Origin: Corallium rubrum
Lineage: Eukaryota; Cnidaria; Anthozoa; Scleralcyonacea; Coralliidae
Direction: 5' to 3'
Assembly (NCBI GenBank): GCA_964035015.1
Contig: OZ036003.1
Location: 7,077,754 to 7,141,753 of the forward strand
Length of the DNA stretch: 64,000 nt
Shown here: positions 1 to 64,000 of the stretch, piece by piece
Position numbering within the stretch: the stretch's first letter is position 1
Layout: each line of letters opens with the position of its first letter
Translations under genes and position numbers: made by a program
Notes under the pieces: generated by a model
Told to the model about the DNA's origin: nothing
Database searches by the model: none
What the model saw: only the letters and a program-made list of their open reading frames with translations

Positions 1-640
1 TATAAAATCTACGAAGAATTCAATTCCAAGTCTTAAATTGTACCTTTTATAGTAATCTTAATGCCTTTACAATATTTCGTGTTGTGCACTTGCCATCTTT
101 TGACTGTATTTGTTGTTAAACAGGGAAAACTAAACGAACGGCATCTGTTGTTTGCTTTACGACTTTTCCGACTCCCCCGGTACAGAGTACTTATTTATTC
201 CTCCCTCGGTTAATCTGACCGTGCTGACGTCAAGATTGCTTATGCTAGTCAACTTTAGGATTGGGAACAAGTTCTAAGGCCGCAATGTGTCATATGTTCC
301 ACTACGTAAGATGGCGACGACTGGCACGAAATGTTTGACTGCTGGCCATAGGGAATGGCCTATCCAGTTTATAGAGAGATCAGTCGCCCCACCTCCCCAA
401 AATCACGACTGGACTCGTGAGCTTGTCCATTGTCGATTTGCACCAATCACAAACGTGCCTGCACAACTTCAGCAGGCAAATACTATTGGGAATATTGCAT
501 GAATTACCGTAAGTTCAAAATGGCGATCAATGGACTGGGTGCAGAATAGTTAAATGCCAAAATCGGAAAAATCTCAGAAAAATCAAAACACAATAGTTTA
601 ATAACAACATTAAACGGTTAACATACATATAGTTTTATAA
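1..640. other. CFAP70 intron 12 sequence, unassigned
   Basis: AT-rich sequence after exon 12. I see no further CFAP70 exon and no repeat that I can name. A 71-codon plus-strand ORF at 287-502 has no recognisable motif. Confidence 0.4.
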
Positions 641-643
641 TAC

Positions 644-709
644 CTGGCTTTCTGCATCGGTTACTTCACCTTCTGATGTTGGTTCTGTCTTTAGTGTTGA
701 TAGGGAAGG
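644..709 (-). CDS. CFAP70: CFAP70 exon 12 (last in window)
   Basis: Acceptor CTCAACTTCAG, donor GTATTA; 22 codons, phase 0/0, encoding SLSTLKTEPTSEGEVTDAES. A variable acidic linker in this family, so it rests mainly on splice signals and phase. Confidence 0.7.
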
Positions 710-3700
710 CTGAAGTTGAGATAAAATTAACAAGTTATATCATGTATTTGTAATAATTATGTTAATCGATATTTTGATGCGACGCTTGTAATGTACCGTA
801 CCGTAACCTACCGTAACGTAACGTAACTTAACGTGCTGTAACGTACCGTAACGTACCGTAACGTACCGTAGCGTACCGTAACGTACCGTAACTTACCGTA
901 ACTTACCGTAATACCGTAACTTACCGTAACTTTCCGTAACTTAAACTTACCGTAACTTACCGTAACGTACCGTAATGTACTGTAACGTACCGTAACTTAC
1001 CGTAACGTACCGTAACTTACAGTAACTTACCGTAACTTACCGTACCGTAACTTACCATAACGTACCGTAACTTACCGTAACGTACCGTAACTTACCGTAA
1101 CTTACCGTAACGTACCGTACCGTGAAATGTGGAGTGGTGCAGTGTAGTGTAGTGGGGAATTGCGTAGTGTGTTGCGGAAAAGTGTGAAGTTGTGTAGTGG
1201 TGTGGTAGTGAAGCGTGGAGAGGTGCAGTGTAGTGTAGAGTGGTGGAGCGATGAAATGGCACAATGAAGTGGAGAATGGTGAAATGTAGTGTGATGAAAC
1301 GTGGAGTGATACAGTGTAGTGTAATGTAGTATGGAGTGGTGTAGTGCATGTGGAGTAGTAAAATGTAGAGTGCTGTAGTGGGGTGGTATTGGGGAGTGGT
1401 GATGTGGACTGGTATAATGTGATGTAATGTTATGTTATGTAAGGGTATTCCACCACTATATTGCATAGGTAGACCAACATTTTGTATTAAAGAAATACCA
1501 AATGGTTTTCCGTGTTTGGATACTCTGATCCAAACACGGGGGAAATTGCGAGACTGGAGAAAAGCGTAACAAGTTTCGAAAGTCGAGCAATTTCCCAAGT
1601 GTTTGGATAAGAGTCTCCAAACACGGAAAAAACAATTTGGTATTTCTTTTATAAAATAATCACAAGTGAATATGATATACTGTCCGACATTTTCAAAAAA
1701 TCGTTTTGGCGGGAATTTTCCGTGTTTGGATATACTCTTATCCAAACACGGCAATTGACCAATCAGGGCTCGCGTAGTATACATGTTAATTATAATATAA
1801 TATACTTTCATGACGCACTAGTACAAACCTTTACTTTCGAGTCCTTCGGGCCAGTTTTATTCCCAGGTAGTTTAGAAGGAAGTGACGGCGTTAGTATTCG
1901 ATTTATACCACCTGTAATTTGCGCTGCGTCATCGACAAAGTTGGACCCTTTTCTTTTCGTTTTCTCGTAAACTTCATTGTCTATGTAAGGCTTGATCAGG
2001 TACGCTCCTTGTATTTTCTTTATGCCTGGATAGAGCAAGGGCGCCATATTGACAAAGGCAACTCCGTGAAAAGTGATGTGTTGTTCGTCCTCATTTGGTT
2101 GTTGTTTTCCTTTGCCCTTCGCAAGGGATGGCATTGGTTGTCTTATGATCTCCACTGGCCAGATACGTGTGTGAGCTATTTTTTCTTGCAAACTAAAATG
2201 ACAATACATAGTTCATCTCGCGCATAAAAGAATTCTAGGAAGTGACGTGATGTAAGGTGAGGTGAGATGAAGTGAAGTAAGGTGAGGTAATTTGAAGGGA
2301 ACGTGAGATCAAGTGAAGTGAAGTGAAGTGAAGTGAAATGAAGTGAAGTGAAGTGGAGTGGAGTGGAGTGGAGTGGAGTGAAGTGACGTGAAGTGACGTG
2401 ACGTGACGTGACGTGACGTGAAGTGACGTGAAGTGACGTGAAGTGACCTGACGTGACCTGACGTGACGTGACGTGACGTGACGTGACGTGAAGTGAAGTG
2501 AAGTGAAGTGAAGTGAAGTGAAGTGAAGTGAAGTGAAGTGAAGTGAAGTGAAGTGAAGTGAAGTGAAGTGAAGTGAAGTGAAGTGAAGTGAAGTGAAGTG
2601 AAGTGAAGTGACGTAAGGTGAAGTGAGGTGAGATGAAGTGAAGTAAGGTGAGGTAATTTGAAGGGAACGTGAGATCAAGTGAAGTGAAGTGAAGTGAAGT
2701 GAAGTGAAGTGAAGTGAAGTGAAGTGAAGTGAAGTGAAGTGAAGGGAAGGGAAGGGAAGGGAAGGGAAGGGAAGGGAAGTGACGTGACGTGACGTGACGT
2801 GAAGTGAAGTGACGTGACGTGACGTAAAGTGAAGTGAAGTGACGTGACGTGACGTGACGTGACGTGACGTGACGTGACGTGACGTGAAGTGACGTGAAGT
2901 GAAGTGAAGTGACGTAAGGTCATCTGAGGTGAGGTGAAGTTAGGCGAGGTAATTTGAGGCAAGGTGAGATGAAGTGGAGTGGAGTGAAGTATGAAGTAAA
3001 GTAAAGTGTGAAGTGAACTGTGAAGTGATGCGAAGTTAATGCAGGTTTTATTATGCGTTTTTCAAAAAGTATCATTACATGACATGACGTTACGTTACGT
3101 TACGTTACTATTACATTACACTGCAGTTCACTATTGTAGTTTAGTGTACCTTTGAGATGCTTCTGAAGAGAGGAAACATCTCCTCTCAGAGTTCCAGGTA
3201 ACGCGCGATTTTTCAATCATTGCATGTTGTTTGAAGTTTGCATCCTAAAACAGCAATATTTACTGTCTTCATTTTCTTCAATTATGTGCTCTGAGTTTGT
3301 TCCGTTCCATTCCGTTCCGTTCTGTTCCGTTCCGTTCCGTTCCGTTCCGCTCCGCTCTGCTCTGCTCTGTTCTGTCCGCCTGTTCTGTTCTGTTCTGTTC
3401 TGTTCTGTTCTGTTCTGTTCTGTTCTGTTCTGTTCTGTTCTGTTCTGTTCTGTTCTGTTCTGTTCTGTTCTGTTCTGGTCTGTTCTGGTCTGTTCTGGTC
3501 TGTTCTGTCCTGTCCTGTTCTGCTCTGTCCTGCTCTGTCCTGTTGTCCTGCTCTGTCCTGCTCTGTCCTGCTCTGTCCTGCTCTGTCCTGCTCTGTCCTG
3601 CTCTGTCCTGCTCTGCCCTGCTCTGCCCTGCCCTGCTCTGTCCTGCTCTGTCCTGCTCTGTCCTGCTCTGTCCTGCTCTGTCCTGCTCTGTCCTGCTCTG

Positions 3701-4577
3701 CCCTGCTCTGCCCTGCTCTGCTCTGCCCTGCTCTGCCCTGCTCTGCTCTGCTCTGCCCTGCCCTGCTCTGCCCTGCTCTGCCCTGCTCTGCCCTGCTCTG
3801 CCCTGCTCTGCCCTGCTCTGCCCTGCTCTGCCCTGCTCTGCCCTGCTCTGCCCTGCTCTGCCCTGCTCTGCCCTGCTCTGCCCTGCTCTGCCCTGCTCTG
3901 CCCTGCTCTGCCCTGCTCTGCCCTGCTCTGCCCTGCTCTGCCCTGCTCTGCCCTGCTCTGTTCTGTTCTGTTCTGTTCTGTTCTGTTCTGTTCTGTTCTG
4001 TTCTGTTCTATTCTGTTCTGTTCTGTTCTGTTCTGTTCTGTTTTGTTTTGTTTTGTTTTGTTTTGTTTTGTTTTGTTTTGTTTTGTTTTGTTTTGTTTTG
4101 TTCTGTTCTGGTCTGGTCCGTTCTGGTCTGTTTGTCTATGTGCCTATGTGTCTGTCTGTCTGTTCGTTTGTTCGCTTTCTTGTTTGGTTATACTGTAGTT
4201 GACCAGGTTTATTACATAAGTTGTTAAACACAGGCATACAAGTGGTGTCAGTAGCAGTATGTGTCACAGCGATTAGTTGCTGTATATAGACCCGTTCGCA
4301 CCTTTCTCGTTTGAGTTATCTACTTGCATGTACTTTATTTATCTAATTTCTTCATTTTCTGTTGTTATTAGTACGTAGTTCCCAATAAAGTTATTTAAAA
4401 AAAAAGTATTTTTATCAGGAGTCAAAAGATTAATACTCCTATTATAAAAACATAAAATATGTAAATCATTATCTACGGTTGCGGAAACTTACACATGGAT
4501 CTTGTAAATCACCGTGTTCTTCCTCACTAAACCCCTCGTTTACGTTACTGTAAAATAAAATAAAATACATTACAAAT

Positions 4578-4627
<50 letters not shown>

Positions 4628-7600
4628 TAATTTATCATACCATAATTACATGTGAAATATTAGTAGTTAGTATTAATTACAGAATATATTATATTGACGC
4701 GGGTTAATTAAATTAAATTACAGATACAGTGTGTACTGAATGTATATAATTATATACAATTGATAAATAATAGTAATAAAAAAGAATAATATTTATTGGA
4801 TATTTGGTATAAATGGTAGATTGGTTTTGAAACTCGAATGAGTTTGTAAAAAACACCAATCACCATGTACCTGATGGGGAGCATAGAAGTCATGATGATA
4901 CGTGTGTATATTATATAGATTCTATTTGAAGTTCGGTCCTAATTCAGTATTGTGAATAATAGTGATTTTAGATTATTCTGAAATAGTTTTAGAGATTTGG
5001 ATTGAGTAATTGATTTGTCAAATGAATTCCATAGAGAAGTCCCGCTATGTCTAAGGGTCATTTTTCTTGTTGTTGCTCTGCATTTGGTGACATGAATCTT
5101 ATTGGTACCTCGAGTATCATAATTGTGTATTTCAGTGTTAAGTGTGAAGTAATTTCTAAAGATTAGAGGTAAAGATAATGGGTTGTTCAGACATTTATAA
5201 ACAAATGATCCAGTTGCTAGTTTATTAATTTCATATACATTTAGTAATTTCAACTTTATGAAAAGAGGTCTGGTGTGGTCTCAAAATCCAGCATTTGCTA
5301 TTATTCGGATAACACGTTTTTGGAGTTTAAATATCTTGTCTAGATTGTAGGTAAACTGCTGGGATTAGTTTTGATAACGAAATACTGACGTCTCGAGCGG
5401 AGCCCTTCCTGATAGTGCCAGTCCGCTCGAAACGTCCAGGGGCGGATGCAGGGGGGGGGGGGACTGAGTGACTAGTCACCCCCCTTCCCTGCCCCAACCA
5501 ATACAGGATTATACAGCGATACACTAGCAGCTGTTTATACAAATCACAACAGTTACTCGTGTGTAAAGCGTGCATAAATTATTGTATAACAATGTTTATT
5601 GATACAGGCCGTAGCTATGGCCTCTCCTTTGCAATAAGATTGGACATCATGATACGCTAATATCTTGTAAATTTTAAACCCCAATTTTAAAACAGTAAGA
5701 ATCACGATTATATAGACGTATTGTATACAATCTCAATCTGAAATCTGAATATACATAGTAATTTTGGAACATAAACGTATAATGAGTCCACGACAATGAC
5801 GACATATGGTGTATTCATATATTTGTGTATTTTGTTTCAGTAATTTATATCCTTCAAAACTCTTTCAAATCCCCCTCAAAATGCAGGAAATGCTATTTCA
5901 GAGACGGAAGTTTGTCGCATCTTCGGCGCCACCCTGCCCCCACGTAGTAAGTATTGCCTGTTTTGCCTTCACTCCCCCCCCCGCGCCCTTGTTAAATATT
6001 CTGAAAGAAACAACTGAGCACCTTATAGTCACCCCCCTTGCAAAAATCCTGTATCCGCCACTGACGTCAGTATTTCGTTATCAAAACTAATCGTATAGCT
6101 AATTATAGCTGGGTAAACCTAGACTTGCTCCAAGTCCGCCTCTTAGCGCTAGTTTTTGCGGGCGGGTGGAAAAGCGGGAGAGCGGAAAAGCGGGAGGAAA
6201 GAGGCAGACTTGTTTCGCTTGCAGGTTTTTGAAGCATGGGTGGCGTGTGCTGTTAGGGCGCTGCCTCTCACCAAAAGTTAAGCCCGGTTCGACGGGGTTA
6301 GCACTTGGATGGGTGACCGTCTGGGAATAACCCCGTTCTCGAGCTTGGAACGCTCATGTGAGTAGAGTTTAGTTGGTCTCTCCTGTGCATCGAGGGTTTT
6401 TCGCCGGATTCTCCGGTTTTCCTCCCTCCATAAAATCAACACCTAGGTCTGTGATTCGTGGTCTGACATGTGTGTCATAAATGTGTCGTAGGGCGGCTGC
6501 TTCGAGCGCCTTTAATATGCCTTCGACTCTGCCACTCGAAATTTAGTAATGTAAATTGCTCTTGAAAAGCCCCTTGTGGGAAGAAGTAATTAAAATCTGT
6601 ATTCTGTAATTGTTTCGCTTGCAGTTTTTGAATCTAATTAAATATTCTGGTGGGACATCGCTGAAATGTACACTGGTCTGTTTTGACGTGTTTCGGGTTG
6701 TCGTACATGCAATGGAAAGTGGTTCTACCCCTACTAAAACGTTTTCAAGAGTCTGTTTAACTCCAACTTCCAAAGATAGCACTTGCATAGGAATTTATTT
6801 AGCCTGAATATAATTACTTCCCAAATTACGTCACCGGTCGAAAAAGTCACCCGTGAATTTTGGCGCGCTGCAGGTGGGAAAAGTCTGTCGGATAAAATAT
6901 GTTTATGTAAATAGCAAAAAGCGTGCCAAAAAGAATCATATCATGTAAAAATATAAGAACTGATTTAACACGTAGAGACTTTAATGTGTAGTTCGTTTTA
7001 CGTAAATGATTGTAATTGTATTAGTAAATTAGTTATGGGTCAAGGTCAAACTTGTATTTAGTTAAAGATAAGCCATGCATGTATGCATGTTTATAAAATA
7101 AGGTGACTTCTACGCACGTTCTATTGGCTGGGCTCCGTGCATTTATAAGAGAACATAGATCATGAATGACGCAAAATGGCGTAGAATGGCGTCAGCTGGC
7201 CGGAAAAGCCCGCCAAATTCCTAAACTACCTCACATTTAGTTTGATTTTTCCTCTTCTTATTTTATAAAACAAATAAAACATACCGCTCCTGTGCATATG
7301 TATTCTTATAAAGGTACGTTTGACGTGATTTGAACACGAAAGAAGTGTAAAGGCACTCGGCTATCGCCTCGTGCCTCTACTCAACTTCTTTCGTGTTCAA
7401 ATGACGTCAAACGAACCTTTATAAGAGTACATATGCACGGAGCTTCATGTTTTATTTGTTAAATTAATATAGATCGGAAGAAATTGTTAGGGAAGAAATG
7501 TAGAGCGGAAGAAATTCGATGGGAAGAATTTATAAGGGAAGAAATTCCATATAGTTGTTATTAAGATGTAGTTTAGAATAACATTTAGCTGAATAACTTC

Positions 7601-10600
7601 CCATTGTTAGTTTCAGAAATTGCAGCTTGATGTTAGTAATAATTGTCAGTTGTTTGCTGTACAAGCTGTGTTAGTTAGTAATACTCAGAAAAACTCTGAG
7701 CTCTAAGTGGGACTCGAACCCACAACCTTCTGAATGCTAGCCAGACGCTCTAACCATTGAGCCACTAGAACTCAGATAGCGGAGCAAGGTTAATTAAGGT
7801 ACTTATACCTTAGACTGTGCCCAGTCCTCTAGGAACGAGTCTTAACCGCTCGGTTACAAGTACTTGTTGGTCTACAAGTCGCGTTGTAACAGTAAGTTTC
7901 CGGTTAAACACTGTTAGTAAGTTTCAATCAAGCTGCAATTTCTGAAACTAACTAACAGTGTTTAACTGGAAACTTACTGTTACAACGCGACTTGTAGACC
8001 AACAAATACTTGTAACCGAGCGGTTAAGACTCGTTCCTAGAGGACTGGGCACAGTCTAAGGTATAAGTACCTTAATTAACCTTGCTCCGCTATCTGAATT
8101 CTAGTGGCTCAATGGTTACAGCGTCTGGCTAGCATTCAGAAGGTTGTGGGTTCGAGTCCTGCTTAGAGCTCAGAGTTTTTCTGAGTATTACTAACTAACA
8201 CAGCTTGTACACCAAACAACTGACAATTATAACTTCCCATTGGCAGTGCGGTGAATAACTTCGTTACAAGTAACTAGTTACATGTAATCGTTACTTTTTT
8301 GAGTAACTTTACCGGTAACTAGTTACTTTTTTCAGAAGGTAACTGTAAAGTAGGAATAAAAAGTAACGATAACTACATAGCCAGAAATGAGCGACTTAGT
8401 GTTTACGCAATACCCGCCCGACTCCCAATATTTATAGTAAATTGTATTACAAATGCCGAAATAAACTACGATTCTTGAAATGCGAAGATCGAATTCGGGC
8501 AAACAAATGCTTGCGAACAAAATAAGCCTAAAATTATGCCATGTCGATGCCGATAGACCTTGTCCCCGAGAAATTCAACATTACGGGCGAGATAGTAGTA
8601 GATTAGTTAACAACAAGCATGAAAAGCTGCAAAATTCCCTGCGAAAAACCTTCGCTGCACGTTATAAACAACACAAATTCCTACATGCGAAGCTTGTTCC
8701 GGCAAGATGGGATTCTTACGGTTTCGAATGATATAAAAACGATAAAATATTACCTTCCCTTCCCTTGTCCCAGCCTAGTTGTTTTAAAGGTAGTTTAGAG
8801 CATCTATGTCCGCTAAACGACTTCGTTTTGCTTAAAATGGCCATAACTCCGCGATTTTCTGCAGTATTTTGGTATTGAATTGATGCTTGTTGTCTGCTTG
8901 TTTGATTTACCATGGTTTGAAAATCGACGCACGCATTATTTTAGACATATTTGCCGCTGAGTTATAGGTTTTGAACTACTTTTGGACAATGCGAAGGAGG
9001 CCGAAGCCAGACGAGGAGCAGCGGGATATCGGGAATTTGCCGGATCGTATATCAGGAAATATTCCAAATACTCATGCGCTATCACGTAAAACGCTGACAA
9101 ATACACATGTCTTGCAGACTCAAATGTCGCGTATTTCTGGCTATGAGTTACATCTGCCGTCGAGCGCCGTTACTTTTTGCGATATCCATAATACTCCCAA
9201 CCTCGCCGAGTCGTCGTTCAACGTCGTATCCAGCTTTTCATTGAACTGAACACACCGCTGCCTGCAAGTGCAGCATGTGAAAGGCTGTTCAGCCGCGCAG
9301 GATTAATTTTAGACCACATCGCTGCTCAATGACTGATCGTAATTTTGAAAATTCTCTTCTGGTCAAATTAAACAATAGTTTTGTCTAATTCACATGCTTC
9401 TCGATTTTAAAAGCAGAACGAAAGAATAGGTGTAACTTTGTAATTGTAACTAGTTACAAAATTTTTAAAGTAACTTTGTAACTGTAACAATTAACTTTTT
9501 TTTCATAGTAACTTGTATCGGTAACTAGTTACTTTTCTGATGATGTAACTGTAACTGCAACTAGTTACAAAAATTATGTAACTATTACAGCACTTCCCAT
9601 TGGTTAGGTATAAATAGGAGTGCATGATAAGTGTTTAGGAGATTGATTGAATAGAGTGTTAACGATTCTTGAAGATGAAATAAAGTGTAGAAAATACAGT
9701 CCCCAGAGTGTTGAATATTGAACCAGCAACGAGTAGAAAACCAAACGCAGGGTTTCTACGACAAAGTCCTTTTCAATGAGGAACCGAAAGGTCAAAAATG
9801 TCGAAAGGACAAAAATATCGAAAGGTCAAAAATGTCGAAAGGTCAAAAATGTTTGAAAAGGACTTTGAGAAAGTCTAGGGTAAACCATGTAGTGGCAAAT
9901 GTAAGGTGTCTCTTGCGAGATAGAAAACAAACTTTTTGCCTTCATTATTAACTTTAACTGCCAGATCTTCGTCGTTGGTTGGAGGTAGGTGCCATAGGTG
10001 ACCAAGGCTAAGCAATCTAGCCGTAAACAATGAGCAATGCAACATAGCAAGCAATTGAGTAATCCCGACTTCGGGACAAGCAATTGAGCAATCCCGACTT
10101 CGGGACAAGATTGTAAGCAGTAAGAGGTCACCATGACAACTCTGCCAAGGCAGACCTCCCGGCACCTGTCACACTGAGTAATCAGTGGAATATGTATTAC
10201 GTATAACACGAGTCTAACTTACTTACCTGAAAGGGGGTGGGGGAAGGGTGGGGGAACAAGCGACAATCCAAATGCAAAAGACACGAGAGCTGAGCAACAG
10301 GCTAGCAAGCAAAGCCAGCAAAGATAGCAGCAACGCTACAGACACAAGCCCCGCCAAATGGGAACCGTGCGTGTGCGCCCCTGGGCCTCCTCAAGATCTT
10401 GGAACTCCCCGAGATCGTAAGGGGTAGTCCGCTGGCTAACTACATCGGCAGTTAACTTTGCTTAAATTACATTTAACCACATTTAAAATGATTATATTAA
10501 GACATCAAACCTTTCCTGGATAAATAATTCTATTCCTGATGCAGGTGGACCAATGCTCCATTTTCTCTTTTGACTAATTTCCTATTAAAATTTATGAAGT

Positions 10601-13600
10601 GGGTTTGTTTACCAGGGCCTGTTCTCACGAGGCGAGTTATCTCGGGGGGTAGGGTTATCCCTATCAAACCAAAACGCAAGTTTTAGCTTGTGCTTGCTTG
10701 TGTCCCGTTTGATCGCCAGCTTGCGATGACTTGTGTTAGCTTGCGACTAATTTGAGCTTGTTCAAATTTCATCGCAAGTTTTCTTCAACTTGCGAGAGCT
10801 TGCGAAACGTTTGAACACAAAACACAAGTCGATGCAAGTCTTTCGTGCTCTACCATGAGAACTAGCGAAGAGGCGTGGGAACTAGCGGAAGTGCAGAACT
10901 TGCGACGACTTGTGGCGACGTTTGACTGGTGGCATCGCAAGTCATCGTAAGCTAACTTGCGATGACTTGCGTTCTCGTTTGATTAGGGCTTTAGTTCTTT
11001 TCCATGTTAAAAAGTAAACCGTTCACATGAGACCGAGATAACTCGGGAATAGGGGCCAGAGTTAACCCTACCTTCCATGTGAACGCTTTCACCCGAGGGG
11101 AACATCGCTGCCAAACGTTTTGCGCATGCGTGATGTCCGAGCTCGTCCCAGGCTCGCCCTCAGAAAAAGAGCGGGAAAACACTGAAATATTTGGACTTGT
11201 CCAAGAGTCCGACACAAAAGTTAAAATTATAAGCATACTACCAAAAGATAAGGTAGGTAATTTGTGCATGGCTTCTTTGTCAATATTGTAACATATTCTG
11301 AATTTACCCCTTCGTAATTTTCTTTACCCTTTTTTTAAAACACAAATGAAAGTCGAGTCTTACTTAGTCTTCACTGTCTGGTTGTTGTCGCCACGGCTAG
11401 TTCCCACTTCTCTTGCAATGTTTACTCAGGGAATTCACGCATGCGCAAACGTTTGGTAGCGGTGTTCCCGAGGGGTAGGTAGGGTTATCTCGGGGGCTAG
11501 GGTCAACTTTTGTATTTACGCATGACTAATTATGCTGTTGCCCGGGATAACTCGGGGTGAAGCGTTCACATGAAGCTAGGGTTATCTCGGGCGCCAAGGG
11601 ATAATTCGGTAGTTGCGTTTTATCATGTGAAACTAGCCCCCGAGTTATCCCTAGGTCCTCAGATGTCCAACCAATACAATTTAGATGTACATATTGATTC
11701 AGATTATAAACATGGCCATCAAATACAGTACCTTCTCCAGTTGTGTTCTAAACGAACCATTGGGAATTACGACTGTGTTTTCTTTCTGTAAAATGGACAA
11801 CAATGTATTAAAATATACTTTAAGTAAAGCGACTTTATTTATTTATTGAGACAGACGTTTGGACCTAGCACCCGGGTTACCCTTAGCTTGCTCTCGTACA
11901 TTTCTTGTTTTGTCGTGTTTACAAGGGCGCTAGGATAAAGGCCCTGTTACACGGTGCAATTTTTCATACAACTTGTCTCGCAATGATGACTCATGCAGCA
12001 TTGCAGTTGCAAGACAGCTAGGGGGTGTTGCACGCAGCAACCCGTTTATGCAATTTTCGAATGATTTTGATTTCGATAAAAGAGGGTAGACTGAGGAGAG
12101 GCTCGATTGAATGCCAAATCATAACAAAATATTGCGAGACAAGTTGCTGAAGGGGTGCTACACGGTGCTACACTGAAACAAATTGCTGCAATCGTTGCAG
12201 AAAGTAGAACCTGATTCTACTTTTTGCAATGATTGTTTCAACTTGTCTCGCAACGATTTTGACTATTGCACAGCATGTTACACGCTGCAATGGTTCATTC
12301 AACTTGTCTCGCAACGATTTTGACTATTGCACCGCATGTTACATGGTGCAATGGTTCATGCAACTTGTCTCCGTTGACATGTAATCGAAATGTTAAAACA
12401 ACATGAGTTTGATATATAAAGCGGGCTAGCCCAGTCCATGTAATCGCCCCCTAAGTTGGTCACCCATCCAAATACTAACACCATTCAACCGAGCTTAACT
12501 TCAGTGGTGAGAGCAGCGCACTAATAGCTTATGCCAACACTTATCGAAAAGTCTTATTGTATAAGAGACTTTGTTATATGGCTGGGTTTGATTTCCGGTC
12601 CGTACGCAAAACGACGCACGCTGATTGGTTCCTGAGAGGTCGGGGTTTTACGATATTGACCGACCGGTCAATACGCTTTTTTCTCGGCCCTGTAAGTTTT
12701 GGCGGGAAAATTTCGGAGTTGATTTGAATACAAATAAAAGAGAACTGGGTATCTTTATTCAAATATTCTGAACAATAAAATGTGTTGGAACATTACTGCC
12801 GGTTTTCTTTAAAGCTGTTTATCTAAAAACACAACAAATAAAAGCCGAACTGGTGTAAACAAGAAGGGCAAGAAGCGACACGAAAAAGTTAACAGGTAAG
12901 GTAAACAGCATACTCCGAAGACGAAAACAACGCTCGAAGCTTACAAATGAAATGAACCAATAGCCATATAATAAATTCCTTATTAACCTCGTTTGTTCGG
13001 TCTGTACTGGAAAGTATTTGCCCTCGGTTTTATCGCACAAACCTCGCTCCTTCGTCGCTCGGTCTGTACGAAAACCTCAGGCAAATACTTTCTCGTACAG
13101 ACCTCGCACTCGGTTAATAAGTCTTTAATAAGTGAATGATTCACTCAGTGAGTGAATCATTCACTTAAGTCTTATACAATAAAACTTTTCAAAAGGTGTT
13201 GGCATAACTGGCCTTCATACCTGAGCTGTAATTGGTACTGGAAGACTTATTGTATAAGTGAATGACGAGCCACCAACTTGCCATGACTCCGGTACTGCGT
13301 AAGCACTGCCAACTTGCATTGTGAAAAGATTGCTAAAAGGGGCGGAAACACTGTCTCAGTAACTGTACAACTCTACACACTGACATAGCCTCTGTTGTTC
13401 TATAGACAGTTCCCACAAATGAAACAGATTATACATGTATATACTATACACATTACAGGAACTGACCTTCCAACAAGTTCCTGAGATCCTAGTAAAGGCT
13501 CAGCAACTGATACAGTAACTTCAACTTCTGGCTGCAATTACAATATGTCAGGAAATCAACGGAACGTCTTACAACGTAGCGGAACATCTTACAACGTAGC

Positions 13601-16600
13601 GGAACGTCTTACAACGTAGCGGAACATCTTACAATGTAGCGGAACGTCTTACAACGTAGCGGAACGTCTTACAACGTAGCGGAACATCTTACAACGTAGC
13701 GGAACATCTTACAACGTAGCGGAACATCTTACAACGTAGCGGAACACCTTACAACGTAGCGGAACACCTTACAACGTAGCGGAACATCTTACAACGTAGC
13801 GGAACATCTTACAACGTAGCGGAACGTCTTACAGCGTAGCGGAACGTCTTACAACGTAGCGGAACATCTTACAACGTAGCGGAACATCTTACAACGTAGC
13901 GGAACGTCTTACAACGTAGCGGAACATCTCACAACGTAGCGGAACGTCTTACAACGTAGCGCAACGTCTCACAACGTAGCTGAACATCTCACAACGTAGC
14001 GCAACGTCTTATAACATAGCGGAACATCTCACAACGTAGCGCAACGTCTTATCACATAGCGGAACATCTCACAACGTAGCGGAACGTCTTACAACGTAGC
14101 GGAACATCTTACAACGTAGCGGAACGTCTTAACGTAGCGGAACATCTTACAACGTAGCGGAACATCTTACAACGTAGTGGAACATCTTACAACGTAGCAG
14201 AACGTCTAACGTAACGGAACATCTCACAACGTAGCGGAACGTCTTACAACGCAGCGGAACGTCTTACAGCATAACGGAACACATTACAACGTAGCGGAAC
14301 ATCTTATAACGTAGTGGAACATCTTACAACGTAGCGGAATATCTTACAACGTAGTGGAACATCTTACAACGTAGCGGAACGTCTTAGAACGTGTATCAAA
14401 ACGTTTTAAAACGTAGCATATACTGTACCTGCTCTAGCTCTGTACCCAAATTGTCATTTGTAGCGGCTACTGGAGAAGTTAATGGTAAAGTTACAGTGTA
14501 TTCCTTTGAACCTTAAATAAAATATAAAACAATAGATAAAAAATTCAAGATAGATTTGTAACGGATCAATTCCGATCTAGTTTAGTGATTAATTTATTTT
14601 AACACTTCAACTATTATCTGTAAACGCCTAAGGTCCTAAGGTATTGAATAATGATGAGGATGGAATATTTAATTGTACAATGTCACTAATTAGGACAATA
14701 GAGTGGTGTGTGACTCATGATACGCCAAAGTGACATCACCCAAAATTAACTTAACTTTTTCTGAATTTCCTTAGGAAATTATAAGTGGGAGAAAATTAAT
14801 CTATCTTGAATTTAGAGACTTTATGGTAAACACATTATTTGCATAAAAATTAGTTGAATTTTAAATGACAATAGGTAGAACAGTTACATAATGTCTGTGA
14901 CTCATGTTACATTTTAAGTGTTCTTTATAAACCAGTCCATAAACGTGTCTAATTGCCTCTCAGACATGACATAAAAATCAATGCCTGTATCAATGCCTGT
15001 AGTGATTACAATTCTCTGTATTAAAGAGTTTGACTTGGGCAGATATTTCACACCACCTGGTAAAACAATTGAATGAACATATAGGAGAAAATAGTAGGTG
15101 ATTATTTCTCTCTGGAGGCTTAAAATATTGGCAACTGAGATAACAAATGATTGAACAGAGCGCTGAAGCAATCAATGGCAGTATTCGATCCAAATTGACT
15201 TTCCTATTGGCCCTGAATATGTATGCTATCAAAATAACTTGTTATTTTAAAGTTCCTGACAAATTTTTTTTTTTATGAATGTCGCCATTAGCATGGAATT
15301 GCCCATTTTGTGGCTGCCATACCTTTCAATAAGGGAAGCAAATCAACGCAACATTGTCCAATAATATTTGATTTTTCTTCTTTGGACTTCTTGTCTTTTG
15401 GAAGGACTTCAACAATTAAAACTTAAGATAAAAATGGTACACCAATTGATTTTTATCTGAAATTTATAAATATTACTAACAAGGCCCAAAATAATGTTCA
15501 GAACTGGTCAAATGACCAGCCAAGTTTGTCTAATTTAACAGAACTTGTAAACTGGTAATGGAAGACCTTTTACAACTTTTCCGTATTTTGCTTTGTTTAC
15601 GAGACATTTTAATTTGTTTGATATGTAAATGAGATGATCTCTGACGTCATAACTAGGGTAGATCATTCTTACACATATATATCTTATTAGATGTTTTGGT
15701 GTGCAGTATCGCTGTATATTTTACGAGTTGTGCCGTATTATGACGAGCCCACAGGGCGAGTCAAAATACAAACAACGAGTAAAAATATACAGCGATACTA
15801 CACACCAAAACATCTAATAAGAGATTTATTATACAACTGCTCTGATCAACAAATTTTTATGGAAAAAGAAAACTCTAAAAAGGCCAGAGAAGTAGCGTGA
15901 CTTGCACCAGGACAAAATAATAAGTATACATGAAGTAGTCTCCCGTGTGTAAATTTGATTGGCTAACAAAATCTGTCAAACCGGTTTTCTACTATCCAAA
16001 TAACTAACTGTCCAAATATCGCTGTATATTTGTACTCATTTTTAGCGTTATTTGGACAGTTTTTAATGCAATTGTATAATAAATGGCAATATACACTTAA
16101 TGTCTGCTCCCGAGGGAACTAGTTAATTTTGTTTTCCCGAGAGTCTTGATATTTCCCGAGACGAAGTCGAGGGAAACATCGAGACTCGACGGAAAACAAA
16201 ACTAACTGTTTCCCGAGGGATCAGGCATTAAGTGTTTTGTTATATAGCTTGAGTTTCGCTGAATAATTTCGACGTTTATCAAGGGAAAGTACACAAAAGA
16301 CAAACGCTAAGACTTAACCAAAACATTTCGCCTGGCTCCGTAATTTCACTTCAACCAAACAAATATAAGCCTCAGAACAAAAGAACAGCAATACATTTCT
16401 CCAGTTAATCTTCACACATGCTTTGAAGACCTATAAATATTCTTTTTTTCTTACCAAACATGCTTTTGTTTATAGGATGCCGTGAAGAGTTCAAAGTTCT
16501 AGCGGGCAACAATTGAAAACTTATTGACCGAGCAGGCAATAAGTTCTCAATTTAATATTGCCCGCTCGGTAGACATTGAAATTTAGCTAAGGTCATGTGA

Positions 16601-19600
16601 CCACAAACCAACCAATGACAGTCATCGTTGTATCCAGCGAAACTCTAGCTATATAACAAACTCAGTTATTCTATGTCAGTAGTGTTTTCAGCTTGAGTTG
16701 GTAAAGATTTTTCGTTTGTTTTTGCTGTACAAGCTGTCATAAGTTAAACTCAGAGAAAAACTCTGAGCTCCAGACGGGACTCGAACCCACAACCATGAAT
16801 CCGGAATAAAAACTTTCTGGTTTGATCATGTATCTGGAGATTTCGAATCCGGAAAAAAATGTAGAAGCTTCGAATCCGAAACAATACGTATAGTGTGAAC
16901 GGTTATTCCGATGAATTCGGATGCTCTTCCGCTCGTAGTCATGTTGGCTGGCCATCTGACAATTTGGCTGGTCATTGATCGGGGCCGTGAGTCCTAAAGT
17001 ATTAATATTAGTATATTAAAGTGTCTATGAAGTGAAAAATACATTGGCATTTTTGTTGTTTTATTGTACAGAGCAGCATGACAGGAGCACTCACTGAAAA
17101 TTTCAAGAGAATCTCAGACTCGGATGCGTATAGTTTTCGCGCTATCAACTCTCAAAATTTGCCGTGAATAGTTTGTTTAGGGGAAATTTGGGTTTCTTGG
17201 TAACAATGCCTTGTGACGTACGCAGATGGATCATTAATAGTGAAATCTATTGTTCTTATGCATAGTTGTCCATCTGCGTACGTCATAAGCATTGTTTCCG
17301 AAAGCCCAATTTTTCTCCAAGAACGAACTATCCATGGCAAACTTTGAGAGTTGATAGCGCGAAAACTACGCATCAGATTCTCTTGAAATTTTCAGTGAGT
17401 GCTCCTGCCATGCTCCTCTGTACAATAAAACAACAAAAACGCCAACGAATTTTTCATTTCATAGACACTTTAAGGCCCTGTACTAATATTGTACTATCTA
17501 CCAGTTGTCTAACAATATAGTATCATACTGTACCTATAATTGGCTTTTGGCAAATACTATCAAAAGAATAAGGTTCATCAAAAGAACATTCCAATGAAGT
17601 TGTAAAGTTGTATTCTGCAACTTTGGTTTCTTTGGTGGTTTCAATTTTACCAGATTCACCTAACAGCGTTTGACCAAACTCAACCCTCACCAATGATGTC
17701 ATGGCATCACTTTTTGACCCTTTCTACAAATGAAAAACAAGTGATCAAAAAAACACTGTAGTGTTACAGAGTGAGCCAAGAAAATCGAAGTCTGGGCCTA
17801 AGAATTCAAACTCAAAACCATATGGCTAAAATTTTCAAGTTTCCTCAATAACTGAAGTGTTTGACTGAAATCTATCTCACCATGGGTTTCTGAGCTGTCA
17901 AAATGTTAAATTGTGAGACGTTATGCTGTGAGACCCTACGTTACGTTGTAATACGTTACATTTACGCTGCAAGACCTTACATTGCGCTGTGAGATCTTAC
18001 TCAGTTTATGTTGTGAGACCTTATACGCTACATTGTGAGACCTTACGTTACATTGTGAGATCTTAGATTACATTGTGAGACATTACGTTACGTTGGGAGA
18101 CCTTACGTTACATTGTGAGACATTACGTTACATTGTGAAACTATACGTTATATTGTGAGACCTTACGTTACATTGTGAGACATTACGTTACATTGTGAAA
18201 CTATACGTTACATTGTGAGACCTTACGTTACATTGTAAAACTATACGCTACATTGTGAGACCTTACGTTACAATGTAAAACCTTACGTTACATTGTGAAA
18301 CCCTACATTACATTATGAGATCTTACGTCACGTTGTGAAACCTTACGTTACATTGTGAGACTAATTACATTATTGTGAGACCTTATGTTACATTGTAAGA
18401 CCTTACGTTACATTCTGAAACCTTACGTTACGTTATGCCCCAACTACTGGGTTAGTTAGTGTATATAAGCTAGCTAGGAAGTAAAATCATCAGTAGCGTG
18501 TTTACAGCCTTAAGCTTATACACTAACCTGATCCACTAGTGTGTTTACTGCCTACTGCTTATAAACTATAAGCCTGGTTTCCATAAGATCACCCCGATCA
18601 TCTCAATCGCCCTGAATTAATCAATTACCCAATCTGATTGGATGAATTCAGGCAATCGGGATGATTGGAGCGATCAAGACGATCTTATGAAAACCAGGCT
18701 TAACCTGATTCACTAGTGAATTTACTCACTAGTGTGTTTACTGCCTAGCTTATGCACTAACTTCACCAACTAGTGTGTTTATTGCCTAGCTTATACACTA
18801 ACCTGACCCATGCACTAGTGTATTTACTGCCTAGCTTATACGCTATTAAAACCTGACCGACTAGTGTGTTTATTGCCTAGCTTATACACTAACCTGACCC
18901 ACTAGTGTGTTTACTGCCTACCTTATACACTAACCTGACCCACTAGTGTGTTTACTGCCTAGCTTATACCACACACAAACGTGACTCGGGTTTAGTCGGG
19001 TACGTCAGTGCAAACTATACGAGCACTTATGTATTATGCCCATTAATAGTGGTACTGTAGTATAACAATAGAAATATAGTAAGGTTTGATATACTGCCGA
19101 AACAGAGAACGTAGGAGTCTAACGTTTCGAGCGAAGGCCCTTCGTCAGAGAGAAACGTAAAGAGTGACGCCTACGTTCTTCATTTCGGCAGTGTATGAGT
19201 ATAAATAAGTTTTGTCACGCTACTTTTATTTCACTATTTGTACTGTAGTACAGTTGTTTTTACTGAATGTAGAATTGACATGCTTGTTTAATTGTTTTAG
19301 TGTTTATACCACACTGCTTGTGTTGTTATTGTTTCATAGGTAATGGTATTCATATAACAATAATTTGTTCATTACTGTTGCAGATATTCTAGTCATTGAA
19401 TATAGTCTCTTCCGGACAAACTGTAAAACACAATCTTCCACGGGATTACCAAAAAAACGGAGCTTACACACGATCTGATGTTCGTTACTCACGCAAAAAA
19501 CCCTTTATCCCCCCAAAAATTGTACTTTCCAGCTTTCTGCATTTCATCCTTTTACACGAACATCTAAAACACTTACCAGATTATTGCATCTTGTTACAGT

Positions 19601-19654
19601 TACTTTAATATTCTCTGGAGCCCTAGAAGGCTTTTTATCCACTTCGATCGACAT
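644..19654 (-). CDS. CFAP70: CFAP70 (cilia and flagella associated protein 70), N-terminal part, 12 exons, gene continues beyond left edge
   Basis: CFAP70 is an axonemal protein of motile cilia (central apparatus) with an N-terminal beta-rich region and C-terminal TPR repeats. No long ORF exists here; I assembled 12 exons on the minus strand: 19654-19577, 17723-17534, 15421-15323, 14511-14429, 13531-13467, 13332-13221, 11785-11732, 10581-10511, 4547-4493, 3244-3150, 2192-1835, 709-644. Every intron is GT-AG and all phases join without a frameshift, giving about 442 codons with no stop. The product follows the human protein, as I remember it, along its first roughly 390 residues, e.g. VRVEFGQTLLGESGKI, VEVLPKDKKSKEEK, SAYAVPES and [16 protein letters not shown]. 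The TPR half lies outside the window. The start is the first in-frame ATG, after the likely promoter. Introns hold most of the repeats of this region. Family and exon chain: high confidence; exact edges of exons 8 and 12: moderate. Confidence 0.93.
795..1122. repeat. Decamer-like array, CFAP70 intron 11
   Basis: Tandem variants of CCGTAACTTA and CCGTAACGTA, roughly 33 units with single-base changes. Followed directly by a degraded GTGTAGTG-type tract. Confidence 0.95.
1123..1440. repeat. Degenerate GTGTAGTG/GTGGAGTG tract
   Basis: G/T-rich, loosely periodic 5-9 base words (GTGTAGTG, GTGGAG, AAATGTAG). The ORFs read from its complement are low-complexity. Confidence 0.8.
1489..1650. mobile_element. 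Foldback element (MITE-like)
   Basis: Inverted arms AAAGAAATACCAAAT...ATTTGGTATTTCTTT, each arm containing the hairpin word CCGTGTTTGGATA. The same word recurs as a separate hairpin at about 1718-1752 beside a GGCGGGAA box. Confidence 0.7.
1835..2192 (-). CDS. CFAP70: CFAP70 exon 11
   Basis: Acceptor TGTCATTTTAG, donor GTAAAG; 358 bases, the largest exon. Encodes RIWPVEIIRQPM and [20 protein letters not shown], nearly identical to the human RLWPVEITRVPL and [20 protein letters not shown]. This is the segment that identifies the gene. Confidence 0.95.
2244..3030. repeat. (GAAGT)n/(GACGT)n pentanucleotide array, CFAP70 intron 10
   Basis: Almost 800 bases of GAAGT with GACGT, GGAGT and GAAGG variants. 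An internal block around 2255-2325 reappears at about 2618-2680, so part of the array was duplicated as a larger unit. Reads as serine/histidine-rich ORFs on the minus strand that are not genes. Confidence 0.97.
3150..3244 (-). CDS. CFAP70: CFAP70 exon 10
   Basis: Acceptor GCTGTTTTAG, donor GTACAC; 95 bases, phase 0 to 2. Encodes DANFKQHAMIEKSRVTWNSE, aligning with human [20 protein letters not shown]. Sits between two pentanucleotide arrays. Confidence 0.9.
3300..4125. repeat. (TGTTC)n/(TGCTC TGCCC)n array, CFAP70 intron 9
   Basis: About 825 bases of pyrimidine-rich pentamers. TGTTC blocks flank a central part built from the decamer TGCTCTGCCC, and a TTTTG block ends the array. It is open in two plus-strand frames (300 codons or more) because 5-mers without stop words give long ORFs. 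Confidence 0.97.
4493..4547 (-). CDS. CFAP70: CFAP70 exon 9
   Basis: Acceptor TATTTTACAG, donor GTAAGT; 55 bases encoding NVNEGFSEEEHGDLQDPC, acidic like the human PYEEEEGELNHPE stretch. Intron 8 before it is about 6 kb and full of insertions. Confidence 0.85.
4579..4624. repeat. (TCAA)n microsatellite
   Basis: About eleven perfect TCAA units upstream of CFAP70 exon 9 (minus strand sense). Confidence 0.95.
4925..5345 (-). mobile_element. Truncated LINE, C-terminal end of reverse transcriptase ORF
   Basis: Minus-strand translation gives KLQKRVIRIIANAGF, stop, then KLKLLNVYEINKLATGSFVY and YDTRGTNKIHV...LWNSF, ending at a stop near 4939. This spacing (KLQKRAIRII, LLxxxxIxKL, NYxTR, WNSLP) is the C-terminal tail of CR1/L2/RTE-like LINE proteins. 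It has one in-frame stop, a lost 5' part, and lies in CFAP70 intron 8. Clade not determinable from this fragment. Confidence 0.85.
5363..6094. mobile_element. Foldback element interrupted by a DNA transposon
   Basis: Left arm GATTAGTTTTGATAACGAAA at 5363 and its complement at 6075-6094. The middle is displaced by the insertion at 5437-6063; without it the arms meet through a CGAGCGG/CCGCTCG hairpin. Confidence 0.8.
5437..6063. mobile_element. Non-autonomous hAT-like transposon, 5-bp TSD
   Basis: Termini CAGGGGCGGATGCAGG and CAGTGGCGGATACAGG (complement of the right end), with a G-run/C-run next to each tip, and ACGTC duplicated at 5432-5436 and 6064-6068. CAGKGGCGGAT tips are typical of hAT-type elements; a 5-bp duplication is shorter than the usual 8. 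No transposase ORF. Confidence 0.75.
6234..6609 (+). mobile_element. 5S-rRNA-derived SINE (SINE3-like), full length
   Basis: The 5' part has the 5S internal promoter layout: AGTTAAGCCCGGTTCGACGG, then GTTAGCACTTGGATGGGTGA and CCGTCTGGGAATA. The body contains TTCTCCGGTTTTCCTCCCTC and ends at TTCTGTAA. A 23-24 bp duplication (TTGTTTCGCTTGCAG...) flanks it at 6210-6233 and 6610-6632, the hallmark of LINE-driven insertion. Family members are at 12450-12525 and 61600-62130. Confidence 0.9.
7264..7462. mobile_element. Foldback element
   Basis: Arms of about 85 bases: AACAAATAAAACAT at the left and ATGTTTTATTTGTT at the right. The centre pairs CACGAAAGAAGT with ACTTCTTTCGTG around a GGCACTCGGC/GCCTCGTGCC loop. 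Upstream 6810-7260 is AT-rich with related fragments and no gene. Confidence 0.85.
7585..7924 (-). mobile_element. tRNA-derived SINE, copy 1 of an inverted pair
   Basis: The complement reads TAGTGGCTCAATGGTTAGAG (A box) and GGTTGTGGGTTCGAGTCC (B box), then CTCAGAGTTTTTCTGAGTA. An additional A-box-like CCGAGCGGTTAAGACTCG lies upstream, as in a tRNA-Ser/Leu type head, so the SINE may be dimeric. Confidence 0.85.
7925..8243 (+). mobile_element. tRNA-derived SINE, copy 2 of an inverted pair
   Basis: Nearly exact complement of the preceding copy; together they form a palindrome with arms of about 320 bases. The right end stops at the hAT insertion (TSD CCCATTGG at 8236-8243). Confidence 0.85.
8244..9595 (+). 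mobile_element. Decayed hAT transposon, 1.35 kb, 8-bp TSD
   Basis: CCCATTGG is duplicated at 8236-8243 and 9596-9603. Both ends carry many GTAACTAGTTAC palindromes, the subterminal repeats of hAT elements. Near 9235-9310 the plus strand encodes LNTPLPASAACERLFSRAG, the hAT C-terminal dimerisation motif, then MTDRNFENSLLVKLN after a frameshift at about 9325. The rest of the transposase is not recognisable, so the copy is dead and probably internally deleted. Confidence 0.9.
9785..9850. repeat. Short tandem repeat, 17-bp unit
   Basis: About four copies of GAAAGGTCAAAAATGTC. Another small duplication (30 bp containing AATCCCGACTTCGGGACAAG) lies at 10048-10110. Confidence 0.85.
10511..10581 (-). 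CDS. CFAP70: CFAP70 exon 8
   Basis: Acceptor TTTTAATAG, donor GTTTGA (weak); 71 bases. Encodes EISQKRKWSIGPPASGIELF, equivalent to the human PKKWPI...PDAFI segment. The last two bases AG plus T of exon 9 make Ser. Confidence 0.83.
10613..11665. mobile_element. Composite foldback with TATCTCGGG words, nested
   Basis: Outer words GAGTTATCTCGGG, CCCGAGATAACTCG and CACATGAA recur inverted from 10613 to 11660. An inner element (10659-10988) with tips CCCTATCAAACC and GTTTGATTAGGG, rich in TTGCGATGACTTG words, sits inside it. CFAP70 exon 8 lies just to the left and exon 7 just to the right. Confidence 0.7.
11732..11785 (-). CDS. CFAP70: CFAP70 exon 7
   Basis: Acceptor CCATTTTACAG, donor GTACTG; 18 codons, phase 0/0, encoding KENTVVIPNGSFRTQLEK, the counterpart of the human segment with FKNGTLK. 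Confidence 0.87.
11940..12375. mobile_element. Word-repeat MITE, right end lost
   Basis: Starts AAAGGCCCTGTTACACGGTG. The interior is copies of ACTTGTCTCGCAACGATT and their complements. A second TGTTACAYGGTGCAAT near 12340 is in the same orientation, so no matching right terminus is present. Confidence 0.65.
12450..12525 (-). mobile_element. 5S-derived SINE head fragment
   Basis: The complement has TTAAGCTCGGTTGAATGGTG and GTTAGTATTTGGATGGGTGA, equivalent to the 5S-like head of the SINE at 6234. It is cut by the TIR element that follows. Confidence 0.75.
12525..13215. mobile_element. TIR element of about 690 bp in CFAP70 intron 6
   Basis: Left arm GCTTATGCCAACAC...TTATTGTATAAG and its complement at 13167-13212. 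The inside includes a 40-base perfect palindrome near 13131-13170 (AAGTGAATGATTCACT) and a GC-rich island at 12590-12700. No transposase. Confidence 0.7.
13221..13332 (-). CDS. CFAP70: CFAP70 exon 6
   Basis: Acceptor CCCCTTTTAG, donor GTATGA; 112 bases, first base completes a Ser codon split with exon 5. Encodes SAYAVPESWQVGG, matching the AAYSVPESF segment of the human protein. A TIR element ends within about 15 bases of the donor. Confidence 0.92.
13467..13531 (-). CDS. CFAP70: CFAP70 exon 5
   Basis: Acceptor TAATTGCAG, donor GTCAGT; 65 bases. Encodes PEVEVTVSVAEPLLGSQELV; the VAEPLL motif is shared with human CFAP70. Confidence 0.9.
13553..14400. repeat. 20-bp satellite A, CFAP70 intron 4
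   Basis: About 42 units of GGAACGTCTTACAACGTAGC, with GGAACATCTT and GCAACGTCTC variants, strictly 20 bases with a few 17-base units. Related to satellite B at 17912. Confidence 0.97.
14429..14511 (-). CDS. CFAP70: CFAP70 exon 4
   Basis: Acceptor ATTTAAG, donor GTACAG; 83 bases ending in phase 0. Encodes SKEYTVTLPLTSPVAA. Lies directly beside the 20-bp satellite of intron 4 (donor only about 30 bases from the array). Confidence 0.85.
15323..15421 (-). CDS. CFAP70: CFAP70 exon 3
   Basis: Acceptor ATCTTAAG, donor GTATGG; 99 bases in phase 1/1. Encodes VEVLPKDKKSKEEK followed by GQCCVDLLPLLK, close to the human VLPKEKK...VVDLLPLL segment. Confidence 0.92.
15687..15822. mobile_element. Foldback element
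   Basis: Arms TTAGATGTTTTGGTGTGCAG and CTRCACACCAAAACATCTAA, followed inward by ATCGCTGTATATTTT and complement. The word ATCGCTGTATATTT occurs again at 16018-16032. Confidence 0.85.
16087..16650. mobile_element. Nested foldback, TTCCCGAGGGA words
   Basis: ACACTTAATGTCTG...CAGGCATTAAGTG encloses TTTCCCGAGGGA hairpins (16090-16230). GTTATATAGCTTGAGTTTCGCTG at 16240 is answered by CAGCGAAACTCTAGCTATATAAC at about 16637-16660. Confidence 0.7.
16717..16792 (-). mobile_element. tRNA-SINE fragment
   Basis: Contains GGGACTCGAACCCACAACC (complement of a B box) and the AACTCAGAGAAAAACTCTGA hairpin seen in the copies at 7.6-8.2 kb. Cut at 16793 by a sequence with GAATCCGGA/GAATTCGGA words. Confidence 0.75.
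17020..17469. mobile_element. piggyBac-type MITE, TTAA duplication
   Basis: TTAA at 17016-17019 and 17470-17473 flanks a 450-bp palindrome with tips AGTGTCTATGAARTGAAAAA and arms of about 200 bases. CFAP70 intron 2. Confidence 0.82.
17534..17723 (-). CDS. CFAP70: CFAP70 exon 2
   Basis: Acceptor CATTTGTAG, donor GTACAG; 63 codons plus one base. Carries KGSKSDAMTSLVRVEFGQTL and AEYNFTTSLE, which match the first conserved block of the family. Confidence 0.92.
17912..18438. repeat. 20-bp satellite B, CFAP70 intron 1
   Basis: About 25 units of GAGACCTTACGTTACATTGT with many changes. Read on the other strand it matches satellite A at about 15 of 20 positions. Confidence 0.95.
18445..18970. repeat. 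41-bp satellite, CFAP70 intron 1
   Basis: Units read CACTAGTGTGTTTACTGCC then TAGCTTATACACTAACCTGA; about 9 copies. One copy is split by a MITE at 18571-18700. Confidence 0.93.
18571..18700. mobile_element. MITE inside the 41-bp satellite, TA duplication
   Basis: Tips AGCCTGGTTTCCATAAGATC (left) and AGCCTGGTTTTCATAAGATC (complement of the right), flanked by TA at 18569 and 18701. Interior words GATCGGGATGATTG and complement. Confidence 0.85.
19085..19195. mobile_element. Foldback with CGAAACGTTAGACTC core
   Basis: TACTGCCGAAACAGAGAACG at the left and CGTTCTTCATTTCGGCAGTG at the right enclose TCTAACGTTTCGAGCGAAGG then CCTTCGTCAGAG. Family members at 22150, 34280, 40230 and 41320. Confidence 0.75.
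19577..19654 (-). CDS. CFAP70: CFAP70 exon 1 (coding part)
   Basis: 26 codons starting MSIEVDKKPSRAPENI, ending in CTG before a strong GTAAGT donor, phase 0. An upstream ATG 7 bases away is in another frame, so the ATG at 19654 is preferred because it joins exon 2 in frame. Confidence 0.88.
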
Positions 19655-20149
19655 ATTTCTACCATAAAATCGTCTCTAAACTCTTAACTTTCTCTCGCAG
19701 GTTGCGAGTCTACTATGCCGCCATCTTGATATTTACACGTCGTTGCTAAGAGACTACGTACTCGGACCAGACCTCTCGCGTCTTCGAATTTTTTATCCAT
19801 TGGTTTTCGACAAAAAGTGCGAGTAATTTTTCTCGAGGAACGTGCTTTTCAAAAGGTCGATAGTTTTGTGTGTTTCAGAAGATTGGAAGCCTAAAGTGTC
19901 TTGAAATCTACTGGAAAAGTAAGTAAAAAGTATTTTTATATGTTTTAAAACAATATTGAGTGTGTTATTTAAATATGGGAAGAAAAGGCGATTATATTTT
20001 GGCTGAAATAAAGGCGAATAAATAAATTAGTTAGTCAAATTTTCGTACATACTTTCGCAACTCGAAAAGGCCGTTTGGAACCAACGTGTTCGCTTTCTGT
20101 AAGAAAAATCATATTCGCTCTTCATTTGTGTTAAACTGCCTGAATTAAG
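19655..20149. promoter_or_regulatory. Bidirectional promoter CFAP70 / DRG2
   Basis: The two ATGs are 496 bases apart, head to head. GTTGCTAAGAGAC at 19742-19754 reads GTCTCTTAGCAAC on the minus strand and fits an RFX X-box with one spacer base. GCCGCCATCTTG at 19717-19728 is the complement of the YY1 core AAGATGGCGGC. There is no clear TATA box. On the DRG2 side a good donor (GTAAGT at 19919) and an AG just before the ATG suggest a 5'UTR intron. Motifs are seen; factor binding is inferred. Confidence 0.7.
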
Positions 20150-21244
20150 ATGGGTATTCTCGAGAAAATAAGCGAAATAGAGAAAGAAATTGCTCGTACT
20201 CAGAAAAACAAAGCGACAGAGTATCATTTGGGCACTTTGAAAGCGAAATTGGCCAAGTACAGGGCACAGCTACTTGAACCGACTTCAAAGTCATCCAAAA
20301 CTGGGGAAGGCTTTGATGTAATGAAGTCAGGTGATGCCAGAGTTGCTCTCATTGGATTCCCATCAGTTGGCAAGTCAACGCTTTTGAATAAAGTAACTTC
20401 AACGGAAAGCCAGTCAGCATCCTATGAATTCACAACATTGACTTGTATTCCGGGGGTGATTGAACACCATGGAGCCAACATTCAGTTGTTGGATTTGCCT
20501 GGTATTATTGAAGGAGCATCCCAGGGAAAAGGTCGTGGTCGGCAAGTGATTGCAGTTGCTCGGACGGCAGACATGATCATCATGATGCTCGACGCAACCA
20601 AAGGGGAGATCCAGAAAGTCTTGCTCGAAAAAGAACTCGAGACTTGTGGTATCCGGCTGAACACAGAGAGACCAAACATTTACTTCAAGCAGAAAAAAGG
20701 TGGTGGGATTGCTTTTAACGCAACATGCACATTGACTCGTGTCAATGAGAAAGTCATTCAGACCATTCTTCACGAATACAAGATTTTCAACGCAGAGGTC
20801 CTATTCCGCGAGGACTGTGGTGTCGATGAGTTCATTGATGTCCTTGCTGCAAATCGGGTCTACCTGCCATGTCTGTATGTGTATAACAAGGTTGATTGTG
20901 TCTCCTTGGAAGAGGTTGATAGAATTGCTCGCTTGGATGACTCTGTGGTGATCAGTTGTGGCTTAGATCTGAATCTCGATTACTTGTTGGACAAGGTTTG
21001 GGAGTACCTGGCTTTGTTACGGATTTACACCAAGAAGAAAGGGTCCCCTCCAGATTTCGAGGACTGTTTGATTCTTCGTCAGGGTGCAAGTGTTGAACAT
21101 GTCTGTCACACGATTCACAGAACCATGGTGGATGCTTTCAAGTATGCATTGGTGTGGGGAACGAGCACCAAATACAGTCCTCAAAGAGTTGGGATAAACC
21201 ATGTTATGCATGACGAGGATGTCATTCAAATCATGAAGAAGTGA
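20150..21244 (+). CDS. DRG2: DRG2, developmentally regulated GTP-binding protein 2
   Basis: 364 residues, the same length as human DRG2, and beginning MGILEKISEIEKEIARTQKN as the human protein does. DRG2 is a cytoplasmic OBG/HflX-like GTPase of the TRAFAC class, stabilised by RWDD1 (DFRP2) and linked to translation. Seen: G1 GFPSVGKST (69-77), G3 DLPGIIEGA (115-123), G4 NKVD (246-249), the lysine-rich N-terminal helix, and a C-terminal TGS domain ending YALVWGTSTKYSPQRVG and EDVIQIMKK. DRG2-specific features (TTLTCIPGVIEH, KKGGGIAFN, LDLNLDYLL) exclude DRG1. The CDS has no intron; AATAAA follows at 21288 with no poly-A tract, so I do not call it a retrocopy. It shares a promoter with CFAP70. 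Confidence 0.98.
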   Translation: MGILEKISEIEKEIARTQKNKATEYHLGTLKAKLAKYRAQLLEPTSKSSKTGEGFDVMKSGDARVALIGFPSVGKSTLLNKVTSTESQSASYEFTTLTCIPGVIEHHGANIQLLDLPGIIEGASQGKGRGRQVIAVARTADMIIMMLDATKGEIQKVLLEKELETCGIRLNTERPNIYFKQKKGGGIAFNATCTLTRVNEKVIQTILHEYKIFNAEVLFREDCGVDEFIDVLAANRVYLPCLYVYNKVDCVSLEEVDRIARLDDSVVISCGLDLNLDYLLDKVWEYLALLRIYTKKKGSPPDFEDCLILRQGASVEHVCHTIHRTMVDAFKYALVWGTSTKYSPQRVGINHVMHDEDVIQIMKK

Positions 21245-21287
21245 AACACTGTCTGTGTAAGATTGAAAATAGATAATTGTTGAAACT

Positions 21288-21293
21288 AATAAA
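21288..21293 (+). other. DRG2: DRG2 polyadenylation signal
   Basis: AATAAA 44 bases after the stop codon, followed by the GT-rich GAGTGTTTGTTATC. Confidence 0.75.
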
Positions 21294-21702
21294 GAGTGTT
21301 TGTTATCAGCATTTCAAGATACAGTTGCAAAAAATTGTCTGCTATTGTAGCCAATCATTTTTGTATGTATTTGTGGAATATGATTGGCTACAATATACAT
21401 GTTCTGCTACATATCCTTAAGTTACCAATTAGAGTGTTTGCACTTTTTTGTGCGTGCAGTTGGGGCTACCATAAAGTTTGAAAAGATATGAAAGTAGCCA
21501 CAGTAGTTGACAATTTAAGTTTAATAATGCTTTGCCAACAACCTTACAAAACATAAAATAGGATTACAGAATAGTACAAAAGTAAAAAAATAAAGATGGA
21601 TGGATGGATATAAGGGCAGGGGAAAACTTAATTCCAATTTTGGAGCCACTAAGAGCCTTGAAGTTTCACCAGAGCCTTGAACTTTCACTTGGCAATGCTT
21701 GT

Positions 21703-22015
21703 ATACTACCCTGTGAGTCAGAGCCCCTTTGCAACCTACACAGGTTGCGGGGGGAAAGTGGGCTCTGCCAACAAACTCGACATTTCTTTTTGAGCATGCG
21801 TGAACGGTTGCCAAGATACTATTTGGGGCCCAGGTTGTAACGCGTTACTTGCTATTTTCCTGCTAAAGTGTGTTCATAAACTAGAACTTGTTTGACCAGT
21901 TTAAAACCTGACTGACTCACCCCAAACTTGGGGTGAAGATCGAGTTTGTTGGCAGAGCCCACTTTCCCCTGAAGCCCGTGTAGGTCGGAAAGGGGCTCTG
22001 ACTTGCAGGGTACTT
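21703..22015. repeat. Dispersed repeat, inverted copies (GGCAGAGCCCACTTTCCCC family)
   Basis: TGGGCTCTGCCAACAAACTC at 21759 and its complement at 21935; each is joined to GAGTCAGAGCCCCTTT / AAAGGGGCTCTGACTT. A longer copy with the same flank (GTAACGCGTTA, GGTTGCCAAGATACTAT) is at 32100-32325. No function recognised. Confidence 0.8.
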
Positions 22016-22109
22016 GTTTTCATGCATGTAGATGTAGTAGATCATAGTCTTTTTTAATCTGCCTCATCCTACAGTACTAGGGAGCCATCTGAAGTTTGTT
22101 GTGTTATAA

Positions 22110-22235
22110 AAGTAGCGTGCTGCGTAGGCAGTGTTGAAACAACGATCGAAATATAGTAAGGTTTGATATACTGCTGAAACAGAGAACGTAAGAGTCTAAT
22201 AACGCTTTGAGCGATTGGGCCCTTCAGAGAAAAAC
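22110..22235. mobile_element. Fragment of the CGTGCTGCGTAGGCAGTGTT repeat family
   Basis: AAAGTAGCGTGCTGCGTAGG, then CGAAATATAGTAAGGTTTGA and TACTGCTGAAACAGAGAACG. The same order is found at 40190-40290 and, reversed, at 34608-34670. Confidence 0.8.
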
Positions 22236-22408
22236 GTATTTGTTGTGTTAGTCTGGCAATGGATTTTAAATATATTTAATTCTAAACAATAGAAAGTTGA
22301 TCTGCATGGAAAGAATCACCTAGCCATTGCTGCTTAGGATGCGTGAGCTAGGATTTTCTCTGTCAAGTAAAATCATTTGGACAGACTGAAACGGTAAATG
22401 GGTCTGGC

Positions 22409-23351
22409 CATTGAACTCTAAGTAAACTGGAACGATAACTCCATAAGACTGGCCCTATGATTGGGTGAAGTCAAACTTCGGCCGCTGGGGGTCGCCATTG
22501 CACGTCAAACGTCACAGCACCTATGAGCGGCACGTACAATGAAAAACTGAAAACACGCTGCAAAAAACAACCATTTTTTAGACCTAAAGTTTTTTTATAG
22601 ATGATAACGAAGAAGATAGTATGTATTGGGCTTATTGGCCTTGTACCTGAACAATTTCTACACACGAAAATGGATTGAATGGCGAAATATCTGCCGAACA
22701 AAAGCAAAATTCGAGTCCGAAACTCGTACGGAAAATGCAGGTTTCTCTTATTTTTCTTTGTTATCTCAAGCGTTTGAAGGTTGTCTTGCCAAGAATTAGT
22801 AATAAGATAATGCTAAATTATAGCTTTAACTCAAGTTTCAGTTGTGGAAATGCTAAATCTGACATTTTTCGATACGAAGAGTATCTTCCAGAGCTGTAAT
22901 AACACACGGTAAAGTGCATTTTGTTGTTTTTTTCCTACTGAAAATTTAAAACCCAACTGTTTTTATAAACAACCTCTTCATTTTAAACCTGGGTTTCATA
23001 TGTATTTTCTTTATATTTGTCCAAACCAATGGCAATTTTGGTTGCGTATTGTTGACTTTCATTTGAGAGCTTATATTTTTACTGTTTTCCTTGCTTTTAC
23101 TCGTCATGTCAGTGTTCACCTACTCTACGGTATATTGGAATTTGATTTAAGCCTAAAAGTGGTTAACAAGTTCAGTTTTTGTTTGATTTCAAGCTGTTTT
23201 TGCAACCCAGTTCACCAAATTCAGCTTCATTTTCTCTCGGTTATACAGTAAAAGGGACTGGGATTGACGTGCATGGCGGCCCCCATGTCCGACATTTTTG
23301 GCTTCATGATACGCCATCGAGTTATCGTTCCAGTTTACTTAGAGTTCAATG
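22409..23351. mobile_element. Non-autonomous DNA transposon, 943 bp, 8-bp TSD
   Basis: GGTCTGGC is duplicated at 22401-22408 and 23352-23359. Tips CATTGAACTCTAAGTAAACT with about 33 matching bases. The 8-bp duplication suggests hAT or P superfamily. The inside is AT-rich without a transposase; the ORFs at 22471-22707 and 23000-23251 look like chance. Confidence 0.8.
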
Positions 23352-23359
23352 GGTCTGGC

Positions 23360-24029
23360 TCACACAGGAATTGGTTAATCACTTGTTAACCCATTGCTGT
23401 GTAGGGTGTCTGGTGTTAGACAGAGTAAAACAGTAAAGGGGCCGTTTCTGACCAACTCGGGCAGGCAGGAATGGGTTTATTAAGATCTAAGGGGTGTTAA
23501 TTTTACGGAGGAAGCAGAAATCGATAATAAACAAATCTGAATACAGTATAAACGTAAATAGTTTCAATGAATATGAAATTTTATTTCAAGCTGGATAACA
23601 ACCCAAATATCAACAATAATTATACTAACACTTCTTCTGGCTAATTCAAATACATTAATAAAAAAACATACAAACTATATAACAAATAGATTCCATTTTT
23701 CGTTCGTCTGTACTACAAATATAGCAGGTCGGTAAAAAGTAATAAAATGATAAAGTTGACAGTGGGTAAACTATCCTGCCATTAGCCACAATACTAGAGA
23801 GAGCTTTAGCTTGACGTTTGAGAGTTGAACGAAAAGAATGAACGAAAGAACTGTTTTGTTAGAGAAGTTCTTTTTTGTGCCACTTTTTTTTCTTGTGTTT
23901 TTGATTTTTAAAGTCATGAAGTTCTGTGTTATCAATACCTGTGACCCACACCCGTTCGATTCGTACTCGTGCATATACGCTCTAACCGCGGTACAACTGA
24001 TTACTTGTTGGGCTTCAACTGGCTTTATG
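23360..24029. other. Unassigned AT-rich spacer
   Basis: Contains GGTGTTAGACAGAGTAAAA near 23408, the complement of the 25-bp satellite word at 57.4 kb. No gene seen. Confidence 0.4.
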
Positions 24030-24259
24030 TCAGTAACTAAGAAAAGTTAACTAGAAACTCACTGACACAAGGCGACTTGTAGGTCAACAAGTATACTTGT
24101 GACACACCTATGGTCCAACTCGCTCCCACGCCGATAAATACAAACAACCTCGGTCTGTTATCTGAGTTCTAGTGGCTCAATGGTTACAAGCGTCTAGCTA
24201 GTATTCGGAAGGTTGCAGGTTCCAGTCCCTTCTAGAGGTGAGAGTTTTTTGAGTCTTAA
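24030..24259 (+). mobile_element. tRNA-derived SINE
   Basis: TAGTGGCTCAATGGTTACAA (A box) and GGTTGCAGGTTCCAGTCC (B box), preceded by GGCGACTTGTAGGTCAACAA as in the SINE pair at 7.6-8.2 kb. Its tail is cut by the MITE at 24260. Confidence 0.8.
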
Positions 24260-24685
24260 AGTGCCCCTAACCTCGACTTTATTTATTGTCTTTGGAAGAA
24301 CTTTTAAAATGATAAAGTAACTTCTTTGGAAGATTTTTGCTTCTTCCCTTTGTTTTTTAGGTATTTCTTTTTGTTTGATATGCAAATGTACGGAATTTAT
24401 GTCACACTTGCATAATGACTTACCGAAGAAGTTTGTGTATCTCTTTCATTCTCGAACGAAATCCTTTAAAACCGAGAAGTTTGGTGTTGTGGGAGAAACA
24501 CGCACACATGTTATTCATACTTTAGTGTTTTTACTTGATGAACGCAAAGATACATAACATTCTCTGATAAGTCATCATTATGCATGTGTGACGTAAATTC
24601 CGGACAGTTGCATATCAAACAACATGAAATATCTCAAAAACAGCGAAAATCTTCCAAAGAAGCTACTTTATCATTTAGGGGCACT
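24260..24685. mobile_element. TTAA-type MITE with AGTGCCCCTAA tips
   Basis: Left TTAA|AGTGCCCCTAA, right TTAGGGGCACT|TGAA (one mismatch in the duplication). Arms GATAAAGTAACTTCTTTGGA and complement. Inserted in the tail of the tRNA-SINE. Confidence 0.75.
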
Positions 24686-24934
24686 TGAACAACTCACGAC
24701 AGCTTGTATACAGCAAGAACGGAGGAAAGTCTATTGTAGAGTGGTGCAAGCATACCGTTTGACGTAGGAATGCCAAGCTTAAGCTCTCTGATATATCAAA
24801 GACACACCAAAAAGGGACAACGAGGGAACAATTCGCAGTGACACGATTTTATCCCGGTGACATGTCTTCAAAATTCAAAACCAGGTTGAATTTAGGAGAC
24901 AAGTCGCCGCCAGACAAAATATTCCCTGCGTTTT

Positions 24935-25322
24935 TCATTGATAGATAGGTAATTGGACCCACACTGGTGTTAAAACATTGTGTGTAATACACATTATCAA
25001 ACAATACATACTAGGAGCTTAAGCAGACCATCACATTGGAGGATACCTGAATTGAACTAAATTAGGAGATATGTTTATATAAAATGAAGATGCGTGATTT
25101 TAATTAGTAGTAAAGGCCGTATAGGTAGAGTATAGAGTATGAATTAGAGAGAGAAGGGGAACGTGAAGAATATTAGGGTGAATGGATGGGAATTAGTTCA
25201 ATTCAGGTATCCTCCAATGCGATGGTTCTGCTTAAGCTCCTAGCTTGTATTGTTTGATAATGTGTATTACGCACAATGTTTAACACCAGTGTAGGTCCAA
25301 TTACCTATCTATCAATGAAAAT
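24935..25322. mobile_element. Large foldback, arms about 150 bp
   Basis: ATTGATAGATAGGTAATTGG...GAGCTTAAGCAGACCATC...AATTGAACTA, mirrored from 25190 to 25322. The central 120 bases are unique. Confidence 0.85.
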
Positions 25323-25329
25323 CACACGC

Positions 25330-26270
25330 AACATGTCTCTGATTTGTTTTCTCGTGTCCCGCGTGTGTGTTCTTAAATGGCTTCTCTGTGGCTTCTTTAG
25401 CTTTCGCCTGGAAAGGAAAAGAAGCCTCTTCTCGTCACAGGTTGCATCTTCGCAAAGTTTTTTCTAAAAGTACAGTTGGTATCGGTTTAATATGTCTATA
25501 TAAAAACAGATCGGTCTATTAAGTTATGTTTTCTCACTGGTCTAAATTGGACTATCCAGAGTCAATGACCTTGAAACTCGACAAACTTCAAAGCATCTAC
25601 ATGTATAATGAGCTGTGATTTTATGTTGAGACGGTGCACAATGCACCTCACCGTGCACAAATCTTTCGTTTTTCGCTTATTTAATATTCAAATAACACGG
25701 TTGAGCGATTGTTATACTCAAAAAATACACTGTGTCTTCACCGTGCACAAGTTTGCATAAACGAGTTTCTAGACCATTTCTCAACACGCTATGGACTGTT
25801 GAATTAGTTTTTGATATTTCTGTTTATAATAATATATATATAATATAATTTTGGATAAATTCTTTGCCTTCAAGCAACTGCATAGCCTGTTGCCAAGTCC
25901 ACACAATAGGGTCGACCTGGATACACACTTGCAGTGGCATGGCAGTAAGTGTAGTGAAGGGCTTGAAAAGCAGAACGTATTTAGGTTACTATGTTGTCTC
26001 ATGTTCAATCAACTATCACTTAATACCAGTTCTAAGAATAAATACTATAGGCCTAATTACCCTGGCCACAGAATATGAAAACAACCAGATGTCTAACTTT
26101 GTGAATTGTTTGTCCTCGATTTTTTCTTCTTTTTTTTTTTCGGCTGCCACTGTCCAGTAAGGTTTTCGAGTTTACGATAGAGGAGAGTTGAAGATTTGAG
26201 CTGCTGTGAAACGGTTTATAACGTTGTGGAAAACGAATTTGTGTTCTTTGTAAAACACTATTATACTGTT
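25330..26270. other. Unassigned sequence
   Basis: AT-rich. A short GC-richer block at 25860-25980 reads PLQVCIQVDPIVWTWQQAMQ on the minus strand (about 45 codons open, no clear splice sites); possibly a decayed coding fragment, otherwise chance. Confidence 0.3.
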
Positions 26271-26271
26271 G

Positions 26272-26552
26272 TGGCAATAGAAGCGTTCCTAAATATCGTT
26301 GCAATATGTTCCTCAAGTTGCCCAATTCATTTGATGAAAATTATTGCTAACTTCCTGTTTTGAATTTGATTGGTTTCTGGTTTTTAAACAACCAATAAGA
26401 AACAGGATTATTTGCCAAACACCAATCAAATTCAAAACAGAATTCAAAACAGAATTCAAAACAGGGAGTTGTCAACGAATCTTATCAAATGAATTGTTCA
26501 ACTTGACGAATATATTGCAACAATATTTTACGGGACGCTCCTATTGACACGA
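26272..26552. mobile_element. Foldback element
   Basis: GCAATAGAAGCGTTCCTAAA at the left and its relative before TATTGACACG at the right. Inside is a second palindrome, CTGTTTTGAATTTGATTGGT / ACCAATCAAATTCAAAACAG. Confidence 0.75.
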
Positions 26553-27074
26553 CAGTAACATCTACAGTACATTACTGTACACTAGAGCTCATGCAACGGA
26601 AAGTTGCGTTTACAATTCCTTCATATCTCACATCGTTCTGAGATATTAAAGAAATCTCTTGAAATCACTGAACATGTGCACTTGTCCAGTCATTTGTCGC
26701 AACTGGTCCCGGTTTGGTCTTAAAATGTATATATTCTGCACTCGAATTTTCCTTCACCAAAAATCCCTAGAACATGCTATGCAATCGAGTGAAATGCCCA
26801 ATATTACTTCTAATAAACCCACTTCAGAGATATACAGGTTTCTGAATAAGTCCTGCAATTTGAAGTCACAAGTATGAGATTTACACATCAAACCAATTTT
26901 TTAATATCTCAAGAATGAAGGGAGCTATGGAAGAGCTGTAAACGCCAATCTTTATGTTTTTTAAACTTTTAAAATAATTTTTAAAAAATTAAATAAGGTT
27001 TCCATTGCATAAGCACTTTAAACTTTCCAAGAACGTTTCCTAGAAAATGCAGCCAAAATGTACGAGAACAAAAA

Positions 27075-28912
27075 ACCTCAAAGGCACCGCACTAACATCA
27101 AAGGCGCCGTGCTTAACATCAAAGGTACCGCCCTAACATCAAAGGGACCACTCTGACATCAAAGGTACCGCCCTAACATCAAAGGTAGCGCGCTTAACAT
27201 CAAAGGTACCGCCCTAACATCAAAGGCGCCGCACTAACATCAAAGGCGCCGTGCTTAACATCAAATGCACCGCACTAACATCAAAGGTACCGCACTAACA
27301 TCAAAGGTACCGCACTAACATCAAAGGTAGCGCGCTTAACATCAAAGGTACCGCCCTAACATCAAAGGGACCACTCTGACATCAAAGGTACCGCCCTAAC
27401 ATCAAAGGTACCGCACTAACATCAAAGGTACCGCCCTAACATCAAAGGGACCACTCTGACATCAAAGGTACCGCACTAACATCAAAGGCGCCGTGCTTAA
27501 CATCAAAGGTACCGCACTAACATCAAAGGTACCGCACTAACATCAAAGGCGCCGTGCTTAACATCAAATGCACCGCACTAACATCAAAGGTACCGCACTA
27601 ACATCAAAGGTACCGCACTAACATCAAAGGTAGCGCGCTTAACATCAAAGGAACCGCCCTAACATCAAAGGGACCACTCTGACATCGAAGGTACCGCACT
27701 AACATCAAAGGTAGCGCGCTTAACATCAAAGGTACCGCCCTAACATCAAAGGGACCACTCTGACATCAAAGGTACCGCACTAACATCAAAGGCGCCGTGC
27801 TTAACATCAAAGGTACCGCACTAACATCAAAGGTACCGCACTAACATCAAAGGCGCCGTGCTTAACATCAAATGCACCGCACTAACATCAAAGGTACCGC
27901 ACTAACATCAAAGGTACCGCACTAACATCAAAGGTAGCGCGCTTAACATCAAAGGAACCGCCCTAACATCAAAGGGACCACTCTGACATCGAAGGTACCG
28001 CACTAACATCAAAGGTAGCGCGCTTAACATCAAAGGTACCGCCCTAACATCAAAGGGACCACTCTGACATCAAAGGTACCGCACTAACATCAAAGGCGCC
28101 GTGCTTAACATCAAAGGTACCGCACTAACATCAAAGGCACCGCACTAACATCAAAGGCGCCGTGCTTAACATCAAATGCACCGCACTAACATCAAAGGTA
28201 CCGCACTAACATCAAAGGCACCGCACTAACATCAAAGGCGCCGTGCTTAACATCAAATGCACCGCACTAACATCAAAGGTACCGCACTAACATCAAAGGT
28301 ACCGCACTAACATCAAAGGTATTAACATCAAAGGAACCGCCCTAACATCAAAGGGACCACTCTGACATCGAAGGTACCGCACTAACATCAAAGGTAGCGC
28401 GCTTAACATCAAAGGTACCGCCCTAACATCAAAGGGACCACTCTGACATCAAAGGTACCGCACTAACATCAAAGGCGCCGTGCTTAACATCAAAGGTACC
28501 GCACTAACATCAAAGGCACCGCACTAACATCAAAGGCGCCGTGCTTAACATCAAATGCACCGCACTAACATCAAAGGTACCGCAATAACATCAAAGGTAC
28601 CGCACTAACATCAAAGGTAGCGCGCTTAACATCAAAGGAACCGCCCTAACATCAAAGGGACCACTCTGACATCGAAGGTACCGCACTAACATCAAAGGTA
28701 GCGCGCTTAACATCAAAGGTACCGCCCTAACATTAAAGGGACCACTCTGACATCAAAGGTACCGTACTAACATCAAAGGGACCACTCTGACATCAAAAGT
28801 ACTGCACTAACATCAAAGGTAGCGCGCTTAACATCAAAGGAACCGCACCTACATCAAAGGCGCCGCGCTTAACATCAAATGTACCGCAATAACATCAAAG
28901 GAACCCACACCA
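27075..28912. repeat. 20-bp satellite with higher-order repeats
   Basis: About 91 units of AACATCAAAGGTACCGCACT and variants (20 or 21 bases). Distinct variants (TGCACCGCACT, TAGCGCGCTT, GGACCACTCTG, CGCCGTGCTT) recur in fixed order about every 303 bases. Ends within about 25 bases of the DMRT polyadenylation signal. Confidence 0.97.
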
Positions 28913-28934
28913 AGTTTGACTTCTGGTTGGAATC

Positions 28935-28940
28935 TTTATT
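28935..28940 (-). other. DMRT polyadenylation signal
   Basis: AATAAA on the minus strand about 120 bases after the DMRT stop codon, just before the satellite. Confidence 0.7.
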
Positions 28941-29060
28941 CTGTGTCCCTATATCGAAGTACTGATATAATATAATATTGTAATATAATAATATATAATA
29001 TACTTATTCCAAATTTTTAAAGGAATTCGTCTTAGAAATCTGTCAAAGTTAATATAAAAT

Positions 29061-31068
<2,008 letters not shown>

Positions 31069-31194
31069 GCTAAAGAATAGAAAGAGAAACCTGGTTATCT
31101 AATATTATATAGTATCCACAACGCATGCTCTGGATGACTAGGCTCGAGAATGAAAACCGTGAATGATGTCAGCTTGAAGCCGACAGATGGATAT

Positions 31195-31398
31195 TGGTAG
31201 CACAGTGGTTAGCGCACGTGCCTTTCACCTCTGCAACCCGGTTTGATTCCTGCTCGGTGCAGTTATCAGACTAAAATTTCACCATGGCCGCATGTGTTAA
31301 GAGTGCTTCCAGTTTGACTCTACCGAACATCACAGGTTTCCTCCAGGTGCACTGCTAATCATCATTATCATCATCATTATCATCATCATCATCAGTTC
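31195..31398 (+). mobile_element. tRNA-derived SINE with (ATC)n tail
   Basis: TGGTAGCACAGTGGTTAGCG (A box) and CCCGGTTTGATTCCTGC (B box), then a body ending in ATCATC repeats. A different family from the SINE at 7.6 kb. Confidence 0.8.
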
Positions 31399-31399
31399 A

Positions 31400-32095
31400 G
31401 TCTCTAATCTTCTATCCGACCCTAAGGGTCTACTAATCGAAGACATTATATAAGATCCATTATGCTAAAGTTGGTTTTGCAGAGGGAGAAAAACCGCAGT
31501 ACACACAAGAGAACCAACAAGTCTACTGGCACGAAGTTCGTTCTGGACAAATATCCCCAGTTGAGCTACGGGTATAATGAATGGCATATACTGATATCTC
31601 TGACTGTCCTGACCGGGAGTCCCAATAGCTCATAGCGCTGGTTGCCAGAGAAATAGAGAATACTTGCCTAAAATAGAGCGCTGGTTAGACTTGCCACAAG
31701 TCGACCACACGGCGTAGTCAGATACCTCTGAGGGGCAAATAACTCCCTGAAAAGTACGAGAACTTTCAAAAATCCTTGGATTTTCGGATTTTATAGGTTC
31801 TTGCGGATTTTTCGGCAAAGTGTACGAGATTTTTGAAGTGATTTGCCCTTCGGATACCTCAACCTCATGTGAACTTAATCGTTGTAATAATCTATGGAAT
31901 TTAAACTTGTGAGGTTTTGTCTGTATGTGACCTTGTTCATTATTGTGACATACGCCAAGTCACGTCTCGAACTGAATTACTGTCAGGATTAACAAGTTGA
32001 CCTCAGGACTCCGTTGGACAAACAAAGCCCAAATATGTACCCACCGTCATCTTTGTTTACTTTGTTAACGAAAATAGATACCGAGACGTGACTTC
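31400..32095. other. Unassigned spacer
   Basis: No gene or named repeat recognised. Confidence 0.35.
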
Positions 32096-32099
32096 CATA

Positions 32100-32325
32100 T
32101 TTGTACTGTGGCACGTGCTCAGTTACTTTGAACTGGTCAAACAAGTTCTAGTGTATGAGCACCGCAAACTGGAAAATAGCAAGTAACGCGTTAGAGCCTG
32201 GGCCCAAAATAGTATCTTGGCAACCGTTCGCTATGCTCAAAAGAAATATCGAGTTTGTTGGCAGAGCCCACTTTCCCCCGAAGCCTGCGTAGGTCGGAAA
32301 GGGGCTCTGACTTGCAGGGTAATTC
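32100..32325. repeat. Dispersed repeat, longest copy of the GGCAGAGCCCACTTTCCCC family
   Basis: Reads from AACTGGTCAAACAAGTTCTA through GCAAGTAACGCGTTA and TAGTATCTTGGCAACCGTTC to GGGGCTCTGACTTGCAGGGT; the same order reversed at 21700-21905. Confidence 0.8.
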
Positions 32326-32631
32326 TCAGTACATTCCAGGAAAATACGCGATATGTATTCCACATAAATCTAAATATAGTGAAGAACTTGCCATATAAAC
32401 AGGCCCTATAAGTCCAGGAATTTCAAGTGGGAAGAACTGCAGACAGACAGGTGTCCGTTTAAAGAGGAAATGAGTCTGCCAGACGAGAATATATGACGTT
32501 AAAAAAATGTTGCATAATTGGTAGTTTTACAGAACCGTTTATCGAATTAAAACATCTGGTATTTGCCTCTTTTGGGAAGTCTCTACTCATTGTCCTTTAC
32601 CAATTCACCACGTTTTCGCTTTGTTGTTATT

Positions 32632-32955
32632 AGGGAGCTTAAGGAAGCTAGGACGACGACGGCAGTCTAAACTTCAACATATATCAGAAACCACGAATGC
32701 ATTTACGTAGTATTGGATACTTAAAGTATGTTATTCAACATCCAAAAGTTTTAGAGTTCCGTAAAGGGATTTTGTCGCATAGTTTGAAGTCAAACTCAAC
32801 TAATAGGTTTCGCCGTTTCACGAGTTAACGTCATCCTGAAGACGTGAAAATGATCTGAATAACGTATGTGACTAAAAAATATTCATTTTCTTTGTTGTGT
32901 GATGAATATTATATTTTACTAAAGACGGCGTCGTTGGCGTTCGCGTTTACACTAT
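32632..32955. mobile_element. MITE, AGCTAGGACGACGACGGC family, copy 1
   Basis: GGGAGCTTAAGGAAGCTAGG at the left, GACGGCGTCGTTGGCGTTCG at the right, with ACGTCATCCTGAAGACGTGA inside. The copy at 53504 shares all three blocks. Confidence 0.7.
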
Positions 32956-33009
32956 ACCGGAATGGCGGATAGCTTTTGTGCCGGCACGAAAACCATACCA
33001 TATAGGCCT

Positions 33010-33292
33010 TCTTGTCAGGAATATTAAAGCCCAACATATAATTTTAAAAAGACCCATATTAAAAGAGACATGAGTTATTTCAAATTTTTTTATTGAAAAC
33101 CACTCTCTCAGTTACTCATTTCCTGTTATTGTAAATAGATTAGAGTCGAGATAACCTTGTAAATAATTATTCACTCTGAAGGTGTTGCAGGATTAGCAAC
33201 GAAACGTTAGCTTTAATAAAAAAAAATTGAAATAACTCATGTCTCTTTTAATATGGGACTTTTTAAAATTATATGCTGGGCTATAATATACC
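33010..33292. mobile_element. Foldback with hammerhead-like centre
   Basis: Arms AAAAGAGACATGAGTTATTT and complement with AATTTTAAAAAG outer parts. The centre reads CTGAAGGTGTTGC...GCAACGAAACGTTAGC. Confidence 0.85.
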
Positions 33293-33339
33293 GTAGTACT
33301 TGTACATAATGAACTTTGTTTATTTCATTCTTACTTGTA

Positions 33340-33955
33340 TGTATTAAGTAGTGTGACGCCCCTCGTGGAAATCAGCTAATTTTATTTTATTATTTTATTA
33401 TTTTGCTTTGCCATACTCAAACAATACGTACAGACATCGACAAAAACAACTGGCAGGGCAACCGCAACAGCTTACGCCAATTACTGCGGTCCCTAAAGAT
33501 TACAACAAATACAACTACAGTACACCAGATAATTACAAACATTAAGCTAAAAACAACACGATATTGATTTAATTAGATCACGAGCTTTGTTGCATTTGAT
33601 GCATATCGATTTCCATGTTCGTGGATCATCTGCATTAAAACAGTGTTCTACTGTAGTGCTAAATTATAGTAATTATATAGTCCTTTTTTAAAGTCTTTTA
33701 AAGTTATACATTTAATTGTTAAGTTCCTTGGCAATACGTTCCAGATTCTAGTTGTCCTAATTAAAAATGATTTCTGATACGTAGATGTTTTACATTTTGT
33801 TGTCTGAAATTGTAAACAGTTTGGGTTTGCTGATCGTGTTGGTCTATTTGAATTTTGAGGTTCTGGTAGTATGTCACTGCTTAAGTTAATAATGTTACGA
33901 TTTGATTTGAAAAGGAACAGCATGTTGACGAGGCTAGCGTGTTTAAATAAAGTTT
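33340..33955 (-). mobile_element. Truncated LINE, C-terminal end of reverse transcriptase ORF
   Basis: Translation includes LPEPQNSNRPTRSANPNCLQ, then QKSFLIRTTRIWNVLPRNL and LKDFKKGLYNYY, the usual C-terminal 'RxxxxWNxLP...FKxxL' tail of CR1/Jockey-like LINEs. Followed by a 3' UTR ending CACGAGGGGCGTCACAC. A (TACC)n tract sits at the truncated end. Confidence 0.85.
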
Positions 33956-34261
33956 TACCTACCTACCTACCTACCTAATATCCCTGACAAGATTACGCTT
34001 TCCGCCTGGTTCGTCTATTGGTATATGCTTTCTGTACACACACAAAACGCCTGTTCCAGCACAATTTTTGTGTCGGAGCGCCGCTCCGATCTCGAAAGCA
34101 TAATTATGCATGCTCTTTGTACACGACATTTGTTGCATAAAACTGCCTAGCCTGCGTGCCGATTTCACCCGTTTCCGGGGAAGTCTGCACGCAGGCTAAA
34201 AACTGCCTTGGTTTATAGTTTTCCCAATCTTCTACACAGCTCTCCTACTTTTTAGTCATCT

Positions 34262-34680
34262 CGGGTATTATATCGATATATAGTAGGGTTGGAGTACTGT
34301 CGATCTGGACTACTTTCGAGCGAAGGCTTCGTCAGAGAGAAACGTTACTCCCTGACAAAGGGCCTTCGCTTGAAACGTTAGAGACTATACGTTCAATAAT
34401 TTTGGCAGTACTCAAACCTTAAGCCTAGTTCTCGTATGTCGCCGACCGTCGCCGATCCATGATTCAGATGCATGTTAAGTAATAAAGAACAATGTAGAAA
34501 AGCACTGCTTTCTGCATTGTTCTTTATTACTTTTCTTTTTTACCGTTTTAACATGCATCTAAATCATAAATCGGCGACCGTCGGCGACATATGAGAACTA
34601 GGTTTTACTATATTTCGATTTGTATTTCAACACTGCCTACGCAGCACACTACTTTTATTTCAATGTTTGGATTCTATATA
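34262..34680. mobile_element. Foldback of the CGAAATATAGTAAGGTTTGA family, interrupted
   Basis: AGTACTGTCGATCTGGACTA...TTTTGGCAGTACTCAAACC forms the stem. The outer part ACTATATTTCGATTT with GCAGTGTT...CACGCTACTTTT-like sequence continues after the inserted MITE. Confidence 0.8.
34422..34605. mobile_element. MITE with TA duplication, nested
   Basis: Tips AGCCTAGTTCTCGTATGTCG and AAACCTAGTTCTCATATGTC (complement of right end). TA at 34420-34421 and 34606-34607. Removing it restores CAAACCTTACTATATTTCG, present at 40350. Confidence 0.9.
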
Positions 34681-35145
34681 TCGTCAAGGACGTTCTTTGC
34701 ACAAATAAGAAACCCATTGTTAGTTTTCTAAATCTTCTACATAGCTCTCTCTATACTTTTTTGATACTCTCGGACATTCACTGCTTATGACGTTCACTGC
34801 ATAATTAAGAAGGCTTGTAGAGTTTTCTAAAACATCCGTACTTTTATATGACAAAGAGCCAACCATGGCAACGGTTTTTCGGCAAGAATTTTTCATTGTT
34901 CGAGAAGGTTAAACATATAACCTTTTCTCTTAAGCTATATTGCCCAAAGTATTGTAGCACTCAGTCTGTTAATATTCAATTATATGTCAACTGTCAGTTT
35001 CACGCGGAGATCGCTTTGCGTGAAACTGACAGTTGCGACACTCAACATTTTTAGGTAAGCCCACTTAAACTATACTATATTCGCTCTACCTTTATGGTAT
35101 TGAGCACTTTCCGACATTCCGTGAACAAAATCACACGTGCTCGTT

Positions 35146-35147
<2 letters not shown>

Positions 35148-35215
<68 letters not shown>
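35148..35215. repeat. (TA)n microsatellite
   Basis: About 33 perfect TA units ending at the left tip of the MITE copy at 35216. Confidence 0.97.
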
Positions 35216-35620
<405 letters not shown>

Positions 35621-35684
35621 GATAGATAAGTGTCAGGTTCAAAATCATATCAGGTAGAGTGCTCAATACCTAAGTAGAGCAGAA

Positions 35685-35862
35685 TAGTAAGAACAAAAGA
35701 GACAAACTTTGGTTACTTCATTTAAACTTTATTTCCAGGTGAGTATTAAGAGTCGCAATACTCACCTGATGAGTGTGGTAAGCTTTATAGCTTTCCATAC
35801 GAAACAGATCTGTAGTGAAATAAAGTTTAAATGAAGTAACCAAAGTTTGTCTCTTTTGTTCT

Positions 35863-35867
<5 letters not shown>
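35685..35867 (+). mobile_element. Palindromic element carrying a hammerhead ribozyme core
   Basis: Arms TAGTAAGAACAAAAGAGACA...AAGTTTAAATGAAGTAACC mirror each other over about 55 bases. A full hammerhead core lies in the centre (next entry). Flanked on the right by a (TA)n tract. Confidence 0.9.
35762..35818 (+). ncRNA. Hammerhead ribozyme, minimal type I
   Basis: Core CTGATGA at 35766-35772; stem II GTGTGG/CCATAC (773-778 with 795-800), prolonged by AAGCT/AGCTT and a TTAT loop; GAAA at 801-804; stem III ACAG/CTGT with a two-base loop; cleavage expected after A35814; stem I TCAC/GTGA (762-765 with 815-818). All conserved core bases are present. Short stem III and stem I are weak points, as in other metazoan retroelement hammerheads, which often act as dimers. 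Confidence 0.75.

Positions 35868-35902
<35 letters not shown>
35868..35902. repeat. (TA)n microsatellite
   Basis: Perfect TA run directly after the hammerhead palindrome. Confidence 0.95.
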
Positions 35903-35904
<2 letters not shown>

Positions 35905-36378
35905 TATATAATTATTGGTTCTCTCCTGTGTCTCAAGGATATTTCAGCAGGGTTGTCCGGTTTTAACTAAAACCGAATACTCGCAAAGAATCAACACCAT
36001 AATTCACACATTAATTCTACAAACTATATAGTTCCATTAAGAGGGGGGAGGGTCAATCAGTATAATTTGTTTTATAACAACGACCAAGAAAATAAGACAT
36101 TGTGTTGCGGTTTTTGTTTTCAATTTATCCCAACAAGTTTGAACTCTCTATTTAATCTAGGTTGTCACTTGTTTCAGAATGGGCACCCATGCATGTATAT
36201 AGATTGTGGGGAAAGATGGAAGTTCATAAATTGTGAGTATTGTTATACATTATCCGGCTATAGTGTTTTGAAACTATATATATATTATATTTATACATAA
36301 ATGTTAAGCAGACTGCTGAATCCTCTCTGGATCCTCCGACTGGGAGCCTTCGTTTGGTGCGCCGTCCATTTATTCATG

Positions 36379-36379
36379 C

Positions 36380-36468
<89 letters not shown>
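36379..36468. repeat. (TATC)n-(TA)n microsatellite
   Basis: About 13 TATC units followed by about 19 TA units. Confidence 0.97.
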
Positions 36469-36470
<2 letters not shown>

Positions 36471-36682
36471 GGCATATATTGGGGTCCTTTTATATGTACT
36501 TTACTTTTAATCAGGGCATATATTGGAGTCATTTTCAAGTAAAATCGTCTGGCGTTGTTATAGGCAGAGTAAAACAAAAAGCCAAAAGGGCTGTTTGTGG
36601 CAGACTCAGACAGGATTGAAAGGTGTCTGACTGTGTTCTTATCAGACGTACTATACAACGCACGATGTTCTGGTACATATAC

Positions 36683-36875
36683 ATCAATTATTTTGCAACT
36701 CTATCCAAACTATGATACTACAATAATCACATTCATCACGCCATATATATTGGATAAATACACCTATATATATGCCCACACGCTACTGTGATCTCGGTAT
36801 ATATATATATATATATATATTCAAATAGACCAAGAAAATTCATCACTCATACTAATGATAAAACGAGAGCAGTTT
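36683..36875. repeat. Direct repeat, left copy (flanks a MITE)
   Basis: CAATTATTTTGCAACTCTAT...AACGAGAGCAGTTTGCTA, repeated at 37207-37391 with small changes. The MITE 36882-37202 lies between the two copies. Confidence 0.9.
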
Positions 36876-36881
36876 GCTATA

Positions 36882-37202
36882 CAGTGTGTATAAAAAAAAT
36901 TCGAACCCTTAGAAAATGAATTAGCATTCTTTTCAAACAACCTATTGTAGTAGTTTGAAAGCCCTAAACACTTCTGAGCCACGGATGCGTAAAAAAACAC
37001 GGGCTTATACATCTGGGAAATTAAGATAACTTGAAGTGTATGCATGGTGAAAGTATTTAAAAGCCTTTTCTCTTCCTGTTTAACTTATGTGCTAATTAAT
37101 TTATAACTCAGCGCTTTTAGGGCTTTCAAACTACCACAATGGGTTGTTTGAAAAGAATGCTAATTCATTTTCTAAGGGTTCGAGTTTTTTTGATACACAC
37201 TG
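36882..37202. mobile_element. MITE, GAACCCTTAGAAAATGAATT family, copy 2
   Basis: Tips CAGTGTGTATMAAAAAAA, TA duplication at 36880 and 37203. Intact copy of the element at 35216. Confidence 0.9.
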
Positions 37203-37206
37203 TACA

Positions 37207-37391
37207 GCAATTATTTTGCAACTCTATCCAAACTATGATACTACAATAATCACATTCATCACGCCGTATATATTGGATAAATATACCTATATATGCCCAC
37301 ACGCTACTGTGATCTCGGTATATATATATACAAATAGACCAAGAAATCCATCACTCATTGGAATGGTAAAACGAGAGCAGTTTGCTACATA
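37207..37391. repeat. Direct repeat, right copy
   Basis: Second copy of the block at 36683, including TGCCCACACGCTACTGTGAT and CTCGGTATATATATA. Confidence 0.9.
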
Positions 37392-37394
37392 GTA

Positions 37395-38775
37395 GTGATA
37401 GTACCCATTATATTATGGCCCATTGTTATTTAACACCTATTGGTATTTCAGCTCACATTCTAGTGCATTCCATTTGAGACAATACGAAACAGTACACGCC
37501 CCCGTGGCTGAATTTATTTTTTTGTTTTTCTTTGCCTACCTAAGGCTAAAAACTCACTACGGCCTACGTTAAATCTTTAGACTGAAAAATGATTTTTTAT
37601 ATTAAATTGACATGGGGAAAGAACATTCTGAATTCACATATGAATTCACAAATAATGTCTGGATAATGATCAGTAAGTGCGTGGTGAATTATGGAAGTTT
37701 TGGAAAATTTATACATCGGTCTTGATGCATGTAGTTTCGCAGTAGACCTATAGCAGAATTTTCAATGACAAACGTCTTGTTCGTCTTAGCCCCATTTCAA
37801 TATTTGCTATATAATGTTTATAAGACAAAGCCAGCATTTGAATTAGCCTAAGGGTTTTTTCCCAGTAAACGCAAGAACTGTACACCGCTTCAAAATAAGC
37901 CAAGATAAAATTAAGAGAAAACAAAGTACTGATCTGCTATCATTCCTTGTGCTATAGTTGTTGCAAGAATATATACTCGAAATACATTTAAGACAAATCA
38001 AACATTTCATTGAAGGTTTTTTTAGTAAACCGAAGAAGTATACACGCTTCAAAATAAGGCAAACATGCACCAAGACAAAATTAAGATATATCTCAACAGT
38101 GTTTAAGACAAAGACAACATTTGAATCATGGTTTTCTTCAGTAAACGCAGTGTCTCCAAGGTACTATCTTTGGAATAGGCCTAAGCACCGGCTACTGTAA
38201 AAGCTTGAGAATAAGTCAAAGACAAAACTAAGAGAAAACAAAGCATATCTGATTGATCTGTATATACTATCATTTCTTAATTATACTTCCAGTGGTGTTA
38301 CTCTAACATTTTGCCGGCGCTTGTGTTCAGCACAACTTGTGACACAGCGTATGTATTGTACAACGTTGACCGGAGCTTGTGATCAAGCGCCGTTTATCTG
38401 AACTATACTGAATGGCAACAGTCCTGCCCTTGCCTGGCTATTACAGAAACAAAATCCTAAATATTCTCGCTATTTCTTTCCATCTAAGTATATTTTTTTA
38501 CACTGAGAAGAAGCAAAAAATCCGATTAGCCGTTGCTATATATAGCCTGGCTGCACATAAACAACGTCAACAAATGTACTAAGATAGTTCGAATACTTTT
38601 GAAAACGTTTCACACTTAGTACCAAGTTTAGCTTTCTGTCTATAGTGGAGGTTGTCTTAATTTAGAGATCACTACCGAAATGTTTGTATATAGAAATAGA
38701 ACTAAAAAAGTTATTCAGTAATCTTCTCACGACGATTATTCAGAGTTCAAGAGTGTATAGCTTTTCAACAATAAA
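37395..38775. other. Unassigned spacer
   Basis: AT-rich. The phrase AAGACAAA..AACATTT..GTTTTTTCAGTAAACGC recurs three times (37850, 38010, 38120), a degraded local repeat. No gene. Confidence 0.4.
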
Positions 38776-39235
38776 GTAGACAATTAACTTTTCACTATAC
38801 TTTTCTCTCAATTAATCTTTCATACCTAACTTCACTGAGCGTTGACCTCTTCTATCATGATTGCTAGAAAGATGTCTGAATTCCTGAAAGAGCTATCGAT
38901 CGAAGAAATGGGTATATTCGGTGTAGAGTCATACACTGACACAGTGACACTGTTATTAAAGTCCACAATTAACTTTTTACTACTTTTCCCTCAATTAGTC
39001 TTTCATTCATGATTGATAGAAAGATGTCTGAATTCCTGAATGGGAATCGGTCGAAGAAATGGGTATATTCGGTGTAGAGTCATACACTGACACAGTGGCA
39101 CTGTTATTAAAGTAAACAATTAACTTTTCACTACTTTTCCCTCAATTAGTCTTTCATACCTAACTTCAGCGTTGACTTCTTCTATCATGATTGCTAGAAA
39201 GATGTCTGAATTCCTGGAGGAGAATCGGTTTCAAG
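38775..39235. repeat. Three tandem copies of a 120-180 bp block
   Basis: CAATTAACTTTTCACTA, CTCAATTAGTCTTTCATACC and ATTGCTAGAAAGATGTCTGA recur three times. A 51-codon ORF in copy 1 is frameshifted in copy 2. Confidence 0.85.
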
Positions 39236-40189
39236 GACTGGATAATGAATATACTGTATATTCCTGAGAATACTGATTCAGTGCACTTTGTGGGTTTCGT
39301 CGTTTCGGCTTTTGTAATCGGCTGTTCGATCTTCGCGGGGTAGATGTGTTGTAGTTAATATTTTGATGTAGCCAAAGGGATTCTAGTTTGTTGTTATTCC
39401 CACACCGTGACAACCGAATACCGATACACAATCGTTCGAGAATGCGTGGTAGTGGGAGAAGTTAAGATCGAAACAGTATATATAATTAACTCTCCATGCA
39501 CTTATACACAAATTCGAGTGGATTGCCGATAGCGTCGAAACTTCTCGATCGTTACAAGCATGGCTATATTAAGACAATATAATATTGTAATTCGGAATGC
39601 CAAACACGTTCTTAAGTGCATGACACGGCTTTGAGAGAGGTCGTACTTTATCTCACTGAAATTCGTCTAGAATCTCCTATTTCTCGTACTCGACATCTAA
39701 ACACATGTTCTTTTTTTCTTTTATGACTAGTCATTCCTATACGGCCAACTTGAACCACATTGCTGTTCATAACGCCGCGATTCTTTTTATTATTTATTTA
39801 TTTATACTTTTTAATAAGTATAGAATATGTAATTTTCGCCCTATGACGTGAGTGTTGCAACTGTCAGTCTCACGCCCTCAATTCTTTTTTCAATTTATCT
39901 TTTGAATTCTTTCCAATTTTCGTTTATTGTCAGTCTTAGCTTTTGTATATTTTCAATAGAATTCAAAAGGCTGAAAATGACGTCAAGTGTGGAAAATGAC
40001 GTACTCTGTACTATACGATGTAAATTCAGCATAGTATCATATCAGGCTGGTATCATATACGAAAGAAGAACTCAAGAAGTAATTAGAAGCAGTTCGCTAT
40101 GTGATCAACATGCATGTGCTTTTTCCTAGTCAAGAATAACCACCACTAAACACTATACATTCTCCACATTAGCCATTACAAATAGTGAA

Positions 40190-40370
40190 ATAAAAGTAGC
40201 GTGCTGCGTAGGCAGTGTTGAAACAAACAATCGAAATATAGTAAGGTTAGATATACTGCTGAAACAGAGAACGTAGAGTCTAACGTTTCGAGCGAAGGCC
40301 CGTAAACAAACAACGACTTGTTGAGTTACTGTTTCGGCAGTTATCTAACCTTACTATATTTCGACACCAA
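40190..40370. mobile_element. Foldback, CGTGCTGCGTAGGCAGTGTT family
   Basis: Starts AAAGTAGCGTGCTGCGTAGG; ATAGTAAGGTTAGATATACT at the left and TTATCTAACCTTACTATATT at the right; centre TCTAACGTTTCGAGCGAAGG. Confidence 0.8.
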
Positions 40371-40905
40371 GCTCGCAAACGTACCACATGCACTACATGT
40401 ATACGTACAACTTATCACACTACATTCTACGTTATTACTTTCTTTATATTACTTTAATCATATTACCTGTATATTGATCATCTGGAAGACCTATTTGGCC
40501 TGAACTCTAAATTCCTATTGTTATTGAATTATAAATGTATTCCTATATATGCATAACATAAATAACTACAACTATATTTGTAGAAATGTAGTATATTACT
40601 TGTATTTTAGTGTATAATTGTACTTGTTGTATGTCTAGGGCGGTATATGTTAGATATAATCTTTATAGTGAATACGTCTTTTCCTTCGTGAATAAAGTAA
40701 ATAAGAACATTTCTGAAATCTGTCTATGCCCCTTAACCTCGTTTTAGACAAACTGACAGACGTTCTATATTCGACGCAGGATTGAATTCAAACTGTCAGA
40801 CGTTCTATATTCGACGCAGGTTGAATTCGTCAATTGGACGTTACTACATGCGACTCCGTGCCGACGTGAACAACAAACTTCGAATTCCAATCAAATTCGT
40901 CTTAA

Positions 40906-41250
40906 GCTACGGCACACACCGATTTGTGTATTGCGGTCACTCGGCTACACACATCAATTTGTGTTGAAGAAAAATCAAGTTAAAAATAAACCAAGGATGG
41001 GCGGAGCTTAAACAAAAGAAATTTGGCATGATTGCAAACACAAATCGGCGACAGGTATGTTACACTTGTCGATTTGTGCGGCGTTGCAGATTTTCGTTGC
41101 AAGTTTTTGATCCCTTATCAAAAACTTGCATTGCTTCAGCAACGCATAAATCGGCGTCGACTGGGTATGTTACACACACCAATTTATCTCGCAATGCCGT
41201 TGCGACACAAATTGGCGACATAAATCGGTGTGTGTAAGTGTAACCGATCG
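40906..41250. mobile_element. Word-repeat foldback (CACACACCGATTTGTG words)
   Basis: Many inverted copies of ACACCGATTTGTG/AAATCGGTGTGTG, plus AGTTTTTGATCC/TTATCAAAAACT in the middle. Confidence 0.65.
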
Positions 41251-41299
41251 TAGCTTTAGACGAACTATTCATCCCAGTAAGACGTATTATACGTTTTCT

Positions 41300-41400
41300 A
41301 CAAATCAAAATATAGTAAGATTTGAGCACTGCCGAATTATTGAACGTAGTTTTCTAACGTTTCGAGCGAAGGCCCTTCGTTTTCTAGCTGTTCGTCTCGT
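41300..41400. mobile_element. Fragment of CGAAACGTTAGAC foldback family
   Basis: ATATAGTAAGATTTGAGCAC, CTGCCGAA and CTAACGTTTCGAGCGAAGG in the family order. Confidence 0.7.
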
Positions 41401-42014
41401 TTTAGACGTCACACTTCACGATGACGAATTTAAGAATTCGACCTTGCCCAATGCGTTCGTCGTTTAAAACAGGGCAGGCACTATATCATGCACATATCCC
41501 CCAAACCATTTGACTAAAAAAGTTCTCTTAATAATAAGCCTATTATTACCTTAAAATTAGCAAGTTTTGGTGACCCCAAAAGTTGGCTTATTACGTACAT
41601 GCATGTTGTCGATGTGATCAAGACACGGTGGATGCATCGACTTCATGATGAGTGTCTGGATTTTCACTTCGAATTTAAATGCAATGTATATCGCTAAAAA
41701 GGTTTCTATATGGTTGGACAAAGGTATAAGACTGCGATTGAAACGAGAAAAGAGTTCGTCTTTATCATATTTAAGACTTAATACTTTATTAGGTTGTATA
41801 CTGCATATGTTCGTTGCCTTCAATCTAGTGGATAATTTATTGCAGAACTGAAAATAGAAATGTGGTATGCATATTGAATCAGTATTGTAATGCCAGATAC
41901 AATTTTTGCCCATGCAGCGCTGGCAATCAATACACTGAAAACAACGCAGTGATTTCGAGAGGATGCATGCCAACTGCTGTGTCATAAAGTATAGGCCGTT
42001 GGGAAGATTATTAG

Positions 42015-45000
42015 CAGTAAGTTATGACTATGACTATGACTAATCGGACTATGACTATTACTATGACTATTAAGACTATGACTATGAAGACTATGACTAT
42101 GAAGACTATGACTATGAAGATTATGACTATGAAGACTATGACTATGAAGACTAGGACTATGAAGACTAGGACTATGAAGACTATAGGACTATGAAGACTA
42201 GGACTATGAAGACTAGGACTATGAAGACTAGGACTATGAAGACCAGGACTATGAAGACTAGGACTATGAAGACTAGGACTATGAAGACTAGGACTATGAA
42301 GACTATAGGACTATGAAGACTAGGACTATGAAGACTAGGACTATGAAGACTATGATTATGAAGACTATGACTATGAAGACTATGACTATGAAGTCTATGA
42401 CTATGAAGACTATGACTATGAAGACTATGACTATGAAGACTACGTATGATTATGAAGACTATGACTATGAAGACTATGACTATGAAGACTAGGACTATGA
42501 AGACTATGACTATGAAGACTATGACTATGAAGACTATGACTATGAAGACTATGACTATGAAGATTATGACTATGAAGACTATGACTATGAAGACTAGGAC
42601 TATGAAGACTAGGACTATGAAGACTATAGGACTATGAAGACTAGGACTATGAAGACTAGGACTATGAAGACTAGGACTATGAAGACCAGGACTATGAAGA
42701 CTAGGACTATGAAGACTAGGACTATGAAGACTAGGACTATGAAGACTATAGGACTATGAAGACTAGGACTATGAAGACTAGGACTATGAAGACTATGATT
42801 ATGAAGACTATGACTATGAAGACTATGACTATGAAGTCTATGACTATGAAGACTATGACTATGAAGACTATGACTATGAAGACTACGTATGATTATGAAG
42901 ACTATGACTATGAAGACTATGACTATGAAGTCTATGACTATGAAGACTATGACTATGAAGTCTATGACTATGAAGACTATGACTATGAAGACTAGGACTA
43001 TGAAGACTATGACTATGAAGACTATGACTATGAAGACTATGACTATGAAGACTATGACTATGAAGACTATGACTATGAAGACTATGACTATGAAGACTAG
43101 GACTATGAAGACTAGGACTATGAAGACTAGGACTATGAAGACTATGACTATGAAGACTATGACTATGAAGACTATGACTATGAAGACTATGACTATGAAG
43201 ACTATGACTATGACTATGAAGACTATGACTATGAAGACTATGAAGACTATGAAGACTATGACTATGAAGACTATGAAGACTATGACTATGATGACTATGA
43301 CTATGATGACTATGAAGACTATGACTATGAAGACTATGACTATGAAGACTATGACTATGAAGACTATGACTATGAAGACTATGACTATGATGACTATGAC
43401 TATGAAGACTATGAAGACTATGAAGACTATGAAGACTATGAAGACTATGACTATGAAGACTATGACTATGAAGACTATGACTATGAAGACTATGACTATG
43501 AAGACTATGACTATGAAGACTATGACTATGAAGACTATGACTATGAAGACTATGATTATGAAGACTGTGACTATGAAGACTATGACTATGAAGACTATGA
43601 AGACTATGACTATGAAGACTATGACTATGAAGACTATGACTATGAAGACTATGACTATGAAGACTATGACTATGAAGACTGTGGCTATGAAGACTATGAC
43701 TATGACTATGACTATGAAGACTATGACTATGAAGACTATGACTATGAAGACTATGACTATGAAGACTATGGCTATAAAGACTATGACTATGAAGACTATG
43801 ACTATGACTATGAAGACTATGACTACGAAGACTATGACTATGAAGACTATGACTATGAAGACTATGACTATGAAGACTATGACTATGAAGACTATGACTA
43901 TGAAGACTACGTATGATTATGAAGACTATGACTATGAAGACTATGACTATGAAGACTATGACTATGAAGACTATGACTATGAAGACTATGACTATGAAGA
44001 CTATGACTATGAAGACTATGACTATGAAGACTATGACTATGAAGACTAGGACTATGAAGACTAGGACTATGAAGACTAGGACTATGAAGACTATGACTAT
44101 GAAGACTATGACTATGAAGACTATGACTATGAAGACTATGACTATGAAGACTATGACTATGACTATGAAGACTATGACTATGAAGACTATGAAGACTATG
44201 ACTATGACTATGACTATGAAGACTATGAAGACTATGACTATGATGACTATGACTATGATGACTATGAAGACTATGACTATGAAGACTATGACTATGAAGA
44301 CTATGACTATGAAGACTATGACTATGAAGACTATGACTATGATGACTATGACTATGAAGACTATGAAGACTATGAAGACTATGAAGACTATGACTATGAA
44401 GACTATGACTATGAAGACTATGACTATGAAGACTATGACTATGAAGACTATGACTATGAAGACTATGACTATGAAGACTATGACTATGAAGACTATGATT
44501 ATGAAGACTGTGACTATGAAGACTATGACTATGAAGACTATGAAGACTATGACTATGAAGACTATGACTATGAAGACTATGACTATGAAGACTGTGGCTA
44601 TGAAGACTATGACTATGACTATGACTATGAAGACTATGACTATGAAGACTATGACTATGAAGACTATGACTATGAAGACTATGGCTATAAAGACTATGAC
44701 TATGAAGACTATGACTATGACTATGAAGACTATGACTACGAAGACTATGACTATGAAGACTATGACTATGAAGACTATGACTATGAAGACTATGAAGACT
44801 ATGACTATGAAGACTATGACTATGAAGACTATGAAGACTATGACTATGAAGACTATGACTATGAAGACTATGACTATGAAGACTATGACTATGAAGACTA
44901 TGACTATGAAGACTATGACTATGAAGACTGACTATGAAGACTATGACTATGAAGACTATGACTATGAAGACTATGACTATGAAGACTATGACTATGAAGA

Positions 45001-45935
45001 CTATGACTATGAAGACTATGACTATGAAGACTATGACTATGAAGACTATGACTATGAAGACTATGATTATGAAGACTGTGACTATGAAGACTATGACTAT
45101 GAAGACTATGAAGACTATGACTATGAAGACTATGACTATGAAGACTATGACTATGAAGACTATGACTATGAAGACTGTGGCTATGAAGACTATGACTATG
45201 AAGACTATGACTATGACTATGACTATGAAGACTATGACTATGAAGACTATGACAATGAAGACTATGACTATGAAGACTATGACTATGAAGACTATGACTA
45301 TGAAGACTATGGCTATGAAGACTATGACTATGAAGACTATGACTATGACTATGAAGACTATGACTATGAAGACTATGACTATGAAGACTATGACTATGAA
45401 GACTATGACTATGAAGACTATGAAGACTATGACTATGAAGACTATGACTATGAAGACTATGACTATGAAGACTATGAAGACTATGAAGACTATGACTATG
45501 AAGACTATGACTATGAAGACTATGACTATGAAGACTATGACTATGAAGACTATGAAGACTATGAAGACTATGAAGACTATGACTATGAAGACTATGACTA
45601 TGAAGACTATGAAGACTATGACCATGAAGACTATGAAGACTATGAAGACTATGACTATGAAGACTATGACTATGAAGACCATGACTATGAAGACTATGAC
45701 TACGAAGACTATGATTATGAAGACTATGACTATGAAGACTATGACTATGACTATGACTATGACTATGACTATGACTATGACTATGACTATGACTATGACT
45801 ATGACTATGACTATGACTATGACTATGACTATGAAGACTATGACTATGAAGACTATGACTATGAAGCCTATGACTATGAAGACTATGACTATGAAGACTA
45901 CGACTATGAAGACTGTGACTATATGACTATGACTT
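42015..45935. repeat. 3.9-kb satellite of GACTAT / GAAGAC hexamers
   Basis: Built from GACTATGAA and GACTAT words in 6, 9, 15 and 18-base periods. Variants (TACGTATGATTATG, GACTGTGGCTATG, GGCTATAAAGAC) recur at long intervals, so parts of the array were duplicated as blocks of about 443 and about 910-950 bases. Open in several frames on both strands because the words lack stops. Confidence 0.98.
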
Positions 45936-48712
45936 AGTGTAAACAGACGATTTTTTTGTTACAAAACGCTCAACATAAACGGGCCTTAGTAAGGATTTTG
46001 GTTGCTAATTTCCTTCTTCGTTTTACTTCGATTGGCTCTTTGGGTCTTTTTATAAACCTGCTTTGTTCGTTTGCCAAGCTCTTTGTCTCTGCAAAGATCC
46101 TAATCTCAGCCAGATACAATAAGCATTGTTATATAGCCATGGTTTTACACCTGGTACACTCACACGAAATGGCGTGGTTCAGCTTCGAAAACATTTGAAT
46201 TTCCCACCTGCATCGCCGCTGCACGCAACTGTACCGTAAATATGCACACGCATATGCATGTTAAATCTTAACACTAATGTATTTAAAACACGTCGGTTCA
46301 CATATGTGGCTCTGAATAATTCGTTATTCGTTTTGACTGCACAGAGAGATAGACGCTCTATCTTGAAGTCAGTAATTGTCGCTTCAATGTGCATGTCGCG
46401 GTCGCCGTCATCAGAAAACCGTTGGAGCATGCTTAACACAGTCCTATACGTGAACCAGAAACAGTGCCTTTATTGTGTGGCTCTGTGTATACGCCAAACA
46501 ATTTTACTCATCAAATGGAGAACCCTCAGACATCCTATGCATACATGAGCAATGGTTAACAAGCAATCCTGATTGAACCGGCCGGCAAAAAAAACCCAGC
46601 CGTTTTATTGTTAAATTTACTCTGAATAATGTTAGACTATATTTGACTCATCAAAGGGAGAACCTTCAGATATCCTATGCAGCAATGGGTTAACAAGTGA
46701 TTAACCCAATCATGCTATCATCGATCCCTATAGCAATGGCCGTCTTTGCCTTGAAAGGCCTTGTTTCAGTCTTTCATCTGACTGTATTTTGGCCTCAACA
46801 GCCTTCTCAGTTTAGGTTATATAGTTTTAAAATACGAATTCAGCAAGCAGTTCAAGGACTGGTGTATTACGGACGTGATACTCTGTGTGGGTGGAAATGC
46901 CGTTAAACACTTAACGATTAAGGTTGTATATATTAGCCCAGTTCATATATAAGCGACTTGCCACGTCGAATGATTCATCATATATACACCTTGATATATC
47001 GGACCTGGTGACAACACCTCACGTTAGTGTTTGTTGCCAGAAATGCTTCTCTTTCAGAGCGAAATTAGGATAGCCGAAAAGCCTGGTTTGAAACGCCAAC
47101 AACGTAATTCACGAGTCTTAGTATAGATTCAGGAGTGCTAAATTGCCACGAAACAGGCTCAAAAACATTACATTGACTGTATCGCAATGTCTATCCATCG
47201 AAGGAGCTGGCGAAGCTATAAAAGCTACTTCCTTGATTATGAATGAAGCTCAGTCAAATTTAAATAACTGAAATATCTAAAGTACTAGTGATATACTACA
47301 GTCCTTTTATAACATAACAAACATATGGCATAAGCTGAGAAGTTTGGCTAACAGAATTGGCTGACTAGAAAACGACCTTGTGTAGCTATCTGTACGAGCT
47401 AGTGTATTAAAAAAAATGCTGCTACGAAGCCAACTTACATTGTAGTGGTCTTCACTTTTTACTAAACTCTGATATATCGTGTTTGCACGGCTTGGTACCG
47501 CCATGTACTCACTGACACAACCAACCAATATCCAGTTTGAACTTTCTGACGTGTAGTATCACATGTGTGCGTGCTTTCTGAGACACTCTTTAGATTAGAC
47601 TTGCTGTTGCCTGCAACTTCAACATGTCCAAGCTAAGCACGCATGTTTAATGGCGTCCTTCCGTTTGGCTTCATGACAAGAAAAAAAGTCATGTTTTATG
47701 AAAAACATGCCGGGATACGTTGGACAATTCTTGGCCTGCGCATGCATGTGGCAATCATGCGGTGTCGAAAATAGCGGTATTGTACTTCAAAACAAAGACT
47801 AGATCAGCCAATTACTAACGGTTTTTTCCTTCTGATCACGAATTATTTGCCTTTTCACTAAAAACGAGCTTTATTTTAACGAAAAGTGCTGAAAGGACGT
47901 GAAACGGGTGTTACATCTTGTTGTGTTCTTTCTGAGTTCAAATGGGTCTCTTTTTATTGGTTTAGAATTTTAAGCCTTCTTGCTGCGCCCGTCAGGTCAA
48001 TTTAGGCCAGACAATCGTATTCAACTTTATTCTAAGTATGTCTTTATACTTTCAACCGAAAAAGGACCTAAATTGTTGTACTCTACGATCGCGGGTAATT
48101 TGTTTCGGTAATAACAAAGCATTACCGAACCCCATTAATGTTCAAACAAATGATGTTTAAATATCATTAAATTAATTCGGTGCACGAAACCCTGGTCCAA
48201 GGGCTCTTAACCTTCAAACGAGAACAAAATCACGTATTATGTTTCATTTTTGCCAGACAAAAATATTTGTATGATGATATCTTATATGAAAACCGAAAAT
48301 TCCTATCATTAATTCGTAACTGATTTTCAAATGTCGTCCGACCTGCAAGTTCGAATTGCCCTATCTATCTGATACATCACCGTTTTAATTCAATATTTAA
48401 TGAGAATCGTGGGACATCATTTAAGCAGTAACAGATTTCTTTAGTTTGGCACAGCACAGCATAGCGTATAACATACTTATTGTGGACAGCAAACTCAGGC
48501 GGAGAATATTGGGTGCCACTCCGCATAAACGAAGTGTATTGATTCGTGTTGCGCAGTGTTTGCATTCAATTGTTACTTGAAAAACAAAAGCTGAAATTCC
48601 AAATCAAATATCAAATTCTACTAAACGTGAGTAATTGAGTGCCTGTAATACGCACATGAGGGTTTCGAAATGGTGGATGGGTTTATTTGGGCATTCGAGG
48701 CGTATTAGGGGC

Positions 48713-48893
48713 CTAGTTTACACGAGCAATTTTTCCTTGACAAGTTTTTCCTTCACAAGTCTCCTTGTTGAAAAGCTGGCATGTTCAAAAGGGAGACTTG
48801 TCGAGGAAAAACTTGCCATGTTTCCTCATACACATGGGCAAATAAAACTTGTCAAGTTGAAAATTGCCAAAGAAAAATTGCCCGTGTAAACCT
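48713..48893. mobile_element. MITE, GTTTACACGGGCAATTTTTC type
   Basis: Left GGCCTAGTTTACACGAGCAA, right TTGCCCGTGTAAACC; words CTTGACAAGTTTTTCC and complements fill the interior. Confidence 0.8.
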
Positions 48894-48904
48894 ACAGTAA
48901 TTAT

Positions 48905-49140
48905 ATAAGGCTTAATTACATGAGCCAGGCTAGCCAGGCTAACCGGGTTGACTCGTGTCACGAAATTCTTTCCTCGGCCGCAAAAGGAGATTTTAATCGT
49001 CGTTAGGATTCGTTTACATCTAAACTAAACCAATTCTTCTTTGTAAATTTAGTTTATGCGATTTTCAAAACCACAGTGAGACCCTAATCAATCGCGTGCA
49101 CTGGGCTAGCCCAGCTAACCGGACTCAAAACAGCTTAATA
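48905..49140. repeat. Dispersed repeat, copy 1 (CGAAATTCTTTCCT block)
   Basis: CACGAAATTCTTTCCTCGGC and GATTCGTTTACATCTAAACT; a diverged copy is at 56860-56980. Outer GCTAGCCAGGCTAACC/GGGCTAGCCCAGC words. Confidence 0.7.
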
Positions 49141-50517
49141 GCTTGGATCTCTAGATGTGACGTGTGCCATGGCATACAACACACAATATGACCAACACAT
49201 GCATACACCCTTCGATCAATATAGACCAGCGATTGTTTTGACAAATTCCCCAAATCCCGCCTAGGTCACATATGTCGAAACCGCACACCCAAAGACCAAA
49301 GAGACTTCGCATTCAGCGCTGACAGATTCTCCTCGGTGGATCCTATTTCGCAATTTGCATTGAAATGATCTCGTTGGTTTGATAATAAGCTCCAATCGAG
49401 CGTACCTTCGATGACTAGTCAAGATTGCTGCGTTGGTTATAATTAGCTGTGGACCACTTTAGCTCGTTGGCAGCACACAGTGTTATGTAGATTTAACTAA
49501 GCACGAGGTATGCCCAAATGTAAGTAAAACTGCTGTAAGATGCCGCGAGGTGATTATTAAACCAGTCTGGGTATTTATATATTCTTATTATTTTTATCTT
49601 ATTGACTTCTATGTCAATTGTCAATCACCCCGTGGATTTTCGATTTCATTACAAATCCAGTTTGTGCGAAAAGTACATCGAGCTCGCAGTAATACTGCGA
49701 GTTTCGCCGAGTTGGTTTGGTCAGTTGTGAGGAAGGGAAGGGAAGGAGCAGTGTGGCGTCGTCCTTGAGTGTCCTTCCGAGTGAACTGCTCGATTGATAT
49801 TACTGTAATGTATTGTGCTTACTCGCTGCGAGAGGTCACATGCACGGGGCAAGAATGTCTATGCTTAATCGGTGTCTAGACTACATGCACACACACTGGA
49901 GGGGAACACTAGAATATTCTCTCGCCTCCAGAACATCGGTATGAATTATTGTATAGAACGACAAGGATTTTGAGAATGCCCGATGATATCTAGATAGAGG
50001 CCCTTGGACATAAACACCAAACAGGAATTGGCATAAAGAAAACCTATCCCTTATGACGCACGCTCTCCTCTCGTGGAATTTCTTTTTCGCCATTGCGGCG
50101 AGGCAAAGAGTCCTGTTTGGCCCAACTTCCGCTTCCTCGTGCCAAAATTTCGCATAGAAATGCCCCAGCTCGACGTAACATCTGATACTGGAGCAACGCG
50201 GAACGCAGCGAAAAAGCGCTTTTATCGGAGCCGACACTTCCACTTGATTAACTCGCTACCGATGTCGGACTCGCAAAATCCGCCGCTGCCAAATCCATGA
50301 GGCATTTTTCTCTTCTTTCTATACAGCTATACAAAGAAAACCGGTTTTTTGGCTGTGGGGGGAAATTCGGCACCGTTTGCCCAATTTGGGCACCTCGGCG
50401 AAGATTTTTGGTAAAACAGTCGAATAATTCAAAACTGTTCAATTGTTTGAATCTTAGGCACAGTATATCAATCCGTGTGATATCTGGGAAATATGTGTAG
50501 TAAAGAGCACGACTTAC

Positions 50518-50796
50518 CTTACATCTTGTGTTGTTACATTTTCCGAGTGTACCATGGTCGCTTCGTGCCGGAATTGTACCATGTCTGTAATCTCCGGGTC
50601 GCTCACAACTTCGCTCTCTTCCACCGGGCTTGGATTACGGCCGCTGTTCTGAATTTGTCCTTGCTCTGGACTGCCCTGACTGCCTCTGCTCTGCTTGGCT
50701 GTGATCTCGTCTCTTGATTGTTGGTCGGATAGCGTGAGAACTATGAAGCGATCTCTCTCGACCATTCTCTCGCTCTTGGAATCGTTGAGGTGTACA
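50518..50796 (-). CDS. Probable first coding exon of an unidentified gene
   Basis: Minus-strand acceptor TTTTTGTTCTTTATCTCCAG, then ATG at 50765 opening 82 codons plus two bases up to a strong donor AG|GTAAGT. The peptide starts MVERDRFIVLTLSDQQSRDE, has a polar Ser/Gln/Glu-rich middle (SPEQGQIQNSGRNPSPVEES) and ends MVQFRHEATMVHSENVTTQD. GC content is higher than the surroundings. I do not recognise the family and found no following exon to the left. It could be the cytoplasmic N-terminus of a membrane protein, but that is a guess. Confidence 0.45.
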
Positions 50797-50799
50797 CTG

Positions 50800-52865
50800 G
50801 AGATAAAGAACAAAAATGGGCGTCGTTTGAACTCAAGCCTCTCTATATATACCCTGCGGTGTGTATTAATATTAATTATCACAATTGACTCCCATTGTGA
50901 CTCGACTATTGCGTAGGCTGAAAGCAACCTTGCTTTTAGCGAATTTCACAATCGAACGCGTCGGCATAGTGCTTCAAGCAAGAATCAGTACATCGTGGTG
51001 AGATTTCGGGTTTTCCACCCTACGCAGCACTCATGACAGTCGTCAACAGCTCAGAGTAATTGAAAAGAAAACGAGTCTATTGTTCGATGACAAAAATGGC
51101 TGCTTAAAGTATTGCGAAACACGGGGGATTAAGCTATTAATAATCCCCAGTTTCCAATTACATTGATACTGTATGTGTGTAGTCATACCTCATTTGCTAA
51201 ATTCCTTCGAAAGGCGAGCGCGTGGTGGACATTTCTGAATTAAAGTTCAAGCAACGGGCTTCTGTTTTGCGAAATCGAATATCTGGGTTACAAAGGCCAA
51301 AGGAAATCTTTATCGATTTACCAAGAAACTAATCTGTGTCTAGATTCGATTACACAGTGTGAAATTTCATGATCTCGGCGGTAATTACTAAGCGGAATCC
51401 CAAGATTTGCCTTTATTTGGCATTCACTCGAACGGTATGACTCCGCTCACAGCTGTGTGAGATACACGAGAGCCATTGTTCGTCGGAGCGAGATTGGCTA
51501 AAAATGGTCCGTGATTACATTTCTCGCCGCGAGGGTGATGACAATTGTGTGGAAGTAATGTCGGGGACTTTCTAGTTTCAGACGCGCTCACGATGACGTG
51601 GGCAAGCGCATGCGACGCCGCATGACAATGAAACAACAAAGGGAAAAGTCGCCTCGTCATGGCGTACCCTCGTCATGGCGTACCAACGACAAATCCAGGA
51701 TTTTCGTAATCGAATTGACACGAGGTCGAAGGGACAGCCATTGAGTTTGAGAAATAATCTATCGATTTCCAAAGCGAAATAGATAAACACCAAGGCTTGA
51801 AACAACAAATAGTTTGTCGTCATGGTTCGTCGAAACAACGTCGGTGAGTCAAGGGTAACTCAGAATGACGCAGAAGAAATTATTATTATTTGGTGTTTAT
51901 ATATACTAATAAGGCATGTGATGTGTTATTATTTTAAAGTAAGAAACACTGAAAAATTCCGTTGGTGATTTAATGATTACGTACAGAAGAAGAAACTTGC
52001 ATAATTTGAAGCAGAATAATCTTAAGCACACCAAAAATTTGTTCTCGAATGGCCAATTACAAGGAATATTCTACTCGGCTACAATTTTCGTCGTGTAATG
52101 AGAAACTGTATTTTTAAAGAATTTCATTGCTAAAATGAACTGAGGTTTGAACTGACGAAGGACATATTGCCTTTGTTTATTTCATTCCGTCTATTTGAAA
52201 ATTTGATCACAAGTACATTATAATTGAAATAACTGTTATTTCATTCTTTATTTTAAAATTTTAAAATTTGAAGTGCGTATATTTTTAGAAGTTACTATCA
52301 CAACTGAGTAAGCACTTCTCGTATGTTTCAAAATTCAAAAAGAAAACAACAACCTGGGTCTACGTCAATTGTATTAAGTTCGTCCCTGTGACTGTCCAGG
52401 AGTTTCCTAGACAGATGTGAATAAAATCTCTGGCCGATTAGCCAGCATAAAATCCTAAAGTATTAAGACCATTATAAGAACTTGAAGCATGTATATCTAG
52501 GACACATAATTCAGTGAAGCATACTACTGTACATATTTCTCTCTATTTAAATTACTGTACATTTACTCCAACTGACGAAGAGCCTGAGCCTTGGCTCGAA
52601 AGGTCAGTATTTCATTTTATCAAATTTGAGAGTTTTAACCCTTAATATAGTGCCGTCGGTGGGTTTTCTATATGACGAGTTAAATCGTCTGGCGTTATCC
52701 AGACTTGAGACTTAAAAATCAGATGCCGCCCACAAAGAGTGAAGAGTCGCATTTGTGGAGAATGAGCATTCATAATTATTTGATTTAATTGTAGCACACA
52801 TTATTTGAAACGTTACATACTATATATTGAGGTCGAAGTCTGGTTAAAAAGATTATTGCTTAGCA
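50800..52865. other. Unassigned spacer
   Basis: The part at 51400-51850 is GC-richer with two overlapping minus ORFs but no motif. At 52572-52610 a hammerhead-like CTGACGA...GAAA hairpin occurs. No gene recognised. Confidence 0.35.
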
Positions 52866-52870
52866 AACTA

Positions 52871-53038
52871 TAGATCGTTTTCATCTGACGTCACGGCGGC
52901 CATATTGGTGTACCAAAACAATGAAATGGCGGCCATATTGGTGTACGATTTGGGAATTAGCTCTTTCTTATTCAAATATTTCGTATTGTTTCACCACCCA
53001 AATGGGGCCACCGATCACGTGAGTGAAAACGACCTATT
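52871..53038. mobile_element. MITE with GTTTTCA tips and YY1-like words
   Basis: TA|GATCGTTTTCATCTGACG at the left and GTGAGTGAAAACGACC|TA at the right. GGCGGCCATATTGGTGTAC occurs twice inside. Confidence 0.75.
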
Positions 53039-53047
53039 CTTAGAAAA

Positions 53048-53348
53048 GGCATTGTTGAATTCAACAAGAAACCAATAATCAAACAACATTAAATTTCATT
53101 GACTGACATTTCGTTACTGTCCAGTAACATCTTCAGAGTGAAGGGAATAATTTACAACCAATACATAACTAGACATAACATTTGTCACCATCTAGTTATG
53201 TATCAGTTAAGTTATTTATATGCCGTTCTACACCTGTGTGCTGCTCTGGCTAATCTAGTACCGCTGTAAATTTATATTCCCTTCACTCTGAAGACGTTAG
53301 TGTTAATATGTTTGGTTATTGGTTTCATGTTGAATTCAACAATGTCTC
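53048..53348. mobile_element. Foldback with hammerhead-like arms
   Basis: GTTGAATTCAACAAGAAACC at the left, mirrored at the right; inside each arm CTTCACTCTGAAGAYGTTA. Confidence 0.85.
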
Positions 53349-53503
53349 TTTTAAGAAAACTGCTGGACAATAATCGTTTTAACCAGTATACATACTAATT
53401 TTAACCACGCATATGTTTTTCCTCGAGTTAGTCTAGACGGGTCGATACGTCCGGCAGTATTAGGTCATCCCCTCGGCAGATCCCCACCTTTAATAGTAGG
53501 GAC

Positions 53504-53865
53504 CTTAAGATGCTAGGACGACGATGGCGGTTAAAAAGCAATTCAAATTTTAGCATTAAAAAGAAGTCACGGTGAACTGACTACCGATTTCAATACTTGA
53601 AGCTTGTTTTATAATTTTCAAAGTGTTAAAACGGTTGCAGTGTCTGTGTTAAGGCAATCTCAGACAACAGTTCTCATCACCCCACGAGTCAACGTCGTCC
53701 TGAAGACGTGAAAATGTCTGAGTGGCGTTGTATACAGAGCGAAGACGGTGTTCAGATTACTCTTGGGACTAGAAATTATTCATTATCTTTGTTTTGCAAG
53801 AAGAACGCTTTTGTTTGAAGGACGTCGTCCTCGAAGTTGCCGTCGTAGATCTTAATTCGTAAATT
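53504..53865. mobile_element. MITE, AGCTAGGACGACGACGGC family, copy 2
   Basis: GGGACCTTAAGATGCTAGGA at the left, GCCGTCGTAGATCTTAA at the right, AACGTCGTCCTGAAGACGTG inside. Confidence 0.75.
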
Positions 53866-54401
53866 TCCTTGCGGTTTTGCCCATTTTGAAAAACTCCTAA
53901 TTTTTAAAAATATTTTGCTGGGACGACATGAATCGTTTAATGAAATGAAGTTTAGTGGCTCAGCCGTCTCAACTCGATATCATTTTTGCCACAATTTCTT
54001 GCAAAGGGCCGATAGGCCAGACTGACTCGTCTCATTGGGATCGGTACTGTGGATTTAATACTAGCATATAAATTAAGGCCCAGTTTCGGCTCATCTTGTA
54101 TCGAGTGAAATCCAACTATAGCTATAAACGATGTGACTAAAACGCATCAGATGATGGTTTGGTTTATGTGGTTGATTAGCTTATATGAAGTACATCAAGC
54201 CACTTAAATCAAAATACCGTAATTATTCGAATAAACGCCTCCCTCGAATAAACGCCGCCCTCGAATAAACGCCGCAGGGACAAGCAAAAATATTATTAAA
54301 CGCCGCCCTCGAATAAACGCCGCACCTGAAGCGCCAAAAATTTAATAAACGCCGCGGCGTTTATTCGGTACTTATCTTTAAAAAATAAGACAACATTAAA
54401 T

Positions 54402-54890
54402 CTAAAGCAGTCTTGGATATTTATTCTTCTCGATTACAATGTTATTTAGTTCGAAGTGGCTATACTTCATAGCTTTGCTACTTAGTTCTCTCTCTAAAAC
54501 TTCTGCTATGCGCAGTTCCGTGGTGACAGCCGAGAATTTTGCCGGTACAACTAGTCCGATTTCTCTCTTTCTTTTTCCAGTGGCTTTCGCGAATAGTTTG
54601 TTCTCAGTGTTTGCGTCTAGGAAGTTCTTTAATAAGCGAGACAGCTCAATTGGGACGTGGCCAGCAAGCGTCTTCTTCGAATTCGGCTGCTTCGTGCCAG
54701 TGGGAGGTTTATAAACACCAATTGCGTTTTCATCGTGTTCCTTTGCCTCTGCGCGAGTATCTTTCTCACATTCAAGTATTTCATGAGTTTTGGGAGTCCA
54801 CACAGACTTATAAACATGGCGACCTCGGATAATCGTGTCAAAGTCTACCTTGAAATACATTTTGAACTCTACTGGCATTGCCCTTGCCAT
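54402..54890 (-). CDS. HIRAN-like accessory protein of the pogo element
   Basis: 162 codons, Met at 54890, stop at 54402; AATAAA overlaps the end. The motif IRGRHVYKSVWTPKTHEILE with CEK, then HDENAIGVYKP and LAGHVPIELSRLLKNFL has the layout of HIRAN domains (RGxxxY...GE.L...P.NxxDxxAIxV...vGHvPxxxS...), small OB-like folds that bind DNA ends in HLTF-type proteins. A C-terminal part of 60 residues is unknown. The gene sits inside the transposon ends and points away from the transposase, so the two may share a promoter at 54891-55094. A role in target choice or DNA end handling is inference. Confidence 0.7.
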   Translation of the reverse strand: MARAMPVEFKMYFKVDFDTIIRGRHVYKSVWTPKTHEILECEKDTRAEAKEHDENAIGVYKPPTGTKQPNSKKTLAGHVPIELSRLLKNFLDANTENKLFAKATGKRKREIGLVVPAKFSAVTTELRIAEVLERELSSKAMKYSHFELNNIVIEKNKYPRLL

Positions 54891-55094
54891 TGTTGCGACT
54901 TGCGAGTTAACGGCTTTGTTTGAAATTTGAGAAGGTTTGCATCAAGTTTGTGACATTAAGTTATTACTCGCACTTACTCAAATTACAAACATCGCTCGTG
55001 GTCCAATCAGCAAGTGCGGTTTGTATTCATGCTAATTGCAACTAGATCTATATTTTAGCACATGCAATGGCACAAAACCTACAACAAATGAGGA

Positions 55095-56534
55095 ATGGCA
55101 GATTCAAATAGGGACCAAATTTCGCACAAAGGACAAAAAAGACATAAATACAGCCTTGCAGTAAAAAAACAAGCAATCGCATATGCTGAAATACACGGAA
55201 ATCGACCTGCTTCTCGCCAATTTCAAGTCGATGAAAGAAGAATACGAGAATGGAGAGCAAAGAAGAGTGATATCGAAGGTGTTCTTGCGGTAAGAGGTAA
55301 CAAAGTCAAACAAAGAAGTAGATTGTGTGGAGCTGGCCGAAAACCGCTAAGCACGAAGTTAGAGGAAGTTTTAATGGAGTGGATTGAAAGCAGACGATCT
55401 CGCGGTCTTCGAGTTTCCAGTAAACTTATAATGAAGAAAGCACAAGTAACATTCAACGATATAAACCAAAATGACGTGACTGACGACGACTTTAAAGCTT
55501 CAAGAGGCTGGTTGGCAAAATTTATGAAGAGAAATGGTTTATCTTTGAGAAGAAAAACCTCTATTGCTCAACAGGATCCAGAACGAATGATAGCTAAACT
55601 CGTGTCATATGTAATTCAAGTAAGACGCCTACAGAAAAAGCACGAATACAGCCCCTCTGATATCATTGCAATGGATGAAACTCCAGTTTGGTGCGATATG
55701 GTATCCGAAACCACTATTGACGCAACCGGGACAAAGACTATTACACTGAAAACGACGGGTCATGAAAAGGCTAGAGTGTCAGTTTGTTTAGCTGCCAAGG
55801 CCGATGGGACAAAACTTAAGCCTATGGTAGTCTTTAAAGGAGCAAAACGAGAATCCGCAGCGCTAAACGAAGAGTTCAAACGTAGAGCGGTCGTAGCCAC
55901 TTCGGTAAATGGATGGATGGACACTGAATTAACTCGTACCTGGACCAACTCTGTTCTAGGAGCGTTTTCTTTCAACCGAAGGCTGTTAGCTTGGGACTCC
56001 TACGAGTGTCACCTTGTGGACAGTATAACCGACTCTCTGAAATCCAAGAAAATCGATCGCGTGATTGTCCCGGGAGGTTGTACCAAATATATACAGGCGC
56101 CCGACGTAAGTTGGAACAAACCATTCAAATCATTGTGCACAGAAAGGTATGATGAATGGCTGGCGACAGTAGGCATTCACGAAGAAACAGCAGCTGGGAA
56201 TTTGAAAGCGCCACCAAGAAAAACCATTTTGCAGTGGATTCTGGATTCCTGGGATGAATTGCCTACAGATGTCATCAAGAAATCGTTCAAAAGTTGTGCA
56301 TTGAACCTTCCAGTTGACGGCTCAGAAGATGATGCGATTCACTGTTTCAAGGAGGGACAGCCGTGCAACACTGGACAAGCCGTCCTGAAATCACAACTGG
56401 ATATTCTCGACGAGCCAGAAACGAATCCTTTCGACACTGAAGAATACACGTCTTCCGATGTTGAAGAGGCATGCCCTACTATTCAGCTGTTAGACTCGGA
56501 CCACGAAGGAGACAGTGACATTGAAATAGAATGA
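55095..56534 (+). CDS. Pogo/Tigger-type transposase, full length
   Basis: 479 residues with no stop or frameshift. Order: N-terminal psq/Brinker-like helix-turn-helix (about 15-57, YSLAVKKQAIAYAEIHGNRP), CENP-B-type DNA-binding domain (about 80-155, ending GWLAKFMKRNGLSLRRKT), then the DDE_1 catalytic core. The acidic triad is D194 (IAMDETPVW), D301 (LAWDSYECH) and D337 (QAPDVSWNKPFK), a DD35D spacing. The last 60 residues are acidic, as in other Tigger proteins. It cuts and pastes at TA. Start: first Met after the divergent promoter region. With its ends and both flanking TAs intact, the copy may still be active or recently so. Confidence 0.97.
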   Translation: MADSNRDQISHKGQKRHKYSLAVKKQAIAYAEIHGNRPASRQFQVDERRIREWRAKKSDIEGVLAVRGNKVKQRSRLCGAGRKPLSTKLEEVLMEWIESRRSRGLRVSSKLIMKKAQVTFNDINQNDVTDDDFKASRGWLAKFMKRNGLSLRRKTSIAQQDPERMIAKLVSYVIQVRRLQKKHEYSPSDIIAMDETPVWCDMVSETTIDATGTKTITLKTTGHEKARVSVCLAAKADGTKLKPMVVFKGAKRESAALNEEFKRRAVVATSVNGWMDTELTRTWTNSVLGAFSFNRRLLAWDSYECHLVDSITDSLKSKKIDRVIVPGGCTKYIQAPDVSWNKPFKSLCTERYDEWLATVGIHEETAAGNLKAPPRKTILQWILDSWDELPTDVIKKSFKSCALNLPVDGSEDDAIHCFKEGQPCNTGQAVLKSQLDILDEPETNPFDTEEYTSSDVEEACPTIQLLDSDHEGDSDIEIE

Positions 56535-56859
56535 AACTTAGTCATTATATAAGACAGTGAACAGTTCAATTTTCATATATATTTATATATATTTAAAAGA
56601 CATATGAATTTTATTCTTAGTTTTTTAATAAATTCACAGTTGTTGTTACAAAATTTGCAATAAACGCCGCCCTCGAATAAACGCCGCACCTGAAGCGCCA
56701 AAAATTTAATAAACGCCGCGGCGTTTATTCGAATAATTACGGTATGGTTGACTGGTCAATTTATTTAATTTGACTCGACTAAAAAACCATATCCATGATG
56801 CCCTCATGTATTTCAAGCGAGTTTGATTTAGATTTGACATTGAGCCTGGGCTGTTCCTG

Positions 56860-56980
56860 CCTAGTTCGTGTCGCGAAATTCTTTCCTTGTCCGCAAGAGA
56901 AGATTTGAATCATCTTTCTGATTCGTTTACATCGAAACTATATACCACCAATTCTTCTTTGCAATTTGGGCGTAGTTTAG
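56860..56980. repeat. Dispersed repeat, copy 2 (CGAAATTCTTTCCT block)
   Basis: CGCGAAATTCTTTCCTTGTC and GATTCGTTTACATCGAAACT, diverged relative of 48905-49140. Confidence 0.7.
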
Positions 56981-57424
56981 ACGTCGCTCTTATGCCGAGT
57001 CAAGTCTAATTATTTATGCAAATAGCTCCTAAATATGAAATTGTAATTATATTACACATAACTGACGTACATGCAGAGGGGAAGGGCTCAACTAAGTGAT
57101 TCCAACTCTTCCTATAAATCCAAAGACGGATCTATGGTAGTTGAATTATTAAAACGCGGGTGGATGAGGGCGAAACCTGAGTTTCCTTTATACGGATCCC
57201 AGGGATCGAATGGCATTTCCTGTTTTTAAACATTTGAGCACTTTGTATGTAGAACAATGCTTACGTTTCAGAGGTGATTTTTCAACATAACTTCACGAAT
57301 ATGGAACACCTTAGTTTCATGATGAAGTTACCAATTTTTAATACACTGGATGGGAGAAAAATTTAAATCTGTTATCACCTAGCCGACCGTATCGTATCTT
57401 CGTTTTCGAATCATGCAGATTTTA

Positions 57425-57935
57425 GTATTTTACTCTGATTTTACTCTGTCTAACGCCAGACTATTTTACTCTGTCTAACACCAGACTATTTTACTCTGTC
57501 TAACACCAGACTATTTTACTCTGTCTAACACCATACTATTTTACTTTGTCTAACGCCAGACTATTTTACTCTGTCTATAGCACCAGGCTATTTTACTGTC
57601 TAACGCCAGACTATTTTACTGTCTAACACCAGACTATTTTACTCTGTCTAACACCAGACTATTTTACTCTGTCCAACACCAGACTACTTTACTCTGTCTA
57701 AGACCAGACTATTTTACTCTGTCTAACATCAGACTATTTTACTCTGTCTATAACACCAGACTATTTTACTCTGTCTAATACCAGACTATTTTACTCTGTC
57801 TAACACCAGACTATTTTACTCTGTCTAACACCAGGCAATTCACTCTGTCTAACACCAGACGATTCATGTTTACTCTGCCTAACAACAGACAATTCACTCT
57901 GTCTAATGTCAGACGATTTTACTCTGTTAAGCACT
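57425..57935. repeat. 25-bp satellite
   Basis: About 20 units of ACTCTGTCTAACACCAG joined by ACTATTTT, with CGCCAG and TATAACACC variants. Single copies of the unit occur elsewhere (complement at 23408; related at 36555 and 52685). Confidence 0.95.
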
Positions 57936-58299
57936 TGGTACTCTATAATGGTATGACGAAATCAATATAATAATTCAATTAGTTGTCTAGGGAAAAGTGT
58001 GCACCGACGTATTTCTAGAACGCAATGTATGCTCAAGGATGGCAATCAAAATTTACAATAGCTCTCATTATCATTTTTGTCAGTCTACAGTAGGGAGTGG
58101 CTAGCGCATGTACCACCCCATACATCCGCCTCGACAATCATAATTGCAGTAAAACAATATATATGAAATTATGTAATTTCACTAATAGCGACAATTCTAA
58201 CATTCTACTCCCAAAAATAAATATAGGAACTAATTAACCCTTTGGGCTTTAGTTTGCGTCGTCATTGCGAGACAACGTTATTATCAATTAATCATTTTA

Positions 58300-58520
58300 C
58301 CAGGGTGCATTCCATGTCACCCCACGTCGAAGATAAGCCACGGGTGTTCAGGTGCTGCGCCAAGGGAGGTCAAGACTCACGCCGGTGCCGGCACCACCCA
58401 CTGACTTGTATAGTTGTATGGCTGTATATGTGCGCCGACCACAGTGTGATTGTGCACCTGCACGCCAAGCACTTTTGAAACTCAAGATCTTCGGCGTGAC
58501 CAACATGGAATGCACCCTGG
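58300..58520. mobile_element. MITE with 8-bp TSD
   Basis: TCATTTTA at 58292-58299 and 58521-58528. Tips CCAGGGTGCATTCCATGTCA / CCAGGGTGCATTCCATGTTG. The interior is GC-rich with CGTCGAAGAT/ATCTTCGGCG. Confidence 0.85.
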
Positions 58521-58694
58521 TCATTTTATACTGGTTTTAAAAACTTGAAGTCCAGTAAACGCCCAGTTCAAACGCCGTGCTTTGTATTAATTCTTATCAA
58601 ATTCATTAATAATTCATAAGGAAAATTCAAAAGAAATACTTTAATAATAATTTACCATACAAATACAAAAAGAATAATAAGCTAAATATGCAAG

Positions 58695-59005
58695 TATGGA
58701 AGGATAGCAATAGGGGGAAACTAAATTCCCATTTTACAACTGCTCTCCCATAAAAGAAATAATATAAGATAATAAAACGATACCCAAGATAACATCATGC
58801 AAAGTACCCCAACTAAATTAAGCTTCCAAGTGAGCTTTAAGAGCTTTTTTAAATGTAACTATACTAGAGGAATTCACAACATAAGAAGGAAGAGAATTCC
58901 AATCAATAACATAACGATTGAAAAAAGAAAATTTGAAATGTTTAATCAGGTGTTTGTAAATACTGTTAAAACACGGATTAATAAAAGATCAAGTAATTAT
59001 GGTGA
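58695..59005 (-). mobile_element. Truncated LINE, C-terminal end
   Basis: Minus strand reads KHFKFSFFNRYVIDWNSLPS then VVNSSSIVTFKKALKAHLEA and stop (near 58820), the C-terminal WNSLP...FKxxL tail of a LINE. It has no reverse transcriptase core. Followed by an AT-rich 3' tail. Confidence 0.85.
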
Positions 59006-59094
59006 TATATGTTAACTAATGCGTGTCGTTACTCAGTAGAAGAGACCGATATGCTATGTCGGATATGAGAATCTAGTATAAATGTTCTCAAGAC

Positions 59095-59155
59095 TTCCCA
59101 AGCTGGACTCGAATCCACAACCGCTGAGACGCACCAACCATTATTGAGCTACTCA
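59095..59155 (-). mobile_element. tRNA-derived SINE head or tRNA pseudogene
   Basis: The complement has GAGTAGCTCAATAATGGTTG (A box) and CGGTTGTGGATTCGAGTCC (B box). The cloverleaf is incomplete, so it is not a working tRNA gene. Confidence 0.65.
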
Positions 59156-59779
59156 GAATCAGATGATTTGAACGTAGGTTGAGTTCGAATGTACAAGGAT
59201 GATGATATATGCTGGAATGCATGTTGCTCTGATATCCGAATCGCATACAAAACGCCGGATGTAGTTGGCAAGAGCGAGTCAAACTAATTGATTATCAACG
59301 AAAAGTTTGGACTCTAAGCTTAAAAACTAAAAATCTAGCGAATGTTTAAGATCTAACTGGTAAATTATTAAGTGATATATAACAGGAGGTTAATAGGCCA
59401 AATCAGTAGTTGAAATTACGTAATAGCTCAGATATATATTTACTGTGAGATTTCAGTACAGAATTGTTTCGTATAAGTTCGTTAATACTTAAACCTTGAA
59501 ATTTCCCTAGTATACACAATCTGACTTATTCTTCCATTTCTGTTATCAATAGGATCAGAATTTTAAATGTTTGTATTTCTGATGTTATTGTATAAAGCAA
59601 TGCATATATGTACAAGTTGAAACGGAAATAGACACTCGAGATTGCGCGCGTCAATGCGAGACCTGAAATGGTTAAGGAGTGAAGGAACTGGCCCTTTACT
59701 TTGGTCTGCTGCCTGGTATACGCAGTGTATTAACAAGATTAAAAAATTCTTTGAACGTTTTCATGGCGATAAAGTAATA

Positions 59780-59850
59780 TAAATAAGTTTTGTGGAAACA
59801 CCACGTAGCAAAGAAATATTTTACGTGGTGTTTCCACAAAACTTATTTAT
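59780..59850. mobile_element. Short foldback
   Basis: AATAAGTTTTGTGGAAACAC, loop, and exact complement; stem about 28 bases with CCACGTAGC/TTACGTGG. Confidence 0.85.
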
Positions 59851-60000
59851 AAGATTAAAAAAGTTGCTATGTGCCTATAGCAACGATAGGAAGTAAAGAG
59901 TATAGCTACTCGTCTTCCCATGGTCATCTGGACGCGGGAAGTCTCCCCTTGAGACTTGACTATGGGCGAGGCGCCAAATGTAAAAAAATTGTTTAGGACA

Positions 60001-60290
60001 AAAATGTGTTCATTTTACCATTATTTACCTATATAATACATTAGTGGTAAATAATGTTTCTATCTGAGTTAAACAAATTTATAAATAATCTATGGATTGT
60101 TTAATAGACAAACTATGGTTTACTAAACCATCACTAGATTATTTATAAACAATCCCTGGATTGTTTAATAAATAATACTTTTCCACTAAACCATCCAGGG
60201 ATTGTTTAACTCAGATAGAAACATTGTTTACCAATAATGTACTATATAGGTAAATAATGGTAAAATCAACACATTTTGTAAAATCAACAC
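60001..60290. mobile_element. Foldback element
   Basis: AAATGTGTTCATTTTACCAT at the left and ATGGTAAAATCAACACATTT at the right; TCTATCTGAGTTAAACAA pairs with TTGTTTAACTCAGATAGA. TTTATAAATAATCTATGGAT words in the middle. Confidence 0.85.
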
Positions 60291-60510
60291 AGTCCTGAGG
60301 GTGGGCATCTGCATGGTCCCAAGCGCGCAATGAGGGGGGGGGGGGGGGGGTAGGGGGCGATCCCCCTTTCAAAAATCCTGGTTGCGCCCTTGTCTGGTCC
60401 TAGTACCAGATGCCCCGTGGGGTATTCTGAAGGGAGGGGGGGGGGCATCTTTCGAGGCTTGACCTACAGCCAAACCCCTCTTAATCTTTGATGATGTCGT
60501 AATGTAACTA

Positions 60511-60761
60511 GCGAGGTTCAGATCACACTTCCATTACCGCTACCACTACTGCTACCGTAAATGTGGTTAAGCTGATGTAATGTTCGTTTTTTCGTTCTGT
60601 AGTGAAGTCGTAGTTGGTTTTAATCCTGGTATCGTAAAACGCTTTCTTTTTGCACTAGGTTCGAGACCTGCGACCATTACTGAACGTAGAAACAATATTT
60701 GACATGCTTAATTATATTTACGGAAGCCGTAGTGGTAGTGGAAGTGTGATCTGAACCTCGC
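60511..60761. mobile_element. MITE with TA duplication
   Basis: TA at 60509 and 60762; tips GCGAGGTTCAGATCACACTT in exact mirror; interior TACCGCTACCACTACTGCTA words. Confidence 0.88.
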
Positions 60762-60763
60762 TA

Positions 60764-60965
60764 AGAACGAGATGGTAGATCAAAGGGTTTAACTGGGAAA
60801 GGCAGGATCTCGCCAAAGACACTCTTGGTGGGCTGCATGCCCTCCTCTAGAAACACATCCTCAAAAAGGAGGACCAGCCTTGTCCACTTGTAGTGCCAGC
60901 CATCCCGTCTCTCGGTTAAGTTCTTTGTGAGATATATTCTTGTTTATACGAGAGGAAGGCAGGCC
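60764..60965 (-). pseudogene. Possible coding remnant, unknown protein
   Basis: The minus strand is open for about 60 codons and reads RRDGWHYKWTRLVLLFEDVF followed by LEEGMQPTKSVFGEILPFPV. Composition and GC look coding, unlike nearby ORFs. It ends at TAG formed at the MITE target site. No Met start, no clean acceptor, family unknown. Confidence 0.35.
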
Positions 60966-61599
60966 CTTGTTGGCGAGGACTTGCATATATATAGGAGATC
61001 TGGAAATTCTCCCTATAAACACACTAAAGGCTTTACTATTCGCATTTTAGGAATGTCAATTTGAAAGTATATAGCTTTTAGTTTGCCAGTGAACAATTGT
61101 TGTTGCTGCAAGCCGTAAGGCGAGCAGCTCACTAATCTTGACGAGGTCTGGGCCGAGTTTATATGCGTTTACAAACTCGATTCTTAGGATTTCGTGGGCG
61201 ATGATCTTCGGTATACGCAATGTCTACCGATCAGCGGCAGGTATATTATTAAATTGTGCGCTACGCTACACCACGTTGTCTTTCTTCCTCGAGGACTTTT
61301 CGACAACAGCCGTTATTGCTGCAAATCAACAACCTAAAACTGTATAGATTGCCGTTCTTCACTTCAAGCAAGAGTGCTGACGCCATCACTCTTTAATGGC
61401 TCGATTTTATACGCGTGACGTCCATGTTGAGGAAAACGTCGCATGCTTAAGCTCTTTAATTGAAAATGCTTCGGACGGTAACAAGTATTTTACTACTAAA
61501 TAGTAAATGGTAGCAACTCGCAGCACTTCACTTTTGATAAAAACTTCTAGTTTAACAATATTGTCCAACAACGTAATTATGGTTCAACAAATAGTTAAG

Positions 61600-62130
61600 G
61601 GAGGCAAGACGCCAAGTACTAACCCCGTCTAACCGGGCTTAACTGTTTGATGAGAGGTATCACGCTAAAGGCCTGGCCAAACGCTTTCAACATGTCATTC
61701 AACATCGTTCAACATTGTTGAATTCAACATGTTGAAAGCGTTTGGCCACCCCTGTTGAATGATGTTGAACGTAGTGTTGAATGGTGTTGAATGATGTTGA
61801 ACGAAATTTGAACATGTTCAAATTTTCGTTGAACACGTCGCGTTCAACATTTCTATTGTTCTCAAAATGTTGAAAGGTGTTGAACGCATTTGGCCACATT
61901 CCATTCAACTTTGTTGAACAGAGACGTGCGCCATGCGGGATATTGTCGATTCCAGCTTTGGTGGTAGCCCGCGTTCAATTAATTGTCATTCATGAATGTT
62001 GAACGATGTTGATGAATTCATTTGGCCACTCGTGCTTTCAACATTATTCAACATCGTTCAACAATGTTGAATGCGATGTTGAAAGTGTTTGGCCAGGTCT
62101 TTAACAGCACACGCCACTCGTGCTCCCATA
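61600..62130 (-). mobile_element. 5S-derived SINE, split by a MITE
   Basis: The complement reads GGCGTGTGCTGTTA before the insert and AGTTAAGCCCGGTTAGACGG after it, as in the SINE at 6234. The gap is exactly the MITE 61668-62101. Confidence 0.9.
61668..62101. mobile_element. Word-repeat MITE, GTTGAATGATGTTGAAC words, TA duplication
   Basis: Tips AAGGCCTGGCCAAACGCTTT and AAGACCTGGCCAAACACTTT (complement). TA at 61666 and 62102. The interior consists of AACATCGTTCAACA and its complement. Confidence 0.93.
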
Positions 62131-62134
62131 ATAG

Positions 62135-63115
62135 ATAGATATGATTCTGCTGAAACTCGTCTTCGCCTTGTAATTTCAACTTGCTTGGCTGTATTTAGAA
62201 ATTAGCCGAAGAACACTGATTCATGTTGGATATATTACTTCGTAGTCTTAATACTTAAAGCTGTCTATCTGCATTTTGTCATAAATAATTCCCAACAATA
62301 GGCGAGGGTGTTGCGCGCGCATCATTTCTCAAAAAAACTGGCAAGCTCCACTCAAACTAAACATACTGTTTAAAATAAACAAAGTATAGATACAGTTTCT
62401 GGATGTTTAACACTGTTATTCTGCTGTTGTTGGCTCGCTAGCAAGTCTGTTTGCCATTGCTTACTTTGTGGGGAGCCCACCAATTCCTTTCCTGAACGAT
62501 GCGCACGCAACACTCTGAAACTCGCCTATTGTCAAATAATAGATGAAGCAAACCAAAACTATATATGGTCTTACAATATATTTAGACTTACTTTTCAAAT
62601 TCATTGGCAAAATTCATTGGCAAAACCACGGACAAAAGCTTCCAAAGAACTTGTTAAGTAATTAGCATATATAACATCATCATAATATGCAATTATTTAT
62701 TTTGTATAAAAAGGTCAACCCTTTTGGGTGCGACTATTAATTTATGGTGTATTTTGAGGATGTAATTTGTTTCCCTTTTTCACACTGTTCACATTCCACT
62801 GTTAATGTGATACTTTTATTCCTCCCACTATACTGTGCCCCACAGAAAATTCTTCCGATTGATGTGATTTAATGAAAATCTTACAGCGTGCAATGTTCTT
62901 AGGGTGTAACTTGTTCGTTTTTAAAGCTACCGTATACTTTCAGAGGCGAATTTATTGAAAAACTTTCATATAAAAAAATTAAGAAAAACGAGTAAATAGT
63001 GACGGGAAAATGGCGATGTGATATTTTTGACCGGAAGAAAAATTTTAAGTAAAGTGCCGTTTTCTCAAAAGGTATGCTTCGCAACACGGCCAAATTTTAA
63101 AAGGTTACAACTTAT
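62135..63115. other. Unassigned AT-rich spacer
   Basis: No gene and no repeat recognised. Confidence 0.4.
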
Positions 63116-63119
63116 TGTA

Positions 63120-63560
63120 CACGCATAAAAACGCACAACGTGTTCACGGTTGTCAACGGGCGTGAACAATGTTGTGCTGCTTGCCGTGAACAATGTTGTG
63201 CTGCTCGCCGTGAACAAGTTGTCAACAAGTTGTTCACTTATGGTTCGAACAACTTGTTCACGGATAAATCAACAGTCGTGAACAAGTTGTTCCAACAGCA
63301 CATTTTTATAGCCAACAACGTTGTTCGCAATACAACATGTTGTAACAGCATGACGAAATAACAACGATGAACAACAATGTTACAACAATGGTGAACATGG
63401 TTGATGTATCAACACGTTCTTCGGTTGTTACAACATGCGTGAACAACGGTTGTTGTTTCATCAAGCTGGAACAACTTGTTGAAACAATGATGAACAATGT
63501 TGTTCATTTATCAATGTTGTTCACCTATGCCTCAACAAGTTGTTCAGCATTGTGAGGCAA
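63120..63560. repeat. GTTGTTCAC/GTGAACAAC word cluster
   Basis: Dozens of AACAACTTGTTCAC-like palindromic words in both orientations. Same style as the word-repeat MITEs, but I could not find clear tips. Confidence 0.65.
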
Positions 63561-63570
63561 CAATACTGTA

Positions 63571-64000
63571 AAGCCTCGGTCAAAGAGGAGTTGATGAGAG
63601 CCGACGAGAGTGGCAACTCTCGGTCGCGTTTGACCACCAACTCTCATCGACTCTCATGCACTCTTATCAACTCTCATCAACTTTGAGCTGGTTCAAATTT
63701 TAATGAGAGTTGATGAGAGTTTTTGCTCGTTTGACCGGTCATGAGAGTTGGCATATGAGAGTTGATGAGAGTTTAGCGGCTAGCGGCTTGTGACTTTTCG
63801 TGATAAGAAAAGGCAAGAATGCAAATATATATCTGTCTATTTATTTGTCCAGTACGAGATTGTAAAAATACGAACTTTGTTTACGTCGAAATTCGTTCCT
63901 AGTCTCCCTGCTACGCGCGGTAAATCCTACAACTCTCGTCAACTCTCATGGTCAACTCTCATCAACTCTCATCCTCGTTTGACCGGGGCATGCGAGTTGA
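63571..64000. mobile_element. Word-repeat MITE, CAACTCTCATC words, runs off the window
   Basis: Starts TA|AAGCCTCGGTCAAAGAGG. The interior is GAGTTGATGAGAG/CAACTCTCATC words, with TCGTTTGACCGG near 63975. No TA-flanked right tip before the end of the window. Confidence 0.8.

Follow-up and report, generated by a model that had tools for sequence, protein, structure and literature searches.

Pogo DNA transposons, from which host genes have arisen and which are being turned into gene-transfer tools, are described as one-enzyme systems. What, then, is a second, intact gene of a different kind doing between the ends of such an element? The question is raised by a locus in a 64,000-nt stretch of the Corallium rubrum assembly GCA_964035015.1 (contig OZ036003.1, positions 7,077,754 to 7,141,753, forward strand), hereafter the window. 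All relatives of the window element were drawn from this one 474-Mb genome, where our genome-wide counts are lower bounds and the underlying tables score the best candidates only. We propose, with a probability of roughly 80%, that the locus is a young copy of a two-gene pogo element whose stand-alone HIRAN-fold protein has been kept by selection and most likely serves the element.

Architecture of the element and placement of its transposase

Positions 54217-56742 of the window are a complete two-gene pogo DNA transposon (Table 1), in agreement with the original prediction of a complete transposase and an intact second open reading frame (ORF) between perfect, TA-flanked ends. In the left subterminal block the repeat units are spaced by 17 bp at the outer end, and 83 bp of its inner part recur as a direct copy inside the opposite end. 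Both genes are followed by an AATAAA, one of them 36 nt past the HIRAN stop and the other at 56627, which are therefore plausible poly(A) signals, and the stretch separating the two start codons is presumed to act as a shared divergent promoter.

Table 1. Features of the two-gene element, in window coordinates
Feature	Position	Strand	Basis or remark
TA target-site duplication, left	54215..54216		sequence reading
Left terminal inverted repeat, 23 bp, perfect	54217..54239	+	sequence reading
Left subterminal block	54230..54367	+	repeated AATAAACGCCGC-type units, then 22-bp palindrome at inner end
Part of left subterminal block, 83 bp	54285..54367		direct copy (94%) of right subterminal block
AATAAA, possible poly(A) signal of HIRAN gene	54360..54365	-	36 nt past stop, inside subterminal palindrome
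HIRAN-like gene, 162 aa + stop	54402..54890	-	ORF, profile searches, predicted fold
204-bp stretch separating two start codons; putative shared divergent promoter	54891..55094		similar spacing over copies
Pogo (Passer-like) transposase, 479 aa + stop, DD35D	55095..56534	+	ORF, Pfam, catalytic spacing
AATAAA, possible poly(A) signal, downstream of transposase	56627..56632	+	sequence reading
Right subterminal block	56649..56731	+	direct copy (94%) of 54285..54367; sequence comparison
Right terminal inverted repeat, 23 bp, perfect	56720..56742	-	sequence reading
TA target-site duplication, right	56743..56744		sequence reading

The transposase matches DDE_1 and HTH_Tnp_Tc5 above the Pfam cut-offs (55.1 and 56.2 bits; cut-offs 22 and 22.2) and BrkDBD below it (17.2 vs. 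23.4 bits), and its acidic triad is D194/D301/D337, with 35 residues separating D301 and D337. It thus combines the domains, terminal inverted repeats and TA target-site duplication that define the pogo superfamily with the DD35D triad and the HTH_Tnp_Tc5 domain, with or without BrkDBD, that mark the Passer family; the single ORF of 400-500 aa given for Passer in the available text of PMC9976928 is the one point on which it departs. That pogo elements normally encode one protein, the premise of the original prediction, agrees broadly with the available parts of PMC9976928 and PMC7386202, the latter of which assigns pogo elements one or two ORFs, encoding transposases, in its section 8. By its catalytic spacing, domains, ends and published description, the element would fit a Passer-like designation, and we keep to "like" because a second gene is present and kept. 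A PCNA-binding motif, looked for in the transposase, was not found, and the search of the transposase against NCBIfam returned only a weak IS630 match.

Elsewhere in the window, a DMRT-type gene, from which the genome can be read as that of an animal, occupies 29061-31098 (-); it has both a DM and a DMA motif, its DMA-motif frame also holding a zinc ribbon above the Pfam cut-off, and a DRG2-like GTPase is encoded at 20144-21244 (+) in a single frame (366 aa between stops) with an AATAAA shortly 3' of the stop and ribosome-interacting GTPase 2 as its best PDB match. Long simple-sequence arrays at 42181-45958, 3167-4227 and 2176-3061 hold several frames open at once (e.g., tyrosine-glutamate-aspartate repeats), and the repeats themselves appear to account for these ORFs.

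A stand-alone protein with a predicted HIRAN fold

When the 878 bp on the left side of the transposase were simulated 5000 times with a first-order Markov model, 0.12% of the runs contained an ORF at least as long as the stop-free second frame. HIRAN (PF08797) was the sole Pfam match of the product of this second frame at E values up to 1 (E 4.4e-4), with a score of 20.5 bits that lies under the family cut-off of 24.7 bits; among its relatives, L086 scored 39.4, L070 31.7 and L061 22.2 (again below the cut-off), and L069 had no match. The predicted structure model adopts the HIRAN fold with the HIRAN domain of HLTF as its top structural matches, and profile searches are concordant, so that both the resemblance to HIRAN that had been proposed and the structural comparison that had been suggested for checking it came out in its favor. 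A single-sequence AlphaFold model reached a pLDDT of 38 and was discarded. The phmmer search with a single HIRAN protein found no match in the PDB, NCBIfam gave nothing for the HIRAN-like protein and PHROGs gave two weak matches, to families of no assigned function; a viral sequence collection queried with the HIRAN protein, the transposase, the palindrome and a degenerate HIRAN motif yielded no confirmed relatives, and tblastn against phage sequences a single weak match at E 5.

In alignment, HLTF HIRAN and the window protein have in common an Asp-x-Asn-Ala-Ile motif (D53-I57) and a Gly-His pair (G77-H78). The positions of HLTF N90 and N91, as placed via the numbering of 5bnh, are taken by A49 and K50 in two alignments. 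The asparagine pair is NN in L081, L085 and L086 of a second lineage and SS in its member L070, and the HIRAN of a third lineage keeps one asparagine of the pair. According to the part of PMC4666394 at hand, replacing N90 and N91 with alanine abolished DNA binding by HLTF. The original prediction had described HIRAN as binding 3' DNA ends; this stands for HLTF, for which the available portion of PMC11237066 gives binding of the HIRAN domain to single-stranded DNA at its 3' end, and is doubtful in the window lineage, where both asparagines are replaced.

A recent burst of copies

A DNA search with the element returned at least 47 matches in the genome. Thirty copies were fetched; both ends are exact and TA-flanked in 27 of them, and none of the 30 has an interruption in the HIRAN frame (162 aa in 28, 160 aa in L025, and likewise open in L028). 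The transposase frame reaches at least 479 aa in 14. Six of the 30 lie within C18:2591792-2636610 at a spacing of ~7.86 kb. Their flanks are mostly the same and their transposases are all truncated to one length, and this array is a tandem duplication containing the element.

Differences among the copies are few, and all but one site is private to a single copy. When changes were counted over 25 of the 30 copies, leaving out five of the six C18 tandem copies, HIRAN had 15 nonsynonymous vs. 8 synonymous changes and the transposase 35 vs. 15, plus 5 stops. The window element is hence a young copy from a recent burst, since when both genes have undergone a neutral-looking decay; young copies carry no signal of selection because nearly all of their changes are private to one copy.

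Head-to-head linkage across divergent lineages

Protein searches recovered at least 111 HIRAN and at least 93 transposase matches. Among the 49 listed transposase matches that bear the N-terminus (alignments beginning no later than query residue 25, with all six C18 array copies included), 48 have a HIRAN gene or part of one head-to-head within 3 kb, a count made with the 67 longer HIRAN matches out of the 111. Start-to-start distances in these 48 pairs are mostly 202 in coordinates (205 in the window), with three at 780-2033, and near the one partnerless transposase (C30:5306806) lies a C-terminal HIRAN remnant in inverted orientation (L075). The same layout recurs in a subfamily at 83% HIRAN identity (L062) and at 52% identity (L061), where the adjoining transposase is 65% identical.

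It extends further to a second lineage, in which the HIRAN gene of L070 (32% identical) stands head-to-head with the transposase of L077 (24.5% identical) and a partner is present at a distance of 201-303 in all 12 N-terminus-bearing transposase loci listed, two of which look like one duplicated stretch on C1. The second-lineage transposase at L077:187-1893 (C32:9218986-9220692) is 569 aa long, with weak C2H2 finger matches and a catalytic spacing of 36 residues; its second acid is read as N442, and this copy may therefore be inactive or domesticated. In a third lineage, the transposase piece shares 20-26% identity with the others and separates its last two acids by 32 residues; here DDE_1 lies head-to-head at three of four open HIRAN loci (C86, C1:61483607 and C15, not C132), a count that excludes two partial, stop-bearing HIRAN loci (C1:60191802 and C1:61486854). 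Another diverged pair lies at C1:24970467/24971284 (30% and 34% identity). The original prediction had named two findings that would speak against it, related copies lacking the ORF and an ORF captured once and decaying elsewhere; what we find instead is a partner, or part of one, beside 48 of the 49 listed N-terminus-bearing transposases, and a HIRAN ORF that recurs in two further lineages.

At the level of DDE_1 as a whole, 59 of the 84 listed matches have HIRAN within 4.5 kb, 58 of them head-to-head; the sole exception, on C279, has an inverted transposase part. This count took in all 111 HIRAN matches, 22 non-window-type rows and all 55 Pfam loci, and the figures of 59, 58 and 25 of 84 were the same with 51 of the 111 HIRAN matches supplied. 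In a control of 200 trials with shifted loci, the average was 0.35 and the maximum 2. Linked families share descent, and the linkage counts are accordingly not independent.

HIRAN was absent within 4.5 kb of the remaining 25 listed DDE_1 loci, which include several short fragments as well as five open frames of 534-775 aa that may be other pogo genes. No HIRAN was found in the ~900 bp upstream of the diverged transposases L078, L079 and L080, and the 2 kb of sequence (L076) upstream of L068, a diverged HIRAN, yielded no pogo transposase. The genome also holds at least 55 Pfam-level HIRAN loci, 41 of the 55 listed being without DDE_1 within 4.5 kb; three of these 41 adjoin transposases from other searches (C1:70012640, C9:717749 and C1:24970422). 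HIRAN is therefore not confined to pogo, and neither HIRAN nor the transposase needs the other everywhere. HIRAN-type ORFs away from DDE_1 include C6:21824-22135, C47:214421-214732 and C1:22444795-22445106, and several of the 41 unlinked loci fall into groups of similar score and frame length (293, 244 and 143 aa) spread over different contigs, a pattern suggestive of HIRAN being carried by other mobile elements too.

Two other accounts of the locus, that the two frames adjoin by chance or that the second is a host gene lying where the element inserted, were both rejected on the numbers of DNA and HIRAN matches, the linkage in N-terminus-bearing loci and the shifted-locus control.

Selection on both genes

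Ratios were calculated by the Nei-Gojobori method, skipping codons with a stop or an unknown base in either copy. Between the window element and its 83-87% subfamily, the HIRAN dN/dS is 0.29, 0.30 and 0.34 in three copies (upper bounds of the corresponding pN/pS values 0.55, 0.56 and 0.63), which is the low ratio that the original prediction had put forward as the sign of selection on the partner, and that of the transposase is 0.24 and 0.38 in two pieces of one copy. In the comparison with the deeper subfamily, synonymous sites have reached saturation, and HIRAN (L061) has a pN/pS of 0.34 and the transposase one of 0.26; further pN/pS values are 0.51 against the D type and 0.24 against L066. 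Pairs inside the 83-87% subfamily gave 1.06, 1.17 and 2.30; the intervals are broad, and dead copies should give such values. Five of six HIRAN pairs from the second lineage have a pN/pS of 0.24-0.28, and the two members of the remaining pair hardly differ. Within the window's lineage, HIRAN and the transposase diverge in step.

The low ratios between subfamilies and in the second lineage indicate, therefore, that the partner has been kept by selection alongside the transposase. On these sequence comparisons, the HIRAN protein has been maintained with pogo transposases through very deep divergence and most likely serves the element.

Proposed role of the HIRAN-like protein

Transposases of this type leave free 3' ends when they excise an element. 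Since the HIRAN domain of HLTF binds 3' ends, a partner acting at the cut ends is the most natural reading, and the isolated HLTF domain does work in trans on a cleaved complex (PMC11237066). The transposase, judging from its family, would cut and paste the element between TA sites, and the HIRAN protein, co-made with it from one divergent promoter, would act at the DNA ends or fork-like intermediates made by excision and insertion, holding or shielding the cut ends such that rejoining or insertion goes in the element's favor. The accessory role itself draws on selection and linkage; the mechanism is an inference, the most likely one in our view but tentative and short of even odds. Because A49 and K50 stand in place of N90 and N91, the window lineage may have changed its ligand, and with its altered pocket the protein may have some other DNA structure, or the transposase, as its binding partner.

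The same domain could instead be directed at the host, competing with HLTF/Rad5-type translocases for DNA ends and thereby blocking transposase stripping or an unwanted form of donor-site repair. In the available part of PMC11237066, isolated HLTF HIRAN inhibits the removal of Cas9 from cut DNA in a dominant-negative manner, and a stand-alone HIRAN without an enzyme domain would suit a competitor; the residues that HLTF needs for DNA binding are, however, changed in the window lineage, and the constant close linkage to the transposase start equally fits co-expression for a joint task. We consider host inhibition unlikely. Less probable again is a regulator that would bind the subterminal repeats or the shared promoter, by analogy with the Myb-like partner thought to serve Harbinger elements. 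Dense subterminal repeats and a single divergent promoter region would accommodate it, as would the pairing of transposase and Myb-like protein in the Harbinger literature at hand and the title of PDB 6kcs, which describes HLTF HIRAN complexed with duplex DNA, yet in the accessible text of PMC4666394 the HLTF domain bound single-stranded and forked DNA and had no affinity for the duplex, making duplex recognition unusual. Least credible of all is a host HIRAN gene captured by chance and carried as a passenger without function: a donor may have existed, given the 41 listed loci away from DDE_1, and the young copies show no constraint after insertion, but we hold it to be highly improbable in view of the purifying selection between subfamilies and in the second lineage and of an identical head-to-head layout in three lineages whose transposases are 20-26% identical.

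How the partnership arose is a separate matter. Several pogo lineages may have acquired HIRAN independently, with the layout as a function-driven convergence, which is compatible with an accessory role for the element. The three lineages differ in how far apart their last two catalytic residues lie (35, 36 and 32), and 25 of the 84 listed DDE_1 loci are without HIRAN, which points that way, whereas the in-step divergence of the two genes in the window's lineage and the sameness of the layout across lineages point away, and we regard repeated acquisition as doubtful. A slightly weaker and likewise unlikely proposition is that HIRAN has belonged to the core machinery of pogo transposition since early on: the head-to-head pair would be ancestral to several pogo families and the one-gene elements would have lost HIRAN, perhaps where host HLTF/Rad5-type proteins are able to substitute; were it true, much of the genome's HIRAN repertoire would be transposon-derived. 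More generally, HIRAN-pogo elements are a possible source for the stand-alone HIRAN genes of animal genomes, and a conserved partner with a DNA-end/fork-remodeling fold would hint at a step in transposition, or in its conflict with host repair, for which we know of no assay.

Comparison with known systems

Full-text literature, a body with subscription papers mostly outside it, held no paper joining HIRAN with pogo or with a cnidarian, and listings of the same scope on HIRAN with transposase, transposon or coral gave no relevant literature. PIF/Harbinger elements belong to another transposase superfamily, and their partner has another fold than that of the window element; what the two share, in the partial sources at hand, is a DNA transposon made up of a transposase and a second, DNA-binding-type protein. 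The ciliate Tec/TBE elements are, like the window element, Tc1/mariner-related with extra ORFs, which in the available text of PMC7325037, where the word HIRAN does not occur, are a recombinase, a zinc-finger protein and one of no assigned function. To the HIRAN domains of HLTF and Rad5 (PF08797; PMC4666394 and PMC11237066, in the parts available) the window protein is linked by the same predicted fold, and it differs from them in standing alone, without a helicase, and in falling below the Pfam cut-off on its own. With Passer, as described in the accessible portions of PMC7386202 and PMC9976928, the element shares the DD35D triad, HTH_Tnp_Tc5 plus a weak BrkDBD, a transposase of 479 aa, terminal inverted repeats under 30 bp, the TA duplication and a length of 2.5 kb; unlike Passer, described there with a single transposase ORF, the window element has a second, non-transposase gene.
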